From positions 1-55,651 of the forward strand of contig CALVAG010000001.1 in the NCBI GenBank assembly GCA_944325445.1: a DNA stretch of 55,651 nt, written 5' to 3'. The translations under genes and the position numbers were made by a program. Position 1 is the first letter of the stretch, and every line of letters begins with the position of its first letter. Under the pieces are notes generated by a model. That model worked only from the letters and a program-made list of their open reading frames with translations, was not told where the DNA came from and ran no database searches. The stretch is from an uncultured Bacteroidales bacterium (GTDB taxonomy: Bacteria > Bacteroidota > Bacteroidia > Bacteroidales > UBA932). Shown here piece by piece: positions 1 to 55,651 of the stretch.

Positions 1-584
1 TGTTTTATCTCACGCCGCCACCTGATGTATTCGTCAATCAGTTCAACCGATATTTCACCTAAATAGATACTGTCCGGCTTGTAGGTACCGTTCTTTGTTG
101 CACGGAGAAAGATACGGAAGATATTCATGCCGCTCTTGCCGTTCTCATAGCGGCTGCGTCCGATTCTGTTCCGGGAATAGTCAGATTCGAGCCTTTCCAA
201 AACAAACTCGATAAAATCCTTCCCTTTGTCCTCCCGTGTGAGCGGTTTGTCTGCCAGAAAGTCGGCGATCACCTGAGCCGTAATCTGATTGGGATGTTTT
301 TCCTGATATTCGGCCAGCAGTCCGTCGATCTTGTCCGCACGGGCAAGCAGCAGACTGTTGATCCGGTTGGCCTCCGGACCATAACTCGCCCTCACACCTC
401 CGCGTCCCTTGTTGGCTTTCTCATTCCAGTCGCCCAGCCGGACAAAGATGTTCATGCCCTTGCGTATCACCTGCCGGTTCCAGGTGTATTCAAGCTGGAC
501 AAGATACTGTTTGGCTGGATCGATCTCACCCCGGATATGCAGGCGATAGCGTCCCAATGGATATAGTCGTTTCGGTCGTCCCAT
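1..584 (-). CDS. Tyrosine-type site-specific integrase, N-terminal part (runs off the window)
   Basis: The reading frame starts at the ATG at 584 and is open to the window edge, giving 194 codons. The start reads MGRPKRLYPLGRYRLHIRGE. Around residues 20-60 is the arm-type DNA-binding fold seen at the N-terminus of Bacteroidetes integrases (VRLGDWNEKANKGRGG), followed by the beginning of the SAM-like core-binding domain. The catalytic domain with its R-H-R-Y residues lies outside the window. Such enzymes insert and excise integrative elements. Codon use is unlike the neighbours: ATC, CTG and CGG/CGC dominate, whereas most other genes here favour ATA and AGG. That supports horizontal acquisition. 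The family call is firm, but the type of element cannot be told from this fragment. Confidence 0.85.
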   Translation of the reverse strand, partial: MGRPKRLYPLGRYRLHIRGEIDPAKQYLVQLEYTWNRQVIRKGMNIFVRLGDWNEKANKGRGGVRASYGPEANRINSLLLARADKIDGLLAEYQEKHPNQITAQVIADFLADKPLTREDKGKDFIEFVLERLESDYSRNRIGRSRYENGKSGMNIFRIFLRATKNGTYKPDSIYLGEISVELIDEYIRWRREIK

Positions 585-608
585 ACTGGAGATGTTTGAA
601 ATTAAAAA

Positions 609-641
609 ACAGAGGTTGCGGTAATACTCACAAACCTCTGT
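609..641. repeat. Inverted repeat (9-base arms) upstream of the integrase
   Basis: ACAGAGGTT at 609-617 is the exact reverse complement of AACCTCTGT at 633-641, with a 15-base centre. It lies 25 bases upstream of the integrase ATG. It could be a hairpin in the integrase leader, a protein-binding dyad, or part of the attachment region. Confidence 0.5.
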
Positions 642-653
642 AAAGGTAATGAA

Positions 654-752
654 TTTTGTCCAAACAAATCCCGATTTTTTCCTCCGAAAAACGTATTTTG
701 TCCAAATAAACCACGCCATTTGAGGCGGTCAAACACTGTTGTCCAAACAAAT
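654..752. repeat. Three direct repeats TTGTCCAAA(C/T)AAA next to the integrase
   Basis: The sequence TTGTCCAAACAAAT occurs at 656-669, with a one-base variant (TTGTCCAAATAAAC) at 698-711, and again at 739-752. The copies start 42 and 41 bases apart, close to four helical turns, so all three face the same side of the helix. Iterated sites beside an integrase gene are typical of integrase arm-type binding sites or of an accessory regulator. This stretch (585-816) holds no gene. Confidence 0.6.
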
Positions 753-791
753 TAAATCCCCGCCAATCTTATTGATTAACAGGGATTTAAT
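751..791 (-). terminator. Palindrome, possible terminator of the DUF2795 gene or attachment site
   Basis: ATTAAATCCC at 751-760 pairs perfectly with GGGATTTAAT at 782-791 across a 21-base loop. It lies 25 bases past the stop of the DUF2795 gene on the minus strand. No clear T-run follows the stem, so termination is only a suggestion. It also sits where the right end of the left-hand element would be expected. Confidence 0.35.
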
Positions 792-816
792 AGTAGTTTT
801 TGCGCTTAAAATTGCA

Positions 817-1038
817 CTAATATTCTTCCTCGTTGAAGAAAAAGTCCTCTTTGCTTGGGTAGTCGGGCCAGATGTCTTCTATGCTGTCGTACACTTCACC
901 ATCATCTTCGAGGTCATTCAGGTTTTCTATAACTTCAAGCGGAGCACCTGAACGTGTCGCATAATCTATAAGTTCGTCTTTGGTAGCAGGCCATGGAGCA
1001 TCTTCAAGTTTGGATGCCAATTCAAGTGTCCAATACAT
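817..1038 (-). CDS. DUF2795 family small acidic protein
   Basis: This is a 73-residue acidic protein starting MYWTLELASKLEDAPWPATK. The pattern APWPATKDELIDYATRSGAPLEVIENL matches the DUF2795 family, small conserved proteins common in Bacteroidetes. The C-terminus is strongly acidic and aromatic (EDIWPDYPSKEDFFFNEEEY). No catalytic motif is visible and the molecular role is unknown. The gene stands alone between the integrase flank and the adenosyltransferase operon, which it follows on the same strand after a gap of about 70 bases. It looks like the first chromosomal gene beside the integrated element. The start is the only ATG available and gives the usual family length. Confidence 0.85.
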   Translation of the reverse strand: MYWTLELASKLEDAPWPATKDELIDYATRSGAPLEVIENLNDLEDDGEVYDSIEDIWPDYPSKEDFFFNEEEY

Positions 1039-1110
1039 ATCAAACTAATAATTAGATTAATAAATGCTTTTGACTTATATTAATGGGCTGCAAATATAGT
1101 AAAAAAATGA

Positions 1111-1674
1111 TTATGGCAACCAAAATATCTCTTTTCCTCCACATTTGTGGCAATAATATCTTCCGAGGGTAAAAAGGTAATCGGACAGACGGTTCAGATA
1201 TTTAATGCCTCTCTCCACAGAATCAATGTTTTCAGGCTCTGTTTCCCCCTTTTCTGAAGGAAGGATTGCCAGCGAATGCCTCTCCGCCCTGCGGCAGATT
1301 GTCCTTGCCACATGGCACTCTGAAGAGACCCTCGGAGCTCCCGGCAGAACGAAGGCGGTCTGGGTGGGAATCTCGTCTGTCATTCTGTCGATTTCCTTCT
1401 CTAAAAACGTTACATCGTCCTCTGAAAGTTCCTTCATCTTTTTCGCGCTGCTGTCGGATGCAAAATGGGCAGACACAAGCATCAGTTCCTTTTGTATCTT
1501 TTCCAGTACATCCCTTTCGTGTCCTTGCGGTGCATCGCTTATTACGAGGCCTATGAAAGAGATTAGTTCATCCACATCTCCGTATGCCTCGACTCGCGGA
1601 TGGTTTTTTGCGACTCTTTTGCCGCCCACCAGCGAAGTGGTCCCCTTATCTCCGCCTTTTGTATAAATTTTCAT
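1111..1674 (-). CDS. Cob(I)yrinic acid a,c-diamide adenosyltransferase, PduO/MMAB type
   Basis: The enzyme transfers the 5'-deoxyadenosyl group of ATP to cob(I)alamin, giving adenosylcobalamin in the cytoplasm. The chosen start gives 187 residues beginning MKIYTKGGDKGTTSLVGG, the hallmark N-terminus of PduO-type enzymes. An upstream in-frame ATG would add 16 residues outside the family pattern. Further family motifs are VEAYGDVDELISFIG and the ATP-site region HVARTICRRAERHSLAI near residue 130. It is the last gene of a minus-strand run from the response regulator, 19 bases after the ABC ATPase. Its product is the cofactor needed by methylmalonyl-CoA mutase, encoded 39 kb away in this window. 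Confidence 0.93.
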   Translation of the reverse strand: MKIYTKGGDKGTTSLVGGKRVAKNHPRVEAYGDVDELISFIGLVISDAPQGHERDVLEKIQKELMLVSAHFASDSSAKKMKELSEDDVTFLEKEIDRMTDEIPTQTAFVLPGAPRVSSECHVARTICRRAERHSLAILPSEKGETEPENIDSVERGIKYLNRLSDYLFTLGRYYCHKCGGKEIFWLP

Positions 1675-1693
1675 ATCAGATATTTTAAGTTGT

Positions 1694-2398
1694 TTATATA
1701 TTGAAAACAGTTCTATGTTCATTTACGGTATCGCTCTCTATCTTTCCGTCGCGCAGCCTTATGATCCGTCTGGCATAATTTGCAATATCCTCTTCATGCG
1801 TTACTATAATCACGGTATTGCCGCTTTTATAGATCTGCTCGAACAGCTGCATTATATCTATCGACGTTTTGGTGTCGAGGTTTCCTGTAGGCTCATCTGC
1901 CAAAACTATGGACGGCTTGTTTATCAGCGCCCTCGCAATTGCCACTCTCTGCCTTTGTCCGCCGGAGAGTTCGGACGGCCTGTGTTCCGTCCTATCCCCA
2001 AGCCCCACATTATTTAGCGCTTCGACAGCCCTCTGTTCCCTTTCGCTGCGCGGAATACCGGAATAGATGAGCGGCAGTGCCACATTCTCCATTGCATTGT
2101 AGCGCGGAAGCAGGTTGAACGACTGGAATATGAAACCTATCTCCCTGTTCCTTACTTCTGAAAGCTCATTGTCGTCCATATTGCTTACATCCGTACCGTT
2201 TAAAAGATAGTTCCCTTCGGTAGGAGTATCCAGACAACCGAGTATATTCATAAGCGTGGATTTTCCGGAACCCGACGGCCCCATTATGGCAACATATTCG
2301 TTTCTGTTTATGGATATGCTGACTCCGTCCAAAGCCTTTACGGTCTGTGTCCCTAAAGTGTAGATTTTTTTAATCCCCTCAATCTTTATTACCTCCAT
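1694..2398 (-). CDS. ABC transporter ATP-binding protein, MacB/LolD type
   Basis: This is a 234-residue ATPase starting [20 protein letters not shown]. It has the Walker [10 protein letters not shown], a Q-loop [12 protein letters not shown], the ABC signature [15 protein letters not shown] and the Walker B end [10 protein letters not shown] followed by the switch His in VTHEED. The sequence belongs to the MacB/LolD/FtsE group, which powers lipoprotein release or efflux by an inner-membrane FtsX-like permease. No such permease lies nearby, so the partner must be elsewhere. The start was put at 2398 because the preceding in-frame codons do not fit the family. It sits 20 bases after the futalosine hydrolase gene and 19 before the adenosyltransferase. 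Confidence 0.92.
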
Positions 2399-2418
2399 AT
2401 ATCTACCGTTTAAAAATA

Positions 2419-3114
2419 TTATCCTTTGCACTCGAATCTGAAAAACTCCAGCATCGCCTTTTTAATGGCATCCAGGGCCAGAGGCGCATTCCATTTGCCG
2501 CGGTCCCTTTCTCCAACTTCATTCGAGACTCCGCGCAGCTGGAAAAAGGGTATTTTCTCCATAAGGCATACATAATGAAGCGCGGCTCCCTCCATATCCT
2601 CAATTTCTGAATTGAACTTCGAGACAATCTCGTCTCTTTTTGAACGGTCACCCGTAAATGTCTGTCTGGTTACGGCAGATGCATGTTTGAACCTTTTCAG
2701 GAATTCTTCGGTCTCTGCGCCGGCCTCCAATCTGCAGAGTGCGCCCTCTTTGAAAGGGAAAATGTTGGAATCGAGAACTTTTGTATCGAAAAGGGTCTTA
2801 AGGCCTGTAGGCGTGTCGAATCCCAGGTCTCCCAGATAGGCCTTTTCAATAAGTGCAACGCTGCCTATGGGAAACTTTTGCAGGTCGTAGCTCCCGGCCA
2901 ATCCTACAAGTATGGCGATTTCATAGTGCTTCCCTGCCGCCGCTGCCGTATAAATCTCTTTCGTAATGGCGTAACATGTGGAGACCGCTCCGATTCCGCA
3001 AAGCATGAACTTGACTTCCGCAATGTTTTTTAGTTGTCCGCGGCATCCGTTATATGCGGCAATCGCTGCATCGAGCTCCTCCTGTTCGGCCGCCATTACA
3101 AGAATACGTTTCAT
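2419..3114 (-). CDS. mqnB: Futalosine hydrolase
   Basis: This is a 231-residue nucleosidase of the MTA/SAH nucleosidase fold. Futalosine hydrolase removes hypoxanthine from futalosine to give dehypoxanthine futalosine in the alternative menaquinone pathway. The start [16 protein letters not shown] and the core VGLAGSY fit the family. Near residues 160-210 come [13 protein letters not shown], the nucleoside-binding segment, and [16 protein letters not shown], which is characteristic of MqnB as opposed to Pfs. It is in tight tandem with the histidine kinase gene (5-base gap). The other futalosine-pathway genes are not in the window. A generic MTA/SAH nucleosidase is the only real alternative. 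Confidence 0.85.
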
Positions 3115-3119
3115 AATCT

Positions 3120-4493
3120 TTAAAGCGAGTATAGTGTAAATTTAAATATGAGTCCGCCGCCCGGATTGTTCCCGGCACTTATTTCCCCCTTGTGGTAGAG
3201 TACTGCATTCTTTACGATTGCAAGCCCGAGCCCGGTACCTCCCGTCTTTCTCGTCCTTCCCTTCTCTATGCGGTAAAATCTTTCGAAAAGCCTGGGAATG
3301 GCCTCTTCCGGAACGGATTTTCCTGTATCCGCATAGGAGAAATTGACCTTATATCCTCCCTCTCCCGAGATTTGTTCCACTCCTGCAGAAATGGTTATGC
3401 GGCAATTTGCCCCTCCATGCTCTACAGTATTGTCTATCAAATTTTTAAATAATGAATAAACTAAACTGTAACATCCCTTTATCTTAAGGTCGGAACTTAT
3501 AAGCATATCCAGTTTTATGTTGTTCGCCTCCAGTTTGTAACCGATTTCTTCAAGCACGTCCTTTATGCAGGCGGAGATGGAAAAGACCTCGTTTGTAAAT
3601 GTTTTCGACCCCTCGTCCAGTTTGTTGAGAGTGGAGACATCGTTTATGAGCGAGGAGAGCCGCATGGTCTGTGCGTATGCCTTTTCCAGAAAAGAGAGTA
3701 TCTGCTCCTTGCTCATTGTCCTGTCATGCAGAATTGTCTCAAGATAGGCGCTCAGCCCGGTGACCGGTGTCTTGAGTTCGTGGGCTATGTTATGGCTCAT
3801 CTGCTGTTTGTAGAGTTTGGTCTTTTCCAGCTGGTCGAAGGTATCCAGTATCTTCTTTCCCACCATTCCGAATTTGTCTCCGGAAAACTGTATCTTGCTG
3901 TAATCTTTGTCAGGGCCGTTTATTATATCTGCAAATTTGCTTAGGGAATCTATGGGGGCCGACAGCTTCCTGGTAAAATAGGCTATTATGGCAAGCAGGA
4001 TTATAAAGAGTATGATTATCACATAGAGATACTTGTTGTTGTTCTCAATTTGAGGCAGAATGTCTGCATTGTATTCCAGCGCCGTACGGATATAGTATTG
4101 TGGATACTTTTTTACGAAATAGACATATTCCCTGTGGTTTGTAGTTGAAAATCTTACTGCGGTGCCTATCCCCTTTTCCTCCGCCTCGGCCATCTCTTCC
4201 CTCGTCATGTGGTTTTCGGTTATCCGGTCGTTGGTATTGTCGAAAATCACATTTCCGTCCAAATCTATGAGTGTAACCCTCACCGCTTTGGGAATGGGCA
4301 GCGAATCGTACGGGATGTTGTTGTTCCTTATGGATTTGTAGGCTATGTCGTTATACAGTATGAGCGAACTGTTTATGGCCTTGATGCTGTAATCCCGCTC
4401 CTTCCCTACAAGAAAGAAGAGGAATGCCAATGCCAAAACAGAGAGTGCCAGCAAAAAATAGAATAGGATATAATATTGATATTTTACCTGCAT
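3120..4493 (-). CDS. Membrane sensor histidine kinase
   Basis: This is a 457-residue two-component sensor. A transmembrane helix spans about residues 8-29, an extracytoplasmic sensing region about 30-153 and a second helix about 154-173. The H-box is SHNIAHELKTPVTG with the phospho-acceptor His at 238. The C-terminal ATPase domain has the N-box FKNLIDNTVEHG, the G1-like YADTGKSVP, the F-box RLFERFYR and the G2 loop GGTGLGLAIVKNA. It lies 27 bases after the response regulator gene and is surely its partner. The layout is that of PhoR-like kinases. No ligand can be inferred from the periplasmic part. Confidence 0.94.
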   Translation of the reverse strand: MQVKYQYYILFYFLLALSVLALAFLFFLVGKERDYSIKAINSSLILYNDIAYKSIRNNNIPYDSLPIPKAVRVTLIDLDGNVIFDNTNDRITENHMTREEMAEAEEKGIGTAVRFSTTNHREYVYFVKKYPQYYIRTALEYNADILPQIENNNKYLYVIIILFIILLAIIAYFTRKLSAPIDSLSKFADIINGPDKDYSKIQFSGDKFGMVGKKILDTFDQLEKTKLYKQQMSHNIAHELKTPVTGLSAYLETILHDRTMSKEQILSFLEKAYAQTMRLSSLINDVSTLNKLDEGSKTFTNEVFSISACIKDVLEEIGYKLEANNIKLDMLISSDLKIKGCYSLVYSLFKNLIDNTVEHGGANCRITISAGVEQISGEGGYKVNFSYADTGKSVPEEAIPRLFERFYRIEKGRTRKTGGTGLGLAIVKNAVLYHKGEISAGNNPGGGLIFKFTLYSL

Positions 4494-4520
4494 CTCAAAA
4501 CGCCTTTACCGGTTTGCATG

Positions 4521-5264
4521 TCATGGCTGGAAGCAGTATCCGTAGCCCGACCTGTTGATAATCATATCTCCGTAATTGCCCATCTTTTTTCTTAATCTTG
4601 CTATATGTACATCTACAGTCCTGTCCAGTACGAAGCTTTCGTTTTTCCAGACAAGTTTCAGAATATCGTCGCGGGAGAAGATTTTGTTCGGATATTTTAC
4701 AAGCAGTACAAGTATGTCGTTCTCCTTTTTTGTAAGGAATATCTCTTTGCCCTTAATGTAGACCCTGTGCTCATTGCAGTCTATTACAAGGTCGTGTACG
4801 GTAATTTTTGCCGGTCCTTCGGATTGGGCCTCCTCAGTGCCGCCTGCTGCCGGAGTATTGCCAGGCTGCATGGCTGCGTTCTTTTCGCTGCGCGAAAGGA
4901 CGGCCTTTACCCGTGCAAGCACCTCCTTTACGGAGAATGGTTTTGAAATATAATCGTCTCCGCCTGCATCGAACCCGCTGAGTATATCCGGTTCCGTATC
5001 AAGTGCGGATATGAATATGATGGGGATATTGTTGTGGTATTCGTGCCTAAGCAGTTTTGCAAGTTTGAACCCGTTTATTCCGTCGAGCATAATATCCAGA
5101 AGCAGCAGGTCGTATTTGCCTTTCAGTTTATATAGGGCCTCTTCCGCGCTGTTGGCGGTATCTACGGAATAGCCGGCCTGCAGCAGATTATATTGCAGAA
5201 TGTCGCATATAGAATCTTCATCATCTACTACCAGAATCCTGTAATTTTTAGATTTGTTCTCCAT
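4521..5264 (-). CDS. OmpR/PhoB-type response regulator
   Basis: This is a 247-residue DNA-binding regulator. The receiver domain (about residues 7-120) carries ILVVDDEDS, the phosphorylation site in LLLLDIMLDGINGF and the Lys of DDYISKPFS. A linker of about 30 Pro/Ala/Glu-rich residues leads to a winged-helix domain ending DRTVDVHIARLRKKMG...GYGYCF, typical of the OmpR/PhoB group. The start at 5264 (MENKSKNYRILVVDD) gives the normal spacing. An upstream ATG would add nine unlikely residues. It is the first gene of the minus-strand operon and probably regulates the operon with the downstream kinase. Confidence 0.95.
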   Translation of the reverse strand: MENKSKNYRILVVDDEDSICDILQYNLLQAGYSVDTANSAEEALYKLKGKYDLLLLDIMLDGINGFKLAKLLRHEYHNNIPIIFISALDTEPDILSGFDAGGDDYISKPFSVKEVLARVKAVLSRSEKNAAMQPGNTPAAGGTEEAQSEGPAKITVHDLVIDCNEHRVYIKGKEIFLTKKENDILVLLVKYPNKIFSRDDILKLVWKNESFVLDRTVDVHIARLRKKMGNYGDMIINRSGYGYCFQP

Positions 5265-5318
5265 ATTTCGTATGTGGGGATGGACTTGCATCGCAAAGAT
5301 ATAGATTCTGGATGAATA

Positions 5319-5351
5319 TTTGGAAAAATAAATAACACTTTTGTACCTTTG
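5319..5351 (+). promoter_or_regulatory. Bacteroidetes-type promoter of folE
   Basis: TACCTTTG at 5344-5351 matches the -7 consensus TAnnTTTG, and TTTG at 5319-5322 lies 21 bases upstream, within the range for the -33 box. The start codon follows 28 bases later. Confidence 0.6.
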
Positions 5352-5379
5352 CGCTCCATTTTATTAAAAAGAGTCGGAT

Positions 5380-5979
5380 ATGTCATATAACAAGATCGAG
5401 CAGTTCGATGAGAAGATTACAGCAGAACTGGCTGAACATTACAAGGCGATAATCGAGTTGCTGGGAGAGGACCCGCAACGCGAAGGGCTGTTGAAAACAC
5501 CGGTACGTGTGGCCAAGGCGATGCAGTTTTTGATGCAGGGCTATGATGCAGATCCTGTCGCAATACTCAAATCTGCTCTTTTTAAGGAGGATTACAAACA
5601 GATAGTGCTTGTAAAGGATATAGAGATTTATTCTATGTGCGAGCATCACATGCTGCCGTTTTACGGAAAGGCGCATGTCGCATATATTCCAAACGGATGG
5701 ATTACCGGGCTCAGCAAAATTCCGAGAGTCGTGGATGCATTTGCGCGCAGGCTTCAGGTACAGGAGAGGATGACGGTTCAGATAAGGGACTGTATTCAGA
5801 ATACCCTTAATCCGTTGGGAGTGGCGGTTGTCATAGAGGCAGCCCACATGTGCATGCAGATAAGGGGCGTACAAAAGCAGAATTCCGTAACGACCACCTC
5901 TGCCTTTACCGGAGTTTTCCTGAAAGATATAAGGACGAGAGAGGAGTTTATGAGACTTATAGGCGTAAGCCTTACTTAA
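5380..5979 (+). CDS. folE: GTP cyclohydrolase I
   Basis: The enzyme converts GTP to 7,8-dihydroneopterin triphosphate, the first step to folate and other pterins. The protein has 199 residues, normal for the bacterial family. Visible motifs are [19 protein letters not shown] near residue 30, the zinc-site Cys87 and His90 in MCEHHMLPF, and the third ligand Cys159 with His157 in [19 protein letters not shown] follows near 170. It stands alone downstream of a consensus promoter, divergent from the response regulator. Its stop overlaps the stop of the convergent tdk gene. Confidence 0.97.
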
Positions 5980-6557
5980 TCTTCCGGTCTCTCTGCTGCA
6001 ACGGCTTTGTTGAAACAGCGGCGGCAGAGCGGCTCGTAACTCTCTTTTTCTCCCAATTCCACCAGTTTGCTGCTATGGGTGAGCCTGTGTGAAAATTGCG
6101 CCAGTTCTCCGCATTTTACACAGATTGCATGTACTTTTGTGACATCTTCGGCTACGGCCATGAGCGCCGGCATGGGGCCGAACGGCTTGCCGGTATAATC
6201 CATATCGAGCCCGGCGCATATAACCCTTATCCCGTTATTTGCAAGTCTGGTGCAGACTTCGACTATGTTTTCGTCGAAAAACTGCACTTCGTCTATTCCT
6301 ACGACATTTACATCGCCGGCCAGAAGCAGAATGCTCTCAGATGAATCCACGGGAGTGGAGAGTATTGCATTGGAATCGTGTGAGATGACCTCTTCCTGCG
6401 AATATCTGGTGTCTATGGCTGGCTTGAATATCTCTACTTTGAGGTTCGCAAACTTGGCTCTCTTCAACCTTCTTATGAGTTCTTCGGTTTTGCCGGAAAA
6501 CATCGATCCGCAGATAACCTCTATGCTTCCTGCCTTGCTGCTGCTCTCTAAAAACAT
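5976..6557 (-). CDS. tdk: Thymidine kinase
   Basis: The enzyme phosphorylates thymidine to dTMP in the salvage pathway. It has 193 residues. The P-loop is [15 protein letters not shown] near residues 17-31, the Walker B-like GIDEVQFFD is near 91, and the lasso region [17 protein letters not shown] is near 117. The zinc-binding Cys pairs are in CVKCGEL and plus CRRCF at the C-terminus. It is convergent with folE, the two stop codons sharing the four bases TTAA at 5976-5979. It is divergent from the acidic repeat protein gene, and both appear to have a -7 box in the short gap. Confidence 0.97.
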
Positions 6558-6580
6558 TTCAGTTGCGATTACGTACGGGA

Positions 6581-6610
6581 CAAATGTAATAAAAATAAGT
6601 GTTAAATTTG
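6581..6610. promoter_or_regulatory. Divergent -7 boxes for tdk and the acidic repeat protein
   Basis: On the minus strand TACATTTG (6588 to 6581) fits TAnnTTTG and would serve tdk. On the plus strand TAAATTTG at 6603-6610 fits the same consensus and would serve the gene at 6630. Neither has a good TTTG at the usual -33 distance. Confidence 0.45.
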
Positions 6611-6629
6611 TCTTATAAAATATTGCGAT

Positions 6630-7445
6630 ATGGAGCAGGAGAGTAGTTTACAGGAAATCAGGCGGAATCTGATTGAATCCATAGAAAGGCTTTTTGAAAG
6701 GATAGAGAATCTGGAACGGGAGGTGGCGCGGCTTGCCGAAAACAATGATACGGTATCGGCAGAGAGTGAGTCGCTATATGGGAGTGACAGCTTGCCGGAG
6801 GTGCAGCCGGATGGATTGCCCGGGCCTGCGGATGAGGACGTATTGCCCGAACCGGATGCGGAAGAGAGAGAAATGCCGCTTTATGATAATGAGCCTGAAG
6901 CGGCTGCAGCGAGCGAAACGGAGGACAGTTTGCCCGGGCCTGCGGATGAGGACGTATTGCCCGAACCGGATGCGGAGGAGAAAAAGATGCCGCTTTATGA
7001 TAATGAGCCTGAAACGGTTGCAGCGAGCGAAACGGAGGACAGTTTGCCCGAACCTGCGGATGAGGACGTATTGCCCGAACCGGATGCGGAAGCGGCAACG
7101 GAGCCTGAAGAGGGCAAAGAGGCGGAGAACGCCGGCGGAGAGGAAGAGTATAAGGCGGAAGCAGACTGGTACGACTGGGAGGTGGACTATCCGGCTTCCC
7201 ATATCGATAATATTTATGACGGAATAGGTATAAACGACCGTTACGAGTTTGTAAGGGAACTTTTCAACCCGAACGGCAATCTGCACGAGGCGGAATTGCT
7301 GTTCAAACGCACCGTAGATGACCTTAATCGTCTCTCCTCCTTCAAGGAGGTACTTGTCTACACAAGGGCGAGATTTCCGCAATGGGATGAATACAGCGAT
7401 GAAGTTTATCGGTTCTATATGATAGTGAGAAGGAAATTCAATTGA
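6630..7445 (+). CDS. Acidic protein with 38-residue tandem repeats and a conserved C-terminal domain
   Basis: This is a 271-residue cytoplasmic protein without a signal peptide. Residues 1-40 form a short coiled coil ([22 protein letters not shown]). Residues 61-154 hold two full and one partial copy of a 38-residue acidic, Pro-rich unit built on [16 protein letters not shown] and MPLYDNEPE. Residues about 180-271 form a conserved-looking domain ([32 protein letters not shown], then [25 protein letters not shown]). The C-terminal part resembles conserved hypothetical proteins of Bacteroidales as I recall them. The role is unknown. It probably heads an operon with rsmI, whose start codon is 9 bases after the stop. 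The middle looks like a flexible linker that changes length by recombination. Confidence 0.8.
6810..7091 (+). repeat. Tandem 114-bp coding repeat, 2.5 copies
   Basis: Units lie at 6810-6923, 6924-7037 and 7038-7091 (partial). Copies are nearly identical in DNA, so the expansion is recent or kept uniform by recombination. The unit length is 38 codons, so gain or loss of a copy stays in frame. Confidence 0.85.
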
Positions 7446-7453
7446 ATGATGCG

Positions 7454-8158
7454 ATGGGAAAGTTGTATGTAGTGCCGACACCTGTCGGAAACCTAGAAGA
7501 TATAACATTAAGGGCAATAAGGGTCTTGAAAGAGGCGGATCTGATTCTGGCCGAAGATACCAGAACGAGTTCTGTCTTGTTCAAAAAGTACGATATACAC
7601 ACTAAAACGGAAAGCCACCATAAGTTCAACGAGCATAAAAGTTCGGCGGCAGTGTGTGAGAAGATACTGTCAGGGATGAATGTGGCGCTCGTATCCGATG
7701 CAGGTACTCCGGGAATATCGGACCCGGGTTTTTTTCTTGTAAGGAGCTGCCTGCGTGCCGGGATAGAGGTGGAGACCCTGCCGGGAGCGACGGCATTTGT
7801 GCCGGCGCTTGTGAATTCGGGCTATCCGAGCGACAAATTCTGCTTCATAGGTTTTCTTCCCATGAAAAAGGGAAGACTCGCAAGGTTGGAGGAGATCGGG
7901 GATATGGAGTGTACCTCAATAGTATATGAATCTCCGTACCGGTTGGTGAAAACACTCGGACAGATGGCGGAACTTTATGGCGAGAAGCGGCTCGGGGCAG
8001 TCTGCAGGGAGATTTCAAAAGTGCATGAGGAGTGCCGCAGAGGGACATTAAGGGAACTGTACGAATGGTATTCCGCAAATGAACCTAAAGGCGAGATAGT
8101 TATAATTGTTGCGGGGAAGGATTATGAGGAGGAGAAAAGAGAGGACGGAGAGCAGTGA
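7454..8158 (+). CDS. rsmI: 16S rRNA (cytidine1402-2'-O)-methyltransferase
   Basis: The enzyme 2'-O-methylates C1402 of 16S rRNA in the decoding centre, using SAM. The protein has 234 residues with the start at the ATG at 7454 (MGKLYVVPTPVGNLEDITLR), which matches the family. A TTG further upstream would add only four residues. Motifs are AEDTRTS near residue 33, SDAGTPGISDPG near 80, and the substrate-region LPGATAFVPALVNSG. It is shorter than many homologues (about 280) and lacks their C-terminal extension. It overlaps the next gene by 35 bases, so translation is probably coupled. Confidence 0.95.
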   Translation: MGKLYVVPTPVGNLEDITLRAIRVLKEADLILAEDTRTSSVLFKKYDIHTKTESHHKFNEHKSSAAVCEKILSGMNVALVSDAGTPGISDPGFFLVRSCLRAGIEVETLPGATAFVPALVNSGYPSDKFCFIGFLPMKKGRLARLEEIGDMECTSIVYESPYRLVKTLGQMAELYGEKRLGAVCREISKVHEECRRGTLRELYEWYSANEPKGEIVIIVAGKDYEEEKREDGEQ

Positions 8159-9080
8159 AGGCGAGGAGCGTTACTATGGGAAAGACGGCGTGACTAAAAG
8201 CCGGGCCTTGGGCGTTGTAATCCTTATGGGGGCGTTTCTTTTTTTTCAGGTTGCGGTTTTCATAAGGAAGGAAAAGCGCGGAGAGGAGAAGCAGGCGGAA
8301 ACAGCCTTGCCATTTGAATTCAATCCAAATACAATAAGTTCAGACAGTCTTGTGCTTCTCGGCTTTACGCAGAAGCAGGCCCAGGTCGTGCTCAATTACA
8401 GGGCAAGCGGCGGACGGTTCCGCAAAAAGGAGGATTTCGCAAAAATCTATTCGGTCTCCGAAGAGATGTTCAAAAAACTTTACAATTATATAGCAATCCC
8501 GACAGTTCCGGAATATGTCGCCCCGAAAACTACTGCTTTGGCTGACGGCCGGCCTGAAAAACAGGATGAAAGAAGATTTTCCGGGAAAACGGAGGTACGG
8601 CAGTGGAAATACCGGCAGCGGACTCCTCGCGATACGGCCGGACGCAGTGGAGCGTCACGGTTGCCGGAAAGAAAAAAGAGAGTAGTGGAGCTAAACGGTG
8701 CGGACAGTGCGGAACTCGTAAAGTTATACGGAATAGGGGGCTACTATGCGAAAAGGATTATCGAATATCGCGAGCGGCTCGGGAATTTCTATGCACCGGA
8801 GCAGCTTATGGAGATAAGAGGTATAGACAGCACAAGGTTCAGCGGTTTCAAAAACAATATTACGGCGGATACTTCAAAAATCCGCAAGTTCTCACTCGAT
8901 ACGGCCTCAAGATATTTTTTGTCGTCGCATCCTTACATCGGTTCATATGTCACAAGGGGTATTCTGCTGCTCAGGCAACGTTTCGGAGCAGAATACTGCA
9001 CGCTCGAAAATCTGGAAAGGGAGGGGCTGCTTACATCGGAGGCGACTTCTGCTTTACGACACTATATAATTGAAAAATAA
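8124..9080 (+). CDS. Membrane-anchored helix-hairpin-helix (ComEA-like) protein
   Basis: This is a 318-residue protein with a basic N-terminus, one transmembrane helix at about residues 30-48 (ALGVVILMGAFLFFQVAVF) and helix-hairpin-helix motifs outside. The first is LLGFTQKQAQVVLNYRASGGRFRKKEDFAKI (about 75-105). The second, ELVKLYGIGGYYAKRIIEYRERLGNFY with IRGID, lies at about 195-235. Single HhH modules of this type bind DNA in ComEA, the receptor for DNA uptake. Larger anchored versions in Bacteroidetes have no settled role. The ATG at 8124 is inside the end of rsmI. DNA binding at the cell surface or in the periplasm is inferred, not shown. Confidence 0.8.
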   Translation: MRRRKERTESSEGEERYYGKDGVTKSRALGVVILMGAFLFFQVAVFIRKEKRGEEKQAETALPFEFNPNTISSDSLVLLGFTQKQAQVVLNYRASGGRFRKKEDFAKIYSVSEEMFKKLYNYIAIPTVPEYVAPKTTALADGRPEKQDERRFSGKTEVRQWKYRQRTPRDTAGRSGASRLPERKKRVVELNGADSAELVKLYGIGGYYAKRIIEYRERLGNFYAPEQLMEIRGIDSTRFSGFKNNITADTSKIRKFSLDTASRYFLSSHPYIGSYVTRGILLLRQRFGAEYCTLENLEREGLLTSEATSALRHYIIEK

Positions 9081-9116
9081 TGCTAAATTTGCGGGCAAAA
9101 TAATGCATTTGTGTAT

Positions 9117-10043
9117 ATGGAGCTGATTAAGTGTTTGAATATTACCAAGAAATTCGGCGATTACACTGCTCTTAATTCCGTAAGTATAGATATTCCCCAA
9201 GGAAAAATATTCGGATTGCTGGGCCCCAACGGGGCGGGAAAAACCACGCTTATAAGAATTTTGAACAGAATTACGATGCCCGACAGCGGAGAGATAATTT
9301 TCAACGGCAGGAGCATGGATCCTCTCGATACCGAGCAGATAGGTTATCTTCCGGAAGAGCGCGGACTATATAAGAAGATGAAGGTAGGGGAGCAGGCGGT
9401 GTATCTGGCCAGATTGAAAGGGTTGAGCCGCAACGATGCAGTAAGATTGCTCAAGGAGTGGTTCATAAAGTTCGGGATCGAGGCATGGTGGAACAAGAAG
9501 GTAGAGGAGCTCTCAAAAGGAATGGCACAGAAGGTGCAGTTTATAATAACGGTATTGCATAAACCCAAGCTCCTTATTCTGGATGAGCCCTTTTCAGGAT
9601 TCGACCCTGTGAATGTAAGCCTCATACGCTCCGAGATACTCCGTTTGCGCGACGAGGGAACCACAATCCTCCTTTCTACCCACAATATGGAGAGCGTGGA
9701 GGAACTTTGCGACAATATAGCGCTTATAAACAAATCGAATCTCATAGCCCACGGCAATGTGGAGCAGATACGCCGTCAGTATGGCAACAACCATGTGGAG
9801 CTTGTCTACAAGGCCGGAAATACTTTGGGAAACTGTTTGGGAGATAAGGCTGTACCCTTCTCTATAGTTTCCGATATGCCGGACAGGGAGAATTTGCACA
9901 AGGCGGTTCTCGATGTCAGGGAGGCGGAGAGCAACTCCCGGGTTCTGAAGGAACTGGTAGATTGCGTGGAGGTGGTCTCATTCCAGGAACTTATGCCGCG
10001 CATGGAGGATATATTCATAAAATTGGTGACAAACAACAACTAA
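9117..10043 (+). CDS. ABC transporter ATP-binding protein, NatA-like (ABC-2 exporter)
   Basis: This is a 308-residue ATPase starting MELIKCLNITKKFGDYTAL. It shows Walker A GPNGAGKTT, signature LSKGMAQKVQF, Walker B LLILDEPFSGFDP and the switch His in LSTHNMESVEEL. About 80 residues follow the ATPase core, as in NatA-type subunits of ABC-2 exporters. The permease gene follows after 12 bases. A GTG six bases upstream is a possible alternative start. A TAAATTTG -7-like box lies at 9084-9091. The substrate is unknown; NatAB systems export Na+, others drugs or lipids. Confidence 0.92.
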   Translation: MELIKCLNITKKFGDYTALNSVSIDIPQGKIFGLLGPNGAGKTTLIRILNRITMPDSGEIIFNGRSMDPLDTEQIGYLPEERGLYKKMKVGEQAVYLARLKGLSRNDAVRLLKEWFIKFGIEAWWNKKVEELSKGMAQKVQFIITVLHKPKLLILDEPFSGFDPVNVSLIRSEILRLRDEGTTILLSTHNMESVEELCDNIALINKSNLIAHGNVEQIRRQYGNNHVELVYKAGNTLGNCLGDKAVPFSIVSDMPDRENLHKAVLDVREAESNSRVLKELVDCVEVVSFQELMPRMEDIFIKLVTNNN

Positions 10044-10055
10044 TTGCGTGCAATC

Positions 10056-11432
10056 ATGGGAAAAAACAAAATATCGGTTATAATATCCAGAGAATACTCC
10101 ATAAGGGTAAAGAAGAAATCCTTTATACTTACGACCATTTTCGCTCCTATACTGATGGCGGCGATCTTTGTGGTGCCTATGCTTATAGCGGCATATTCCG
10201 AAGATGGCAACACGCTCACGGTAAAGGTTTCCGACAACTCCGGAATAGTGATGCCGTATCTTGAGAGCGGCGGACCTCTTCTGTTCGAAGACGCTTCGGG
10301 AATAAATATCGATACGCTCAAATCCGAGGCAAGGAGCGATGAGGCAGTTGCTGTCTTGATCATTTCGCAGCTCGACAGCAATAAGAATGTCTCTCTTTCG
10401 CTCTATTCCGGCAAGCAGATAAATGCAGACAATCAAAGCCGGATAAGGTCTATGGCGGAAGAGGCGGTTGAAGAGTACAAACTGGAGAGCTACAATATTC
10501 CCCAACTGGATAAAATAGTCGAGGAGATAAAGGCCGATGTAAAAATCGATACGTTTCTCATAGACGATTCTTCCGAAGGGGAGAAGGCTTCCAAAGTGGA
10601 AATATACATGGTAATCGGATACATTACGAGTTTCCTCATTTACATGTTCATATTCATGTTCGGAGGTATGGTGATGCGCAGTGTGATAGATGAAAAATCG
10701 AACCGCATAGTCGAGGTTATTGTATCGTCTGTAAAGCCGTTCCAGCTTATGATGGGCAAGATAATCGGTGTGGCGGCCGTAGGGCTCACCCAGTTTTTGA
10801 TATGGATAGTCCTGACTCTCGTACTGGTGGCGGTGGCAATTCCGCTTTTCGGCCCTGAAGAGATAATGCAGGGAGCTACGGTGCAGACAGACCAGGTTAC
10901 GGCCATAATGGAGAACAACGGGGTGGATATGGATGCCGTTTCTGCAGCGATGCCTGTCGCCGGGGCAGAGTCCGGTGTCGAAAGTTTCATCGATGCACTT
11001 TCCAGCATAAATTTTACGCAGATAATCCTCTGCTTCCTTGTCTATTTTCTTCTGGGATACCTGCTCTATTCCGGGATGTTCGCAGCTGTCGGTTCTGCTG
11101 TGGACAATGAAGCCGATACCCAACAGCTTTCATTGCCCATAACCGTTCCGCTTATCGTGGGGCTGTTTATAATGTTGCATACATTCCAGTACCCCGACAG
11201 TTCACTTTCGTTCTGGGCTTCCATTATACCCTTTACTTCACCGATGGTTATGATGGCCAGAATAGCATACGGCGTTCCGCTTTGGGAACTGCTGCTGTCG
11301 ATATCGCTGCTTATTGTAACGTTCCTCTTCCTTACTTATATTTCGGGCAAGATCTACAGGACCGGAATATTGATGTACGGCAAGAAGGCATCCTGGAAGG
11401 ATCTGTCGAAATGGTTGAAATATAAAGATTGA
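10056..11432 (+). CDS. ABC-2 family permease, NatB-like
   Basis: This is a 458-residue membrane protein that partners the ATPase just upstream. A first helix at about residues 22-45 (LTTIFAPILMAAIFVVPMLIAAY) is followed by a large extracytoplasmic domain of about 140 residues. A cluster of helices then fills the C-terminal half, beginning with VIGYITSFLIYMFIFMFGGMVM. The conserved ABC-2 segment VIDEKSNRIVEVIVSSVKPFQLMMGKIIG is present after that first helix of the cluster. An insertion rich in acidic and small residues falls between helices at about 275-320. The start ATG at 10056 (MGKNKISVIISREYSIRVKKKSF) was chosen over a TTG four codons earlier. Confidence 0.9.
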   Translation: MGKNKISVIISREYSIRVKKKSFILTTIFAPILMAAIFVVPMLIAAYSEDGNTLTVKVSDNSGIVMPYLESGGPLLFEDASGINIDTLKSEARSDEAVAVLIISQLDSNKNVSLSLYSGKQINADNQSRIRSMAEEAVEEYKLESYNIPQLDKIVEEIKADVKIDTFLIDDSSEGEKASKVEIYMVIGYITSFLIYMFIFMFGGMVMRSVIDEKSNRIVEVIVSSVKPFQLMMGKIIGVAAVGLTQFLIWIVLTLVLVAVAIPLFGPEEIMQGATVQTDQVTAIMENNGVDMDAVSAAMPVAGAESGVESFIDALSSINFTQIILCFLVYFLLGYLLYSGMFAAVGSAVDNEADTQQLSLPITVPLIVGLFIMLHTFQYPDSSLSFWASIIPFTSPMVMMARIAYGVPLWELLLSISLLIVTFLFLTYISGKIYRTGILMYGKKASWKDLSKWLKYKD

Positions 11433-11448
11433 AACATAATATAAGATC

Positions 11449-12225
11449 ATGAAAAAGTTATTCCCCCTGTTTCTGGCGATGCTGCTCTGTTCGTACGGCA
11501 GCCGGGGACAGAACTTTGAAAGACTTGAGTGGAGCAGAGTCAGAATGGACTCCACATGGAATGCCCCTGAAGGAAGGGCGGCGGAGATTATAGGCAAATA
11601 CAGGCCTACAATAGATTCACTGATGATACCGATCGGGCGTACGGCGGAAGAGATGGAGAGTTATGCTCCGGAAAGCCCTCTTTCAAACCTGGCGGCCGAC
11701 ATCATGTTCGAATTCGCTTCTGACTACCTTAAAAAGAGTACTGGAGAGCGGGATGCAGAGGTCGATATGGCCATGACGAATTTCGGAGGCATAAGGGCTT
11801 CTCTTCCCGGCGGTGATGTGACTGCATACGATGTAATGTCGATCTTTCCGTTCGACAATAAAATAGTCATCCTCGATCTGGAAGGCAGATATGTGCGGGA
11901 GCTGTTGGAGAACTTTGCAAGGCGCGAAAGGGTAGAGGCGCTGAGCGGAGTCAGACTGGTAATAGAAAACAGGGAGTTGAAGAAGGCTTTGGTCGCCGGA
12001 GAGGAGATAGATGACGGCAGAATCTACAAGGTGGCCACGATAGATTTCCTACTCTTCGGAGGAAGCAATGCGGAGGCCTTTAAAAAGTGCGGAAGTTATG
12101 TGGATACAGGCGTATTCATGCGCGATATGGTGACAGATTACATTAAGGACAAGACAGCTGCGGGGATGATGATAGAGAGCGGAAAAGACGGGAGAACCGT
12201 AGTGATAAAAGCGGAGGAACAGTAA
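11449..12225 (+). CDS. Secreted 5'-nucleotidase C-terminal (substrate-binding) domain protein
   Basis: This 258-residue protein has a signal peptide (MKKLFPLFLAMLLCSYGSRG). The rest matches the C-terminal domain of UshA-type 5'-nucleotidases: ESPLSNLAADIMFEFA, TNFGGIRASLPGGDVTAYDVMSIFPFDN and an ending around IDFLLFGGSNAEAF. That domain holds the nucleoside-binding part but no metal site. The metallophosphoesterase half is encoded by the next gene after a single base. The two likely act as one periplasmic or surface enzyme that removes phosphate from nucleotides or related sugars. Confidence 0.9.
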   Translation: MKKLFPLFLAMLLCSYGSRGQNFERLEWSRVRMDSTWNAPEGRAAEIIGKYRPTIDSLMIPIGRTAEEMESYAPESPLSNLAADIMFEFASDYLKKSTGERDAEVDMAMTNFGGIRASLPGGDVTAYDVMSIFPFDNKIVILDLEGRYVRELLENFARRERVEALSGVRLVIENRELKKALVAGEEIDDGRIYKVATIDFLLFGGSNAEAFKKCGSYVDTGVFMRDMVTDYIKDKTAAGMMIESGKDGRTVVIKAEEQ

Positions 12226-12226
12226 T

Positions 12227-13063
12227 ATGAAAAATTTGAGAATGACACTGATATTGCTTCTTGCCGTATGCCTTTCGGTATCGTTGAACGGCCAGGACCT
12301 TGTAATACTCCATACGAATGATACCCACAGCCAGATTGTGCCTCAGACAAGCGGAGAAGGGGCCGGTCTCGGAGGTTACGAAAGGAGGGAGGCGTATATA
12401 AATTCTGTCCGCGCCGAGATGGGAGAGGGAAAGGTACTTCTTCTCGATGCCGGAGATTTCAGCCAGGGGACTCCCTATTTTTCGATTTTCAAGGGAGATG
12501 TGGAGATCGAACTTATGAATGCTCTGGGATATGATGTCGCCTGCCTGGGCAACCATGAGTTCGATAACGGCCAGGCGGAACTGGCCCGCAGGCTTAAGGA
12601 TGCGGATTTTGAAAGTGTTTGTGCGAATTACGACTTTTCGGGAACTCCGTTGGATGGCGTAGTCAAACCATATACTATTGTGGAACGCGGCGGCAGTAAG
12701 ATCGGCATTATCGGTGCCCTTACCGATATAGGTGGCATAGTGGCAAAGAACAATATCAAAGGGCTATCTTATATAAATCCTATAGATACCGTTAATGTTC
12801 TTGCTGCAGAGCTTAAGCTTAAAGAGAAGTGCGACCTTGTGATATTGCTTTCGCATTGCGGTTTCTATGGCGGCAATCCCGAAAATCCCGGCGATGAGGA
12901 TATTGCGGCGATGTCTGAGAATGTGGATATTATCGTAGGCGGTCATTCCCATACCAAACTTACGGAGAAGAAACTCTATAAAAACAGGGCAGGGAAGAGC
13001 GTTACGGTCGTTCAGGACGGTGAGAAGGGAGAGTATGTAGGCCGGATAGATATCTGGTTTTAG
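12227..13063 (+). CDS. Secreted 5'-nucleotidase N-terminal metallophosphoesterase domain protein
   Basis: This 278-residue protein has a signal peptide (MKNLRMTLILLLAVCLSVSLNG). It carries the metallophosphatase motifs LHTNDTHS, DAGDFSQGTPYF, LGNHEFDNG, ILLSHCG and GGHSHT, which bind two metal ions. This is the catalytic half of a UshA-like nucleotidase and ends where the C-terminal domain would begin. That domain is the separate gene just upstream. Both genes are intact and each has its own export signal, so this is not a frameshifted single gene. The stop overlaps that of the convergent acyltransferase gene by four bases. Confidence 0.92.
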   Translation: MKNLRMTLILLLAVCLSVSLNGQDLVILHTNDTHSQIVPQTSGEGAGLGGYERREAYINSVRAEMGEGKVLLLDAGDFSQGTPYFSIFKGDVEIELMNALGYDVACLGNHEFDNGQAELARRLKDADFESVCANYDFSGTPLDGVVKPYTIVERGGSKIGIIGALTDIGGIVAKNNIKGLSYINPIDTVNVLAAELKLKEKCDLVILLSHCGFYGGNPENPGDEDIAAMSENVDIIVGGHSHTKLTEKKLYKNRAGKSVTVVQDGEKGEYVGRIDIWF

Positions 13064-13605
13064 GCAGTGTACATGCCCTTATGCCTTCCCTCCATATCCA
13101 TTGCGGCATAATGCTCTCTGATTCTCTTCAGATCTTCCCGGGCATCGTCCGTGAGCTCGAACCTGACTCCGCGTCCGACGCGTTTTGTCTTCCAGTCGAA
13201 GTAGCCTAAATATACCGGGACATTGCAGGCTCTGGCAATTGTGTGGAATCCTGTTTTCCACCTCGTGGTGGCCTTTCTTGTCCCTTCCGGCGCAATGGCG
13301 AGGTGCATCTTTTTTGCGCTGTTCATTGCATGGATGACCTGAAGGGTAATCGCCGCCCCCTTTTTCCTGTCTACGGGAACACCCCCCAAAGCCTTGAGCA
13401 GAGGCGAGAGAGGCCCTACGAAAAACTCTTTCTTTATCATGATATAGGCTTTGCCGCCTACCGATGTATAAAAAAGATAGGAGATCAGAAAGTCCCATGC
13501 CGATGTGTGTGGCACTCCAAGAATAATGGCCTTATCCTCCTCTACGGGGCCATCCATGGCTGTCCAGCCCAAAAGTTTCAGTAAAAATTTGCAGATGGTT
13601 CTCAT
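13060..13605 (-). CDS. Acyltransferase of the PlsC (1-acylglycerol-3-phosphate acyltransferase) superfamily
   Basis: This is a 181-residue protein with the acyltransferase HX4D motif in VPHTSAWDF near residue 32 and the PEGTR motif in IAPEGTRKAT near 108. A conserved segment VPVDRKKGAA lies between them. It lacks clear transmembrane helices and is shorter than typical PlsC (about 240). The ATG overlaps the stop of parE by one base (TAATG), so the two genes are co-transcribed and probably translationally coupled. The substrate is unknown: phospholipid, ornithine lipid or another lipid acylation are all possible. Confidence 0.88.
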   Translation of the reverse strand: MRTICKFLLKLLGWTAMDGPVEEDKAIILGVPHTSAWDFLISYLFYTSVGGKAYIMIKKEFFVGPLSPLLKALGGVPVDRKKGAAITLQVIHAMNSAKKMHLAIAPEGTRKATTRWKTGFHTIARACNVPVYLGYFDWKTKRVGRGVRFELTDDAREDLKRIREHYAAMDMEGRHKGMYTA

Positions 13606-15479
13606 TATTTTTCAAGCAACTCCTCCAATATGAGGTCGGAACGCAGGTTGTCCTTAATAAATGTCTGTCTTTCGGGTGTATTTTTACCCATATAAAACTC
13701 CAGCAGTTCAGGTATGGAGTCGTCCTGGCTCAGGCGGACGGCATCCAGTTTTATGTCATCGCCTATAAAGTTCGCAAACTCGTCTGCCGAAATCTCTCCC
13801 AGCCCTTTGAAACGGGTGATCTCGCAGCCGTTGCCGAGTTTCCTGATTGCACGCTCCTTCTCCTCTTCCGAGTAGCAGTAGAGTGTCTCCATTTTATTGC
13901 TTTTTCTCTTTCTCACCCTGAACAGCGGTGTCTGCAGGATATATAGATGCCCCTGTCTTATCACTTCGGGGAAAAACTGGAGGAAGAATGTAAGCATCAG
14001 CAGCCTTATGTGCATTCCGTCCACATCCGCATCGGTCGCTATTATGATTTTGTTGTACCTGAGATTCTCTATATCTTCTTCAATATTGAGGGCTGCCTGA
14101 AGCAGATTGAACTCCTCGTTTTCATAGACCACCTTTTTGCTGAGCCCGTAGCAGTTCAGCGGTTTTCCCCTGAGACTGAAGACAGCCTGGGTATTTGCGT
14201 TGCGGCTTTTGGTAATGGAGCCGCTTGCGGAGTCTCCCTCGGTTATGAAAATCATGGTCTCCTGGTTGCGCGGGTCTTTGTCGCCGCAATGGATTCTGCA
14301 GTCTCTCAACTTTTTGTTGTGCAGGCTTACCTTCTTAGCCCTTTCGCGTGCGAGTTTCTGTATGCCCGATATCGCCTTTCTCTCCTTTTCGCTTTCGAGT
14401 ATCTTTTTCTGGAGTATATCGGCTACGGACGGATTTTTATGCAGATAGTTGTCGAGCTCCTTGGAGAGGAATTCCACGATGAAATTCCTGACGGTTACAT
14501 TGCTGCCGGGCGCTATATCCTTGGAATTGAGGAATGTCTTTGTCTGATTCGAAAAAGAGGGTTCCTCTATCTTTATGCTGATCGCCGCTATTATGGATTG
14601 CCTTATATCCTTAGGGTCGAAGTCTTTTTTATAGAATTCCTTGATGGTTTTGGCTATACCTTCCCTGAATGCGGCAAGATGCGTTCCTCCGTGGATAGTA
14701 TTCTGCCCGTTTACGAATGAACTTATGTTTTCCCCGTTTTCCGTACCGTGCGTGAGCGCTATCTCTATATCCTCCCCTATAAGGTGTATTACGGGGTAGA
14801 GCGGAGGTTCCACGAGAGAATCGTTGATAAGGTCCAGCAGGCCGTTTTTGGATTTGTACTCGGTGCCGTTGAATTTTATTGCAAGCCCCCTGTTGAGGTA
14901 GGCGTAATTTTTGAGCATGGTCTCTATGAACTCGAAATTGTAAGAGTAATTTTCATAGAGGGCGGGGTCTGCCGTATATTTTACCAAAGTGCCGTTTTTC
15001 TCATTGGTGGCGACGCTCCCTTCTTCGACCAGATCTCCTTTGCTGAAAGAGGCGAAACGGCTCTCCCCGTCGCGGAAAGACTGTATGTAAAAATAGGTTG
15101 AGGTGGCATTTACCGCCTTGGTTCCCACACCGTTCAGACCTACCGATTTCTTAAAGGCCGCACTGCCGTACTTTGCACCGGTATTCATCTTGCTTACAGC
15201 TTCGGTGAGTTTCCCGAACGGTATTCCACGTCCGTAATCCCTTACCGTAACCATGTTGTCCTGCAGAGTGATATCGATAACCTTGCCATATCCCATGATA
15301 TACTCATCTATGGCATTGTCTACTATCTCCTTGAAAAGCACATAGATGCCATCGTCGGGATTGGAACCGTCCCCGAGTTTGCCTATATACATGCCCGGGC
15401 GCTGGCGGATATGGTCTTTCCAGCTCAGCGTTTCAAAATCGTCTTCAGTGTATTGGTGGATCTGTGGTTCTTCGCTCAT
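13605..15479 (-). CDS. parE: DNA topoisomerase IV subunit B
   Basis: This is a 624-residue type IIA topoisomerase ATPase subunit. The GHKL fold is visible as [26 protein letters not shown] and [15 protein letters not shown]. The TOPRIM domain shows [21 protein letters not shown] and the metal-binding [11 protein letters not shown]. The C-terminus has [13 protein letters not shown]. The length and the compact N-terminus fit ParE of Bacteroidetes rather than GyrB. Together with ParC (not in the window) it decatenates daughter chromosomes. A 113-base palindrome occupies most of the upstream region and would form the mRNA leader. Confidence 0.93.
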
Positions 15480-15495
15480 ACTTTATAGAAAGAGG

Positions 15496-15608
15496 ATGAC
15501 TCAAAAGGAGGAATTTCAAGGCTTGCGAAGATGAGAAAACCGCAGTGTACTGATGTACATGAGGATTTTCGAATCAAGCGTAACGTAGAAATTACCCTTT
15601 TGGGTCAT
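15496..15608. repeat. 113-bp imperfect palindrome (hairpin element, copy 1)
   Basis: The outer arms ATGACTCAAAAGG (15496-15508) and CCTTTTGGGTCAT (15596-15608) pair with one mismatch. Pairing continues inward with bulges, through AATTTC/GAAATT and GAAAA/TTTTC. It ends in TGTAC-TGAT-GTACA at 15546-15559, right at the centre of symmetry. The element fills the gap between asd and parE. Its apex, AGTGTACTGatGTACATGA, matches the element at 44600-44696. Confidence 0.8.
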
Positions 15609-15616
15609 TCAATTTG

Positions 15617-15624
15617 CAAAGATA
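15617..15624 (-). promoter_or_regulatory. Possible -7 box of parE
   Basis: On the minus strand TATCTTTG fits TAnnTTTG. Transcription would start about where the 113-base palindrome begins, so the palindrome would be the first part of the parE mRNA. No good TTTG is found at the -33 distance. Confidence 0.35.
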
Positions 15625-15646
15625 ATAAATCTTTTAAAAATAGAAA

Positions 15647-16756
15647 TTATGCAATAAATCCTTTCTTCAGAAGCAATTCCGCAATCTGGATTGCATTGGT
15701 GGCCGCACCTTTCCTGAGGTTGTCGGATACGCACCAGAGATTTACACCGCTTGCAACCGAAAAATCCCTTCTGACTCTTCCTACAAAGACCTCATCCCTG
15801 CCTTCGCTGTAAAGAGGCATGGGATATGGCAGTTTCCCGAGCGCATCGAGATTTTTTCTCTCCGCACAGGCCTCTTTTACGCTCTTGTCTCCGATTGCCG
15901 GATTCTGCTCATCTCCTTTCGGCGCCACATTGTCTTGTATTACTACTCCGGGAGTATTGCGCAGTACCTCGATAAGTTCTTCATCCTTGAACTCTTTTTC
16001 GAATTCGAGGTTTATGGATTCTGCATGGCCTCCGAGTACCGGAACCCTGATTGCAGTAGGGGAAACCCTTATGGAGTCGTCCCTCATAATCTTATGCGTT
16101 TCGTTCACCATCTTCATCTCCTCTTTGGTATATCCGTTTTCGAGGAACTTGTCTATGTGCGGCAGCAGGTTCAGGTCTATCTGGTACGGATATGCGCATT
16201 TATATTCGCCCCCTATTATATTCTTCTCTATGCCTTCCCATCTGCCTCTCTCCTCGACCAGCTGGTCCACAGCTTTTTGGCCTGTACCGGTAATACATTG
16301 GTAGGTAGAGACCACTATTCTTTTTATCTTATATTTTTTGTGCAGGTCGGCAATGGCAATAAGCATCTGTATAGTGGAGCAGTTGGGGTTTGCTATGATT
16401 CTGTCCTCCTTTTCGAGCACATCCCCGTTTATCTCCGGTACAACCAGTTTTTTCGTAGGGTCCATTCTCCAGCATGCGGAGTTGTCCACTACATAGCAAC
16501 CTGTCTGTGCAAACATGGGCGCATATTTTTTGGATGCATCGCTTCCGGCGGAGAATATGGCCAGAGCAGGTTTTTTGGCAATACCCTCTTCAGGGGTGAC
16601 GACAGTGTATTCTTTGCCTTTGAATCTTACCTTCTTGCCGGCAGACCTCTCCGATGCTACCGGAATGAGTTCCGTTACAGGAAAATCCCTCTCCTGCAGA
16701 ACTTCCAACATTCTTGTGCCTACCAGACCTGTGGCACCTACAACTGCAACTTTCAT
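15647..16756 (-). CDS. asd: Aspartate-semialdehyde dehydrogenase
   Basis: The enzyme reduces aspartyl phosphate to aspartate semialdehyde with NADPH. The protein has 369 residues and begins MKVAVVGATGLVGTRMLEVL with the dinucleotide-binding loop. The catalytic Cys is Cys126 in IANPNCSTIQM. VSTYQCITGTGQKAVDQL and the substrate-site GGHAESINLEFEKEF follow. It is the last gene of the metY-metX-thrA-asd operon, 14 bases after thrA. The product also serves lysine and diaminopimelate synthesis, so control of this operon would affect cell-wall precursors too. Confidence 0.97.
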   Translation of the reverse strand: MKVAVVGATGLVGTRMLEVLQERDFPVTELIPVASERSAGKKVRFKGKEYTVVTPEEGIAKKPALAIFSAGSDASKKYAPMFAQTGCYVVDNSACWRMDPTKKLVVPEINGDVLEKEDRIIANPNCSTIQMLIAIADLHKKYKIKRIVVSTYQCITGTGQKAVDQLVEERGRWEGIEKNIIGGEYKCAYPYQIDLNLLPHIDKFLENGYTKEEMKMVNETHKIMRDDSIRVSPTAIRVPVLGGHAESINLEFEKEFKDEELIEVLRNTPGVVIQDNVAPKGDEQNPAIGDKSVKEACAERKNLDALGKLPYPMPLYSEGRDEVFVGRVRRDFSVASGVNLWCVSDNLRKGAATNAIQIAELLLKKGFIA

Positions 16757-16770
16757 CTTCTGTTATTTTG

Positions 16771-19227
16771 TTAAATTGTTAATATGTCGTTCAATATTCC
16801 GCCGGCTGTCTGTACCGCACCGGCTCCCGCACCTTTGATTACTATGCCGTTCGGATAGAAAAGCGATGTAATGGCAAAGGCATTGTCGCTTCCTTCTATT
16901 GCATAGAACGGATGCGAACTCTCTACGGCTGTAAGGGATACCTTGCAGAGCGGTTTGCCACCCTCTTTTTCCGCAGCCTTGTAACAGGCTGCAAAGCGGA
17001 GCCTCTTTCCTGCCGAAACGGCCTTTCCGTAGAGCTCTTTCATTTGAGGCTCATACTCCTCCAGCTTTTTGTAAAATTCATCCATGGAGCGCCCCGGGTC
17101 TATTATCTCTTCAGGCAGAATGCCTTTGAATTCGACATCTGCGCGCTCTATCCTTATGCCTGCCTGCCTTGCCGAGATTATGAACTTGCGCATCACATCG
17201 CTGCCGGAAAGGTCCGTTCTCGGGTCCGGCTCCGTGTAACCGAGTTCCTTCGCCCTCTTTACAAGGGAGGCAAAAGAGCAGCTGCTGTCGTAATTGCTTA
17301 AAAGATAATTGAGGGTGCCGCTTACGATTCCTTCGAATCCGGTGATTTTATCTCCTGCGTTTACAAGCTGCGAAATTGTCCCCAGTACCGGAAGCGCGGC
17401 GCACACGGTCGTCTCATATTTAAATGAAACCCCCTCTTTCCTTGCGCTTGAAAGCAGTTCGTCGTAAAAATCCTGGGAGAGCGAACATGCGATTTTGTTG
17501 CAGGCTACGACAGAATATTTGTGGCGGAAAAGGTCTGTATATGCCGAGGCTATGCTTCTGCTTGCAGTACAGTCCACGAAGATGGAGTTGCCGAGCTGCA
17601 TCTGATAAAGCGCGGCAAGATAACCGTTTTCGCTATTGTCGTCTCCCTCCTCGAGTTTCGAACAGAGGTCTCCGCTTATTCCATTCCTGTCTACCACATA
17701 TCTTCTGCTGTTTCCTATACCGCAGATTACGAGTTCCTTTCCGCACCTGTCTGCAATCGGCCTGCCCTGTTTGCGTATAATTTCGACAAGCGCCTTTGCA
17801 ACTGTACCGTAACCTGCGATGAACAGATTGACCCTGTTGCTGCTTTCACTGAAAAATTCGTTGTGAATGGTTCTTATAGCATCGTTTACATCCTCTGTCC
17901 TGACTACTGCCGAAACGTTCTTTTCAGAAGAGCCCTGGGCTATAGCCCTTATGTTAATCCCTTCCCTGCCGAGTGCATCGAACATCTTTCCGCTGGCGCC
18001 GGACTGGTTTTTCATGTCATCTCCTACAAGGGATATTATGGAGAATCCCTTTTCTACTCTGAGAGGATCTACCTTGCCCAATGAGATTTCATATGCAAAA
18101 AGTTCGTCGGAAGCCTTTTTTGCAAGGTCCGCATCCTTTTCGTCAATGGCTATGCACATGGTATGTACCGATGATGCCTGGGTGATGAGAATAATGTTTA
18201 TGTTGTTTTTGCTCAGAGTGTCGAACAGTCTGCTGGAGTAGCCGGGAATGCCGACCATGCCGCTTCCCTCCATGGAGAGCAGCGCTATCTTGTTGGAGCT
18301 CGAGATTCCTCTTATTTTGCTCTTCCCCTCGGGCGGATTGCGTTCTATGAGCGTTCCCGGGTCATCGGGGGCGAATGTATTCTTTACATATATGGGAGTT
18401 CCCTGTTTTACTACGGGCTGTATTGTGGGCGGATAGACTACCTTCGCCCCGAAGTGCGAAAGTTCCAGGGCCTCTTTGTACGAGATATTCCTGATGGGTT
18501 TTGCATCAGGGACTATGCGCGGGTCTGCGGTCATCATTCCGCATACATCAGTCCATATTTCCAGTCTGCGGGCCTGTGCCCCCACTGCAATTATGGAGGC
18601 GGTGTAATCCGATCCGCCGCGTCCGAGCGTGGTTGTCCTGCCCATCATATCCATGGCTATGAAGCCCGGGAGAATGTAGAGCGAAGTGTTGTTGCTGTCG
18701 AAATACTGTCTGATATTGTTGAATGTAATATCTGTTATGACGGAGTTCTTGCCGCCTGCCGGCTCGGTCTTTATAAGTTCCCTCGAGTCTTTCCATTTAT
18801 GGCTGATGTTCAGCGATTTGAGCTTTGCGCTTATGATTTTTGTCGAGAGAAGCTCCCCGAAACTCACTATGTGGTCGAGGCTGAAATCGCTCAACTCCTT
18901 GAGAAGGTAGACTCCTTTGCAAATCTCCCTCAATTTTTCGAAGAGCCCGTTGCATTCTGCCTTTATGTCGTCGCTTTCCTGCAACGGAATGAGATTGTCT
19001 ATAAGTTCTATATGTCTTTTCAACAGGGCGTCTATCTGGCCGGTGTAGCCGTTGTCCTGGGCCAGGGCCGCCTTGCCTATCGCTATCAGGGCATCGGTGC
19101 ATCCGCTTATCGCAGATGAGACTACAACCGTCTTATCCTTTGTCAATGCCTGTTTTACGATCTCGATTACCCTTGTGATGTTTTCGGCATTGGCTACTGA
19201 AGAGCCGCCGAATTTGAGTACTTGCAT
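16771..19227 (-). CDS. thrA: Bifunctional aspartokinase / homoserine dehydrogenase
   Basis: This 818-residue fusion catalyses the first and third steps from aspartate. The aspartokinase half starts MQVLKFGGSSVANAENITR, with GRGGSDYTASI near residue 205. Two ACT-type regulatory segments follow at about 310-455 (LLSMEGSGMVGIPG, then ISLVGDDMKNQSGASGKMF). The homoserine dehydrogenase half begins with the NAD(P) loop in LFIAGYGTVAKALVEII near 470 and contains VACNKIACS and FEGIVSGTLNYLLS. The ACT domains imply feedback by threonine or a related amino acid. It starts one base after the metX stop and leads into asd. Confidence 0.96.
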   Translation of the reverse strand: MQVLKFGGSSVANAENITRVIEIVKQALTKDKTVVVSSAISGCTDALIAIGKAALAQDNGYTGQIDALLKRHIELIDNLIPLQESDDIKAECNGLFEKLREICKGVYLLKELSDFSLDHIVSFGELLSTKIISAKLKSLNISHKWKDSRELIKTEPAGGKNSVITDITFNNIRQYFDSNNTSLYILPGFIAMDMMGRTTTLGRGGSDYTASIIAVGAQARRLEIWTDVCGMMTADPRIVPDAKPIRNISYKEALELSHFGAKVVYPPTIQPVVKQGTPIYVKNTFAPDDPGTLIERNPPEGKSKIRGISSSNKIALLSMEGSGMVGIPGYSSRLFDTLSKNNINIILITQASSVHTMCIAIDEKDADLAKKASDELFAYEISLGKVDPLRVEKGFSIISLVGDDMKNQSGASGKMFDALGREGINIRAIAQGSSEKNVSAVVRTEDVNDAIRTIHNEFFSESSNRVNLFIAGYGTVAKALVEIIRKQGRPIADRCGKELVICGIGNSRRYVVDRNGISGDLCSKLEEGDDNSENGYLAALYQMQLGNSIFVDCTASRSIASAYTDLFRHKYSVVACNKIACSLSQDFYDELLSSARKEGVSFKYETTVCAALPVLGTISQLVNAGDKITGFEGIVSGTLNYLLSNYDSSCSFASLVKRAKELGYTEPDPRTDLSGSDVMRKFIISARQAGIRIERADVEFKGILPEEIIDPGRSMDEFYKKLEEYEPQMKELYGKAVSAGKRLRFAACYKAAEKEGGKPLCKVSLTAVESSHPFYAIEGSDNAFAITSLFYPNGIVIKGAGAGAVQTAGGILNDILTI

Positions 19228-19228
19228 A

Positions 19229-20290
19229 TTATAAAATCTCCTTTAAAATATTTGCTATCTGTTTCCATTCAAGTAAAAAGCCGTCGTGTCCGTAAAGGGA
19301 GGTAATCTCCCGGTATATCCCGTTCTTTACGTGGCTTGCAATATATTTCTGTTCTTCTGAGGGAAAGAGGATGTCGCTGTCTATCCCTACGCATATTACA
19401 TTGGCGTTTATCATGTTGAGTGCTGTCTCCACTCCGCCCCTGCCGCGCCCTATATTGTGGCTGTCCGTGAGGTTGAGCATCGATAGGTAGGAGTAGGCAT
19501 CGAAACGCCTTACAAGCTTCTGTCCCTGATACTGCTGGTATGAGGCTGCCTTATGGTTCCAGATTATCTCGTTGCTCGTTTCATATTGGGATTTGTTGTA
19601 GCCCTGATAGCTCCTGTAGGAGATAAGGGCTATGGAACGGGCTGCCGCGAGTCCCTTGGCCCCTCCTTTGGCAACGATTTCCCCGTTTTTTATCGAGAAT
19701 TCCTGCCCTTCAAAGGTAGGGTCCGAGAAGAGCGCCATTCTCTGCGATTCGTTGAAGGCATTTCCCCAGGGGGTTATTCTTGCATTGCATGCAAGCAGGG
19801 CCACGTTTTTTATTACATCCCGTCTCGAAATGCTCCACTCTATGGCCTGGAATCCCCCTACGGACCCTCCTATGAGCAGGTCTATCTCCTTTATCCCGAG
19901 ATATTCTCTCAGCATGTCGAGGGTTGCTACGATGTCCCGTACGGTCGTTTTGGGAAAATCGAGCAGGTACGGCTTCCCGGTTTCCGGATTTATTGAGAGC
20001 GGTGAGGTGGAGCCGTAGCATGAACCTATAAGATTGGCGCATACTATGGTGTATTTGCGCGGGTCCAGAAACTTGCCTTCGCCTACCAGATCTTCCCACC
20101 ATTCGCAGGGGTTGGAGTTGGCGGTAAGGGCATGGGTTATCCAGACAACCTTCTTCCCCCTCTGCTCGGTGCTCTGCTCCCCGTCGGAATCCCACTCCCT
20201 CGAAATGTGGTAGCAGATGGTGATATCCTTCAATATCTCCTTGCTTTCCAGTACGAATTCTCCGCTATGTCTGAAAAATCTCTTTTCCAC
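19229..20290 (-). CDS. metX: Homoserine O-acetyltransferase
   Basis: This is a 353-residue alpha/beta hydrolase-fold enzyme that acetylates homoserine with acetyl-CoA, committing it to methionine. The catalytic triad is visible as Ser143 in LIGGSVGGFQAIEW, Asp306 in GIDSDILFP and His335 in YGHDGFLLEW. The family segments THALTANSN and NLIGSCYGSTSP are also present. It follows metY after 12 bases and is followed by thrA after one base. Some MetX-fold enzymes use succinyl-CoA, and the donor cannot be read with certainty here. Confidence 0.95.
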   Translation of the reverse strand: MEKRFFRHSGEFVLESKEILKDITICYHISREWDSDGEQSTEQRGKKVVWITHALTANSNPCEWWEDLVGEGKFLDPRKYTIVCANLIGSCYGSTSPLSINPETGKPYLLDFPKTTVRDIVATLDMLREYLGIKEIDLLIGGSVGGFQAIEWSISRRDVIKNVALLACNARITPWGNAFNESQRMALFSDPTFEGQEFSIKNGEIVAKGGAKGLAAARSIALISYRSYQGYNKSQYETSNEIIWNHKAASYQQYQGQKLVRRFDAYSYLSMLNLTDSHNIGRGRGGVETALNMINANVICVGIDSDILFPSEEQKYIASHVKNGIYREITSLYGHDGFLLEWKQIANILKEIL

Positions 20291-20302
20291 AATATGACAG
20301 CT

Positions 20303-21583
20303 CTATTTTATTATGCTTAATGCCTGATCCAAGTCGTTTATAATGTCGTCTATATCTTCAATCCCTACGCAAAGCCTGAGCGTTCCCGGTTTTATGCCTA
20401 CATTGAGCAGCTCCTTGTCTGTCATCTGGCTGTGTGTTGTCGTGGCCGGGTGTGCCACCAGGGATTTGTTGTCTCCGAGGTTTGCCAAAAGGGTGAAGAT
20501 TTCCAGCTTCTCGACCGCTTTTGCCGTGCTCTCCCTGTCTGCCTTGAGATCCACTATTATAATGCCTCCGAAACCGTGTTTCAGGTATTTTTTCGCATTT
20601 TCGTGGCTCGGATGGTTTTCGAGTCCCGGATAGCAGACCCTTTCCACCTTGGGATTGGCCTGCAGCCACTCTGCAAGTTTGAGCGCATTGTCGCAAACCC
20701 TTTGGGCCCTTAATGAAAGGGTTTCCAATCCTGTAAGCAGAAGGAATGAGTTGAACGGGCTGAGCGAGCAGCCGATGTCTCTCAACCCTTCGTTGCGGGC
20801 CCTTACCCCAAAGGCATCCTTCTTCGAGTATTCGTAATAGCTTAATCCGTTGTGGGCAGCCACAGGTTCGGTAAATTGCGGAAAGCGGCCCGATGCCCAG
20901 TCGAATTTTCCGGCATCCAGAAGTACGCCGGCGATAGAGTTTCCATGGCCGCAAATCCATTTCGTGGCAGAGTGCGTTATTACATCGGCTCCGAGGTCTG
21001 CCGGTGTGCAGACATAGCCTCCGCAGCCTACGGTATTATCTACCATAAGCGGAATCCCGTGTTTGCGGCATACATCTGCAAGCAGTTCGAAATCCGGTAC
21101 CGACAGGTCTGAATTTGCAATGCTCTCAACATATATTCCCTTTGTTTTGTCGTCTATCAGGGACTCCAGCTCCGCCCTGTTTTTGCAACTGCTGAACTTT
21201 ACATCTATTCCCAAACGCGGGAGCGTTACCTTGAACTGGTTGAATGTGCCCCCGTAGAGAGAGATGAAGCTTATAATATTGTCGCCGGCCTGGCATAGAT
21301 TTATGACCGCCAGGAATTGGGCGCTCATTCCAGATGAGACAGCCACTGCATTGGAGCAGTTTTCAAGTGCGGCAATCCTCCTTTCGAAGGCAGCGGTAGT
21401 AGGGTTGGTAAGTCTTGAATAGATGTTTCCCTCCTCTTCCAGGGTAAAGAGTCTGCGTCCGTGTTCTATATTTTTGAATGCGTATGCTGCGGTTTGGTAA
21501 ATCGGCGTTGCACAAGCGCCCGTTGTGGGGTCCGGAGTATTTCCGGCATGTACCTGAAGAGTATCGAATTTATATTTTGCCAT
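20303..21583 (-). CDS. metY: O-acetylhomoserine sulfhydrylase (aminocarboxypropyltransferase)
   Basis: This 426-residue PLP enzyme makes homocysteine from O-acetylhomoserine and sulfide. The start MAKYKFDTLQVHAGNTPDPTTGA gives the family N-terminus; an earlier ATG would add 17 unrelated residues. Visible features are YSRLTNPT, the cofactor-binding VSSGMSAQ, and the PLP Lys208 in THSATKWICGHGNS. It is the first gene of the operon. The 200-base leader ahead of it carries a consensus promoter, a short Met-containing reading frame and a terminator hairpin. Confidence 0.96.
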   Translation of the reverse strand: MAKYKFDTLQVHAGNTPDPTTGACATPIYQTAAYAFKNIEHGRRLFTLEEEGNIYSRLTNPTTAAFERRIAALENCSNAVAVSSGMSAQFLAVINLCQAGDNIISFISLYGGTFNQFKVTLPRLGIDVKFSSCKNRAELESLIDDKTKGIYVESIANSDLSVPDFELLADVCRKHGIPLMVDNTVGCGGYVCTPADLGADVITHSATKWICGHGNSIAGVLLDAGKFDWASGRFPQFTEPVAAHNGLSYYEYSKKDAFGVRARNEGLRDIGCSLSPFNSFLLLTGLETLSLRAQRVCDNALKLAEWLQANPKVERVCYPGLENHPSHENAKKYLKHGFGGIIIVDLKADRESTAKAVEKLEIFTLLANLGDNKSLVAHPATTTHSQMTDKELLNVGIKPGTLRLCVGIEDIDDIINDLDQALSIIK

Positions 21584-21688
21584 TTTCTGGATTTTAGGTT
21601 TGACTTTTGTAAGATGGGTGAAGCACAAGTGCATATCACAAGCTATGCTTGATTGGAATACACAATATATGTCTTCTGTTTGGGAAAT

Positions 21689-21717
21689 AAAAAAGGTGAT
21701 GCATCTTAACGATGCAT
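21689..21717 (-). terminator. Intrinsic terminator in the metY leader (attenuator)
   Basis: On the minus strand ATGCATC (21717-21711), loop GTTAA and GATGCAT (21705-21699) form a perfect 7-base-pair stem. It is followed by CACC and six T (21694-21689), with another T-run soon after. The hairpin lies about 105 bases before the metY ATG, so it would stop transcription ahead of the operon. A competing small hairpin, ATGC-GAAT-GCAT, uses the left arm and would block it. Confidence 0.75.
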
Positions 21718-21759
21718 TCGCATGGTCATTGCGCCGATGATATGATTCGCACCCTGCAT
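21706..21759 (-). CDS. Putative Met-containing leader peptide of the met operon
   Basis: A 17-codon reading frame, MQGANHIIGAMTMRMHR, ends with TAA inside the loop of the terminator hairpin. Met codons are clustered at positions 11, 13 and 15, immediately before and at the left arm of the stem. A ribosome slowed there for lack of Met-tRNA would cover the left arm and prevent termination, as in classical amino-acid attenuation. The frame starts about 25 bases from the predicted transcription start. There is no strong Shine-Dalgarno, as usual in this phylum. Three regulatory Met codons is fewer than in the best known leaders, so the call is not certain. Confidence 0.6.
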   Translation of the reverse strand: MQGANHIIGAMTMRMHR

Positions 21760-21790
21760 GTGAATATTACCGAATAGTAATTACAAGGTA

Positions 21791-21821
21791 CAAAATTATG
21801 CAATAAATTTTAATTGCCAAA
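21791..21821 (-). promoter_or_regulatory. Consensus promoter of the metY-metX-thrA-asd operon
   Basis: On the minus strand TTTG (21821-21818) and TAATTTTG (21798-21791) are separated by exactly 19 bases, a full match to the Bacteroidetes -33/-7 consensus. The -33 box lies inside the last codons of the hydrogenase gene. The predicted RNA has a leader of about 200 bases before metY. Confidence 0.75.
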
Positions 21822-23264
21822 ATCTTTTGTGATTTTGTTCAGTTCCGTTACAATCTGCCTTTGGGAGGTCGCCTTGTCTGTATAGATACATGGTCCGGTT
21901 ACGCAACCGCCTTCGCATGCCATTACCTCCACGAACGGAGCAGGAGCCTTGGCTGTCTTTGCGTAAAGCCTGAGCAGCCCTATGTTTTTCTTGTCGAGAT
22001 TTGCAACTTTCACCGTATTCAGGTTGTTTTGTGCAAGATATGATTTGACTGCACCTATGACTCCTCCGCTTTGCGCGAACCCGTGAGCCTCCCTTACGGA
22101 TTCAAAACTCATCTTGTAGGGCTCTGCCGTATTTATGTCTATGTCCATGCCGTCTATAATAGAACCCAACTCTTCGAAGGTGAGGGTATAGTCTACATCA
22201 GGATTGAGCTTTACCTCTTTCCTCTTTGCTATGCACGGCCCTATGAATACGAGTTTGGCATCGGGATATTTCTCTTTTGCAATCTTTGCGGTATAGTACA
22301 TCGGGGAACCTGTCGTAGAGATATATTTCTTTATCTCGGGAATGTGCTTTTCCGCAAGCTGTATGTATGAAGGGCAGCAGCTTGTAGTCATGAACGGTTG
22401 CCCCTCCTTTATCTTCTCCATGAGTTCGTGCGCCTCGTTTACGGTGGTATCCATAGCGCCCTGCGCCACCTCTATTACATCCGTAAACCCTATAGCCTTT
22501 ATTGCACCGTAGACATTTTCAATGGGGACAGTGAATTGTGCCAGAATAGAGGGGGCCACCATTGCAATGACCTTGTTGCCCTTCCTTATATTCTGGAGCA
22601 CATCGAAAACCTGCGAAATCTCGAAGATGGCTCCGAACGGGCAGGCATTTATACATTTGCCGCAATAGATGCACTTTGAATCGTCTATGTGCTCTATGCC
22701 GTTCTCATCCTTGCTTATGGCCTTTACCGGACAGACATTTTCGCAGGGAATGGGGATATATACTATTGCATGGTACGGACAGTTGGCATAGCACTTGCCG
22801 CAACTTATGCAGTAGTCGTGGTCTATCTCGGCCTTCCCTTCCGAATTGAAGCGTATTGCATCCTTGGGACAGCTAAGGTAGCAGCTTCTCGCCACACATC
22901 CTCTGCAGAGATTGGTTATGACATAATTGACCTGCACGCAGGAAGAACATGCCTCGTCTATTACGCACATTATATTCTCTTTCGGATTTTTTTCTCTCTC
23001 CAATGCGAGTCTGGCATAGTGGGAAAGCGGTGTGAGCTCGTCTGTCTCATCGCTCATGTCGAACCCTAAAAGCGGAAATGTCTTGTACTTCCATACTGCG
23101 CGCTCCTTATGGACGCAGCAACGGCCCATTACCTTGGCCTTTCTCGGTGAAAGTTTTATCGGGAGTCTGTCTATTTCGTCTATTAAAGAGTTCTCTTTCC
23201 ATAATTTAACAAGAGTGGCCAAAAGCTTGTGGCGCACTATCATCACATTATTTGTAAATGCCAT
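21810..23264 (-). CDS. [FeFe] hydrogenase, group B, monomeric with ferredoxin domains
   Basis: This 484-residue protein carries the H-cluster motifs in group B form: L1 TTSCCPSY, L2 IGPCIAKRKE and L3 MACEGGCVTGPC. Upstream of them lie two [4Fe-4S] ferredoxin motifs, CISCGKCYANCP and CIYCGKCINACP, plus an extra CENVCP. A further Cys-rich segment (CSSCVQVNYVITNLCRGC) lies near residue 110. The N-terminal 100 residues show no known domain to me. Group B enzymes are found in anaerobic Bacteroidetes and Firmicutes; their physiological direction is poorly defined. No maturase genes (hydE, hydF, hydG) are in the window. The gene lies 69 bases after the AraC regulator on the same strand. Confidence 0.9.
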   Translation of the reverse strand: MAFTNNVMIVRHKLLATLVKLWKENSLIDEIDRLPIKLSPRKAKVMGRCCVHKERAVWKYKTFPLLGFDMSDETDELTPLSHYARLALEREKNPKENIMCVIDEACSSCVQVNYVITNLCRGCVARSCYLSCPKDAIRFNSEGKAEIDHDYCISCGKCYANCPYHAIVYIPIPCENVCPVKAISKDENGIEHIDDSKCIYCGKCINACPFGAIFEISQVFDVLQNIRKGNKVIAMVAPSILAQFTVPIENVYGAIKAIGFTDVIEVAQGAMDTTVNEAHELMEKIKEGQPFMTTSCCPSYIQLAEKHIPEIKKYISTTGSPMYYTAKIAKEKYPDAKLVFIGPCIAKRKEVKLNPDVDYTLTFEELGSIIDGMDIDINTAEPYKMSFESVREAHGFAQSGGVIGAVKSYLAQNNLNTVKVANLDKKNIGLLRLYAKTAKAPAPFVEVMACEGGCVTGPCIYTDKATSQRQIVTELNKITKDFGN

Positions 23265-23292
23265 AAGTTTCGCGTGTGGTTTAGATATTTTA

Positions 23293-23300
23293 CAAAAATA
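23293..23300 (-). promoter_or_regulatory. Possible -7 box of the hydrogenase gene
   Basis: On the minus strand TATTTTTG fits TAnnTTTG and lies 28 bases before the ATG. The -33 position reads GTTG rather than TTTG. Confidence 0.35.
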
Positions 23301-23333
23301 GGAAAATTAAGACAAAATGCAACCCCGGAAGGG

Positions 23334-24191
23334 TTAATTATTTCTATACTCCAGAGGAGTCATCTTTACATATTCCAAAAAGAATCTGTTGAATGCGGTT
23401 GCGCTGAACCCGAGCGATTTTGCAATTTTATTGATTTTTTCGTCGCCGTTCTTCAATTGGGCTTTGGCATCCATTATTATGAACTCCCTTATTATATCCT
23501 GGGCCGTTTTTCCGGTAGCTTTTTTAATGGTAGCGCAGAAATGGGAGAGCGTGAGCCCGATTTCATTCGCATAAAAGGAGACTTTGTGCTCCTGTTTGTA
23601 ATTTTCGAAGACCAGCTGCAGGAACTCCTTTAATACTGCATATTCGCGCGGCTTTTTCTTCTCATCTTCCTTGAAATCCGCGAATGTGTTTTCGTATATG
23701 ATTTTCAGGGTATTGTAGAATATATCCATGATGGATGCGATAATCTGCTTGTTGAAGAGCTGTATCTGGCCGTTTTCGGCCTTGATCAGAAGCGAGAAGG
23801 TATCTACGAAAAATGCGGCGTTGCTCTCCGGAAGCGGTATTATAGGATGGATGAGGGCAATCGACAGGTGGTCTGTCATATACTTCCAGTAGTTCATGGC
23901 CTGGATGAAATTGGAGGAGAATCCCATGAAGGCGACCCTTGCATCGCTGCTCGCGGAGTGTATCTGGATAAAGCTCCCGGGGATTATGACCACGAAATCA
24001 TTCTCCTTTACGGTGTATTCGTGAAGGTTGAGGGTGACCTTTATCTCGCCTTTTATACATAGTGCAAAAATCCCGGCCTTGATCTGGCACGGAAACATTT
24101 TGTAAAGTTGCAGGATATTGCCGCGGATGTTGTCGTCCACCAAAAAGTCGACAGGCAAATCAAAGAGCGGAATGGTTTCGTTTATGCTCAT
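23334..24191 (-). CDS. AraC family transcriptional regulator
   Basis: This is a 285-residue protein. The C-terminal 100 residues form the double helix-turn-helix of the AraC family: FYANEIGLTLSHFCATIKKATGKTAQDIIREFIIMDAKAQL, then INKIAKSLGFSATAFNRFFLEYVKMTPLEYR. The N-terminal half has the cupin-like sensing fold expected (VKENDFVVIIPGSFIQIHS). It is upstream of the hydrogenase gene on the same strand and divergent from the surface-lipoprotein locus starting at 24368. It may regulate either, and the layout does not decide between them. Confidence 0.93.
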   Translation of the reverse strand: MSINETIPLFDLPVDFLVDDNIRGNILQLYKMFPCQIKAGIFALCIKGEIKVTLNLHEYTVKENDFVVIIPGSFIQIHSASSDARVAFMGFSSNFIQAMNYWKYMTDHLSIALIHPIIPLPESNAAFFVDTFSLLIKAENGQIQLFNKQIIASIMDIFYNTLKIIYENTFADFKEDEKKKPREYAVLKEFLQLVFENYKQEHKVSFYANEIGLTLSHFCATIKKATGKTAQDIIREFIIMDAKAQLKNGDEKINKIAKSLGFSATAFNRFFLEYVKMTPLEYRNN

Positions 24192-24367
24192 CTCTTTGCT
24201 CGGTTTTGATTGTTATTTTTTGCGAAAATAGCGGTTTTTTCTCAAAAAAATAGTAAAATCGACAAATTTGTATATAAAATCGTGCGATATGCTATTGTTA
24301 TATCAATTTTTTTGACGGACTTTTGCACCGTACTTGAAAGTGCGTTATGAAATTTAATCTTTTAATT

Positions 24368-26500
24368 ATGGAACGGTATCGGAAGGGCTGTATTTCCATG
24401 TTGCTCTCTGCCCTGCTGCTCGTCTCATGCGGAAAGGACGAGTACGACTTCAAAGAGGAGGGAGAGGTCTGTTTTGCGCTCTCTGCCGAGTATGTGACAT
24501 CTGCGGTGAAGTCATATAGCGAGGGGGATTTCAGCATAGATGATTTTACGCTGGAGATCTTCAATGAGGAGGGGGTAAAGATAAAGAGGTGGAAATACGG
24601 TGAGATAAAAAACGAGAGCGTAAGGCTCAATGCCGGCTATAAGAAGGCTGTGGCCTTTTACGGAGATTCGCTTGCAGCCGGTTTCGATGTAATCTACTTT
24701 GCAGGCGAAAGCGAGTTTACGGTCGCAGGGCAGAGTACCACACCTGTTTCCATAACCTGCAGACAATCCAATGTGGAGATTGCGGTGGAATGGGGTGAAT
24801 ATATAAGGCGGGATTATTCCGATTTTACTCTAAGGATGCGCAGGGACGGGGCGAAAGGGGAGCTTCTTTTCGGAAAGGAGGAGAAGCGCAGCGGCTATAT
24901 TCCGGCAGGCGAACTCGAGATGGAGATAACCCTTACAGATAACGGGGGCAAAAGTCGCACATACTCGCCGCAGCCCTTGCAGGCGGCTCCGAACGATTTC
25001 ATAAAACTGACCATAGATACAAAGGAGCCGGATCCGGAACAGACGGAGTTGAGCATAGAGATAGACAGGACAACCGTTGATTTTACGGAGGAGATTACCA
25101 TTCCGGCAATACTTGTGGCCAAGGCCGCACCTTCATTCACGTTCCGAGGTGCGGCGGAACAGAGTTCCGCATCGGTCTCTGCCGTGGAGGGTACGACTCC
25201 GGAAGAGAGCCTGAAACTCGAAATATCTGCACCGGGCTATGTAAAGAGCTGCGAGCTTGTAAGCGAAGTCACTATGCCTTCGGGCGTGGAGTGGCCCGCA
25301 TCGATAGATTTGCTGGGCGCGGAGACGGAGAAACTTGCCGTTTTAAAGGAGCAGGGGCTCGCATGGGATTTCTCGGACGGGCGTAACGCCTATGTGGATT
25401 TTTCCGCTCTCGTAAAGAACCTCAGGATAGACGGGGCCGGCGGCACGGGAAAGATGACTCTCAAGGTTACTGACGGAAAAGGGAAGGAGGAGAGCTTTGT
25501 CCTCGATTTTGCCATTGCCGAGGCTGATGTCTCTCTGGCAGAGGTGCACGATTATGATATGTGGGCCAAAAAGGCCTATGTCACTGTAAGCACTGAAACC
25601 GGCGATGCCTCCAATCTCTCCGTGGAGATGAGCGCGGACGGAGGGTTGAATTGGACAACCCCCAAGATGAACGAAGTTTCGTCGGATGCCTCTTCAAAGA
25701 GGTTCGAGATTACGGGGCTTGCACCGGAGACTTCATATAATTTCAGGGGTGCATACCTCTCCACCCGTTCCGCAGATGCTGCCGGGACAACGGAGGCGGC
25801 CGCACAGGTGCCGAACAGCGGATTCGAGGAGTGGAGCGAGTGGGAGTATAGAGTTTATAATGCGGTGATTTCATCAAATGATGTATATCAGACCAATTAT
25901 GGCCCGTATGCCTCTTCAGACTCAAAATGGTGGGACTGCAACAATTCTGAAACTACACCGGAAGACAGAACAATTAGTAACTACACATATAAGTCGTTCC
26001 CGATGGTTACGTATGTGCCGGGGAACGGCAGCAGCAGGGCTGCACAGATAATGACCATTGCAATAAGCAATTATGCAATTTCGAGTACCGCTCCTTTTCC
26101 TACAGTATGCGCCGGGAGGCTTTTTTCAGGTGATTACGGTGGACAGAACAGCCGTCCGTTTGCATCAAGGCCTTCTGCAATAAGTTTTGATTACAAATAT
26201 GTACAGCATGAATCGGATAAATTCAAGGTGAATGTAACAGTCTGGAGCAGCGGTACTGCAATAGGTACTGGTACGCTCGAAGAGGCGGCCTCTTCCGGCT
26301 GGGAAACGGCAAATGTAGAGATTGTCTACAGCGACACTGCAAAAACCGCGACCGACATATCAGTAGAGTTCAGCTCGTCCAGCGCGGGCGGAACACCGCC
26401 GTGGAAGTATAATCAATCCATAACCTACGGCGGAGATAAAACCGCGAGTGTTCACGGCGGAAGTATCCTTACCGTAGATAATCTCGAAATGGTCTATTGA
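24368..26500 (+). CDS. Surface lipoprotein with DUF4493 and a divergent PCMD domain
   Basis: This 710-residue lipoprotein has a signal sequence with lipobox LLVSC (MERYRKGCISMLLSALLLVSCG). Residues about 30-220 resemble DUF4493 (DDFTLEIFNEEGVKIKRWKYGEI and following). A middle region of beta-rich repeats includes a fibronectin-like stretch (LAPETSYNFRGAYL). The C-terminal 230 residues (GFEEWSEWEYRVYNA, SKWWDCNN, AGRLFSGDYGG) fit a divergent PCMD, the putative carbohydrate metabolism domain. It is the first gene of a five-gene run that encodes a beta-barrel protein and three more lipoproteins. Acidic residues are common after the lipobox Cys (GKDEYDFKEE), which favours outer-membrane surface export. 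Function is unknown. An ATG 21 bases upstream is a possible alternative start. Confidence 0.8.
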   Translation: MERYRKGCISMLLSALLLVSCGKDEYDFKEEGEVCFALSAEYVTSAVKSYSEGDFSIDDFTLEIFNEEGVKIKRWKYGEIKNESVRLNAGYKKAVAFYGDSLAAGFDVIYFAGESEFTVAGQSTTPVSITCRQSNVEIAVEWGEYIRRDYSDFTLRMRRDGAKGELLFGKEEKRSGYIPAGELEMEITLTDNGGKSRTYSPQPLQAAPNDFIKLTIDTKEPDPEQTELSIEIDRTTVDFTEEITIPAILVAKAAPSFTFRGAAEQSSASVSAVEGTTPEESLKLEISAPGYVKSCELVSEVTMPSGVEWPASIDLLGAETEKLAVLKEQGLAWDFSDGRNAYVDFSALVKNLRIDGAGGTGKMTLKVTDGKGKEESFVLDFAIAEADVSLAEVHDYDMWAKKAYVTVSTETGDASNLSVEMSADGGLNWTTPKMNEVSSDASSKRFEITGLAPETSYNFRGAYLSTRSADAAGTTEAAAQVPNSGFEEWSEWEYRVYNAVISSNDVYQTNYGPYASSDSKWWDCNNSETTPEDRTISNYTYKSFPMVTYVPGNGSSRAAQIMTIAISNYAISSTAPFPTVCAGRLFSGDYGGQNSRPFASRPSAISFDYKYVQHESDKFKVNVTVWSSGTAIGTGTLEEAASSGWETANVEIVYSDTAKTATDISVEFSSSSAGGTPPWKYNQSITYGGDKTASVHGGSILTVDNLEMVY

Positions 26501-26534
26501 CCGTTGTTTAATTTGGCAATATGAAAATAACGAT

Positions 26535-27770
26535 ATGAAAAGATTTATTTTTCTGGCGCTTTCGGCAGTCATGATACTGTCGGGCTGCTCAAAGGAGGGG
26601 AATTTCAATAACATCGGCGGAGAGTACGGAACGGTTTCCATAAAGCTTGCAAGCGATGGACGGTTCGTTACAAAATCCGGGGAGAATGTAGATGTAAACG
26701 CCTTCTATGTAAAGATAAAACAGGGCGAGACCACTGTAAAATCGTATGACAGATATTCCGATATGCCGAATACGATTGATATCGCTCCCGGAAGCTATAC
26801 CATTGAGGCGGGCAGCGCGGCCGCTGCGGATGCGGCTTGGGATCAGCCCGTATATTACGGTACGCAACAGTTCGATGTAAAGGCCGGAGACGTGCTCTCG
26901 CTTAGCGTGACCTGTTCTCTCTCGAATATGAAGGTTACGGTTACCTGTACAGATAACTTCTTCAACGAGATGGAGGATGATTTCGAAATCGCCATAACCA
27001 ACGGCAAGGGGACGCTTATCTATAACAAGGCGAAGATAGAGGCCGGGGAGAGCGGATATTTCAGCGTCGGGACGCTTACGATAGACCTTACAGCCAAAAG
27101 AAAGGGAACGGGCGACAAGATAATAGACCACAGGAGCATATCCGACGGCGCTGCAAAGGACCATTTCATATTGAATTTCGATGCGGTGCTCACGGGCGAG
27201 ATAGGTCTGGGAGCGAACGGGATAACTTTGGATTATACCTTGAACAACAGGGAGGAGCATATAATAGTCCCGGGAGAAGACGAGACTCCGGTCGATCCTG
27301 ATCCGGAGGACGAATACCTGCCTGCGATAGGCGGAAACGGAATCGAGGATTCTCCTATAACATTGTCGAAAGCCGCTTCTTCCGCAACAGGCTTTGCAAT
27401 GACTGTGGATGTAAACATAGCGACCCTCAATTCTAAGACTATTGACAATATTCTTGTTACCATTTCAGGCCCTGAAAGTTTTGTTAGTGCGGTCAATATG
27501 TTGGGGCTCGGCGGTGAGTTCAGCATTGTGGATTTCAGTGGTACAGCCGGGGAGGCAAGGAAAGAGAAGCTTGTCGGTCTTGGTTTGATAGAAGATCCGT
27601 CGGTATCTCAGATAAAGGGAACATCGAACTATACATTCAGTATAGGCAGTTTCATGGGGCCTTTGGCGGCTATCACATTTGCCGGAGATGTTGTGAACTT
27701 CAAAATAAAAGTCATCGACAGCGATAATAAGGAGGCTTCTGCAACCTGCACCATAAATATTGTCGAGTAG
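26535..27770 (+). CDS. DUF4493 lipoprotein
   Basis: This 411-residue lipoprotein begins MKRFIFLALSAVMILSGCSK with a clear lipobox. Residues about 30-240 are DUF4493: GTVSIKLASDGRFVTKSGENV, VKSYDRYSDMPNTIDIAPGSYTIEAG, then SLSNMKVTVTC. A Pro/Asp/Glu hinge (EDETPVDPDPEDEYLP) leads to a separate C-terminal beta domain of about 145 residues that has no match I know. Its DUF4493 part is clearly related to that of the next gene. It is the second gene of the locus. An extracellular role is inferred from the signal and the neighbours. Confidence 0.82.
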   Translation: MKRFIFLALSAVMILSGCSKEGNFNNIGGEYGTVSIKLASDGRFVTKSGENVDVNAFYVKIKQGETTVKSYDRYSDMPNTIDIAPGSYTIEAGSAAAADAAWDQPVYYGTQQFDVKAGDVLSLSVTCSLSNMKVTVTCTDNFFNEMEDDFEIAITNGKGTLIYNKAKIEAGESGYFSVGTLTIDLTAKRKGTGDKIIDHRSISDGAAKDHFILNFDAVLTGEIGLGANGITLDYTLNNREEHIIVPGEDETPVDPDPEDEYLPAIGGNGIEDSPITLSKAASSATGFAMTVDVNIATLNSKTIDNILVTISGPESFVSAVNMLGLGGEFSIVDFSGTAGEARKEKLVGLGLIEDPSVSQIKGTSNYTFSIGSFMGPLAAITFAGDVVNFKIKVIDSDNKEASATCTINIVE

Positions 27771-27778
27771 GAGGAGAT

Positions 27779-29893
27779 ATGAGAAGTTCGAGATTTGGCA
27801 TATTCTTTATGGCCGTACTCCTTTCCGCTCTCTTTCAGGGGTGCGAAAAGGAGGGGCTTGACGGCAATGCCGGCTATATAGTCCTGAACATATCGCAGGA
27901 CAAGTCGGTCGAGGTGGTAACCAAGGCCGGGGAGGAACCCGTATTCAGGATAGAGGTGATGAATTCCGAGGGCGTTATAGTAAAATCGTACGACAACCAT
28001 AATGAACTTGTAGAGAATCCGCTCAAACTCGTTCCGGGGACCTATACCGTAAAGGGAAGTACAGGGGAGTATGGAGGCGATGCGGCATTCGGAAAGCCGT
28101 TCTATAGCGGCGAGACGGAGGTGACGGTGGAGGCCGGAAAAATCTCCACCGCCAAAGTCGTATGCACGCTCTCTCAGGTAAAGGTTACCGTTAAGTGCGG
28201 CAGCGATGTGACCGACAATTTCAAGGAGGTGATGGTGACAGTCACCAACCAGGACGGTTTCGGCACAAAAAACAATCTCATATACAGTTATACCGACGGT
28301 ACAATGGAAAATGAGGGCTACTTCGCCTGCACGGGAGTGCTCAATTACAAGGTATATCTTGTAAACCACGATAATGAAATATCGGACGGGGAGATTGCCG
28401 GCACTCTGGACAACGTTAAGGCCAAGGAGCATTATATCCTGAATCTTGCCATGTCCGGCGAGGATCTTGGAGGAGCGCTCGTTCCGGGAATAGGCGTAGA
28501 CAATACGACCAATGACAAATATTTCAATATCCCTGTCATACTTGATAAAAAGGAGAAGCCCGCTTTCGGATCGGAAGTGTTCGATATCGGCGGCAATACA
28601 TATATAGCGCAGAATTCTGCTGTCGAATACAAGTTGGACATTACCGCAAAGGCGGGGCTCGAGAGCCTTGTGCTGAGCCACAGCGAACCTGCATTTACTG
28701 CGAAGAGGCTGCCTGAATCCGTAGAACTGCTCGGCGGCGCAGCCCTGGCTTCGGCAGACAACCTGATAGGCGTCGTAAGGACCGAAGAGGGGGTTACAGT
28801 AGATTTTACCGCACTCTTCAAGGGATTGGAGATAGGCGGCTACTCCTTTAAACTTGAAGCTCTGGACAGGCAGTACCAGTTGGTAACCCAAGAGTTTGCC
28901 ATAGAGGTAATCCCCGATGTGGAGACGACGGCCATTGAAGCGGATGCATGGGGAAGGCATGCTTTCCTTTACGGAACCTATAATACGGCCCAGCAGCCGG
29001 CAGGGCTCAGGTTCGAGTATAGGAAAAACGGCGAGCAGGAGTGGATTCCGGTAACGGATATTACCGTAAAAGACAAGAATTTCAATGCCGTTGTAACCGG
29101 GCTCGACCCACGTACAGAATATGTTTTCAGAACGGTTTCAGACAAGGAGCCTTCCAATGAAATATCATTTACCACCCTCGGGGCGGAGCAGATAGAGAAT
29201 ATGAGTTTCGACAACTGGTACAAGAACGGGAAACATTATTATCCCGATATCGACCTTTCGGCAGAGCATTTCTGGTGGGATTCCGGAAATGAAGGGGCCA
29301 ATACTCTGAGTGAAGTGAATCCTACATCTTGGACCGATGTGGTGGCAGTATCCGGTGAGAACAAAAAAGCGGCACAACTGAAGACCGAATATGTCCTTAT
29401 AAAACTGGCGGCCGGCAGTCTCTTCCTCGGTGATTTCGGAAGTGTACAGGGAATGTCTGGGGCGTCATTGAATTTCGGCCGGCCTTATGACTGCAAGCCG
29501 CTTTCGCTTAAGGGCTATTACAGTTATGCGCCAAAAGCGATAGACAAAGCGGAAGCTCCCTATGAGAATCTTAAGGGAAAGACGGATATCTGCAATATCT
29601 ATGTGGTGCTGGCAGACTGGCCGTCCGGGACATTCCAGGTAAATACAAATACCGGCACCTTCATAGACTTCGAGAACGACCCCAACATAATCGCCTACGG
29701 CTCGCTTGAAGACAATACCAATACGAACGGTTACAAGCCCTTTGAAATAGAACTGGAGTACAGAAACAACAGACAGCCTACATGCTGCGTGATAGTATGT
29801 ACGGCCAGCAAGTATGGAGACTACTTCACTGGAGGCGTGGGCAGCACTCTGCTGGTAGATGAGTTTGAATTTAACTTCGATTACAAGAAATGA
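27779..29893 (+). CDS. Surface lipoprotein with DUF4493 and PCMD domain
   Basis: This 704-residue lipoprotein begins MRSSRFGIFFMAVLLSALFQGC. The N-terminal 230 residues are DUF4493 (VVTKAGEEPVFRIEV, VKSYDNHNELVENPLKLVPGTYTV, CTLSQVKVTVKC). A middle beta-sandwich region includes a fibronectin-like stretch (VTGLDPRTEYVFRTV). The C-terminal 235 residues are a PCMD domain: MSFDNWYKNGKHYYPDIDL, HFWWDSGNEGANTLSE, and YGDYFTGGVGSTLLVDEFEF at the end. That domain is strongly similar to the one at the end of the locus. A good Shine-Dalgarno-like AGGAGG precedes the ATG. Its stop overlaps the start of the beta-barrel gene by four bases. Confidence 0.85.
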   Translation: MRSSRFGIFFMAVLLSALFQGCEKEGLDGNAGYIVLNISQDKSVEVVTKAGEEPVFRIEVMNSEGVIVKSYDNHNELVENPLKLVPGTYTVKGSTGEYGGDAAFGKPFYSGETEVTVEAGKISTAKVVCTLSQVKVTVKCGSDVTDNFKEVMVTVTNQDGFGTKNNLIYSYTDGTMENEGYFACTGVLNYKVYLVNHDNEISDGEIAGTLDNVKAKEHYILNLAMSGEDLGGALVPGIGVDNTTNDKYFNIPVILDKKEKPAFGSEVFDIGGNTYIAQNSAVEYKLDITAKAGLESLVLSHSEPAFTAKRLPESVELLGGAALASADNLIGVVRTEEGVTVDFTALFKGLEIGGYSFKLEALDRQYQLVTQEFAIEVIPDVETTAIEADAWGRHAFLYGTYNTAQQPAGLRFEYRKNGEQEWIPVTDITVKDKNFNAVVTGLDPRTEYVFRTVSDKEPSNEISFTTLGAEQIENMSFDNWYKNGKHYYPDIDLSAEHFWWDSGNEGANTLSEVNPTSWTDVVAVSGENKKAAQLKTEYVLIKLAAGSLFLGDFGSVQGMSGASLNFGRPYDCKPLSLKGYYSYAPKAIDKAEAPYENLKGKTDICNIYVVLADWPSGTFQVNTNTGTFIDFENDPNIIAYGSLEDNTNTNGYKPFEIELEYRNNRQPTCCVIVCTASKYGDYFTGGVGSTLLVDEFEFNFDYKK

Positions 29894-30723
29894 GTTTTTC
29901 CGTAAAAACAGTATCTGCATTGCTGCTTATGCTGCTCCCCCTTGCACTGGCGGGGCAGCAGGAGCAGCATGCGCTTGCTGCCCCAGAAGCGAAGGAGGTG
30001 CAGCAGACCACTGCTTTCGACCGCGGTATAGAGAACAGTGTATTTGTCCCCAAGGGCCAGTGGCTTATGGGAGGTTCCTTTTCATACGGGGAGAATACGG
30101 CCGACAATTATGAACTGCTCATAATAGATGACATAAGGGGGACCAACTACTCCTTTAAGGTCAGCCCCTATTTCGCCTATTTCCTGAAAGACAATTTGTG
30201 CGTGGGGGCGAGATTCGGCTATACCCGTTCGATGATAAAGCTGAATTCCACCTCCATAAACATTTCGGATGATTTGAACTTCGATATCGAGAACTTTTAC
30301 AACCTGCGCCATGTCTATTCCGGTTCGCTCTTTATGAGAAACTATATAAGTTTCGGCAAGAGCAAGACCTTCGCCTTTTTCAACGAAGTGCGCCTTACTG
30401 CGGGCGGCGGCCAGGGAAAGCATATTTCCGGAACCGGAGACGCCCTCACAGGGTCGTATCAGGATATACTGGAACTGGAGTTGGGCATAATACCGGGCCT
30501 TACCATTTTCATTGCCAACAATGTGGCGGTCGAAGCCTCTGTGAATGTATTGGGTTTCAGCTATAAAAAATATTCACAGACACGCGACCGCATATATGAG
30601 GGCAGTTTCGAGCATAGCGGGGTGGACTTTAAGGTGGATATATTTTCCATAAACATAGGAGTCTCGTTTTATTTCGACAAACTGAACCTTATGGGGCCTT
30701 TCAAGAAAAAGAAGAAGATATGA
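29890..30723 (+). CDS. Outer-membrane beta-barrel protein of the PCMD locus
   Basis: This 277-residue protein has a signal peptide (MSFSVKTVSALLLMLLPLALAG). After a short polar segment it shows alternating beta-strands with aromatic ends: GQWLMGGSFSYGE, SFKVSPYFAYFLKDNLCVGARFGY, GSLFMRNYISFGKSKTFAFFNEV and a final INIGVSFYF. The pattern fits an eight- to ten-strand OmpA-like barrel without a peptidoglycan-binding domain. A very basic tail (MGPFKKKKKI) follows the last strand. ATGA overlaps join it to the genes on both sides, so its product is probably needed in step with the lipoproteins, perhaps as an anchor or channel. Confidence 0.82.
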   Translation: MSFSVKTVSALLLMLLPLALAGQQEQHALAAPEAKEVQQTTAFDRGIENSVFVPKGQWLMGGSFSYGENTADNYELLIIDDIRGTNYSFKVSPYFAYFLKDNLCVGARFGYTRSMIKLNSTSINISDDLNFDIENFYNLRHVYSGSLFMRNYISFGKSKTFAFFNEVRLTAGGGQGKHISGTGDALTGSYQDILELELGIIPGLTIFIANNVAVEASVNVLGFSYKKYSQTRDRIYEGSFEHSGVDFKVDIFSINIGVSFYFDKLNLMGPFKKKKKI

Positions 30724-32279
30724 GAGAGCGGGTGAAGAAAATAGTAAAAGCGGTTTTGACACCGCTGTTGTTTGCGGCCGCAGTCTCCTGTATAAACAAC
30801 GATATTCCCTATCCCAAGATAGTTGCAGAGATAACTGCCTTCAGGGTGGAGGGGCAGACATCCGATGCCGTAATAAATACGACCGACAGGAACGTTACGG
30901 TAGATCTGGCCGATACTGTGGATCTCAAGCATGTCACCCTGCTGCAGTTCGAGGTCTCAAACAATGCCGCAGTTACGCCGGAGATAGCTGCATCGATGGA
31001 CCTCTCGGAACCTCGCATATTTACGCTTACAACATATCAGGATTACCTCTGGACAATAAATGCGACCCAGACGATAGAGCGTTACGTAAGGGCGGAGAAC
31101 CAGATAGGAAATGCCATTTTCGATGAATACAGCAAAATAGCATTGGTTACGGTCTCGTCTGAAACGCAGCTCGACAACATGCATGTTACGGAGATGAAAC
31201 TCGGGCCGGAGGGAAGCTCCATAACTCCCGATTTTACCTCGGTTACTGATTTCTCCGTTTCGAGAGAGTTTACATGGCATTACAAGGAGAGAAGCGAGAC
31301 CTGGACCGTTAAGGTAGTGCAGTCTCCGGAAGGGACCGTTACCGGGGCGGTAAATGCCTTTGCGCGCCGCGCAATCGTGAACGGGGAGTTCCAGGCCGGT
31401 TCCGCTTCTCCTACATTTCTCTACAGAAAGAGTTCGGAGAGCGAATGGAGTACCTTTTCGGGCAGTGTAACTGTCAATGGCGGCGCCTTTTCCGCTACCA
31501 TTACGGGGCTGGAGCCCTCTACGGAGTATGCGGTCAAGGCTTCGGCAGGCGGAATGGAGGGGGCAGAGGTTTTGTTTACAACCGAGGCGGAGCAGCATGT
31601 GGAGAATATGGATTTCGAAAACTGGATAAAGGAGGGTAAAAGCTGGTTTCCCAATCTCGACCTTTCGGATGCCCACTACTTTTGGGATACGGGAAACAAG
31701 GGGGCGAACACGCTTTCCGAAAAGAATCCTACCATGCCCGAAGAGAGTGTGGTCATAAGCGGCAAAAGCGCGAAAATGGCCTCTACGGCGGTTCTCGGGA
31801 TATTCGCGGCAGGCAATATATATACCGGCAAGTATGTGAGCACTACCGGAATAGGCGCAAGGCTCGATTTCGGAATTCCCTTTACTTCGCGCCCTACGGG
31901 AATTAAGGGGTACTACTATTATACTCCGGGGGTTGTAGACAAGGCGGATGATGCGCATTCGTATCTGCTCGGGCAGAACGATACCTGTCATATTTATGCG
32001 GTGCTGGCCGATTGGGGAACCCCTTTTCCGCTCAATACCACTACGGGAGAGCTTCTGGATCTTAACAACAATCCCGGGATAATCGCGCTTGCCTCGCTCA
32101 AGGACGGTAAGGGTACCGACGGCTATGTGGAGTTCGATATAAAGTTCGATTACAGAAGTCTGGAGCGCAAGCCTACCCATATTCTGATTGTCGCCTCTGC
32201 CAGCATGTTCGGAGATTACTTTACCGGCAGCACCTCGTCGGTTCTCTATGCGGACGAATTCGAACTTACCTACGAATAA
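30720..32279 (+). CDS. PCMD domain surface lipoprotein
   Basis: This 519-residue lipoprotein has a signal sequence with lipobox AAAVSC (MRERVKKIVKAVLTPLLFAA). The N-terminal half holds two DUF5018-like or Ig-like beta modules (ITAFRVEGQTSDAVIN, then VTEMKLGPEGSSITPDFTSV) and a fibronectin-like segment (ITGLEPSTEYAVKAS). The C-terminal 235 residues are a PCMD domain: MDFENWIKEGKSWFPNLDLS, YFWDTGNKGANTLSEKNPT and FGDYFTGSTSSVLYADEFEL. It closes the five-gene locus. PCMD was named as a putative carbohydrate-related domain; a binding role at the surface is possible but unproven. Confidence 0.85.
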   Translation: MRERVKKIVKAVLTPLLFAAAVSCINNDIPYPKIVAEITAFRVEGQTSDAVINTTDRNVTVDLADTVDLKHVTLLQFEVSNNAAVTPEIAASMDLSEPRIFTLTTYQDYLWTINATQTIERYVRAENQIGNAIFDEYSKIALVTVSSETQLDNMHVTEMKLGPEGSSITPDFTSVTDFSVSREFTWHYKERSETWTVKVVQSPEGTVTGAVNAFARRAIVNGEFQAGSASPTFLYRKSSESEWSTFSGSVTVNGGAFSATITGLEPSTEYAVKASAGGMEGAEVLFTTEAEQHVENMDFENWIKEGKSWFPNLDLSDAHYFWDTGNKGANTLSEKNPTMPEESVVISGKSAKMASTAVLGIFAAGNIYTGKYVSTTGIGARLDFGIPFTSRPTGIKGYYYYTPGVVDKADDAHSYLLGQNDTCHIYAVLADWGTPFPLNTTTGELLDLNNNPGIIALASLKDGKGTDGYVEFDIKFDYRSLERKPTHILIVASASMFGDYFTGSTSSVLYADEFELTYE

Positions 32280-32309
32280 CGCCTCCGCTGCATATTTTTA
32301 TGCTTACGG

Positions 32310-32340
32310 TTTGTTACAATAATTTTTTTTTCTACTTTTG
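32310..32340 (+). promoter_or_regulatory. Consensus promoter of the leuACDB operon
   Basis: TTTG at 32310-32313 and TACTTTTG at 32333-32340 are separated by exactly 19 bases, matching the Bacteroidetes -33/-7 consensus in full. The predicted leader before leuA is about 200 bases. Confidence 0.75.
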
Positions 32341-32376
32341 TAGACGCAATCCGTCGGGTTGCCTGATATGATATTT

Positions 32377-32430
32377 ATGAAAAGTTTCCGACTGTCACTA
32401 CTGCATTTGTTGCTCGCCTGCAAAGCGTGA
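32377..32430 (+). CDS. Leu-rich leader peptide of the leu operon
   Basis: The 17-codon frame MKSFRLSLLHLLLACKA has Leu at six of the eight codons 6-13 (CTG, CTA, CTG, TTG, TTG, CTC, with Ser and His between). It lies between a consensus promoter and a terminator-like hairpin upstream of leuA. This is the layout of leader-peptide attenuation of leucine biosynthesis: slow translation of the Leu run when Leu-tRNA is scarce favours read-through. The stop TGA is part of TGAGAG, which could pair with CTCTCA at 32480-32485 next to the terminator arm. Confidence 0.8.
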   Translation: MKSFRLSLLHLLLACKA

Positions 32431-32473
32431 GAGGATGCTTCTGTACAGTTCGGAATAGAAAAGATACTTGTTG

Positions 32474-32508
32474 GGGCTGCTCTCATTTGAATATGCGGGC
32501 AGCCCTTT
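32474..32508 (+). terminator. Terminator-like hairpin in the leuA leader (attenuator)
   Basis: GGGCTGC (32474-32480) pairs perfectly with GCAGCCC (32499-32505) over an 18-base loop. Only TTT follows, so the stem is strong but the T-run is short. It ends about 40 bases before the leuA ATG. It is the expected terminator of the leu attenuator, but the weak T-run leaves some doubt. Confidence 0.6.
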
Positions 32509-32549
32509 GAATTATGATGAAGTTATAAATCGTAACCATTTTTTGAGAT

Positions 32550-34049
32550 ATGGAAGAGAAAAAGATTTACATTTTCGATACTACCCTCAGAGACGGGGAG
32601 CAGGTGCCGGGATGCCAGTTGAACACGATAGAAAAGGTGGAGCTGGCAAAATCGCTGGAACAGCTCAAGGTTGATATAATCGAGTGCGGATTCCCGGTTT
32701 CGAGCCCCGGAGATTTCAATTCGGTAGTTGAAATTTCAAAAAACATAAAGGAGAGCACGGTCTGCGCCCTTACGCGTGCCGTGGAGAAAGATATTGAAGT
32801 GGCCGCCGAGGCGCTGCACTTTGCAAAGAGGGGCAGGATCCATACCGGAATAGGCACCTCCGACCCTCATATAAAATACAAGTTCAACTCCAACAGGGAG
32901 GAGATAATAGAGAGGGCGGTAAAGGCCGTGAAATATGCAAGGAAGTTCATAGACGACGTAGAGTTTTATGCCGAGGATGCGGGAAGGACGGATAACGAGT
33001 ATCTTGCAAGGGTAGTGGAGGCCGTAATTGCAGCAGGCGCCACTGTGGTGAATATTCCGGATACCACGGGATATTGCACTCCGTGGGAGTATGGGGAGAA
33101 GATAAAGTATCTCGTGGAGCATGTGCCCAACGTAGACAAGGCCATTCTTTCCACCCACTGCCACAACGATCTGGGAATGGCTACGGCCAATACCATATCC
33201 GGCATAATGAACGGGGCGCGCCAGGCGGAAGTTACGATAAACGGAATCGGAGAAAGGGCCGGGAACACCTCTCTCGAGGAGGTTGTAATGACCCTCAAGT
33301 GCAGGAAGGACCTGCCTTTCTACACGGATATAGATACGAAGCAGATATACAAGAATTCGCGTCTTGTCTCCACGCTCATGCGCATGCCGGTGCAGCCGAA
33401 CAAGGCTATAGTCGGGCGCAACGCCTTTGCACACTCGTCGGGCATACACCAGGACGGAGTGCTCAAGAACAGGGAGAACTACGAAATCATAGATCCCGTA
33501 GACGTAGGCGTGAACGATTCCGTAATTGCCCTTACGGCACGCAGCGGCAGGGCTGCTCTCAACCACCATTACCAGAGACTGGGTATCAACCTCACCAACG
33601 AGGAGCTTAACGCTGCCTATGAGAAGTTCCTGCTCCTTGCAGACCGCAAGAAGGATGTGAACGACAGCGATCTGCTCATAATAGTGGGCGTAAACAGAAG
33701 CGAGGCGGCCAGAAAGGTAAGGCTCAAATTCCTGCAGGTTGTCTGCGGAAAGAGTTCTGTTCCAATGGCTACCGTAAAATTGAACATAGACGGTGAGATC
33801 TGCGAGGCGACCTCATCCGGCAACGGGCCTATAGATGCAGCTTTTTCTGCTGTAAAGAAATTGGTAAACAGGAAAATAGTAGTGGAGGAGTTTTTGGTGC
33901 AGGCGATAACGCGCGGCAGCGACGATGTTGGAAAGGTGCATGTGCAGGTCGAGAACAGAGGCAATCTCTATTACGGATTCTCCGCCAATACGGATATAAT
34001 AACGGCATCGGTCGAAGCCTTTGTAGACGCAATATCAAAATTCATATAA
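32550..34049 (+). CDS. leuA: 2-isopropylmalate synthase
   Basis: The enzyme condenses acetyl-CoA with 2-ketoisovalerate, the first committed step to leucine. The protein has 499 residues. Motifs are [15 protein letters not shown] near residue 10, [13 protein letters not shown], the metal-binding [14 protein letters not shown] near 200 and [15 protein letters not shown]. The C-terminal 130 residues form the leucine-binding regulatory domain, so feedback inhibition adds to the leader control. It is first in leuA-leuC-leuD-leuB, with leuC three bases after the stop. Confidence 0.96.
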
Positions 34050-34052
34050 AGT

Positions 34053-35435
34053 ATGGCGACAGGTAAGACACTTTTCGACAAGATTTGGGACGCCCATATA
34101 GTGCAACAGCTTGAAAGCGGCCCCACACAACTCTATATAGACAGACACTATATACATGAGGTTACATCTCCCCAGGCATTCGAGGGGCTGAGGGCAAAGG
34201 GAATAAAGGTATTCAGGCCGGGCCGCACATTTGCCACGTGCGACCATAACGTGCCTACTCTCAATCAGGACAGGCCGATAGAGGACGCTTCTTGCAGAGT
34301 TCCCATAGAGGTGCTTGCAGAAAACTGCAGGGAGAACGGAATAAAATATTTTCCGCTGCGCGACCCTTCCAACGGAATCGTGCATGTCATAGGTCCGGAA
34401 CAGGGACTTACTCTGCCGGGCATGTGCATCGTATGCGGCGACAGCCATACCGCAACTCACGGGGCGTTCGGTTCCGTAGCCTTCGGAATAGGTACGAGCG
34501 AGGTGGAGATGGTGCTTGCCACCCAGACCCTGTTGCAGAACAAGCCCAAACAGATGCGCATAACCATAAACGGCAGGCTCGGAAAGTGCGTCACTCCGAA
34601 GGATGTGATTCTCTATATCATTTCCAAGGTCGGGACAGGCGGCGGAACAGGCTATTTTGTAGAGTATGCAGGCGATGTGTTTGAAAATATGAGCATGGAG
34701 GGAAGGATGACTGTCTGCAACATGAGTATAGAGATGGGGGCGCGCGGAGGATTCGTGGCGCCCGACAAGACTACGTTCGGATATATCAAAGGACGCAGGT
34801 TCGCCCCGGCCGGTGCGGAGTTCGACAAAGCCGTTGAGCAGTGGAGCATGCTTTACAGCGATGCCGATGCGGTTTTCGATAAGGAGTACACCTTTGACGG
34901 GGCCGATATCCAGCCGATGATAACATACGGTACAGACCCTGGCCGCGGGATTGCCATAGACGGTATTATCCCCGAGTGCGACGAGAGCGGAATGAAAGGG
35001 CTGGCCTATATGGGATTTGCCCCCGGTGAAAAGATGCTGGGCAAAAAGGTGGATTACATTTTCGTAGGAAGCTGCACCAACGGCAGGATAGAGGACTTCA
35101 GGGCATTCGCGGATTTCGTAAAGGGAAAAAAGGCTGCACCCGGTATAACCGTTTGGCTGGTGCCGGGCTCAGTGGAAGTTGAAAATAAGATAAAGGAAGA
35201 GGGAATAGAGACTGTCCTCAATGAGGCCGGATTCGTATTGAGGCAGCCAGGCTGTTCTGCATGTCTTGCAATGAACGATGACAAAGTGCCGGCCGGCGCA
35301 TACGCTCTCTCCACTTCGAACAGAAATTTCGAAGGGCGCCAGGGCCCCGGGGCAAGGACAATGCTCTGCAGCCCGGTAGTGGCTGCCGCCGCTGCCGTTG
35401 CCGGTGTCATTGCCGACCCGCGTTCAGTTGCATGA
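34053..35435 (+). CDS. leuC: 3-isopropylmalate dehydratase large subunit
   Basis: This is a 460-residue aconitase-family subunit holding the [4Fe-4S] cluster. It isomerises 2- to 3-isopropylmalate together with LeuD. Motifs are ATCDHNVPT near residue 67, [13 protein letters not shown] near 130, and the cluster ligands Cys in [11 protein letters not shown] near 342 and in [12 protein letters not shown] near 402. The start [15 protein letters not shown] fits the family. It lies between leuA and leuD. Confidence 0.97.
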
Positions 35436-35482
35436 TATATGCGTGTTTCGATGTTATTGATATGAAATAAAAAAACAGAGAT

Positions 35483-36094
35483 ATGTCTTTTGAAAAGATA
35501 AACATATTGCAGTCTCCGGTTGTGGCTACATCCGTTGAGAATATAGATACAGACCAGATTATACCGGCCCGTTTTCTGAAGGCCACTACGCGTGAAGGGT
35601 TCGGCGATGCCATGTTCAGGGACTGGAGATTCAACAGCGACGGTTCGCCTGTGCGCGATTCTGTCTTTGCGACTGCACCGGCGGGGGCGAAAATCCTTGT
35701 CGCAGGGAGAAACTTCGGTTGCGGCTCCAGCCGCGAGCATGCCGCATGGGCTCTTGCGGATTACGGTTTCAGGGCTGTAGTGTCCAGCTTTTTTGCCGAT
35801 ATTTTCAAGAACAATGCGCTCAACAACGGGTTGCTTCCCGTACAGGTGAGCGAGGATTTTCTGCAGACGATTTTGCGCCTCCGTAAGGAAAACAGCGCTC
35901 TGGAATTGAAAATCGACCTTCCGGAAAAGTATATAGAAATTGTAGGAAGCGGTTTCGAAGAGGCCGGGCGGAGAGAGTATTTCCCTATTGGCGAATATAA
36001 AAGGCACTGCCTTGAAAACGGTTTGAGCGATATAGACTACCTCATAACCACCCGCGGAATCATAGAGAATTTTGAAATTTCAAACAATAAATAG
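35483..36094 (+). CDS. leuD: 3-isopropylmalate dehydratase small subunit
   Basis: This is a 203-residue swivelling-domain subunit that completes the LeuC active site. Family features are ENIDTDQIIPARFLK near residue 20 and the substrate-binding GRNFGCGSSREHAAWAL near 75, followed by FADIFKNNALNNGLLPV. The 47-base gap after leuC is the longest within the operon but holds no terminator. leuB starts one base after the stop. Confidence 0.96.
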   Translation: MSFEKINILQSPVVATSVENIDTDQIIPARFLKATTREGFGDAMFRDWRFNSDGSPVRDSVFATAPAGAKILVAGRNFGCGSSREHAAWALADYGFRAVVSSFFADIFKNNALNNGLLPVQVSEDFLQTILRLRKENSALELKIDLPEKYIEIVGSGFEEAGRREYFPIGEYKRHCLENGLSDIDYLITTRGIIENFEISNNK

Positions 36095-36095
36095 C

Positions 36096-37178
36096 ATGAA
36101 AAAGAATATAGCGCTGTTGCCCGGTGACGGAATAGGACCGGAGATTACGGCTCAGGCTGTCGCCGTTTTGAAAAGCGTGGCGGAAAAGTATTCGCATGAG
36201 TTTGTCTTTACTGAGGGTATTGTGGGGGCGTGCGCAATAGATGAGTGCGGTGACCCCTATCCGGAGCAGACGCATAAACTCTGCATGGAGAGCGATGCAG
36301 TGCTTTTCGGAGCGATAGGCGATCCTAAATATGACAATGACCCTTCTGCAAAGGTGCGGCCGGAACAGGGGCTTCTGAAAATGCGCAAGTCATTGGGGCT
36401 TTTTGCCAATTTGAGACCTATAGAGCCGTTCGCTTCATTAAGGGAGAGTTCGCCTCTTAAAAACGAAAGGATAGAGGGTGTGAATCTTGTAATCGTAAGG
36501 GAACTTACGGGCGGTCTCTATTTCGGAGAGCCGCGCGGAAGGGATGAAAACGGAAACAGGGCCTTCGATACGTGTCTGTACAGCAAGGAAGAGATAATAA
36601 GGGTCGCAAGGGTGGCGTTCGAGCTTGCAAGGGGCAGAAAACGGCACGTTACAATGGTCGATAAGGCCAATGTTTTGGAAACAAGCCGTCTGTGGCGTGA
36701 AACTGTCAAAACGCTGCATGATTCCGAATATGCCGATATTGCATTGGATTTTATGTTTGTAGATAATGCCGCCATGCAGCTTGTTACAGCTCCGGCATTT
36801 TTCGATGTCCTGCTTACTGAAAATCTTTTCGGCGATATCCTGAGTGATGAGGCGAGCGTAATTACAGGTTCTATAGGGTTGCTCCCGTCTGCCTCTACAG
36901 GTGCGAAGGTGGCGCTGTACGAGCCTATTCACGGCTCTTTCCCTCAGGCCAAGGGGAAGAATATCGCAAACCCGATAGCTACCATTCTCTCTGCGGCAAT
37001 GATGATAGAGTGTTCCTTCGGGTTTGCAAAGGAGGCTGCCGCAATCAAAAGCGCCTGCAAAAAAGCCATAGAGGAGGGCGTGGTTACGCCTGATCTGATT
37101 GCTGCGGCGGAGCGGGCAAAGGGCAGGAAAGGCTATTCCACTACGGAAGTGGGAGAATATATCTGTAAAAATATCTGA
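36096..37178 (+). CDS. leuB: 3-isopropylmalate dehydrogenase
   Basis: This 360-residue NAD enzyme oxidises 3-isopropylmalate to the leucine keto-acid. The start MKKNIALLPGDGIGPEITAQ fits the family; a start 24 bases earlier would lie inside leuD. Motifs are GAIGDPKYD, LGLFANLRP, VRELTGGLYFGEPRG, VDKANVLETSRLWRE and the metal/NAD region ENLFGDILSDEASVITGSIGLLPSAS and EPIHGSFPQAKGKNIANP. It is the last gene of the operon and is followed by a good terminator. Confidence 0.96.
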   Translation: MKKNIALLPGDGIGPEITAQAVAVLKSVAEKYSHEFVFTEGIVGACAIDECGDPYPEQTHKLCMESDAVLFGAIGDPKYDNDPSAKVRPEQGLLKMRKSLGLFANLRPIEPFASLRESSPLKNERIEGVNLVIVRELTGGLYFGEPRGRDENGNRAFDTCLYSKEEIIRVARVAFELARGRKRHVTMVDKANVLETSRLWRETVKTLHDSEYADIALDFMFVDNAAMQLVTAPAFFDVLLTENLFGDILSDEASVITGSIGLLPSASTGAKVALYEPIHGSFPQAKGKNIANPIATILSAAMMIECSFGFAKEAAAIKSACKKAIEEGVVTPDLIAAAERAKGRKGYSTTEVGEYICKNI

Positions 37179-37211
37179 TTTTCCGGTGCGGATGCCGGAA
37201 AGTGCCGATAG

Positions 37212-37247
37212 GGGGTGCAAGGGTTCTGCCCGTATGCACCCCGTTTT
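37212..37247 (+). terminator. Terminator of the leu operon
   Basis: GGGGTGCA (37212-37219) pairs with TGCACCCC (37235-37242). An inner GGG-TTCTG-CCC extends the stem across small bulges, and GTTTT follows. Confidence 0.75.
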
Positions 37248-37273
37248 GCCGATTATAGTTTAGGTTAGGCTCT

Positions 37274-37297
37274 CAATAAGATGCAAGATCCTTATTG
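37274..37297. repeat. Inverted repeat CAATAAG-N10-CTTATTG before the recombinase gene
   Basis: The 7-base arms at 37274-37280 and 37291-37297 are exact. The arms-plus-asymmetric-centre layout would suit either a recombinase site or an autoregulatory operator. It ends 21 bases before the recombinase ATG. Confidence 0.45.
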
Positions 37298-37318
37298 TAA
37301 AAATAACAAAATAAAACT

Positions 37319-38239
37319 ATGGTTATGGCAAATAAAAAATCAGAACTGCAGGATTATTACCTTTTCAATTTCATGAGTTCCGTAATGGAGAGGCTTAAGG
37401 TTATGGGGCGGCAGAGGACGTTCGAGACTTACGCTTCCACACTGAAAAGTTTTACGGCATTCCGCAAAAACAACGATCTTGCACTTTCCGAAATGGATTC
37501 CGACATAATGATGCTTTACGAGGCATATCTGCGCAACCGCGGACTTACAAAAAATTCCACTTCGTTTTACATGAGAATCCTGCGGGCTGTCTATAACAGG
37601 GCGGTTGAAAAAGAACTCACAATCCAGCGGAATCCCTTCAGACATGTCTATACGGGAGTGGACAGAAGCGTAAAACGGGCGCTCCCGATAGACGATATCA
37701 AAAGGATAAAGGAGCTGGAACTGTCGGGGCACCGCAGTATGGCCTTTGCCCGCGATATGTTTCTCTTTTCCTTTTATACCAGGGGAATGTCCTTTGTGGA
37801 TATGGCCTTTTTGCGTAAGGAAGATTTGCGCAACGGCGTGCTCACCTACCGCAGGCGGAAAACGGGCCAGCGGCTTTCCGTGAAGTGGGAACGGTGCATG
37901 GAGGAGATTACAGGCAGGTACGATACGGGCGGAAGCAAGTATCTTCTTCCGATAATAAAGTGTTCCGACAGAGATTCGAGGATTCAGTATCAGAGCGCGA
38001 TGTGCCTGGTGAACCGGAATCTGAAGTCCGTAGGCAGGATGGCCGGAGTGCCGTTGCCGCTTACAATGTACGTTGCCCGCCACTCTTGGGCTACAGTCGC
38101 AAAGAGCAAGAATATACCTATTTCGGTGATAAGTGAAGGAATGGGGCACGATTCCGAACGTACGACGCAGATTTACCTCGCTTCGCTGGACGTTTCGGTT
38201 ATCGACAGAGCGAACAGTCTTATTCTGAATTCGATATGA
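37319..38239 (+). CDS. Tyrosine recombinase, DNA-invertase-like
   Basis: This is a 306-residue recombinase without the arm-binding N-terminal domain of element integrases. The SAM-like core-binding domain covers about residues 12-105. The catalytic domain shows Arg in FYTRGMSFVDMAF, Lys in RRRKTGQRLS, the box ARHSWATVAKSKNIPI, His in GMGHDSERTT and the nucleophile Tyr in QIYLASLD. This layout is that of chromosomal Bacteroidetes enzymes that invert short DNA segments and switch surface genes on or off. No other mobile-element gene is nearby. Two lipoprotein genes and a candidate invertible segment lie within 2 kb. An ATG six bases downstream could be the true start. Confidence 0.88.
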   Translation: MVMANKKSELQDYYLFNFMSSVMERLKVMGRQRTFETYASTLKSFTAFRKNNDLALSEMDSDIMMLYEAYLRNRGLTKNSTSFYMRILRAVYNRAVEKELTIQRNPFRHVYTGVDRSVKRALPIDDIKRIKELELSGHRSMAFARDMFLFSFYTRGMSFVDMAFLRKEDLRNGVLTYRRRKTGQRLSVKWERCMEEITGRYDTGGSKYLLPIIKCSDRDSRIQYQSAMCLVNRNLKSVGRMAGVPLPLTMYVARHSWATVAKSKNIPISVISEGMGHDSERTTQIYLASLDVSVIDRANSLILNSI

Positions 38240-38301
38240 TGTTGATGCGCAAAACGATGCATCTGAACCTTTGCGGGATGACGTCCGGAGATTGGCCAAA
38301 T

Positions 38302-38338
38302 AAAAACGGATGTACTGCCGCGCGGCAATACATCCGTT
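38302..38338 (-). terminator. Terminator of rpsU (possibly bidirectional)
   Basis: AACGGATGTA (38305-38314) and TACATCCGTT (38329-38338) are exact complements, with the self-complementary TGCCGCGCGGCA inside. On the minus strand the stem is followed by a run of five T. It lies between two convergent genes and could serve both. Confidence 0.8.
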
Positions 38339-38357
38339 CTCGCTTCTGCAAGGCATC

Positions 38358-38549
38358 TTACTCCTCTTTCAGCTGAAGATGCTTTACATATATGGCTTTT
38401 TTAATCTCTTCTCTTCTTGCAACAGATTTCTTTACGAAAGTCTTTCTGTTTCTCAACTCGCGTACGACGCCTGTCTTTTCGAATTTGCGTTTGAATTTCT
38501 TCAAAGCCCTCTCGATATTCTCACCCTCTTTGACCGGAACTATAATCAT
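38358..38549 (-). CDS. rpsU: Ribosomal protein bS21
   Basis: This 63-residue basic protein (MIIVPVKEGENIERALKKFK) is bS21 of the 30S platform, which lies next to the anti-Shine-Dalgarno of 16S rRNA. An unusually perfect Shine-Dalgarno, AAGGAGGTGG at 38566-38557, precedes the ATG by seven bases. That is rare in this phylum. It agrees with the reported bS21 feedback in Bacteroidetes, where ribosomes lacking bS21 expose the anti-Shine-Dalgarno and favour this mRNA. The gene has its own promoter and terminator. Confidence 0.97.
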   Translation of the reverse strand: MIIVPVKEGENIERALKKFKRKFEKTGVVRELRNRKTFVKKSVARREEIKKAIYVKHLQLKEE

Positions 38550-38556
38550 CTCTTAA

Positions 38557-38566
38557 CCACCTCCTT
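38557..38566 (-). promoter_or_regulatory. Perfect Shine-Dalgarno of rpsU
   Basis: AAGGAGGTGG on the minus strand, seven bases before the ATG, pairs along its length with the 3' end of 16S rRNA (CACCUCCUU). Most genes in this window lack any such site. Confidence 0.85.
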
Positions 38567-38580
38567 TTATTATAGGACTG

Positions 38581-38610
38581 CAAAGGTAATCATTTTACGC
38601 GAATCTCAAA
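38581..38610 (-). promoter_or_regulatory. Promoter of rpsU
   Basis: On the minus strand TACCTTTG (38588-38581) is a full -7 match, and TTTG (38610-38607) lies 18 bases upstream. Confidence 0.65.
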
Positions 38611-38616
38611 ATTTTC

Positions 38617-39585
38617 TTACAGGTTTTCTTCTTTTACCAAATTGAATTTTGCGGAAATCTCCTTCTGGTCTATTGCCTGCCTTAAATTGAACCGCCGTCT
38701 TTGCGTCACATAGCCTGCCTTTTCGCAGCTTACTTCAATTTGCACATTTCCCGAATTGTTGAAAGTGAGACCCTTTATGTCGAATGTCTCTGTCGTTTCG
38801 TAAGGAGTGCTCCCTACATAATTGGAATTTGTGTTTTTAACTTCGGGAGTTGAAGATACGACACGGATAGAGACATCCGCTCCTTTGGGTGAAGAGTCTA
38901 TAAACCATCTTATTACGGTAGATTCCAATGCAGTGTCGCCATCTCCGCTGACCTGTTTGTTGCCTTCCAGTGCGGCAGTTGAAGATTTTGTAAGGAAGAA
39001 TGCTATCCTGTCCCAGTCCACATCTTCCAATGCATTGGCATAAGCCTCGTTCATCACCCTGTTGGCCGCGGCAAAGTCCGAAGCTGAAGAATTGGCGCTC
39101 GCCCTGCCTGTTACGGTTACATTAGGATAGACCAATTGGCGGTCCGAATCCGATACTTCTACATTTAAATGTACCGTGCCGGCCCAGCCGATGCCCGAGA
39201 GAAAGTTTACCGAAAACTCCTTTATCGTAACGCTCATCATGTAATCCGTGGCAATGTCTGCATCCAGATTGAAGCCCATTGTGCGCATATAGCGTCTCAT
39301 GCTTTCAGATACGAACGAAGTGATTTCGGGGTTTACCCTTACGGCTGGCAACGATATGGCGCTGGCATCATATTTTTGCAATATATTGTGGTTCGCTCTG
39401 CCGTCACGTATGTTCAGACGTATTCCATAATCCATATCGACAAACCTGTCGGCGTAGGCGTTTTGTGTCAGGGTCAGATTTATGACCGGTACGGCCGGGG
39501 CGGCTACGGGAGAGACCCTTTTAGGCGAGCATCCGAACAGCAGCAGCGCAGCCGATAATATGGCAATCAAGTTCTTTGTTCTCAT
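38617..39585 (-). CDS. Lipoprotein with YajG-like N-terminal region
   Basis: This 322-residue lipoprotein has lipobox LLFGC (MRTKNLIAILSAALLLFGCS). Residues about 35-200 resemble YajG-like lipoproteins: INLTLTQNAYADRFV, LRVNPEITSFVSESMRRYMRTMGF-type text and a beta-rich core with YMMSVTIKEFSVNF. The last 90 residues form a PEGA-like beta-sandwich (DSSPKGADVSIRVVSSTP, YVGSTPYETTETFDI). It follows the 171-residue lipoprotein gene after eight bases and is surely co-transcribed with it. Function is unknown; YajG-like proteins are poorly characterised. Confidence 0.75.
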   Translation of the reverse strand: MRTKNLIAILSAALLLFGCSPKRVSPVAAPAVPVINLTLTQNAYADRFVDMDYGIRLNIRDGRANHNILQKYDASAISLPAVRVNPEITSFVSESMRRYMRTMGFNLDADIATDYMMSVTIKEFSVNFLSGIGWAGTVHLNVEVSDSDRQLVYPNVTVTGRASANSSASDFAAANRVMNEAYANALEDVDWDRIAFFLTKSSTAALEGNKQVSGDGDTALESTVIRWFIDSSPKGADVSIRVVSSTPEVKNTNSNYVGSTPYETTETFDIKGLTFNNSGNVQIEVSCEKAGYVTQRRRFNLRQAIDQKEISAKFNLVKEENL

Positions 39586-39593
39586 GGCTGTAA

Positions 39594-40109
39594 TCAGTTA
39601 TTCGTATGAAGTTTTATTATTTTGGCTTCGACAGTTGTCTTGTACAGTATATCGTCTTTTCCGGACTGTTCCACGTTCGTTGAGACGATTGGCTCTATAA
39701 TGCCGTCGGCCCCGTTGGTTTTGGCTACATTTATAAGCCGGTACATGGCGAGCCTCCTGACAACCTCTTCGGGCTGGATGATATTTACGATTTCTCCTCT
39801 ATAGTCATTTGACAGATAGCCTAATTTCAGGATGCCCGAATGTTCGAGCCTCCAGCCGGTTTTGCTTTTCGTATAGCTGAGCGAAAATTCGTTGTTCTGG
39901 TCTATGATTTCAATTTTCGACCCGCGTTCCCTGTATATGACAACGGCTTCTGCTGTAATTGTATTGAGAATGTCGTAATCTTCGCGCTCGAGGTTCAGCT
40001 CGTCCAGGGAGACGGAATTTACGGTGTTCAATGCTTTCGGAACGATTACCTGTGTGCCGCACGATGCCAATGACACGGCTGCGGCAATAAGAAACAGTAA
40101 TTTTTTCAT
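39594..40109 (-). CDS. Small lipoprotein of unknown function
   Basis: This 171-residue lipoprotein begins MKKLLFLIAAAVSLASCGTQ with a standard lipobox. The mature part is mixed alpha/beta, with LNTITAEAVVIYRERG and a conserved-looking AMYRLINVAKTNGADGIIEPIVST, a pattern seen in small envelope lipoproteins with a SHOCT- or YbjQ-like layout. I do not recognise a specific family. It is first in a two-gene minus-strand operon with the YajG-like lipoprotein. Its upstream region carries the 16-base inverted repeats discussed at 40144-40310. Confidence 0.75.
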   Translation of the reverse strand: MKKLLFLIAAAVSLASCGTQVIVPKALNTVNSVSLDELNLEREDYDILNTITAEAVVIYRERGSKIEIIDQNNEFSLSYTKSKTGWRLEHSGILKLGYLSNDYRGEIVNIIQPEEVVRRLAMYRLINVAKTNGADGIIEPIVSTNVEQSGKDDILYKTTVEAKIIKLHTNN

Positions 40110-40143
40110 ATAAATTAAAATTTAAGGTTTGTGTATAAAATCT

Positions 40144-40310
40144 GTCTCTATGAAAGAGATGGATGCTTTTATAATTAACTGTATTACAATAATATATATA
40201 ATATGAATTCTCAACTGTTCCGGTAATTGGACATTAATTCCCTCTGCCCGCCGATTTTATATGAAAAAAGAACTTTTTTTGTTAATTTTGTCTGTCTCTT
40301 TCATAGAGAC
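40144..40310. repeat. 16-base inverted repeats enclosing divergent promoter-like boxes
   Basis: GTCTCTATGAAAGAGA (40144-40159) is the exact reverse complement of TCTCTTTCATAGAGAC (40295-40310). Each copy is itself a dyad, TCTCT and AGAGA around an asymmetric 5-base core, the layout of tyrosine recombinase crossover sites and also of some operators. The 135 bases between carry a rightward TAATTTTG box that ends four bases before the right repeat. Confidence 0.65.
40283..40290 (+). promoter_or_regulatory. Rightward -7 box inside the inverted-repeat segment
   Basis: TAATTTTG matches TAnnTTTG. TATG lies 19 bases upstream, one mismatch from TTTG. The predicted start falls in the right-hand inverted repeat. 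Confidence 0.5.
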
Positions 40311-40365
40311 GTGCATTCTTTTTCATTAATAATCAATCATTTTACAGGTCCGGTTTTTATTCCTG

Positions 40366-40515
40366 ATGAAAAAGATTCCTGTTGCGGCAATGCTCTCCCT
40401 TTTCCCCGACGAGCCTCTTCGACTCCCATGTTGTCCTGCTGTACGGGAATGGCGGAAATATATGAAAGCACTTTTAATGGGAATTTCTGTTAAACTTGTT
40501 GTGAACGGGGTGTAA
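40366..40515 (+). CDS. Doubtful small ORF upstream of mutA
   Basis: A 49-codon frame starts MKKIPVAAMLSLFPDEPLRL and ends VVNGV. It lies downstream of the box at 40283-40290 and its stop overlaps the region upstream of the mutA -7 box. It has no recognisable domain and no Shine-Dalgarno. It may be chance. Confidence 0.2.
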   Translation: MKKIPVAAMLSLFPDEPLRLPCCPAVREWRKYMKALLMGISVKLVVNGV

Positions 40516-40532
40516 TTGGAAACAATTTTTGT

Positions 40533-40540
40533 TAAATTTG
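40533..40540 (+). promoter_or_regulatory. -7 box of mutAB
   Basis: TAAATTTG matches TAnnTTTG and lies 53 bases before the mutA ATG. No TTTG is found at the usual -33 distance. Confidence 0.5.
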
Positions 40541-40593
40541 CAAGATATAGGGTAAAGAAAACAATTTGAATCCATTATATTAAACAAAACAAC

Positions 40594-42459
40594 ATGGCAG
40601 AAAAACTATTTGCTGAATTTCCACCGGTTTCCACAGAGCAGTGGGAACAGGTGATAATCAAAGACCTGAAGGGCGCTGATTATGAGAAGAAACTTGTATG
40701 GAGAACTCCGGAAGGATTCTCTGTCCGCCCTTATTATCGTGCCGAAAATCTGAAGGATGTGAAGCATCTGGGAACAGTTCCGGGATGTTTTCCTTTCGTA
40801 AGGGGCACAAAAGATAATAACGATTGGCTCATACGTCAAGACTATTGTGCACATGACGGTAATTATGAAAAAGCGAACGCACAGGCTGTAGACGGCCTTG
40901 CAAAAGGTGTAACCGCCGTAGGATTTTGCATAGACGGGGAAAAGGAGATAAGCGAAGCTCAAATGAAAACCCTGCTCAAAGGTATAGACCTCGGCAAGGT
41001 GGAGGTAAACTTTACCGGTTGCTGCTGCGCTTCCGTGGAGATTGTAAAAACCTTTTTGAACGTAGCAAAGGCGGAAGGGGTGAAACCCGAGGATCTTAAG
41101 GCTTCATTCGATTATGATCCTCTCAGAGTGCTGAATCAAAAGGGCGCTTTCTGCAGCGACAACTCCATGGAGAGACTCAAGGAGGTCGTAGAGGCCGTGA
41201 AGGATTACCCTCATATCCGTGTCGTAGGTGTTGAGGCTTACGCTTTCAATGATGCAGGCGCTACGATTGTTCAGGAGCTCGCATTCGGTCTTGCAATGGG
41301 AAGCGAATATCTCAGCAAACTGACTGATGCAGGCGTAAGCGCCGACGAGGCCGCAAAACGCATCAAATTCACATTCGCCGTAGGTTCTACATACTTTATG
41401 GAGATTGCAAAATTCCGTGCAGCCCGTATGCTGTGGGCGAATATCGTAGCGGCTTACGGTGCACAGAAGGAGTGCAGCAAGAAGATAAAGGTGCATGCGG
41501 TAACAAGCGAATGGAACCAGACAGTATATGACGCTTATGTGAATATGCTCCGTGGTACAACCGAGGCGATGAGCGCCACTATAGCGGGAGTCGATTCTCT
41601 CGAGGTCTTGCCTTTCGACTATGCATTCCGCGCTCCGGGAGAGTTCAGCAACCGTATTGCGAGAAACGCACAGATAATCCTTAAAGAGGAGTCGCATTTC
41701 GATAAGGTCGTAGACCCTTCTGCCGGTTCATATTATGTGGAGAACCTTACAGAGTCTATCGCGGATGCCGCATGGGCGCTGTTCGAGAAGGTCGAAGGCA
41801 TGGGCGGTTATATAGAGGCATTCAAGGCTTCATTCGTTCAGAATGCGATTAAGGAGAGTTCAGAGAAACGCGATAAAAATATTGCAACCCGCAGAGAAAC
41901 CATTCTCGGCACGAACCAGTATCCTAACTTCAACGAGAAGGCAGACAAGGATATTACGCTGGAGGTCGTTACAAGAAAACCCGCACCTGCCGTAAGCGGA
42001 GCCATGCTGGGTGCGCCGCTCGAGAAATACAGAGGTGCACAGGCTTTCGAGGCTATGAGATTCAAAACCGACAAGAGCGGCAGACAGCCGGTTGCATTCA
42101 TGGTTACATACGGTAATCTGGCAATGTGCCGCGCACGTGCCCAGTTTGCATGTAACTTCTTTGCCGTTGCAGGTTTCAAGGTCGTAGACAACAACAGATT
42201 CTCATCTGTAGAGGAGGGAGTCAAGGCTGCTCTGGAGGCTAAGGCCGACATTATAGTTGCCTGCTCATCTGATGACGAGTACGCAGAGGGCGCGGCAAAA
42301 ATGGCCGGGCTTGTAGGCGATAAGGCAATCGTAGTCGTTGCAGGCGAGCCTGCATGCAAGGATGAGCTGATAGCGAAAGGTGTTACCAACTTTATCAGCG
42401 TAAAGAGCAACGTTCTTGAAACTTTAAAAGATTATCAAACTAAACTTGGAATTAAATAG
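40594..42459 (+). CDS. mutA: Methylmalonyl-CoA mutase small subunit
   Basis: This is the 621-residue non-catalytic partner of the heterodimeric mutase. It keeps the TIM-barrel layout of the family ([62 protein letters not shown]) and has a degenerate C-terminal Rossmann domain. That C-terminal domain lacks the DxHxxG cobalamin-ligand motif, as expected for MutA. The complex interconverts succinyl-CoA and methylmalonyl-CoA, a step in propionate formation by gut Bacteroidetes. Codons such as CGT and ATC are used more here than in most neighbours, which suggests high expression. mutB follows after two bases. Confidence 0.96.
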
Positions 42460-42461
42460 TC

Positions 42462-44585
42462 ATGCGTCCGAATTTTTCAGAAATAAAATATAAAGATGGT
42501 GCCGCTTGCGGTCAGTTGGAAAACAGTGAGTGGGTTACACCTGAGAAGGTAGTTGTAAAGACCAACTACGACGAGTCAGATTTGGAGGGAATGGAGCATT
42601 TGAACTATGCCGCCGGCATAGCACCGTTCCTGCGTGGACCATACAGTACGATGTATGTTCAAAAGCCGTGGACAATCCGCCAATATGCGGGATTCTCTAC
42701 AGCTGAAGAGTCAAACGCCTTTTACAGAAGAAATCTTGCCGCAGGCCAGAAGGGACTTTCAGTCGCATTCGACCTGGCGACACACCGCGGATATGATGCG
42801 GACCATCCCAGAGTTGTAGGCGATGTAGGTAAAGCCGGTGTAAGTATATGCAGCGTGGAGGATATGAAAATCCTTTTCGACCAGATTCCTCTCAACAAGA
42901 TGTCGGTTTCAATGACAATGAACGGTGCAGTGCTTCCTATCATGGCTTTCTATATAGTAGCGGGTCTGGAGCAGGGTGCAAAGCTCGAAGAGATGGCAGG
43001 TACGATCCAGAACGATATTCTTAAGGAGTTCATGGTCCGTAACACATATATCTATCCGCCTGAGTTCTCAATGAGAATCATCGGGGATATATTCGCATAT
43101 ACGTCCAAATATATGCCCAAGTTCAACTCTATCTCCATATCGGGTTACCATATGCAGGAGGCAGGCGCAACCAACGACATAGAGATGGCCTATACTTTGG
43201 CAGACGGTCTGGAGTACCTCAGGACAGGTATCAAGGCAGGCATAGATGTCGATGCTTTCGCGCCGCGTCTTTCATTCTTCTGGGCTATAGGCATGAACCA
43301 CTTTATGGAGATTGCGAAGATGCGTGCGGCCCGCATGCTTTGGGCGAAACTCGTTAAACAGTTCAATCCAAAGAATCCCAAGTCTTTGTCATTGAGAACC
43401 CACTGTCAGACTTCGGGATGGTCGCTTACAGAGCAGGATCCGTTCAATAACGTTGCCAGAACATGTATCGAGGCCATGGGTGCCGCTTTGGGACATACCC
43501 AGTCTCTGCATACCAACGCTTTGGACGAGGCTATCGCACTTCCTACAGACTTCTCTGCACGTATTGCAAGAAATACCCAGATTTACATACAGGAGGAGAC
43601 GAATGTCTGCCGTTCTATAGATCCTTGGGCAGGTTCTTATTATGTTGAGTCTCTTACCAACGAACTTGCCCACAAGGCTTGGGAGCATATCCAGGAGATA
43701 GAGAAACTCGGAGGTATGGCCAAGGCTATCGAGACAGGTATTCCTAAACTTAGAATCGAGGAGGCTGCCGCACGCAAGCAGGCAAGAATCGATTCCGGAG
43801 AGGATACGATCGTAGGTATCAACAAGTACAGACTCGAGAAAGAGGACCCTATCGAGATACTCGATATAGACAATACCAAAGTCAGGGAGCAGCAGATTCA
43901 GAGGCTCAAGGAACTCAGGGCAAACCGCGACAATGCCAAGGTTCAAAAGTGCCTTGCAGCCATTACCGAGGCTGTCAGGAACAAGAACGGCAACTTGTTG
44001 GAACTTGCCGTAGAGGCAGCCAAGGCCCGCGCTTCATTGGGAGAGATCTCCGATGCTTGCGAAGCTGTAGTAGGAAGATATAAAGCAGTTATACGTATGA
44101 ATACAGGTGTTTATTCTTCTGAGGTCAAGAATGATCCGGAATTCGAAAAGGCAAAAGAGATGGTCGCTGAGTTCGCAAAGAAAGAGGGCCGTCAGCCTCG
44201 TATCATGATTGCAAAACTCGGCCAGGACGGTCACGACCGTGGAGCGAAAGTAGTCGCTACCGGTTATGCAGACTGCGGATTCGACGTAGATATGGGGCCT
44301 CTCTTCCAGACTCCCGAGGAGGCTGCAAAACAGGCTGTAGAGAACGACGTGCATGTTGTCGGAGTCTCATCTCTGGCTGCCGGGCACAAGACACTCGTTC
44401 CTCAGATTATTGCAGAACTCAAAAAACTCGGCAGAGAGGATATCATAGTGATTGCCGGCGGTGTAATTCCTGCTCAGGATTATGATGTCCTTTACAAGGC
44501 AGGCGCTGCAGCAATCTTCGGTCCCGGTACTCCGATTGCTTATGCTGCGGTTAAGATTATTGAGATTTTGAATCAGAAATTCTAA
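42462..44585 (+). CDS. mutB: Methylmalonyl-CoA mutase large (catalytic) subunit
   Basis: This is the 707-residue catalytic subunit. The barrel shows [24 protein letters not shown] substrate contacts, [14 protein letters not shown] and [10 protein letters not shown]. The C-terminal cobalamin domain has the DxHxxG motif in [13 protein letters not shown], with His591 as the cobalt ligand, and the later [11 protein letters not shown] and [13 protein letters not shown]. It needs adenosylcobalamin, for which an adenosyltransferase gene lies at 1111-1674. No methylmalonyl-CoA epimerase or MeaB gene is adjacent. A terminator follows about 180 bases downstream. Confidence 0.97.
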
Positions 44586-44599
44586 TTGCAGCGTATTCT

Positions 44600-44696
44600 A
44601 ATGACAAATTACTGTGTTATCTTCGGTATTATGGCTCGGTCATGTACTACAGTACACTCCTTCGCCCTAAACCTTGATGCCTTGTAATTTGCCATT
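44600..44696. repeat. 97-bp imperfect palindrome (hairpin element, copy 2)
   Basis: AATGACAAATTAC (44600-44612) pairs with GTAATTTGCCATT (44684-44696) with one mismatch. The apex TGTACT-AC-AGTACA sits at 44643-44656, near the centre. The apex with its flank (AGTGTACTGTAGTACATGA on the minus strand) matches that of the element at 15496-15608. Confidence 0.8.
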
Positions 44697-44712
44697 ATAA
44701 TACTACTGCAAG

Positions 44713-44743
44713 TAATGAGGGAGGCCTTGTATTTTCCTCATTA
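44713..44743. repeat. Inverted repeat TAATGAGG-N15-CCTCATTA
   Basis: The arms at 44713-44720 and 44736-44743 are exact complements. No T-run follows on either strand. It lies between the palindrome and the mutB terminator. Confidence 0.45.
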
Positions 44744-44768
44744 TAACAAGAAATTCGTGATTGAATGT

Positions 44769-44800
44769 AGCCGGTAGCCTGTTGGGGCTGCCGGCTTTTT
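44769..44800 (+). terminator. Terminator of mutAB
   Basis: AGCCGGTAGCC (44769-44779) pairs with GGCTGCCGGCT (44786-44796) through one T-G pair, and four more T follow. Confidence 0.85.
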
Positions 44801-44865
44801 ATATTCGGAAGACCCCTTCGCCCTAAACCTTGATGCCTTGTAATTTGCGTGCAGGCGTCTCTCTT

Positions 44866-45033
44866 TTATCCGCAACAGCTGCAGCCTTTATCGTTATTGC
44901 TGCAACCGCTGCAACGGCCGTTATTGCCGGAACCTCCTTTTCTGCCCTTTCTGCGGATTTTAACTGCCAGCAGAATCAGAACGGCGGCAGCTATTACCCA
45001 AACCAGAATTTCCTGTATGCTTGTATCTACCAT
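44866..45033 (-). CDS. FeoB-associated Cys-rich membrane peptide
   Basis: This 55-residue protein starts MVDTSIQEILVWVIAAAVLI. It has one transmembrane helix (about residues 9-24), a basic patch (KIRRKGRKGG) and a Cys-rich tail with CSGCSNNDKGCSCCG. Such peptides commonly follow feoB in many bacteria and are presumed to help ferrous iron handling. The ATG lies inside the end of feoB (7-base overlap), so translation is coupled. The solo 34-base repeat lies 17 bases past its stop. Confidence 0.85.
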   Translation of the reverse strand: MVDTSIQEILVWVIAAAVLILLAVKIRRKGRKGGSGNNGRCSGCSNNDKGCSCCG

Positions 45034-47441
45034 ATCAAATTACATATATTGTAAGTAAGGAAGGCTATAATCCATGCTACGCAGGTAGTGTATATAATCG
45101 AGAAGAGTGCATACTTCCAGCTGCCGGCTTCATTGGCTATGGTGGCGATGGTTCCTATGCATGGGAAATAGAGCAGGACAAAGACCATAAGGGCCATGGC
45201 CGAACTTTTCGTAAAGTCTCCGGATTTGATAAGCTGCGCCGAAAGGGCATGTTCCTGAGAGTCGCCCTCCGTTACACTTTCAGATGTATTGTCTGCGTCT
45301 GCAGAGTAGAGAACTCCGAGCGTACTTACCACAATCTCTTTTGCGGCGGCACCTGAGATAAGGGCGACGGATGCTTTCCAATTAAGCCCCAATGGCTCTA
45401 CAACCGGCTCCACTGCCTTTCCGACCTGCTCAAGGTAAGAGCCTTTTTCTATCTGTTGCGCAGTTTCTCTTTTTACGGGATAGTAGCTTAAAAACCAAAT
45501 TATTATGGATGCAAGCAGTATTATGTTTCCTATCTTTTTGAGATATTGTACGCATTTTTCCCACAAATGGGTGAGCGTTGCGTTAAGGGTAGGGGTCCTG
45601 TAAGGCGGGAGCTCCATTACAAACGGGGTTTCATCCTCCTTGAACATGAACTTTCTGAGAAGCCTTGCAGTGACCACGGCGACCGCTATGCCGAGAAGAT
45701 AGAGCAGCATCAGTACATTTGCCGAATTTTTGGGGAAGAATGTGCCGGCAATAAGCACATAAACCGGTATCCGTGCGCTGCACGACATGAATGGGTTTAT
45801 AAGTATGGTTATAATCCTGCTCGAGCGGCTCTCTATTGTACGGGCAGACATTATTGCAGGGACATTGCATCCGAACCCCATTATAAGGGGGATAAACGAT
45901 TTGCCGTGCAACCCTATTTTATGCATAAGCTTGTCCATAATGAAAGCGGCCCTTGCCATATATCCAGAATCCTCCATAAGGGAGATGAACAGATACAGGA
46001 TCAGAATATTGGGCAGGAAGACTACGACACTGCCCGCTCCTCCGATGATTCCGTCTACAATCAGGTCTTTCAGAGGTCCGTCGCCCATCATTGCGGAGAC
46101 AGCGTTACCCAATGCCCCCACAATGGCTTCCAACCATGCCTGAGGATATGCCCCCAATGTATATGTGGCGTAAAACATCAGCCACATGAGCAGAAGGAAT
46201 ATAGGGAAACTGAAGACTTTGTGAGTTACAATCGAATCTATAATCTCGCTGCTTTTGTTTTGCTCTTTGACCCCGGGTATGAAGGTCTCCTTCAGCGCTC
46301 CCGAGATAAAACCGTATTTCTCATTGGTTATGGCGCTTTCCGCATCCTCACCCAACTGTTTTTTTATCCTTTCCGCAGCGGCATTGCGCATTTCTGCCCA
46401 TTTGGAATAGTCTTTAGACTTGCTGAGAATCTTATCCAGCTCCCTGTCGTATTCCAAAAGTTTTATACTCCAGTATCGCGGAGGGAAGACTTTTGGAAAG
46501 TCGATGTCGTTGCGTTTTATTTCGTTGGAAATGAATGCGATTTCCTTCTCTATTGCAGGAGAGTATTTTATATGGATGTGACGGATTATTTTTGTAATCT
46601 CATTTTCGGACTCTTCATTTCCGGTCACACCATCGCTTTCATACACTGCAATAATTGTGTCGAGCAGCCTGTCAAGACCGATTTTTTCCTTTGCCACGAC
46701 AGGCACCATAGGAATACCTATCAGCTTGCCCAAATTCGTATAATCCAGTTTTGCACCGCTCTTTTCCAGCTCGTCATACATATTTAGGGCCACGACGGTT
46801 TTCTGGTTTATATCTATCAGCTCGGTAGTAAGATAAAGATTCCTCTCCAGATTCGACGCTACCACCGCGTTCAGTATGATGTCGGGAGCCTGTTCCATAA
46901 GAAACCGCCTGACATAGACCTCTTCGGGACTGTATGCGGTAATTGCGTATGTTCCAGGCAAATCCGTAATATTGAAGTTATACCCCTTGTATTTGAAGTG
47001 CCCGCTTTTGGCATCTACCGTGACTCCGCTGTAATTGCCTACATGTTCGTGCCTTCCTGCCAAGGCATTGAACAGAGATGTCTTTCCGCTGTTCGGATTG
47101 CCTACCAGTGCAACGTTTATCTCTTTTGATTTTTCCGAGAAGGAGGCCCGTGGCATTCCCTCGGATGGAGTCTCCCTCTCTCCGGATGCGGTTACGGTCT
47201 TTTTTGCTACGGAATCTTCATCCGTGACGATTTCTATCATTGCCGCCTCGTTTCTGCGCAACGAGACTTCGTAATCCATCACTTTGTATTTGATGGGGTC
47301 TCTGAGCGGCGCATTGAGTATCGCCGTGACTCTCTGCCCTCTTACGAATCCCATTTCCAGGATTCTTTTTCTAAAACCTCCGTGTCCTAAAACCTTTACA
47401 ATTATTCCGGATTCTCCGCTTTTAAGATCTGATAGATGCAT
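45027..47441 (-). CDS. feoB: Ferrous iron transporter, FeoA-FeoB fusion
   Basis: This 804-residue protein imports Fe2+. Residues 1-75 are a FeoA domain (MHLSDLKSGESGIIVKVLGH, ILEMGFVRGQRVT). The G domain starts near 108 with the P-loop GNPNSGKTSLFNAL, then GNYSGVTVDAK, DLPGTYAITAYSPEE and NMYDE. Two Gate repeats of transmembrane helices follow, with FIPLIMGFGCNVPAIMSART and ISGAAAKEIVVSTLG. The fusion of FeoA to FeoB is common in Bacteroidetes. The minus-strand -7 box TAATTTTG (47456-47449) is only eight bases before the ATG, so the mRNA may be nearly leaderless. Confidence 0.95.
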   Translation of the reverse strand: MHLSDLKSGESGIIVKVLGHGGFRKRILEMGFVRGQRVTAILNAPLRDPIKYKVMDYEVSLRRNEAAMIEIVTDEDSVAKKTVTASGERETPSEGMPRASFSEKSKEINVALVGNPNSGKTSLFNALAGRHEHVGNYSGVTVDAKSGHFKYKGYNFNITDLPGTYAITAYSPEEVYVRRFLMEQAPDIILNAVVASNLERNLYLTTELIDINQKTVVALNMYDELEKSGAKLDYTNLGKLIGIPMVPVVAKEKIGLDRLLDTIIAVYESDGVTGNEESENEITKIIRHIHIKYSPAIEKEIAFISNEIKRNDIDFPKVFPPRYWSIKLLEYDRELDKILSKSKDYSKWAEMRNAAAERIKKQLGEDAESAITNEKYGFISGALKETFIPGVKEQNKSSEIIDSIVTHKVFSFPIFLLLMWLMFYATYTLGAYPQAWLEAIVGALGNAVSAMMGDGPLKDLIVDGIIGGAGSVVVFLPNILILYLFISLMEDSGYMARAAFIMDKLMHKIGLHGKSFIPLIMGFGCNVPAIMSARTIESRSSRIITILINPFMSCSARIPVYVLIAGTFFPKNSANVLMLLYLLGIAVAVVTARLLRKFMFKEDETPFVMELPPYRTPTLNATLTHLWEKCVQYLKKIGNIILLASIIIWFLSYYPVKRETAQQIEKGSYLEQVGKAVEPVVEPLGLNWKASVALISGAAAKEIVVSTLGVLYSADADNTSESVTEGDSQEHALSAQLIKSGDFTKSSAMALMVFVLLYFPCIGTIATIANEAGSWKYALFSIIYTTCVAWIIAFLTYNICNLIW

Positions 47442-47577
47442 TCCGACTCAAAATTACGGTGCAAAATAATGAGAAATTTGTCAGAATGTCAATACCTATA
47501 CTTTGCTATTTTTAAGGGGATGTATTTTTTCTTAGGTTAAAAATTCCTATCTTTAACCTGAGAAGAGATTGTAGAAA

Positions 47578-48525
47578 ATGTTGGCTCCCTTAGATAGATT
47601 TATCGGGCATATCAAGGTGCAAAAACGCTATTCAGACAGGACGGCTATGTTGTACCGGAGTGCAGTTTGCGATTTCTACTGTTATATGCAGGGGCTCTCT
47701 ACGCATAACGAACTTCTCGCTCTGGATGATTTTCCCGAAAAGGAGCAGCTTTCTCTTTTGACTACGACCCATATCAGGAGTTTCATCGCCGAGTCATTGA
47801 AGGAGGGGCTGTCGGCGCGCAGCGTAAATCTTAAAATAAGCGCATTGAGCAGTTATTGCGATTATCTGGTTAAAAACAGACTTCTCGCCGAGAATCCGGT
47901 CAATCTGGTACACCGTCCCAAAGTGAAGAAAATGCTCCCTCTTTTTTATGAAGAGGATGCCATCAGGCGCTATCTTCTGGCTCCTTTGCCGGATAATTAT
48001 GATGATTTGAGGGACAGAACAATTGTGACTGCCCTTTATTGTACAGGCATGAGACGGGCAGAGATATCGGCTTTGAAAATAGAGAATTACGATAGTGCAC
48101 GCTCTCTTTTCAGAGTAGTGGGCAAGGGCGACAAGGAGCGCGAGATTCCCGTAGTGCCGTTTCTTTCGGAGCTGCTTGCCGTCTATCTGGCCAAACGTGA
48201 GGATTTTCTTGCCGAACATGAAAAATCGAATGAATCTGCATTTTTTTTGACCAATAAATGCAACCCTATATACCTTAATTTTGTTAATAATGTAGTGAAA
48301 CGGGAGTTTTCCGGACGTTGCGATTTCGGAGGCAAAAATACCCCGCACATATTGCGCCATTCGTTTGCAACGCATCTGCTCAATGAGGGCGCGGATTTAA
48401 ACAGCATAAAGGAGGTTATGGGGCATACATCGTTGGCAGCTACGCAGGTTTATACGCACAACTCTTTTGAGCAATTGAAAAAAGTTTATTTAACCGCCCA
48501 TCCAAGGGCTAAAAAAGGAGGATGA
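47578..48525 (+). CDS. Xer-family tyrosine recombinase
   Basis: This 315-residue recombinase has the full Xer catalytic set: Arg in YCTGMRRAEISAL, Lys in VVGKGDKEREIPV, the box HILRHSFATHLLNEGADL, His in MGHTSLAATQVYTH and the nucleophile Tyr within that segment. The N-terminal core-binding domain (about residues 5-95) is typical. XerC/XerD resolve chromosome dimers at dif. The position next to hpf is common for this gene in Bacteroidetes. Whether it is the XerC or XerD partner cannot be told from this window. Its last codons contain the Shine-Dalgarno of hpf. Confidence 0.92.
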   Translation: MLAPLDRFIGHIKVQKRYSDRTAMLYRSAVCDFYCYMQGLSTHNELLALDDFPEKEQLSLLTTTHIRSFIAESLKEGLSARSVNLKISALSSYCDYLVKNRLLAENPVNLVHRPKVKKMLPLFYEEDAIRRYLLAPLPDNYDDLRDRTIVTALYCTGMRRAEISALKIENYDSARSLFRVVGKGDKEREIPVVPFLSELLAVYLAKREDFLAEHEKSNESAFFLTNKCNPIYLNFVNNVVKREFSGRCDFGGKNTPHILRHSFATHLLNEGADLNSIKEVMGHTSLAATQVYTHNSFEQLKKVYLTAHPRAKKGG

Positions 48526-48526
48526 T

Positions 48527-48820
48527 ATGGACATAAGGATTCAGTCAGTAAAATTCGATGCCGATACCAAGTTGTTGGATTTCATCGACAAGAAAGTGGG
48601 TAAGCTTGAGAAGTTCTATGAAGATGTTATTAATGCGGAGGTCGTACTCTCATTGCTTCCGGATACTGAAAACAAGGAGGTAAAGATCAAGATAGCATTG
48701 CCCGGAAAGGACCTCTTTATTCAGAAAAATGCCTCCACATTTGAAGATGCGGTTGTGGATTGTGTAGATGTCTTGAAAGGACAGCTTGTGAAAATCAAGG
48801 AGAAGAAAAGAGGGCAATAG
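48527..48820 (+). CDS. hpf: Ribosome hibernation promoting factor (short HPF/RaiA family)
   Basis: This 97-residue protein starts MDIRIQSVKFDADTKLLDFI and shows the family's acidic/basic pattern with KVGKLEKFYEDVINAEV and a basic end KEKKRGQ. It binds the 30S A/P sites in stationary phase. It starts one base after the xer stop. AAAAAGGAGG, a strong Shine-Dalgarno, is formed by the last xer codons eight bases before the ATG. It is convergent with lplA over a 19-base gap. Confidence 0.94.
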   Translation: MDIRIQSVKFDADTKLLDFIDKKVGKLEKFYEDVINAEVVLSLLPDTENKEVKIKIALPGKDLFIQKNASTFEDAVVDCVDVLKGQLVKIKEKKRGQ

Positions 48821-48839
48821 GCAATATCAGATATAGTCA

Positions 48840-49835
48840 TTAGAAAAACAGCTCCGTCAGCTCATCGGGTGAAATATTGTAGAAATACCCGTTAAGGTCG
48901 ACGGAGCCTATTTTTTTTCTGATTGCCTCTATTTCATGCGGAGTCCCTTCGAGAAACGAGCAGAATTCTTCCGTAGGCTTTGCAAAAAAGTAGTCCCCGA
49001 AGATCGAGAGCCCGGCAATTCTTCCGGACCTGACATCGAAACAGACCTCAAGGGTACCGCAGTCATATCTCCTTTTGTTTGAAAACCGATATGACGGCGA
49101 CTTTCCGAAGTTCCATTCTGCAGTAGAATATTTTTCCCTGCAAAGCTGGTTTATAGCCTCCATGTCTGCGGCCGTATAGGAGTATGGAACAATATCCCCG
49201 CTATAAGAGGAGCGGTTGCATATATATTCTGCCAGATACGCTATAAATTCCTCTATCCCCATCTTTTCACGGAGATGGTCGCGGATATTGGTAACCTCTC
49301 TTCTGTTGGAGTTTACAGCCCTGCTTCTGAACTTTTCCCCCTTCTCTTTAAGCGCCGCTGAAATTTTTTCGGCAGAAGATGAGAAGAGCAGGGTCCCATG
49401 TTGCAAAAGGCGGTCTTTATGGAGACAGACGGCATTGCCTGAAAATTTTCTGCCCTCTATGACCAGGTCGTTCCTGCCGTCGAGCTTTGCCGCTATTCCC
49501 AGATTCTGCAGCGCCTCCGTGACAGGCGTTGTAAAACGTTTGAACATGGCTGCGCTATCTTCTCCTTTGACCTGCCGTTCTATAAAAGTATAGTTGAGGT
49601 TTCCCAAGTCGTGATATACCGCCCCGCCTCCGGTAAGGCGCCGTACGACTTTTATCTTATGTTTTTCCACATAAGGGATATCTATCTCTGCAAGCGCATT
49701 CTGGTAGCGTCCCACTATAATGGAATCGCTGTTTCTCCAGAGACGGAATATCGGCTGCGAAAACTCTTTTAACAGGTACTCTTCGGCCGCCAGGTTAAAA
49801 CAGGGGTCTGTAGATTTGTCTATTATGCAGAGCAT
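48840..49835 (-). CDS. lplA: Lipoate-protein ligase A
   Basis: This 331-residue enzyme attaches free lipoate to 2-oxoacid dehydrogenase or glycine-cleavage proteins using ATP. Motifs are PCFNLAAEEYLL, RRLTGGGAVYHDLGNLNYTF near residue 65 and the lipoyl-site lysine region KFSGNAVCLHKDRLLQHGTLLF near 130. An accessory C-terminal domain of about 80 residues is present. The start overlaps the end of the PAP2 gene by 13 bases, so it closes the hpt-adk-obg-PAP2-lplA run. Confidence 0.95.
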   Translation of the reverse strand: MLCIIDKSTDPCFNLAAEEYLLKEFSQPIFRLWRNSDSIIVGRYQNALAEIDIPYVEKHKIKVVRRLTGGGAVYHDLGNLNYTFIERQVKGEDSAAMFKRFTTPVTEALQNLGIAAKLDGRNDLVIEGRKFSGNAVCLHKDRLLQHGTLLFSSSAEKISAALKEKGEKFRSRAVNSNRREVTNIRDHLREKMGIEEFIAYLAEYICNRSSYSGDIVPYSYTAADMEAINQLCREKYSTAEWNFGKSPSYRFSNKRRYDCGTLEVCFDVRSGRIAGLSIFGDYFFAKPTEEFCSFLEGTPHEIEAIRKKIGSVDLNGYFYNISPDELTELFF

Positions 49836-50401
49836 CTTTTTTTACGGATATAATCGGAGAGCCATATCGTGCTTTTGTAAACGAGGTAACCTATAAGTAT
49901 TCCGAACAGCGCTCCGCAAACCACATCTGCCGGAAAATGTTTGCCTACATAAATTCTGCTATAGCCTACCAGGGCCGCCCATACGAATATGAGTATCGTA
50001 TATATTCTGTTTTTAAGAAAGAGGGATGTAATTGTCGCCAGTCCGAAAAGATTGGCGGCATGGCTCGAGACAAAACCGTACTGCCCTCCCTTATATTCCA
50101 GCATCCTGACCATATCCATGATCTCCGGGTCCCATCCGGGGCGGAGTCTTTGGAATGTCTCTTTGAAGAGCGCTACCGAAAGGCTGTCGCAAAGGGCGAA
50201 CGTTACGAGAGTCGCCGTTACTATGGCAAGCCCCTTTTTCAGGTCATATTTGTAAAAAATGAATATGAGTATGGCGAGATATATGGGAATGCCTGTATAC
50301 TTATTTGTTATGACAGGCATTAAAAAATCGAAAAACGGCGAGTTCCAACCGTTCAGCAAAAGCATCAGTTCTTTGTCGAACTCTATGATTTTATCTAACA
50401 T
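49823..50401 (-). CDS. PAP2 family membrane phosphatase
   Basis: This 192-residue protein has about five transmembrane helices and the three acid-phosphatase motifs: KETFQRLRPGW, SSHAANLFG and SRIYVGKHFPADVVCG. Such enzymes dephosphorylate lipid phosphates, including undecaprenyl diphosphate and phosphatidylglycerol phosphate. The exact substrate is unknown. It lies six bases after obg and overlaps lplA. Confidence 0.9.
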   Translation of the reverse strand: MLDKIIEFDKELMLLLNGWNSPFFDFLMPVITNKYTGIPIYLAILIFIFYKYDLKKGLAIVTATLVTFALCDSLSVALFKETFQRLRPGWDPEIMDMVRMLEYKGGQYGFVSSHAANLFGLATITSLFLKNRIYTILIFVWAALVGYSRIYVGKHFPADVVCGALFGILIGYLVYKSTIWLSDYIRKKRCSA

Positions 50402-50407
50402 CGACGG

Positions 50408-51400
50408 TTATTCGTTTAATGTTTTCCAGAGCAGATCTTTCAACTCCTTTATACCTTTTCCTGTAAGTGAAGAGATGAATATATGGGGAACTTTACGCGG
50501 AAGGTGCCTTTTTATCTCTTTTTCCAGTTCGTCATCCAGCATGTCCGATTTGGATATTGCCAACACTCTCTGTTTGTCCAGAAGCTGAGGGTTGAATTTT
50601 TTCAATTCGTTCAGCAGTACATTATATTCTGTCTTTATATCATTGCTGTCTGCCGGTATCATAAAGAGCAGTACGGAATTGCGCTCGATATGCCTTAAAA
50701 AACGGTGTCCGAGGCCTCTGCCCTCGGCTGCCCCCTCTATGATGCCGGGAATATCGGCCACTATAAAGGATTTGTCATCGTAATATCTTACGACGCCTAC
50801 GCTCGGTTCCAAAGTGGTAAAGGCATAGTCGGCAATTTTAGGCCTTGCCGCCGAAATCGTTGAAAGAAGCGTAGACTTTCCGGCGTTCGGGAAACCTACA
50901 AGTCCCACATCGGCAAGAATCTTGAGTTCCAGTATGAACCATCCTTCAACGCCCTCTTCGCCGGGTTGGGCATAGCGCGGAGTCTGATTCGTTGCGGACT
51001 TGAAGTTGGCGTTTCCCAATCCCCCGCGGCCGCCTTTCACTATGATTTTTTCCTCTCCGGGTTGTGTGATTTCAAAGAGAACCTCGCCCGTTTCGGCATT
51101 TCTGGCAACTGTCCCTAACGGCACCTCCAATATTATATCCTCTCCGTTTGCCCCTTTACACAGGTTGCCGCTTCCGCTTTCACCCGGCTTTGCCTTGATG
51201 TGTTTTCTATATTTGAGGTGGATAAGGGTCCAATATTGGGGATTCCCGCGCAAGATAATATGGCCTCCGCGTCCTCCGTCCCCGCCGTCTGGGCCTCCCT
51301 TGGGGATATACTTCTCCCTTCTCAGATGGGTGGAGCCGCTTCCTCCTGCGCCTGAAGCCAGAAAGAGCTTGACATAATCTACAAAGTTGGAACCCGGCAT
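50408..51400 (-). CDS. obg: Obg/CgtA GTPase
   Basis: This 330-residue essential GTPase acts in 50S ribosome assembly. The Gly-rich Obg fold fills about residues 1-158 ([28 protein letters not shown]). The G domain follows with [40 protein letters not shown] and the specificity segment [10 protein letters not shown] separate C-terminal OCT domain is absent, as is usual for short Obg proteins of this phylum. It lies seven bases after adk. Confidence 0.96.
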
Positions 51401-51407
51401 AAGTCTG

Positions 51408-51971
51408 TCAGATTAATTCTGAAATTTTTTTGAAAATATCCTCTATCGCTCCACTCCCGTCTATTTCGAAATACTTGCCCCTCTCTTTGTAATATCTTAT
51501 GAGCGGTTCGGTCTTTTGATGATATGTTTTGATTCTGTTTTCTATAATCTCCGGATTGGAATCGTCTTTTCTGTTCTCTATGGCTGCGCGATGGGCTATC
51601 CTTTCAAATACAAGGGAGTCGTCTATTATTATGGAGATGACTTTGTCAAGACTTTCGCCTCTCTTTGCAAGCAGCGCGTCCAGCGCTTCCGCCTGTGCGA
51701 CAGTCCTTGGAAATCCGTCGAACAGAAATCCTACGGCATCCGGGTTGCCGTCTATCTCATTCTCTATCATCTTTTCCACAATAGAATCGTCTACAAGATT
51801 CCCATTGTCTATAAGCGCTTTTGCTACAAGCCCCAATTCGGTCTTATTCGAAATTTCCTTTCTCAACAGGTCCCCGGTAGAGACATGGCGAAGATTGTAT
51901 TTGTCTACCAGAAGTTTGGCCTGGGTGCCTTTTCCGGCTCCCGGAGGTCCGAATAACAGATAATATTTCAT
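51408..51971 (-). CDS. adk: Adenylate kinase
   Basis: This is a 187-residue enzyme of the short form without the zinc-binding LID insertion. The P-loop is [14 protein letters not shown], with STGDLLRKE and [16 protein letters not shown] following. It interconverts ATP + AMP and 2 ADP. It lies between hpt and obg, an order common in Bacteroidetes. Confidence 0.97.
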
Positions 51972-51983
51972 GATGAGTATTTC

Positions 51984-52532
51984 TTAATTTTGGTCTTCGT
52001 CGATTACATAGATGTCTTTATATTGTCTGCCCAATTGGTCATAGTCGAGACCGAACCCGACTATGAAATCGTTCGGAATGGCGTTGGCCGCATAATCTAT
52101 GGGAACGCTCTTTCCGTATGAATCCGGCTTGAACATCAGGGTACAGACCTTTACGTCGGCGGCTCCCTCTTTTTTGAGAATATCATAAAGAGTTTCTATA
52201 GTATTCCCAGTATCGACAATATCCTCCACTATGACAACTGTCCTGCCCTTTACGCTTGTAGTAAGTCCCATAATCTGTTTTACATCGCCTGTAGACTGTG
52301 TGCCGCTGTATGACGCCAATTTTATGAAAACTATATCGCACTGGAATTCTATCTTCTGCATCAACGAGGCTGTGAACATGAACGAGCCGTTTAAAACGCT
52401 TAGAAATATGGGTGTATCTATTCCTGCCAAATCCCTGTTAAGTTTATCCGCCACTCTCTGTACAGACTCCTCTATTTCCCGGTATGGCATATAGAGTTTG
52501 AAGAATTTGTCGTGAAGTTTGATACGTGTCAT
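51984..52532 (-). CDS. hpt: Hypoxanthine phosphoribosyltransferase
   Basis: This 182-residue purine-salvage enzyme makes IMP or GMP from the base and PRPP. The PRPP-binding motif is VVIVEDIVDTGNTIETL near residue 100, and the substrate region DYAANAIPNDFIVGFGLDYDQLGRQYKDIYV lies near the end. It is the first gene of the minus-strand run and is divergent from purE, so salvage and de novo purine genes share one 85-base control region. Confidence 0.95.
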   Translation of the reverse strand: MTRIKLHDKFFKLYMPYREIEESVQRVADKLNRDLAGIDTPIFLSVLNGSFMFTASLMQKIEFQCDIVFIKLASYSGTQSTGDVKQIMGLTTSVKGRTVVIVEDIVDTGNTIETLYDILKKEGAADVKVCTLMFKPDSYGKSVPIDYAANAIPNDFIVGFGLDYDQLGRQYKDIYVIDEDQN

Positions 52533-52557
52533 AAAAAACAGGATTTATATAGATATA

Positions 52558-52600
52558 TTTGTTACGGCAAAAATATGTATTAATTTTGTTTCCTGCCAAT
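52558..52600. promoter_or_regulatory. Overlapping divergent promoters of purE and hpt
   Basis: For purE, TAATTTTG at 52581-52588 follows ATTG at 52558-52561 by 19 bases. For hpt, on the minus strand, TATTTTTG (52575-52568) follows ATTG (52600-52597) by 21 bases. The two overlap, so RNA polymerase on one should exclude the other. Confidence 0.55.
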
Positions 52601-52617
52601 TTAAAAAGAGATATTTT

Positions 52618-53130
52618 ATGGAACCTAAAGTCAGTATAATAATGGGCAGCACCTCCGATATGAAAGTAATGGAGCAGGCTGCCGCCTTTTTGGAGCAGAT
52701 GGAAATTCCGTTCGAAATCAACGCTCTTTCTGCACACCGCGTTCCTCAAATGGTTGCCGAATTTGCGGAAAATGCGCATAAAAGGGGAGTTAAAGTCATA
52801 ATTGCCGGTGCAGGCGGAGCGGCACACCTTCCCGGAGTCATTGCCGCAACGACTCCTCTTCCCGTAATAGGAGTCCCTATCAAATCAAGCAATTCGATGG
52901 ACGGGTGGGATTCTGTACTGTCGATATTGCAAATGCCTTCAGGTATTCCTGTAGCCACTATGGCGTTGGACGGAGCAAAGAATGCGGCCATATTTGCGGT
53001 TCAGATTCTGGCATCGTCCGACCCGGGACTTTTTAAGAAGTTCGCGGATTTCAAAAAAGATCTGGCGCAGAAAATAGCCAAGGCGAATGATGAACTTTCA
53101 AAAATAAAATACAAATTCAAGACAAATTAG
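52618..53130 (+). CDS. purE: N5-carboxyaminoimidazole ribonucleotide mutase
   Basis: This 170-residue enzyme of de novo purine synthesis starts MEPKVSIIMGSTSDMKVMEQ, the class I PurE N-terminus. SAHRVPQMV, GAGGAAHLPGVIAA and SNSMDGWDSVLSILQMP follow. The ATG at 52618 was chosen because 33 upstream in-frame codons precede the promoter. No purK lies next to it. Confidence 0.97.
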   Translation: MEPKVSIIMGSTSDMKVMEQAAAFLEQMEIPFEINALSAHRVPQMVAEFAENAHKRGVKVIIAGAGGAAHLPGVIAATTPLPVIGVPIKSSNSMDGWDSVLSILQMPSGIPVATMALDGAKNAAIFAVQILASSDPGLFKKFADFKKDLAQKIAKANDELSKIKYKFKTN

Positions 53131-53193
53131 TTTTTTATCTTTTTACGATAAAGGCCTTGCGGAATTCCGCTATCATTGCAAAAACGGGAATCC

Positions 53194-55170
53194 ATGAGGC
53201 CTTTTCTTTTTCTTGTCATAGCTGTATCGTTATTTCCATATTCTGTACCGGCCCAAGATTATGCCGATACCGAATCGTTTCTTGAAACTTTGCTATCGGA
53301 ATATCCGGGAAAGTATATAAATGATGAAACCGAACAGAAATCCCGGTACGATACGGAGGAGATATTGGACCATTTCGCGTCGTTGGCGGCAAATCCTGTA
53401 AATATAAACAGGGCTACCCGGTATGATCTGGAGAAACTGTTTGTACTCACTCCGTTCCAGATAGAGGTTTTGCTCGATTACAGAAGCAGGGGAGGGGCGT
53501 TGCTCTCTTTGTCTGAACTCTCTCTCCTTAACGGATTCAATGAGCGTCTGGCGGAATTCTTGCGCCCTTTTATAATATTCGGTCCCTCCGGTGGAGGTTT
53601 TGACAGAGAAAATGCGAAATTCCGTTCAGACTTCTATCTGAGAAGTTTTACGAAACTTAAAGAGTATGCCTTTGAAAAGAAGGATGAGTTGGGGCCTCCG
53701 GTTGCCCTGCTCTTAAAGTACAGGTGCAGTTACGGAGATAAATTCCGGCTGAACATTACTGCTGAAAACGATATGGGGGAGGAGCTTTTTGCCTCTATGA
53801 AACGTCCTGTGGATTTCTTCTCAATAGCATTGTCGTGCGATAATGTGGCATTAGGCGGCAAACGCCGCAGCGGCTTCTTGAATAATTATACCCTGAATAC
53901 TTTTGTGTTGGGCGATTTTTCCGCAAGGTTCGGCCAAGGGCTCGTACTATGGAATTCGTTTTCTTTCGGCTCGCCATCGAACCCCTCTGCCCTTTGCAGG
54001 CGGGGCGCTGCCGTCTTGCCCTATACTTCGGCGGGGGAGAGCCGCTTTTATAGGGGAGCGGCACTTTCGGTTTCCGGCAGGAAGATAGATTTCGCATTGC
54101 TCTTTTCGCATAAAAAAAGGGATGCGAAGCTGGAAAATGGGAAATATGTAACCTTGTACGACGACGGTCTCCATAATACCGGGGCAAGCCTTGACAGAAG
54201 GAAAAACATGGCTGAATCGCTTTTCGGAGTCAATGCTGTCTATAATTCGGCACATTTTAGAATAGGCCTGAACTATGCAGCATATATGTACGACAGAAAA
54301 AGCGGTGTAAAACCGAACTATTACAACAGCTACAGGCTTTATGATGCCTTGTGGGGAAATTTTTCACTCTCTTTTTCAGGCAATCTGGCAAAATTCAATC
54401 TTTTTGGGGAGGTAGCCGCCGACCATGGCGGCACCATCGCTTTTCTGGCCGGATTCACCCGCAGGTTCGCGGATGTGCAGACAGCTCTTTTAATCAGATA
54501 TTACCCTGCTTCGTATATAGCCCCGCATGCCGGTGCATTCAGTTCCCTTTCGGGATGTTATAATCAGTTTGGCGCTGTTGCGCTCATGAATTGGCAACTG
54601 CTAGGGGCTCTTTCCATTGAGGGAATGCTGGATGGCTGTTACTATCCTAAGCCACGGTTCAATATAAGGGGCAAAAGCGCCCATTTGAAGGGCAGTGTAA
54701 AATTGACTTATAAATCGGAACGCGAAACCGCCAGTTATTCCGTCGAACTTTCAAATACATGGTTGTCTGCTTCAAATCTATACAGCTTCCCTACAAACAA
54801 GGTGGCTCTCGCCGTTAATGCGGATTTTTTGATCGGAGACCGTTTTTCATTGGGAGTGAGGAGCCGGCATTCGGTTATTTTAAAGAAATACAGCATCGCG
54901 ACGGGCATAAAGGCAGGCTGCAATTTGCGTAAATTCGATATGAAAGGGGGTATCACGCTATATGATGTCCGTTTGTGGGCAAACAGGCTGTATGATTATG
55001 AAAGCGATCTTCCTTCTACGTATGGTGCGGCTCTGCTGTATGGCAGGGGAGTATCTGGATATATGCTGTTAAAGTATGGAGTATCTGAAAACACGGCCCT
55101 CTATGCAAAGTTCAGCAGTGCAAGAGGGTCGCAGTATATAAAGTTGGGCCTGAAGGTGAAGTTGAATTAA
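53194..55170 (+). CDS. Secreted helix-hairpin-helix protein with outer-membrane beta-barrel
   Basis: This 658-residue protein has a signal peptide (MRPFLFLVIAVSLFPYSVPA). Two HhH motifs lie at about residues 70-130 (NINRATRYDLEKLFVLTPFQIEVLLDYRSRGG, then LNGFNERLAEFLRPF). The remaining 500 residues form a beta-barrel pattern with repeated aromatic strand ends (FRSDFYLRSFTKL, LGDFSARFGQGLVLW) and a final strand YIKLGLKVKLN. The combination is recurrent in Bacteroidetes but I know of no assigned function. A surface DNA-binding or DNA-uptake role is a guess from the HhH part. The stop overlaps that of the transglycosylase gene in TTAA at 55167-55170. Confidence 0.82.
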   Translation: MRPFLFLVIAVSLFPYSVPAQDYADTESFLETLLSEYPGKYINDETEQKSRYDTEEILDHFASLAANPVNINRATRYDLEKLFVLTPFQIEVLLDYRSRGGALLSLSELSLLNGFNERLAEFLRPFIIFGPSGGGFDRENAKFRSDFYLRSFTKLKEYAFEKKDELGPPVALLLKYRCSYGDKFRLNITAENDMGEELFASMKRPVDFFSIALSCDNVALGGKRRSGFLNNYTLNTFVLGDFSARFGQGLVLWNSFSFGSPSNPSALCRRGAAVLPYTSAGESRFYRGAALSVSGRKIDFALLFSHKKRDAKLENGKYVTLYDDGLHNTGASLDRRKNMAESLFGVNAVYNSAHFRIGLNYAAYMYDRKSGVKPNYYNSYRLYDALWGNFSLSFSGNLAKFNLFGEVAADHGGTIAFLAGFTRRFADVQTALLIRYYPASYIAPHAGAFSSLSGCYNQFGAVALMNWQLLGALSIEGMLDGCYYPKPRFNIRGKSAHLKGSVKLTYKSERETASYSVELSNTWLSASNLYSFPTNKVALAVNADFLIGDRFSLGVRSRHSVILKKYSIATGIKAGCNLRKFDMKGGITLYDVRLWANRLYDYESDLPSTYGAALLYGRGVSGYMLLKYGVSENTALYAKFSSARGSQYIKLGLKVKLN

Positions 55171-55651
55171 ATCTTCTTTATTTTCAGTTTTTTGCCCGGA
55201 TATATCTTGGAATTTTTGGAAAGTCCGTTCAAGCTGAGTATATCGTTCAGCCGTACACCGCAGGAGTAGGCGATACCCAGCAGCGTATCTCCTTTCTTGA
55301 TAGTGTAGTACTGGTAGTTGCCGTCTGATGTTGTTTTCGCCTTGCCCGATGAAGATGCAGGTGCGCCGCCGTTTTTGTATATTACAAGGCGCTGCCCTAT
55401 TCTTATAAGGTTCCTGCTGCCTATATTGTTCCATCTTTTAAGGTCGGCGAGCCTAACCTTGTATCTGAGGGCGATTCCTCCCAAAGTCTCTCCGGAACGG
55501 ACCTTGTGATATATCGTCCGGCTTTCGCTCAGCATCTTGTCCTCTTTGATCTTATTATATATCACAGGGGTGAAATAGATATTCTCCTTAAATGCGTAGA
55601 CACTGTCTTCATTGTCTACGAATGCTGCGGTGTAATTGTAAGGTATCCTCA
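55167..55651 (-). CDS. C-terminal part of a LysM lytic transglycosylase (MltD-like), runs off the window
   Basis: The frame is open from the window edge to the stop at 55167, giving 160 residues. Two LysM domains that bind peptidoglycan are clear: YHKVRSGETLGGIALRYKVRLADLKRWN with IGQRLVIY, and YYTIKKGDTLLGIAYSCGVRLNDILSLN with GKKLKI. A Ser/Gly linker (GGAPASSSGKAKTTSDG) joins them. The residues before them, IPYNYTAAFVDNEDSVYAF, resemble the region after the catalytic domain of Bacteroidetes MltD. The catalytic domain is outside the window, so the specific name is tentative while the LysM call is firm. Confidence 0.8.
   Translation of the reverse strand, partial: RIPYNYTAAFVDNEDSVYAFKENIYFTPVIYNKIKEDKMLSESRTIYHKVRSGETLGGIALRYKVRLADLKRWNNIGSRNLIRIGQRLVIYKNGGAPASSSGKAKTTSDGNYQYYTIKKGDTLLGIAYSCGVRLNDILSLNGLSKNSKIYPGKKLKIKKI

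Follow-up and report, generated by a model that had tools for sequence, protein, structure and literature searches.

A conserved methionine-codon leader frame with an embedded hairpin, a probable ribosome-read switch ahead of met operons in Bacteroidales

Known regulators of bacterial methionine genes include SAM riboswitches, T-boxes, and repressors such as MetJ. The locus described here raises the question of whether a ribosome translating Met codons in a short leader frame controls such genes, and by what route that control would reach the operon. The window, the whole stretch of DNA that was analyzed, comprises 55,651 nucleotides from an uncultured, gut-type Bacteroidales bacterium (contig CALVAG010000001.1 of assembly GCA_944325445.1).

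Layout of the leader region

The features of the locus are listed in Table 1. A sequence-only reading had claimed a full-consensus promoter, a 17-codon frame with clustered Met codons 11, 13, and 15 against the left arm of a stem, a stop codon inside the hairpin loop, and an operon leading from aspartate to homocysteine. All of these were borne out: the promoter agrees with the Bacteroidetes consensus TTTG/TAnnTTTG given in two earlier reports (PMC6847099, PMC7366714), the TAA lies in the GTTAA loop, and NCBIfam matches assigned the order metY-metX-thrA-asd, with the metX match under its curated cut-off. Codon 1 of the frame is also Met, and 108 bases separate the T6 run from the ATG of metY. 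Another ATG, at 21634 in frame upstream of metY, would extend MetY by 18 residues; it is absent in the relative L047.

Table 1. Features of the leader region, its operon, and the upstream neighbor in the window
Feature	Position	Strand	Remarks
−33 promoter element TTTG	21818..21821	-	Matches Bacteroidetes consensus; overlaps 3′ end of upstream [FeFe] hydrogenase frame
−7 promoter element TAATTTTG	21791..21798	-	Matches consensus TAnnTTTG; spacer to −33 element 19 nt
Leader ORF MQGANHIIGAMTMRMHR plus TAA	21706..21759	-	17 codons; ATG at 21759, TAA at 21708-21706
Conserved 23-mer ATGCGAATGCATCGTTAAGATGC	21701..21723	-	M-R-M-H-R-stop plus right arm of hairpin
Hairpin ATGCATC-GTTAA-GATGCAT	21699..21717	-	7 pairs, −8.3 kcal/mol; loop holds stop codon
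T6 run	21689..21694	-	4 nt (CACC) past 7-bp stem; candidate termination or pause point
metY, O-acetylhomoserine sulfhydrylase family	20303..21580	-	First gene of operon; TIGR01326
metX, homoserine O-acetyltransferase-like	19229..20290	-	Best match TIGR01392, 297 bits; below curated cut-off of 500
thrA, bifunctional aspartate kinase/homoserine dehydrogenase	16771..19227	-	NF006959
asd, aspartate-semialdehyde dehydrogenase	15647..16756	-	TIGR01296
[FeFe] hydrogenase frame	23264-21810	-	Upstream neighbor of leader region

Taken alone, the window leader is unremarkable. Folding of positions 21785-21685 gave a z score of −1.3, and a terminator scan of 21000-22500 found 1 site compared with 1.8 in shuffled sequences. 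It is the comparison with relatives, not the window by itself, that shows the leader module to be more than chance. An Rfam scan gave no family at the gathering score in the window and a single irrelevant weak match around the leader; for the leader there was no Rfam match to SAM-I, other known riboswitches, or the T-box.

Frame and hairpin in relatives

Thirty-nine genomes of the window's genus were searched with the 23-mer ATGCGAATGCATCGNTAAGATGC, allowing up to three mismatches. It was present in 17 of them, in a single copy each, and the reversed control gave 0 matches. Each copy stood at the end of a short frame, with metY downstream in 16 and metX in one (G002). In a metY search of 61 genomes, all 15 from the genus whose metY match reached 62% identity or more carried the 23-mer. 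The stop codon is lost in G002 and G062, where the frame continues to RMHRQDA or longer. The motif was not found at up to three mismatches in G035, which has a metX match, and in G006 metX lies at a contig edge with no upstream sequence to inspect.

The exact 20-base core CGAATGCATCGYYAAGATGC was scanned across the genome collection (genome_contigs), a search that yields a set conserved by construction. Fifty-six of its 61 matches lay ahead of metX or metY, in records of Cryptobacteroides, Egerieousia, and other Bacteroidales or Bacteroidetes. The other five were one match ending at a contig end (L110) and four in or opposite unrelated open frames; the latter (L088 and L114, antisense in one type of coding frame, and L081 and L116, inside long open frames) were taken as chance, and a role of the motif outside met genes was rejected. 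Against sampling bias, MetX was also searched in 299 genomes of the family, 191 of which had a match; among the matches listed, 80 places were picked for genus variety and the region upstream of the first gene was inspected. By match score and by eye, 44 of these metX regions have the leader and hairpin and 36 have none, although two of the 36 (L226 and L253) bear a divergent leader with another stem. Spread of the 23-mer by sequence across the order was rejected: 7 of 295 genomes matched with up to three mismatches, the window's own genome included, compared with a chance estimate of about 4, and by eye the neighboring frames at the order-level matches L048-L054 were not recognizable as met leaders.

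The three sets joined comprise 117 members, 66 of them distinct, after exclusion of the five exact-core stretches without a met gene match; the members beyond the exact-core set were likewise found through the motif. Those near contig ends were skipped, leaving 65 of the 66 for start-site pairing, 63 for the promoter, and 60 for the frame, for which a promoter box was also required. One misregistered member, L181, was counted for T enrichment, terminators, start-site pairing, promoter and Met content, and stem, and was left out of the frame count (60) and the competing-hairpin count (65).

Sixty-one of the 63 distinct members have a TAnnTTTG box 10–170 nt ahead of the motif, and 5 of the 63 have the reversed pattern. 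An open leader frame with a start 3–40 nt past the −7 box is present in 58 of 60; the corresponding counts for the other two frames are 5 and 2. For these counts and for the start distances, ATG, GTG, and TTG were accepted as starts. The first in-frame start follows the −7 box by a median of 9 nt (31 nt in the window), and in 42 of 61 members it is within 12 nt. Taking the end of the box as −5, where one report places it (PMC6847099), the predicted 5′ UTR at the median start is about 5 bases, and the mRNAs of those 42 members are predicted to be nearly leaderless. A UTR of that length is unusual, because UTRs shorter than 10 nt make up about 3.7% in B. thetaiotaomicron as reported in PMC7366714.

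From the start to the last five codons, Met accounts for 110 of 969 residues (11.4%) in the leaders of 61 members, compared with 2.1% in 29 long ORFs of the window. Met stands at offset −6, a position not used in finding members, in 47 of 65, at offset 0 in 45 of 65, and at +6, which belongs to the search motif, in all 65. The Arg codon between the Met codons is CGA, which is rare, making up 4.9% of all Arg codons in the window's long ORFs. Judged from these sequence patterns, the short leader frame is likely translated.

On comparative grounds we conclude that the hairpin is a real RNA structure. Its five core-stem pairs are paired in 0.99 of cells in register, and shifted registers reach no more than 0.39; the three cells with mismatches in the core pairs were taken to be those of L181. 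A two-sided change in L252 (GCAAC:GTTGC) alters the peptide to RMQR and keeps the pairing; L218 and L258 have wobble pairs. Covariation is nevertheless thin, because a mostly invariant stem offers, in 65 members, a single two-sided change and two cases of wobble. Loop length ranges between 4 and 9 nt, and in many members the loop contains no stop codon. An alternative CGA:TCG hairpin, or mini pseudoknot, was rejected; it is broken in L240 (CGC), L243 (CAA), and L252.

Frame, Met codons, and hairpin are mostly kept together in relatives. The comparison strongly supports a leader-peptide module, and with it the earlier claim that a leader peptide rich in Met codons is coupled to the met genes downstream. 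The comparison of met upstream regions thus gave the opposite of a hairpin kept without its frame or Met codons, with single decayed variants as the exceptions: L192 keeps the leader frame close ahead of metX and has no hairpin, and L217 has a frame without internal Met codons. These two point to decay of the module in some lineages. L211 has no Met from the start to R-M-H.

A proposed switch and its alternatives

We propose that a Met-codon leader with a codon-embedded hairpin lets a ribosome awaiting Met-tRNA switch on metY-metX-thrA-asd, a reading that we regard as probable, though by no means assured. The last leader codons are also the left arm of the hairpin, and a ribosome awaiting charged Met-tRNA would hold the hairpin open, allowing the operon to be expressed. 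The third base of the last Met codon is where the core stem begins, and the hairpin would therefore be excluded while this codon occupies the A site of a ribosome; here the geometry of stem and codons comes from the sequence and the occupancy of the ribosome is presumed. With Met plentiful, the ribosome would run on to the stop codon in the loop and be released, and formation of the hairpin would give the off state. A ribosome at the stop codon also covers the hairpin, and the off state would therefore require quick release. The off route likely differs by lineage, the step from hairpin to expression being presumptive in each. In the window's clade it would most simply be transcription pausing or a premature stop at the U6 run, a tentative suggestion that has less than an even chance of being right.

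In the mechanism as first drawn, transcription attenuation, the hairpin and U6 run are a terminator, ATGC-GAAT-GCAT is the antiterminator, and a stalled ribosome blocks termination at 21689. Several features agree with this. The T fraction is 0.48–0.53 at 4–16 nt past the 5-bp core stem and 0.13–0.36 further on (66 members), a T6 or T4CTT run is present in all three members of the window's clade (L031, L044, and L047), and the loop contains the stop codon. The U run begins only after a 4-nt spacer, however, and some clades have no U-rich tract. Hairpins upstream of the motif in L034, L037, and L045, by comparison, have outer stems of 9–11 bp with a U run 0–1 nt away. On inspection for a conserved antiterminator that would exclude the hairpin, no common partner of the right arm was found; ATGC:GCAT pairing can be written in the window but is possible in just 45 of 65 distinct members. 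Pairing of the right arm with a downstream partner (ATCTTGGGC, a second GATGC) was seen by eye in single clades only and was rejected. A strong intrinsic terminator (−9 kcal/mol or better) lies downstream in 8 of 66 members compared with 2.6 expected, the best being that of L041 (−19), and this excess was too modest for a downstream terminator to be retained as the general output. Terminators at gene ends of the window (2 of 63 ORF ends at −9 or better, from a crude ORF list) were dropped as a yardstick. Because the U-rich tract is set off by a spacer and absent from some clades, and strong downstream terminators are few, a terminator does not seem to be the shared output, although one is possible in the window's clade; the tract itself would fit a pause or weak terminator. 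The terminator claimed earlier thus survives as a 7-bp stem followed by T6 and is not supported as a canonical terminator in general, and we consider the attenuator as first drawn unlikely.

Two other structures recur between the hairpin and the first gene in single groups. In one clade (L182-L191) a string near GGTCCATTGGG...CCCAAAAATCC is found together with two small hairpins between leader and gene; the region downstream of the hairpin gave no Rfam match in L182, L185, L189, or L191. In the metX-first members L196, L199, L203, L205, and L210, all of one genus, a stem with a GGGAT or AGGAT loop (GCAC-GGGAT-GTGC in L199) recurs about 30–60 nt past the hairpin.

Another possible output is translational attenuation, in which the first gene's start site would be paired with leader codons until a stalled ribosome releases it. 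Each member's own leader/start-site score was compared with the scores of leaders swapped within the same group in 5000 permutations. In metX-first relatives (n = 33) the own pairs scored 20.9 and the swapped pairs 17.4 (SD 0.62), a difference reached in 0 of the 5000 permutations; metY-first members other than those of the window's genus (n = 17) scored 16.7 against 15.0 (P = 0.015). The leader stretch TCATATCAATGATG of L066, for example, is complementary to the metX start site CGTCATTGATATGA, and L102 has matched changes, CATATCTGTC with GACAGATATG. Pairing was unsupported in the window's genus (n = 15; 14.7 vs. 14.5, P = 0.35), and only 13 of 65 members reached p < 0.05 singly against shuffled sequences. 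In the window's clade the best partner is located 44–62 nt ahead of the metY start and is weak compared with shuffled sequences (p = 0.07, 0.10, and 0.48). In metX-first relatives the target is likely the metX start site rather than a terminator, and the off state there would likely arise when leader codons pair with it; the pairing has statistical support and its effect is presumed. As the explanation of the module, translational attenuation is less likely than the terminator.

The module might also be an untranslated cis-acting RNA or DNA element, with the hairpin as a regulator binding site and the frame incidental. The string GCATC-N4-9-GATGC is steadier than the stop codon, and the hexamer CATATC is present in 33 of 65 leaders where 1 would be expected, 29 of them having it in one frame and 4 in another. 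The near-exclusive openness of a single frame (58 of 60, against 5 and 2) and its fivefold Met enrichment make such an element highly improbable. Least probable of all is an arrest peptide whose nascent M-R-M-H-R senses Met or SAM in the ribosome and stalls it at the stop codon: the conserved C-terminal residues and the rare CGA codon would suit it, but RMQR, RMRR, RMHL, QMHR, and stop-less variants exist, conservation reaches the hairpin arm outside the frame, and the residue change in L252 is compensated in the RNA.

Other Bacteroidales and known systems

We return to the ribosome-read hairpin and its possible counterparts elsewhere in the order. The order-level set comprised 101 metY upstream regions, 99 from outside the window's genus and 2 (L029 and L030) ahead of distant metY-like genes within it. 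In-frame CGAATG occurs in short ORFs in 19 of the 101 regions and in 2 on the antisense strand. The corresponding sense and antisense counts were 7 and 0 for ATGCGAATG, 9 and 3 for ATGCGNATG, and 29 and 19 for a plain Met-x-Met pattern. A stem beginning exactly at the G of that ATG scored at least 12, the 95th percentile of flanking positions, at 7 of 19 loci examined for it (L268, L272, L287, L288, L021, L253, and L226); a single family accounts for three of the seven, and the window's own family for L226 and L253. Different stems occupy the same register (GCGC:GCGC, GTGCT:AGCAC, and GTGCA:TGCAC). Because the median score is 7 compared with 5, a stem at this ATG is not general.

Of 20 loci picked for leaders, 14 had a SAM-I riboswitch, ahead of metY (L021, L022, L016, L140, L145, L149, L253, L262, L268, L272, L275, L276, L287, and L303). 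In all 14 the leader ATG lies 7–14 nt past the aptamer, and the short ORFs carry Met near the C terminus. At SAM-I loci not picked for leaders the leader ATG follows the aptamer by 10–14 nt in 7 of 10, with three overlapping the picked set. Within the window's genus SAM-I was found in 0 of 37 genomes, with filters that lose some weak matches. Three metY leaders (L147, L129, and L288) end in R-M followed by runs of Cys (MRMCCCC, RMCCCCC, and RMCCCKH), as if also reading the Cys supply; no SAM-I was found at these loci.

This spacing suggests that the riboswitch acts on a leader ORF at the loci having both. With an aptamer just before the leader, the frequency of leader translation would be set by SAM. 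A hairpin that means off and a ribosome that means on fit control by starvation, and they also fit the SAM-I loci, where SAM would lower translation of the leader. It is conceivable, though we would not put it at even odds, that a two-stage Met sensor extends across the Bacteroidales: the SAM-I aptamer would set leader translation and the ribosome at M-CGA-M would decide the hairpin, and the window's lineage would have lost the riboswitch and had a promoter placed near the leader start codon, which would leave a Met switch read by the ribosome alone.

In the open-access literature searched, we found no Met leader-peptide attenuator and no SAM riboswitch with a leader ORF. Leader candidates from the same phylum are described for Flavobacterium psychrophilum (PMC9723704) and B. 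thetaiotaomicron (PMC7366714), as suspected attenuation preceding operons for amino acids or as short ORFs within long 5′ UTRs; the main-text passages of these reports gave no Met leader or conserved hairpin. The SAM-I riboswitch (RF00162) also controls Met genes, and it precedes the leaders in other Bacteroidales and was not found in the window. Its arrangement with a leader suggests that control of a small regulatory frame is one way in which a riboswitch can work, and the conserved Met-leader module leads to testable predictions on how ribosome position controls genes in Bacteroidetes.

In the trp leader of E. coli the first hairpin has the regulatory codons in its left arm and the stop codon in its loop, the same layout as here; the conserved 2:3 and 3:4 pairings of the E. 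coli trp and his attenuators were not found in the present leaders. Leader-peptide attenuation itself is long known, and its closest described forms are the LEU element and the ilvB leaders of Actinobacteria. The ilvB leaders, as described in PMC1262725, concern amino acids other than Met, and the same source reports that substitution of the codons left regulation unaffected in S. coelicolor, which is a caution for the Met leader as well. Bacteroidetes mRNAs are described as having no Shine-Dalgarno sequences (PMC6847099). The LEU element ahead of leuA, as presented by Seliverstov et al. (2005; PMC1262725), differs in reading Leu rather than Met, in its pseudoknot, and in its Shine-Dalgarno target, and the window's genus does not show a base stem of this kind. 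The LEU element has a leader ORF with a run of cognate codons and internal helices, and its base stem, in which these codons pair with the region where ribosomes bind the first gene, resembles the arrangement in the metX-first relatives.
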